A stretch of DNA of 7,274 nucleotides from a bacterium (GTDB taxonomy: Bacteria; JACRDZ01; JAJRWM01): positions 1-7,274 of the forward strand of contig JAJRWM010000057.1 of NCBI GenBank assembly GCA_024276815.1. The letters are read 5' to 3'. Positions 1 to 7,274 of this stretch are shown here, one piece after another (within the stretch, counting starts at the first letter, position 1; each line of letters begins with the position of its first letter). Under the pieces are notes generated by a model. It saw only the letters and a list, made by a program, of their open reading frames with translations. It was not told the DNA's origin and searched no databases. The translations under genes were made by a program, and so were the position numbers.

Positions 1-1067
1 CGTTCTGATAGTTGGCGGGCGTTAGCCGGGGTAAAAAAAACATCTTTGACAATTTTGTAAACCCGTTTCTCCAGGATTTGGTTATTGATAAGCCCCTTGT
101 TGCCGCAAGCGGTCTGTCTTCCCCTTGAGGCTTCACACAGCAAGAAAGTGGCGAGACCGTCGTTTGAAGGAAAAAGTTGGCGCTGACAATGCCCGCAACG
201 CAATAGCGAACCTAAAGGATAGTCATTTTCTGAAGTTTTTTTTTCTCCCCATCGGGAACCGCGCCGCTCTTGAACAGCCAGGTACATCTCCTTGCTGATA
301 ATAGCGTCATGGTTGTTTTCCAGAATGATCCACTCGCTCTCCGGTTTCACCCGCCCCCCCTTGCCTTTCTTGTCGTACTGATTCCAGACGCGGCAGCCGT
401 AATACACCTGGTTAACCAAAATCGCCCTGATGCTGGACTTGCGCCATTTGCTCGCGCTTCTTGGGGGAATCCCCTGTTCGTTAAGATAATTCGCGATTTC
501 ATCATAACTCCTGCCGGCCAGGTAAAGCTCAAATATTTTTTTCACCCGGGGCGCTTCTTCCTGATCAAGCTGAAGGCGGGTCTTAACGATTTCTTTCTCA
601 TTTTCAAAACCAACCACCACCTTGGTATGAGAATAACCATAGGGCGGCTTGCCACCGTTTTCGTTGTGCTCGGCGATGTTTTTCTTCATGCCCTTGATCG
701 TGCCGGCGGAGATGCTGCTCAGATAATAGCGGTCGATTATCCTGACCAGCCCGTTTAACAGTTCCAGAGAGCCATCCTCGGCTACCTGGTCGCGGGAGTA
801 AGTCGTCAGCCCCTGCTGTTCCAGCAGGCTTTTGTAGATCAAGCCCTCGCCGGGCAATTCGCCCACGGCGGACCAGTCATTGACCACAACCGCTTTAAAC
901 GGCGGGTTGGCGCGGCGGGCCGCGGCTAACATCCGCATCAGCGCCGAGGTTGATGAAGACGACGGCTCCTGGTAGACTTTTACGATGTTTAACCGTTTAT
1001 CATCAGCCAGTTTCCGTAAAGTTGGTTCCGATTCTTTTTCCGTTAAATAAAGAGCGCAACGGGCCAC
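1..1067 (-). CDS. Large serine recombinase homologue lacking catalytic residues (partial, C-terminus off the left edge)
   Basis: The frame is open for 355 codons from a GTG at 1067-1065 to the window edge. GAGG lies 7 nt before the GTG, and an in-frame TAA just upstream rules out a longer start. Domain order is that of large serine recombinases: resolvase-like fold (about 1-135), recombinase domain (about 138-250, with GGKPPYGY at 138-145, IFELYLAGRSYDEIANYL at 178-195, WRKSSIRAIL at 208-217 and NQVYYG at 219-224), then a zinc ribbon with C291, C294, C311 and C321. The resolvase part is abnormal. The usual YxRxS motif reads YLTEK (7-11), the loop with the nucleophilic serine and following glutamine is shortened, the DRxxR motif reads DWSAV (64-68), and the later arginine region reads YYLSSIS (114-120). 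Known family members cleave DNA through that serine, so this protein is probably inactive. It may still bind DNA, for example as a regulator or as partner of an active recombinase. The family call is secure; inactivity is inferred. Confidence 0.9.
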   Translation of the reverse strand, partial: MARCALYLTEKESEPTLRKLADDKRLNIVKVYQEPSSSSTSALMRMLAAARRANPPFKAVVVNDWSAVGELPGEGLIYKSLLEQQGLTTYSRDQVAEDGSLELLNGLVRIIDRYYLSSISAGTIKGMKKNIAEHNENGGKPPYGYSHTKVVVGFENEKEIVKTRLQLDQEEAPRVKKIFELYLAGRSYDEIANYLNEQGIPPRSASKWRKSSIRAILVNQVYYGCRVWNQYDKKGKGGRVKPESEWIILENNHDAIISKEMYLAVQERRGSRWGEKKTSENDYPLGSLLRCGHCQRQLFPSNDGLATFLLCEASRGRQTACGNKGLINNQILEKRVYKIVKDVFFTPANARQLSE

Positions 1068-1094
1068 TGTTTTTCCTCGTTTTCCCTAATTCCG

Positions 1095-1124
1095 ATTATA
1101 CCAGCAGATCAATTAGTATGTCGG
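1095..1124 (-). promoter_or_regulatory. Candidate sigma-70 promoter of the recombinase homologue
   Basis: On the minus strand a perfect TATAAT (1095-1100) is preceded by TGG, an extended -10 element. CCGACA (1119-1124) is a 4/6 match to -35 at an 18-bp spacing. Predicted initiation near 1088 gives a leader of about 20 nt that contains the GAGG ribosome binding site before the GTG. Confidence 0.6.
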
Positions 1125-1242
1125 CTCTTTCCCGGTCCTTCTTTACTCTCCCGGCCCTCGACCGCTGAGCGATAAAAACTCAGGCGGTTTAATAAAATTA
1201 TGTCAATTATTGAGAAAGAAGCCTTGTGAGGCGTGATTGGGG

Positions 1243-1258
1243 GCGGCAAAACTGCCGC
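1243..1258. repeat. GC-rich perfect hairpin upstream of the pilin promoter
   Basis: The stem is GCGGCA/TGCCGC (6 bp) with an AAAC loop, followed on the plus strand by GGC and an A-tract. Without a downstream T-run on either strand it does not look like an intrinsic terminator. Its role is unknown. Confidence 0.4.
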
Positions 1259-1270
1259 GGCAAAAAAATA

Positions 1271-1288
1271 ATTGAAAAAATATTCAAT
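1271..1288. repeat. AT-rich inverted repeat, possible operator
   Basis: ATTGAA and TTCAAT arms are separated by 6 nt (AAAATA). The dyad ends 38 bp upstream of the pilin -35 element, a suitable position for an activator site or UP-like element. In such AT-rich DNA it could also arise by chance. Confidence 0.25.
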
Positions 1289-1326
1289 AATACCAACCAG
1301 ATAAGAATCCTTTTAAGCATTGTTGA

Positions 1327-1354
1327 TTGACATCCGAAAAATTAATGTGATAAA
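1327..1354 (+). promoter_or_regulatory. Candidate sigma-70 promoter of the pilin gene
   Basis: A perfect TTGACA -35 (1327-1332) is followed after 16 bp by GATAAA (1349-1354, a 4/6 match to -10). TG at 1346-1347 makes it an extended -10. Initiation would fall near 1361, about 40 nt before the ATG. I found no sigma-54 type GG/GC element, although pilin genes in several bacteria use one. Confidence 0.6.
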
Positions 1355-1401
1355 GGCTCAACAGTAGTAAACGAGGCTTCAAGAAAAGGAGGTGTTAAAT
1401 A

Positions 1402-1827
1402 ATGATGAAACGAGGCGAAAAAGGTTTTACCTTGATCGAACTGATGATCGTTATCGCGATTATCGGGATCCTGGCAGCGGTTGCCATTCCTAACTTCCTG
1501 AGCGCGCGTGGTAAAGCGCAGGACGCCGCGGCTAAAGGCACGCTGGAAGCTATGAAGACAGCTTTGGAAATGTACATGGCATCCCAGGGCTACTATCCGC
1601 AACCGGCTGATGACGCTCTGGCGGCTCTGGAAACAGCCATGAGTGATGACTGGCCTTCCAACATTGACCGGACAAGTACCAATCCCGGCGCTTTAACCGG
1701 TTATCGTGGCGACACATCCGACTACGCTGTCTCAGCTATTGGTCGTGATTCTAGTCATTACTTCCATCTGACCAATGCCGGTACCTTGACTGGTCCTGAC
1801 TCAAACTCATCGATTGACGACCCCTAA
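1402..1827 (+). CDS. Type IV prepilin / pseudopilin (class III signal peptide)
   Basis: The 141-residue product is a structural subunit of a type IV pilus or a related pseudopilus. It has a short 8-residue basic leader, a prepilin peptidase site at G8|F9 (KGFTLIEL) and the invariant Glu5 of the mature protein (E13). An uninterrupted hydrophobic helix follows to about residue 32 (ending IPNFLSAR), then the amphipathic segment KAQDAAAKGTLEAMKTALEMY. The Ser/Thr/Asp-rich C-terminal domain has no cysteine, so there is no classical D-loop disulfide. The Q-G-Y-Y-P segment after the helix is also seen in GspG/PilA-like small pilins. AAAGGAGGTG at 1385-1394 fits ATG 1402 or ATG 1405; the first gives the better spacing. 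With its own promoter and terminator the gene looks monocistronic and strongly expressed. No assembly gene (pilB, pilC, pilD, pilQ) is in the window, so pilus and type II secretion pseudopilus cannot be separated with certainty. Confidence 0.95.
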   Translation: MMKRGEKGFTLIELMIVIAIIGILAAVAIPNFLSARGKAQDAAAKGTLEAMKTALEMYMASQGYYPQPADDALAALETAMSDDWPSNIDRTSTNPGALTGYRGDTSDYAVSAIGRDSSHYFHLTNAGTLTGPDSNSSIDDP

Positions 1828-1861
1828 TATTTATATCTAAACTATTTGTCAGAACTAAATC

Positions 1862-1899
1862 AAAGGATGGCGGTGAGAAATTGCCGCCATCCTTTTTTT
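1862..1899 (+). terminator. Intrinsic terminator of the pilin gene
   Basis: A 12-bp perfect stem (AAAGGATGGCGG / CCGCCATCCTTT) with a 10-nt loop runs into a T7 tract at 1893-1899. It begins 35 nt after the pilin stop codon and is a strong rho-independent terminator, so the pilin is transcribed alone. Confidence 0.93.
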
Positions 1900-2220
1900 A
1901 TCTTTGGAAGCTTGGCGTTTATTAAGCAGGAGCCGCCCTTTCAGGTTTCGCTGAAAAGCAGTTCATAGATAGATAAAAAGATTGCCCGCACTAAATTATC
2001 GTGAAACTCCGATTCTCCCGATAATTGTTTTTGCCGTCCCCTATGGGGAAGGTGTAAAGAAACTTACTTTTTTTCAAAAGTGGGGTTTCCAAGGTTCTTG
2101 TTTTACCTTACATCTGAACGTTAAAGGTTTTAGAGCGAGGGCCAAACAGAGAGAGATGTTAAGACAGGATGGAATTATGATTCTCGGAGGGAGGTTTTTC
2201 GCGATTCAACCGCTTGGAAC
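1900..2220. other. Intergenic stretch without a recognisable gene
   Basis: A frame starting with TTG at 1982 stays open for 81 codons, but it lacks a ribosome binding site and does not read like a protein. A small hairpin, TTTCAG-GTTTCG-CTGAAA (1939-1956), sits just after the pilin terminator. I saw no tRNA, no CRISPR repeat and no riboswitch core that I know, including the cyclic-di-GMP class I pattern. A small RNA or a decayed gene cannot be excluded. Confidence 0.4.
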
Positions 2221-2604
2221 TTACTGACTATCGTGTGAAACACCCAGGACTTTTTTAATTTTATTCTCCAGACTGCTTACCTGGAAAGGTTTTAATAAAT
2301 AACCTTTGACTTTATACTTTTTTGCGTTCTCAACATCCTCCGCGGAATGCTTGGCCGTGATCATTATTATCGGAATCTCTTTAAGCTCATCATCGTTTCT
2401 AACCCGCTGACAAACTTCCCAGCCGCTCATTCCAGGCATCATAATATCCAGAAGAATCATACCGGGAGGCTCACTGGTCATTACCCGCAAAGCCTCTTCA
2501 CCGTCACAGGCCTCCAGAACGTCATACCCGGCATCCTTGAGCACAAGCTTCAACAAATTGCGGGAAACCCGATCATCCTCGACTACCAGAACCTTCGATT
2601 TCAT
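2221..2604 (-). CDS. Stand-alone CheY-like response regulator receiver protein
   Basis: The 127-residue product is one complete receiver domain with no output domain. Motifs in order are the acidic pocket E9-D10-D11, the phospho-acceptor D53 in LLDIMMPGMSG, T83 in IITA-like MITAK, and K105-P106 in LLKPF. Such proteins take a phosphoryl group from a histidine kinase and act by binding partners, for example in chemotaxis, pilus motility or phosphorelays. No kinase is adjacent, so the partner is unknown. GAGG lies 6 nt before the ATG (plus-strand positions 2611-2614), and a strong promoter lies just upstream. It is divergent from the small coiled-coil gene at 2771. The pilin gene is nearby but convergent and separated by about 390 bp, so a link to pilus control is only a suggestion. 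Confidence 0.95.
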   Translation of the reverse strand: MKSKVLVVEDDRVSRNLLKLVLKDAGYDVLEACDGEEALRVMTSEPPGMILLDIMMPGMSGWEVCQRVRNDDELKEIPIIMITAKHSAEDVENAKKYKVKGYLLKPFQVSSLENKIKKVLGVSHDSQ

Positions 2605-2650
2605 CAGACGCCTCGGAAAATTGAAGTTTTACGGAAAAGCTGCTAATCTC

Positions 2651-2679
2651 ATTCTATCTATTCCAACGCCGGAAGTCAA
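2651..2679 (-). promoter_or_regulatory. Sigma-70 promoter of the receiver gene
   Basis: On the minus strand TTGACT (2674-2679) and TAGAAT (2651-2656) each match consensus at 5 of 6 positions and are separated by an ideal 17 bp. Initiation near 2644 leaves a leader of about 40 nt that contains the GAGG site. Confidence 0.75.
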
Positions 2680-2696
2680 CTGCCAACAAGCATAGT

Positions 2697-2710
2697 TCAA
2701 TATTAATTGA
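2697..2710. repeat. Small dyad in the divergent promoter region
   Basis: TCAAT-ATTA-ATTGA lies just upstream of the receiver -35 element and before the divergent gene at 2771. It shares TCAAT/ATTGA half-sites with the short palindrome at 1203-1213. A common regulator is possible but the match is short and AT-rich. Confidence 0.25.
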
Positions 2711-2770
2711 GGTACAGCGAGAAAAACAGCCTGACTACCATTAGCGGGAATAAAAAGGAAGGGTGTTAAA

Positions 2771-3013
2771 ATGAGCGAAGAGGATATCAAACAACTGATA
2801 GCGGAAGTTAGCCGACTAAGCGCCTGCCTTGTTTTTTTGACCAAAGGCTTAGAGGAAATGCGCCGGGATATCAAGTCGATATGCGATAAATGTGAAGTGA
2901 AAAAAGAAGTTAACCTTATCAAGGGCTACCAGATACAGCTTAAAATTATCTGGGCGCTGGTCAGCGCGGTTTTTATCAAACTGTTTATTGGCAAGCTGGC
3001 CAACCTGTTTTAA
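2771..3013 (+). CDS. Small tail-anchored coiled-coil membrane protein (XhlA-like layout)
   Basis: The product has 80 residues. AAGGAAGGG ends 7 nt before the ATG, a good ribosome binding site. Residues 6 to 37 form an ideal heptad pattern: I6, L9, V13, L16, L20, L23, L27, M30, I34 and I37 occupy alternating 3/4-spaced core positions, which predicts a long coiled coil. A C38-x2-C41 pair follows, then a hydrophobic segment (about 55-73) near the C-terminus that would anchor it in the membrane with the coiled coil in the cytoplasm. The layout resembles small phage or prophage XhlA-type (haemolysin/holin-associated) proteins, but no lysis genes are adjacent and I do not claim homology. A 97-codon frame on the opposite strand overlaps it; that one lacks a protein-like pattern. 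Function unknown. Confidence 0.72.
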   Translation: MSEEDIKQLIAEVSRLSACLVFLTKGLEEMRRDIKSICDKCEVKKEVNLIKGYQIQLKIIWALVSAVFIKLFIGKLANLF

Positions 3014-3021
3014 AGCGGATT

Positions 3022-3058
3022 ACACTCAGAGATTAACGAGTGTCAAGATTATTTTTTT
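3022..3058 (+). terminator. Weak intrinsic terminator after the small membrane protein
   Basis: ACACTC (3022-3027) pairs with GAGTGT (3038-3043) around a 10-nt loop. A T7 run follows 8 nt later (3052-3058) and overlaps the 3' end of the convergent glycosyltransferase gene. The short stem and the gap before the T-run make it a weak candidate for the plus strand. In the minus direction no T-run follows. Confidence 0.4.
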
Positions 3059-4986
3059 AAGGCCAAAACCCGCAGAAGTTCACGGGCGTAAGTATTTTTG
3101 GGCTGAAGCTTCAAAGCAAGCAAAGCGTGCCTTTTAGCGTTGCTGATATCGCCCCTGGTGTAATAAAGCGCCGAGGCCAGATTGGAATGCCCTAAATCAA
3201 GATCGGGCTTTATCGCCAACGCCCGCTCAAATAACTGAATCGCGGTCTCGCCATTATTATTGCCCAAATTAATGTAATGCACGCCTAAGTCTATTAACAA
3301 GGAGGCGTCATCAAAAGCGAATTCCCAAGCGCGACGCCATAGCTTATCCGCTAAATCAACCCGGCCCCGCTGAGCGAATATCTCTCCGCCCTTAACCAGG
3401 TAAAAAGCGATTATCAAACGGCTTTTATTGTCAAAAGGACGAGAAACAAGCGTTGGCGGCCAATGAATGAACCTGGTTATCGCCTTCTCTCCTCTGACCT
3501 CATCTTCAATTTCAAACAACAAACCGGTTTGCCGCCAGCGCCAGTCGCCATAAGGCAATTTCAGGGCGCGCGATGAGTATAACGGCCTTTTGTTGGTAAT
3601 TATTTCTTTGAACAAAGCCCGCCGTTTCCGGGTAAGCCGACTCCTTTCATACCTGCCGGGCTCTTTGACCAGACTGAAAATACCGCCGCCAAAAGGACTG
3701 TAAAATTTAATCCGATGACCCCGGTTTTCAATGTGCGCCAAGTAGGACAAAGTAAAAGTTAACATATTGCCCTGCACTAAAAAATAGCCGCCGCCCGCTG
3801 AGTTGATGGCGTCAAGAGCATAGCGATAAGCCAGGTAATTCGTTCTCTCAGGTGTTTTGCCCCACAAAGGAATTATATTCAATACGAGGGCAAAAGTAAT
3901 CGTGGAATGCAGTCCTGTCCGGAAACGGGAAGCGGGGATTAGCCGGAAAACAGCCCGCAGAAGGAACGCCAAACCGGCTAAGGCTAACAGAGACAAGGCC
4001 AGCATCGAGATTAATTCATAGCCCAGAAAATCCAGATGAGAATCGGAAAAATCGACATGCCGCAAATAAACGCCGATGTTCACCGCGATTATTAACGCGA
4101 ACGCACAACCCAGCCTAAACTTTTTTTTTATTAAAAGATAGAGGCCGGGAAGCGCCAGAATTAATAAAAAGTTTAATTGTTCCACAAAAAACAGGAATAT
4201 TTTCGCTATTCTCGGCCCTAAACTGACGCCGCTGGTTAATCCCAGTTGCCGGAAAAAGACAAAGTTGGCTTCCAGAGCGGAGAAATCCGTCAAGGCGCCC
4301 CAGCTAATCGGAGGAAATTTATTGGCCCTTAACGGTAAATAGAGGTAAACAGCCAAACCGGCCAGAAAAAACAAGAGAGCTTCCAGGTTGACGCGAAAGG
4401 GATACGAACCGTCTTTGTTAAGAACAAAAAAAAGAATCAATAGAATCGGAGCGTTCAGAAAAATATGTACTCCAAAAGACAAACCCAGCAAGAAAAACAG
4501 AAGGAAATAACTGGCTCGCTCCTCTTGGTCAGCAAGAAAACATCTGAACGCCAGGTAGAGTACGCCGAGAAAAAACAGGATGTTTAACGCGTAAACTTCC
4601 GCTCTGATGATTTGATAGAAAAAAGCCGGAATACTTAAAACAAACAACACGCTCCAGAAAAGATAGAGCCGCCGGTTCTCCTGATACCCCAGCAGATTCA
4701 TAAACAACTCTACCGTGTAGAGCAAAACCAGTATGGCTATCATGCCGGAGACCGAAGACATCAGGTTAATTCGCCAGGCGGGACTACCCAGCGGCAACGA
4801 TTTAAAGATATTAGCCAACAGTGTGTAAAAAGGAAAACCCAGCGCGTGCACCACGCTTAGCGTCAAGACCCCGGTAACGATCTCGGGGGAATCGCCGGGA
4901 AAGATTGTGGGGCCCAGGTTTTTGAGAAACAACGCCAGGCAAGTTAACAATATGATAACAGCAAAAAAGAGTTTATGATTTTTCAT
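3049..4986 (-). CDS. DUF2723 family membrane glycosyltransferase-like protein with C-terminal TPRs
   Basis: The 645-residue product is a multi-pass membrane protein. After TM1 (about 6-22), the first extracytoplasmic loop carries FPGDSPE (29-35, with D32 and E35), then VVHALGFPFYTLL (45-57) and AWRINLMS (70-77), the DUF2723 signature. The family usually has HPPGYP where this protein has HALGFP. YLYLPLRANKFPPISWG (214-230) is a second family motif. About ten hydrophobic segments extend to near residue 373. A soluble region follows, and residues about 520-640 contain TPR-like helices (for example ALAIKPDLDLGHSNLASAL, 589-607). DUF2723 proteins are GT-C-fold-like; the animal member TMEM260 is a protein O-mannosyltransferase. 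Transfer of a sugar from a lipid carrier to an exported protein is therefore likely, with donor and acceptor unknown. The ATG at 4986 has only a weak ribosome binding site. A 42-residue membrane ORF precedes it on the same strand. Confidence 0.9.
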   Translation of the reverse strand: MKNHKLFFAVIILLTCLALFLKNLGPTIFPGDSPEIVTGVLTLSVVHALGFPFYTLLANIFKSLPLGSPAWRINLMSSVSGMIAILVLLYTVELFMNLLGYQENRRLYLFWSVLFVLSIPAFFYQIIRAEVYALNILFFLGVLYLAFRCFLADQEERASYFLLFFLLGLSFGVHIFLNAPILLILFFVLNKDGSYPFRVNLEALLFFLAGLAVYLYLPLRANKFPPISWGALTDFSALEANFVFFRQLGLTSGVSLGPRIAKIFLFFVEQLNFLLILALPGLYLLIKKKFRLGCAFALIIAVNIGVYLRHVDFSDSHLDFLGYELISMLALSLLALAGLAFLLRAVFRLIPASRFRTGLHSTITFALVLNIIPLWGKTPERTNYLAYRYALDAINSAGGGYFLVQGNMLTFTLSYLAHIENRGHRIKFYSPFGGGIFSLVKEPGRYERSRLTRKRRALFKEIITNKRPLYSSRALKLPYGDWRWRQTGLLFEIEDEVRGEKAITRFIHWPPTLVSRPFDNKSRLIIAFYLVKGGEIFAQRGRVDLADKLWRRAWEFAFDDASLLIDLGVHYINLGNNNGETAIQLFERALAIKPDLDLGHSNLASALYYTRGDISNAKRHALLALKLQPKNTYARELLRVLALKK

Positions 4987-5063
4987 TAAACCAACAAGGT
5001 GTTTCAGAATATTATTTGCTTGCCGGGCCGCATTTTCATGGTTTCAACGGACTGGTTAACGAT

Positions 5064-5079
5064 ACAACAATATTGTTGT
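5064..5079. repeat. 16-bp perfect palindrome, likely operator
   Basis: ACAACAATATTGTTGT is a perfect palindrome. It lies between the 42-residue membrane ORF (stop at 5086) and the glycosyltransferase start (4986). No T-run follows on the minus strand, so it is unlikely to be a terminator. A binding site for a dimeric regulator is the simplest reading. Confidence 0.5.
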
Positions 5080-5085
5080 GCCATG

Positions 5086-5214
5086 CTATTGTTTGTTTTC
5101 TTTCCGCTCTTTTAATTTCTTGTAAATCAGGTAAACCGGAGGTAGCAAAACAAAGTTAATTAAAAGAGCTACTGAGAGATAAAGCCCCCAGACAATCATT
5201 TTGTTCCAATCCAT
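5086..5214 (-). CDS. Small single-pass membrane protein, 42 residues
   Basis: This short frame begins with ATG at 5214-5212 and ends with TAG at 5088-5086. TTAGGA lies 7 nt upstream of the ATG. The protein has a short polar start (MDWNK), one transmembrane segment (about 6-31, ending LPPVYLIY) and a strongly charged tail (KKLKERKENKQ), which predicts the C-terminus in the cytoplasm by the positive-inside rule. The layout recalls small accessory membrane subunits such as CcmD-type proteins, but I do not recognise a family. It lies 99 nt upstream of the glycosyltransferase on the same strand and could be co-transcribed with it, although the palindrome at 5064-5079 lies between them. Confidence 0.6.
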   Translation of the reverse strand: MDWNKMIVWGLYLSVALLINFVLLPPVYLIYKKLKERKENKQ

Positions 5215-5467
5215 AAAATATTCCTAACCGCTGTCGCGCGAAACTAACGTACGATCAGCAAAAATGTTGTTCAAGCCTGAAACTTCAGCTGGACGAGGCC
5301 CCCAAAACGCTACTCCCGACCGCCAACCGGCTACAAACTTGGGCGAACTCGTACCGCGCCTCATGAAACCCGGTCATACTTACCCCGAAATGAGCCGCCA
5401 ATAATACAAGTTTAGCTTGCTCAACCCTGAAATTCAAGCATGATTCAGGTAATCAATGACCTAAAAC
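5215..5467. other. Intergenic stretch with no supported gene
   Basis: Two short overlapping frames exist: a plus-strand ATG frame 5264-5404 (46 codons) and an antisense frame without a good start across about 5290-5445. Neither has a ribosome binding site. The middle (about 5280-5400) is more GC-rich than its flanks, which may point to a decayed gene. The region also holds the upstream sequence of two divergent genes. No RNA gene was recognised. Confidence 0.35.
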
Positions 5468-5476
5468 TGATATAAT
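5468..5476 (+). promoter_or_regulatory. Extended -10 promoter of the spermidine-synthase-like gene
   Basis: TGA directly precedes a perfect TATAAT (5471-5476), making an extended -10 element. No clear -35 box is visible at 16-18 bp. Initiation near 5483 would give a leader of about 36 nt that contains the AAGGAG site at 5508-5513. Confidence 0.55.
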
Positions 5477-5518
5477 CACATGACGAAACACGTTTGAAGC
5501 CGGCGATAAGGAGCGGTC

Positions 5519-7274
5519 ATGATCCTGGTCTTCTTTTTGGGAATTTCCGCGATGATTACCCAAATATTAATGCTGCGGGAGATGATGGTGCAATTCGCCG
5601 GCAATGAACTGGCCGTCAGTATTGTCCTGGGTTCCTGGTTGTTCTGGACCGCGGCCGGCAATTTCGCGGTCTCAAGCTGGCGGCGGGAAGATAACAACAA
5701 CCATGATGTCCTGATCGGCGCTTTTCTCTGGACGCTGGCTGTTTTGCTACCCTCACAGGTGTTCGCCGCTCAATTAATACGCCTGATGTGGCACGCTTTG
5801 CCTGGTGAAATCTTCGGAGTCGGGAAAATACTGCTCACCAGCGTTATAATCCTCGCTCCCGGCTGCCTGATCCTGGGCGGCTTGTTTGTTTTATACATTG
5901 ATCGGCGTTTAGAAACACGTAAGACGCAAACAATCGGCACGATCTACATCATTGAAGCGGTCGGCGCTTCAATTGGCGGCTTGTTCTTCACTTTCGTGTT
6001 AATAGGCTGGTTTTCCGACCTGCAGATCGCCCTGGGGGTCGGGCTGCTCAATCTCGCGCTGGCCGGCTGGTTAAGCCGCCATAAACCGCTTTTACTGGGG
6101 ATGGGATTTTCCCTTACTTTATTAGCCGGATTTATTATTGGCAATTATCATTTAAAAAATCCGAACCCGGATTGGCCGGGATACCAGGTTATCGAGAAAA
6201 AGGATACTGTTTATGGTCGGCTGATCGTTGCCAGCCGCGCCCCCAATGAACTCAGCTTTTTCTCCGACCGCCACCACCTCCAGAGCATTCCGGATAAATT
6301 AAGCGCTGAAGAATCAATTCACTGGGCCGGCCTGCAAAACCCCGATTTTCAAACTGCGTTACTGATTGGCGGCATTGGCGAAAGCGTCGGGGAAATCCTC
6401 AAATATCCGAAGGTCACCGAGGTGAGATTAATCGAATTAGACGCCGGCCTGATCGACCTGGCTAAGCGGCACTTTCCGCAGGAGGTTCTCGCTTACCTGA
6501 ATAACCCTAAAATCAGGCTGATTAACAGCGACGGCCGCTTTTTTTTAAAAACAAGCCGGGCCGGATATGATTTGCTGCTGTTAAATCTGCCGGAGCCCTC
6601 AACCGCCAACCTTAACCGCTTCTACACTGTTGAGTCTTTCCGTGAAGTCAAAAACGCCTTGACCCGCAATGGCATTTTCTCCTTTTCGGTCAATGGGTCG
6701 CAAAATTTCTACCGTGAGACCCAGTTAAGTTTTCTCAAAGGCCTGCAAGAGAGCCTCTTACTTGTTTTTTCCCGGGTGGAGGTCATTCCGGGAGGAAAGG
6801 TTGTTTTTCTGGCTACTAACGCGCGTCTCCCCTTAATCACCGATTCGGCTTCCTATTTAGCTCATTTAAAAGACGCCGGCATTGCCACCCGCTACGTCAG
6901 CGAGGCCTATATCCCGACCAGGCTGGAAACCGGCCGCCTGGCTGATTTCAAAAAACAATTGGCGGACACCGGGAATTATTCTTTGAATTATGACTTTCAC
7001 CCTATGGGCTACTATTATAATTTAATTTTATGGAGTGATTATTTTAACGAAGCTTGGGGCAAGACGCTGAAAGATCTTATGGGCGTCAGTCCGCTTTGGT
7101 TCTGGTTATCGATAATAATATTCCTGGGAATCATGCTGTTTCTCCGTAAAGTCGGTCTGTTTCCTGAAACATACCGCCCGGGAGCAACCATTTTTACGGC
7201 CGGAATGGCCGAAATCAGCACGGAATTGTTGATAATTTTAGCTTTTCAGATATTTTTTGGCAATATTTACCAAA
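5519..7274 (+). CDS. Membrane-fused spermidine synthase-like protein (partial, C-terminus off the right edge)
   Basis: The frame is open for 585 codons to the window edge. AAGGAG (5508-5513) lies 5 nt before ATG 5519, and an in-frame TAA just upstream fixes the start. Residues 1-210 form about six membrane segments. Residues about 222-440 form a spermidine synthase/methyltransferase-type Rossmann domain: TVYGRLIVA (230-238), LLIGGIGES (281-289), LIELD (304-308) and NSDGRFFL (336-343). The membrane part resumes after about 525. Classical spermidine synthases have GGGDGG and a D-x-TDP active-site segment; here they read GGIGES and LNLPEPSTANLNRFYT (355-370). Binding of S-adenosylmethionine or its decarboxylated form is plausible, but aminopropyl transfer to putrescine is not assured. 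Such fusions are often annotated 'fused MFS/spermidine synthase'; their substrate is largely unknown. The final segment GMAEISTELL...FQIFFGNIYQ (562-585) echoes the N-terminal GISAMITQILMLREMMVQFAG. Confidence 0.88.
   Translation, partial: MILVFFLGISAMITQILMLREMMVQFAGNELAVSIVLGSWLFWTAAGNFAVSSWRREDNNNHDVLIGAFLWTLAVLLPSQVFAAQLIRLMWHALPGEIFGVGKILLTSVIILAPGCLILGGLFVLYIDRRLETRKTQTIGTIYIIEAVGASIGGLFFTFVLIGWFSDLQIALGVGLLNLALAGWLSRHKPLLLGMGFSLTLLAGFIIGNYHLKNPNPDWPGYQVIEKKDTVYGRLIVASRAPNELSFFSDRHHLQSIPDKLSAEESIHWAGLQNPDFQTALLIGGIGESVGEILKYPKVTEVRLIELDAGLIDLAKRHFPQEVLAYLNNPKIRLINSDGRFFLKTSRAGYDLLLLNLPEPSTANLNRFYTVESFREVKNALTRNGIFSFSVNGSQNFYRETQLSFLKGLQESLLLVFSRVEVIPGGKVVFLATNARLPLITDSASYLAHLKDAGIATRYVSEAYIPTRLETGRLADFKKQLADTGNYSLNYDFHPMGYYYNLILWSDYFNEAWGKTLKDLMGVSPLWFWLSIIIFLGIMLFLRKVGLFPETYRPGATIFTAGMAEISTELLIILAFQIFFGNIYQ

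Follow-up and report, generated by a model that had tools for sequence, protein, structure and literature searches.

A large-serine-recombinase-derived protein that has lost its catalytic residues and coiled coil and may persist as a DNA-binding protein

In a little-known bacterial lineage, a large serine integrase, probably from a mobile element, such as a prophage, of which little is left, appears to have lost recombination and been retained as a DNA-binding protein. Judged by alignment, the protein has lost its nucleophile, arginine cluster and dimer-joining coiled coil, and has retained the Recombinase domain and zinc-ribbon cysteines. The protein would dimerise via its N-terminal domain and the long helix E, and would bind an att-like site without cutting it; once bound, it could control its own gene, remaining genes of the element or the divergently oriented pilin gene, either as a repressor or by occupying the site. 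This explanation is favoured because both recombination-specific modules are lost and the main DNA-binding module is kept. We give even chances to the view that a prophage-derived large serine recombinase (LSR) has been reduced to a DNA-binding protein that regulates by occupancy. More tentative is a fuller version, in which the LSR has been exapted to a sequence-specific transcriptional or site-occupancy regulator, with the cleavage and synapsis modules lost and att binding kept, perhaps for pilin control.

The window, that is, the whole stretch of 7,274 nucleotides analysed, is the entire contig C222 of a host assembly of 2.39 Mb (246 contigs, 91% complete). The LSR-derived ORF is on the minus strand, with a GTG start at 1067, a GAGG-type ribosome site upstream and an in-window frame of 1067..3. 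Window positions 1-141 are identical to the final 141 bases of C71, another contig of the assembly, and this exact 141-bp overlap sequence is present in no other contig of the assembly. Read across the overlap, the ORF is a single open frame of 420 intact codons (420 aa) with its stop at L016:8209. The original prediction of a serine recombinase homologue without stop or frameshift holds on both counts: the ORF and the LSR domain evidence place it on the minus strand as residues 1-135 of the ORF from GTG 1067, and the frame is open over all 420 codons, including the C71 part. The features of the gene are as follows.

1..1067, minus strand: large-serine-recombinase-derived gene, residues 1-355 of 420, from the ORF and the 141-bp overlap; the last 65 codons are on C71 (L016:8209-8404)
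672..1067, minus strand: degenerate catalytic (Resolvase-fold) domain, residues 1-132, without a PF00239 match at E<=1, from alignment to active LSRs and the AlphaFold fold
1035..1049, minus strand: YLTEK where YxRxS is expected, with the subsequent Ser/Gln loop deleted, from alignments
858..875, minus strand: WSAVGE, residues 65-70, where (L)SRFAR / DRxxR is expected (R68->A, R71->E), from alignments
708..737, minus strand: IDRYYLSSIS, within the long helix E; the Arg of other serine recombinases is Ser already in active relatives, from alignment
258..560, minus strand: Recombinase (DNA-binding) domain PF07508, residues 170-270, E 1.6e-31, branch length normal
54..218, minus strand: zinc ribbon, residues 284-338, with C291/C294/C311/C321 present (PF13408 at E 0.0013, sub-cut-off; invariant Cys) and the coiled coil expected next absent by segment lengths

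Family membership is carried by the C-terminal modules. Pfam profiles detect the PF07508 Recombinase domain at E 1.6e-31 (109 bits vs a cut-off of 21.1) and the PF13408 zinc ribbon at E 0.0013, below its cut-off, and PHROGs assigns the protein to phage integrases (phrog_95, 3.8e-56). The proposed comparison of the N-terminal domain with PF00239 gives a divided answer: the profile search returns no Resolvase match at E<=1, but AlphaFold predicts a retained Resolvase fold there, in a model (mean pLDDT 80.6) built with aligned active relatives as a guide. The best solved-structure match of this model is the SPbeta integrase 9y66 (Z 17.8 over 317 residues), and TP901-1 3bvp scores Z 12.4; the catalytic domain alone superposes on the phiC31 catalytic domain 9teq over 95 residues at 2.5 A (Z 10.1). 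By homology the protein is a member of the LSR family and, judged from its sequence, it is not an active serine integrase.

Ordinary integrases from Elusimicrobia, Omnitrophica, Chloroflexota and viral contigs are the nearest relatives, with 25-31% identity. Active relatives read ALYARVSSERQAEKDLSIPAQLKALR...ILVWKLSRFARNREDSILYKSLLRK...LLEGIIEVIDEFYSANLSQDTIRGM.NENA.RGF.NGG.APYGY, and the matching sequence here is ALYLTEKESEPTLRKLADDK...AVVVNDWSAVGELPGEGLIYKSLLEQQ...LLNGLVRIIDRYYLSSISAGTIKGMKKNIAEHNENGGKPPYGY. Alignments to active LSRs show that R8, S10 and Q19 are replaced or deleted, the Gln loop included, and that R68 has become Ala67 and R71 Glu70. Positions R8/S10/R68/R71 are R, S, R, R in 74 of the 87 distinct sequences compared, which means in 74/74 relatives with a complete N-terminal domain; the others lack these residues because their ORF or contig is truncated or frame-split, and one truncated relative, the L063 companion, additionally has Pro at R71. 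The predicted conversion of YxRxS to YLTEK is borne out, as are the GGKPPYGY junction and the missing Ser/Gln loop, at about 8-12 residues by alignment compared with the ten or more first estimated. For DRxxR, the loss itself stands, both arginines being gone (W65-S-A-V-G-E70; R68 -> A67, R71 -> E70), but the motif is WSAVGE and not DWSAV: the D of 'DWSAV' is not equivalent to the D of DRxxR, and the closest active relatives have Ser or Asn there (LSRFAR, LNRFAR). The later-helix Arg -> Ser change, which had been counted as a further loss, is instead, by alignment, shared with the active sister group (EFYSANL).

An active enzyme with an alternative nucleophile, T9 beside S10 in an alternative register, was considered and rejected because the active site would be without Arg. 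As a separate observation, the closest LSR subfamily (L050-L064), otherwise intact, carries Ser or Asn for the Asp of DRxxR, a naturally occurring variant of the textbook motif.

The second module affected is the coiled coil, through which integrase dimers are reported to make contact and come together (PMC5814800). From the last zinc-ribbon Cys to the C-terminal helix there are 70 residues in this protein vs 144-146 in six relatives; by these segment lengths, a deletion of about 75 residues has removed the coiled coil. The zinc-ribbon cysteines C291, C294, C311 and C321 align with Cys of every relative compared. The deletion breakpoint falls at about residues 349-373, its exact position being uncertain, and the contig boundary (codon 355/356) is inside this interval. 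An assembly or sequence artefact could be suspected on this account, since the assembly is of metagenome type, the gene is split over two of its contigs and the boundary coincides with the gap interval. We consider it scarcely credible: the catalytic-domain changes are in the interior of C222, the overlap occurs in no other contig, and the gap is independent of the join because it can be read in C71 alone, where residues 310-420 are contiguous. The position of the boundary within the gap interval does make a second allele in the source population possible, and both coiled-coil alleles may therefore coexist in the sampled population. The coiled-coil loss is outside the coordinates covered by the original prediction and was overlooked there.

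The main rival to retention as a DNA-binding protein, unlikely in our judgement, is that this is the decaying integrase of a collapsed prophage, under no selection, with a frame still open through recency or luck. Rates along the gene bear on this directly. Active subfamily members are most alike in the catalytic domain (66-74% identity, with 42% in the Recombinase domain); identity of the present protein to them is 27-29% in the catalytic domain and 31% in the Recombinase domain. On a fixed tree, its catalytic-domain terminal branch is 2.33, compared with 0.05-0.40 in the active subfamily, 0.25-0.27 in L025/L026 and 1.21 in the outgroup L023. The Recombinase-domain branch, 0.92, is inside the range of active members. 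The zinc-ribbon branch is also fast (2.69), the four Cys being present nonetheless. The bootstrapped catalytic/Recombinase rate ratio is 3.1 on this branch (1.1-6.0, a wide interval) vs 0.45 (0.29-0.59) in active members.

When neutral decay of an active relative is simulated, ignoring indels and the timing of loss, a stop first arises at about 96% identity, and by 45% identity 200/200 runs have stops in the catalytic domain; the argument presumes that most catalytic-domain divergence postdates the loss of function. Against simple decay, the observed gene has diverged by about 70% at the amino-acid level in its most conserved domain without a stop and carries three in-frame deletions, its zinc cysteines are kept, and the GC1/2/3 of its catalytic part (0.55/0.42/0.69) has the codon periodicity of a coding gene of the host genome. 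Selection beyond neutral decay is likely to act on the gene, because the frame is open, codon periodicity is kept and the Recombinase domain changes at a pace normal for the family. The results point to retention under changed constraint, though they are no substitute for dN/dS, as no orthologue was found. The idea of a pseudoenzyme with another role thus survives in the form of DNA-binding retention, which fits a Recombinase domain at family rate, an accelerated catalytic domain, an intact predicted fold and an open frame.

The surroundings of the gene are part of the case for decay. On C71, facing the gene, are two singletons with intact ORFs, of 728 aa (L016:4923-7109) and 246 aa (L016:7278-8018). 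The 728-aa protein has a weak tail match (phrog_400, 0.0047) and is absent from all other genomes searched and from the phage collection. Past these singletons are mannosyltransferase-like membrane proteins. The C71 region looks like a prophage remnant on this weak evidence, and the element looks collapsed because only the two singletons stand beside the gene, with no other recognisable phage genes, between otherwise host-like ones. Frame-broken or N-terminally truncated LSRs are, in addition, common among relatives (L030, L034, L047, L056). The lack of an orthologue also counts on the side of decay: the same losses were sought in whole-genome searches and in viral and genome contig scans, as had been suggested, and none was found, leaving a single sequence. 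Scans of viral_contigs and genome_contigs specific to this protein gave no relative, the phage and plasmid collections held only ordinary LSRs (up to about 30% identity), and a wide alignment gave no usable patterns.

On the other side of the gene, the window contains the following features.

1068..1401, no strand: divergent intergenic region of 334 bp, common with the pilin gene; candidate regulatory region
1124-1095, minus strand: TG-TATAAT promoter-like site
1402..1827, plus strand: type IV major pilin, the divergent neighbour and a host gene (PF07963/PF08334; 60-62% orthologues in the phylum)

Pilin orthologues in two other phylum members are inside pilB-pilT-pilC-pilA-pilD, and the host pilB, pilT and pilC are on C42 without a major pilin. 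The major pilin gene (window 1402-1827) is separated from the pilB-pilT-pilC-pilD genes with which it forms an operon in those two members, and is found by itself next to the recombinase gene (cf. L112, L105, L106). Other C71 or window genes show no synteny at the pilin locus of relatives. No att repeats were found flanking the region, no operator was found for the protein, and PADLOC gave no matches.

A dead integrase could also serve by covering att sites, so blocking integration or excision by related elements in a dominant-negative, immunity-like manner. Its kept Recombinase domain and lost cutting and dimer-joining parts would suit that role, and PDB titles indicate that the complexes of catalytically dead phiC31 integrase S12A with att DNA are stable. 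No related active element or prophage is seen in the genome, however, and without a coiled coil the protein could only cover sites, trapping of a synapse being impossible; we regard this explanation as improbable.

Among the roles named in the original prediction were those of directionality factor and structural partner to an active recombinase. Such a non-catalytic partner, comparable to those of tandem recombinase cassettes, has a natural parallel in Chloroflexota, where at L063 a degenerate LSR (R71 -> Pro) lies directly upstream of an intact one. In the present genome, 91% complete, PF00239 matches nothing and PF07508 matches no other protein, and the inspection of the flanks that had been recommended finds no recombinase adjoining the gene on C71 or in the window. 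A partner or directionality-factor role is argued against because no other serine recombinase was found in the genome by these profiles, and the coiled coil for inter-dimer contact is absent; we consider a partner role very unlikely.

The L063 protein (L063:3-791, Chloroflexota IRC4_bin_30, directly upstream of the intact LSR L063:846-2516) is a second natural dead LSR. It resembles ours in having R71 replaced (by Pro) and the Recombinase domain kept, but its ORF is truncated at the contig start, R68 and the Gln loop are present, the zinc ribbon is absent and the neighbour is active; the two are not specifically related.

The nearest known proteins are LSRs of an Elusimicrobiota-Omnitrophota-Chloroflexota-phage group (L057, L058, L060, L061, L062, L022/L064, L050-L053), which share the domain order, PF07508, the zinc ribbon and the NGG.PPYGY junction at 25-31% identity; they have YARVSS, the Gln loop, SRFAR and the coiled coil, whereas the present protein has none of these. 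The Elusimicrobia active LSRs L057 and L061 adjoin genes whose products look, by eye only, like replication-relaxation DNA-binding proteins, a hint of a mobile element family yet to be characterised. The SPbeta integrase (SprA/YokA; PDB 9dxh, 9y66) is alike in structure (Z 17.8 over 317 residues) and in sequence (phmmer 1.5e-10 over the Recombinase domain), but is active, with a coiled coil and an RDF. The literature search, in which journal coverage was incomplete, returned no described LSR of this kind, a weak negative.

The closest analogy for the proposed role is MrpR of prophage SPbeta, which has a tyrosine-recombinase fold, has lost catalysis and acts as a DNA-binding repressor (PMC10516654); the present protein would be its counterpart among serine recombinases. 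The likeness would lie in a recombinase fold without catalysis serving as a DNA-binding protein; MrpR differs in belonging to an unrelated family, with a tyrosine-recombinase fold, and in being a shown repressor, the role here being proposed from sequence. The kept Recombinase domain lends support to an MrpR-type function, and the protein may be a sequence-specific binder or repressor.

Phages use serine integrases to insert their DNA into chromosomes; the enzymes are also widely employed in genome engineering, and dead mutants made in the laboratory (S12A) serve their study. The joint loss of both recombination modules in a natural LSR is striking, though a single copy was found and its role is a proposal. 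If the proposal is true, a natural LSR shorn of its cleavage and synapsis modules would show that the att-binding module is viable alone, as MrpR does for the tyrosine class. It would also be a compact att-site binder of natural origin, and would allow one to test whether regulators arise recurrently from phage integrases.
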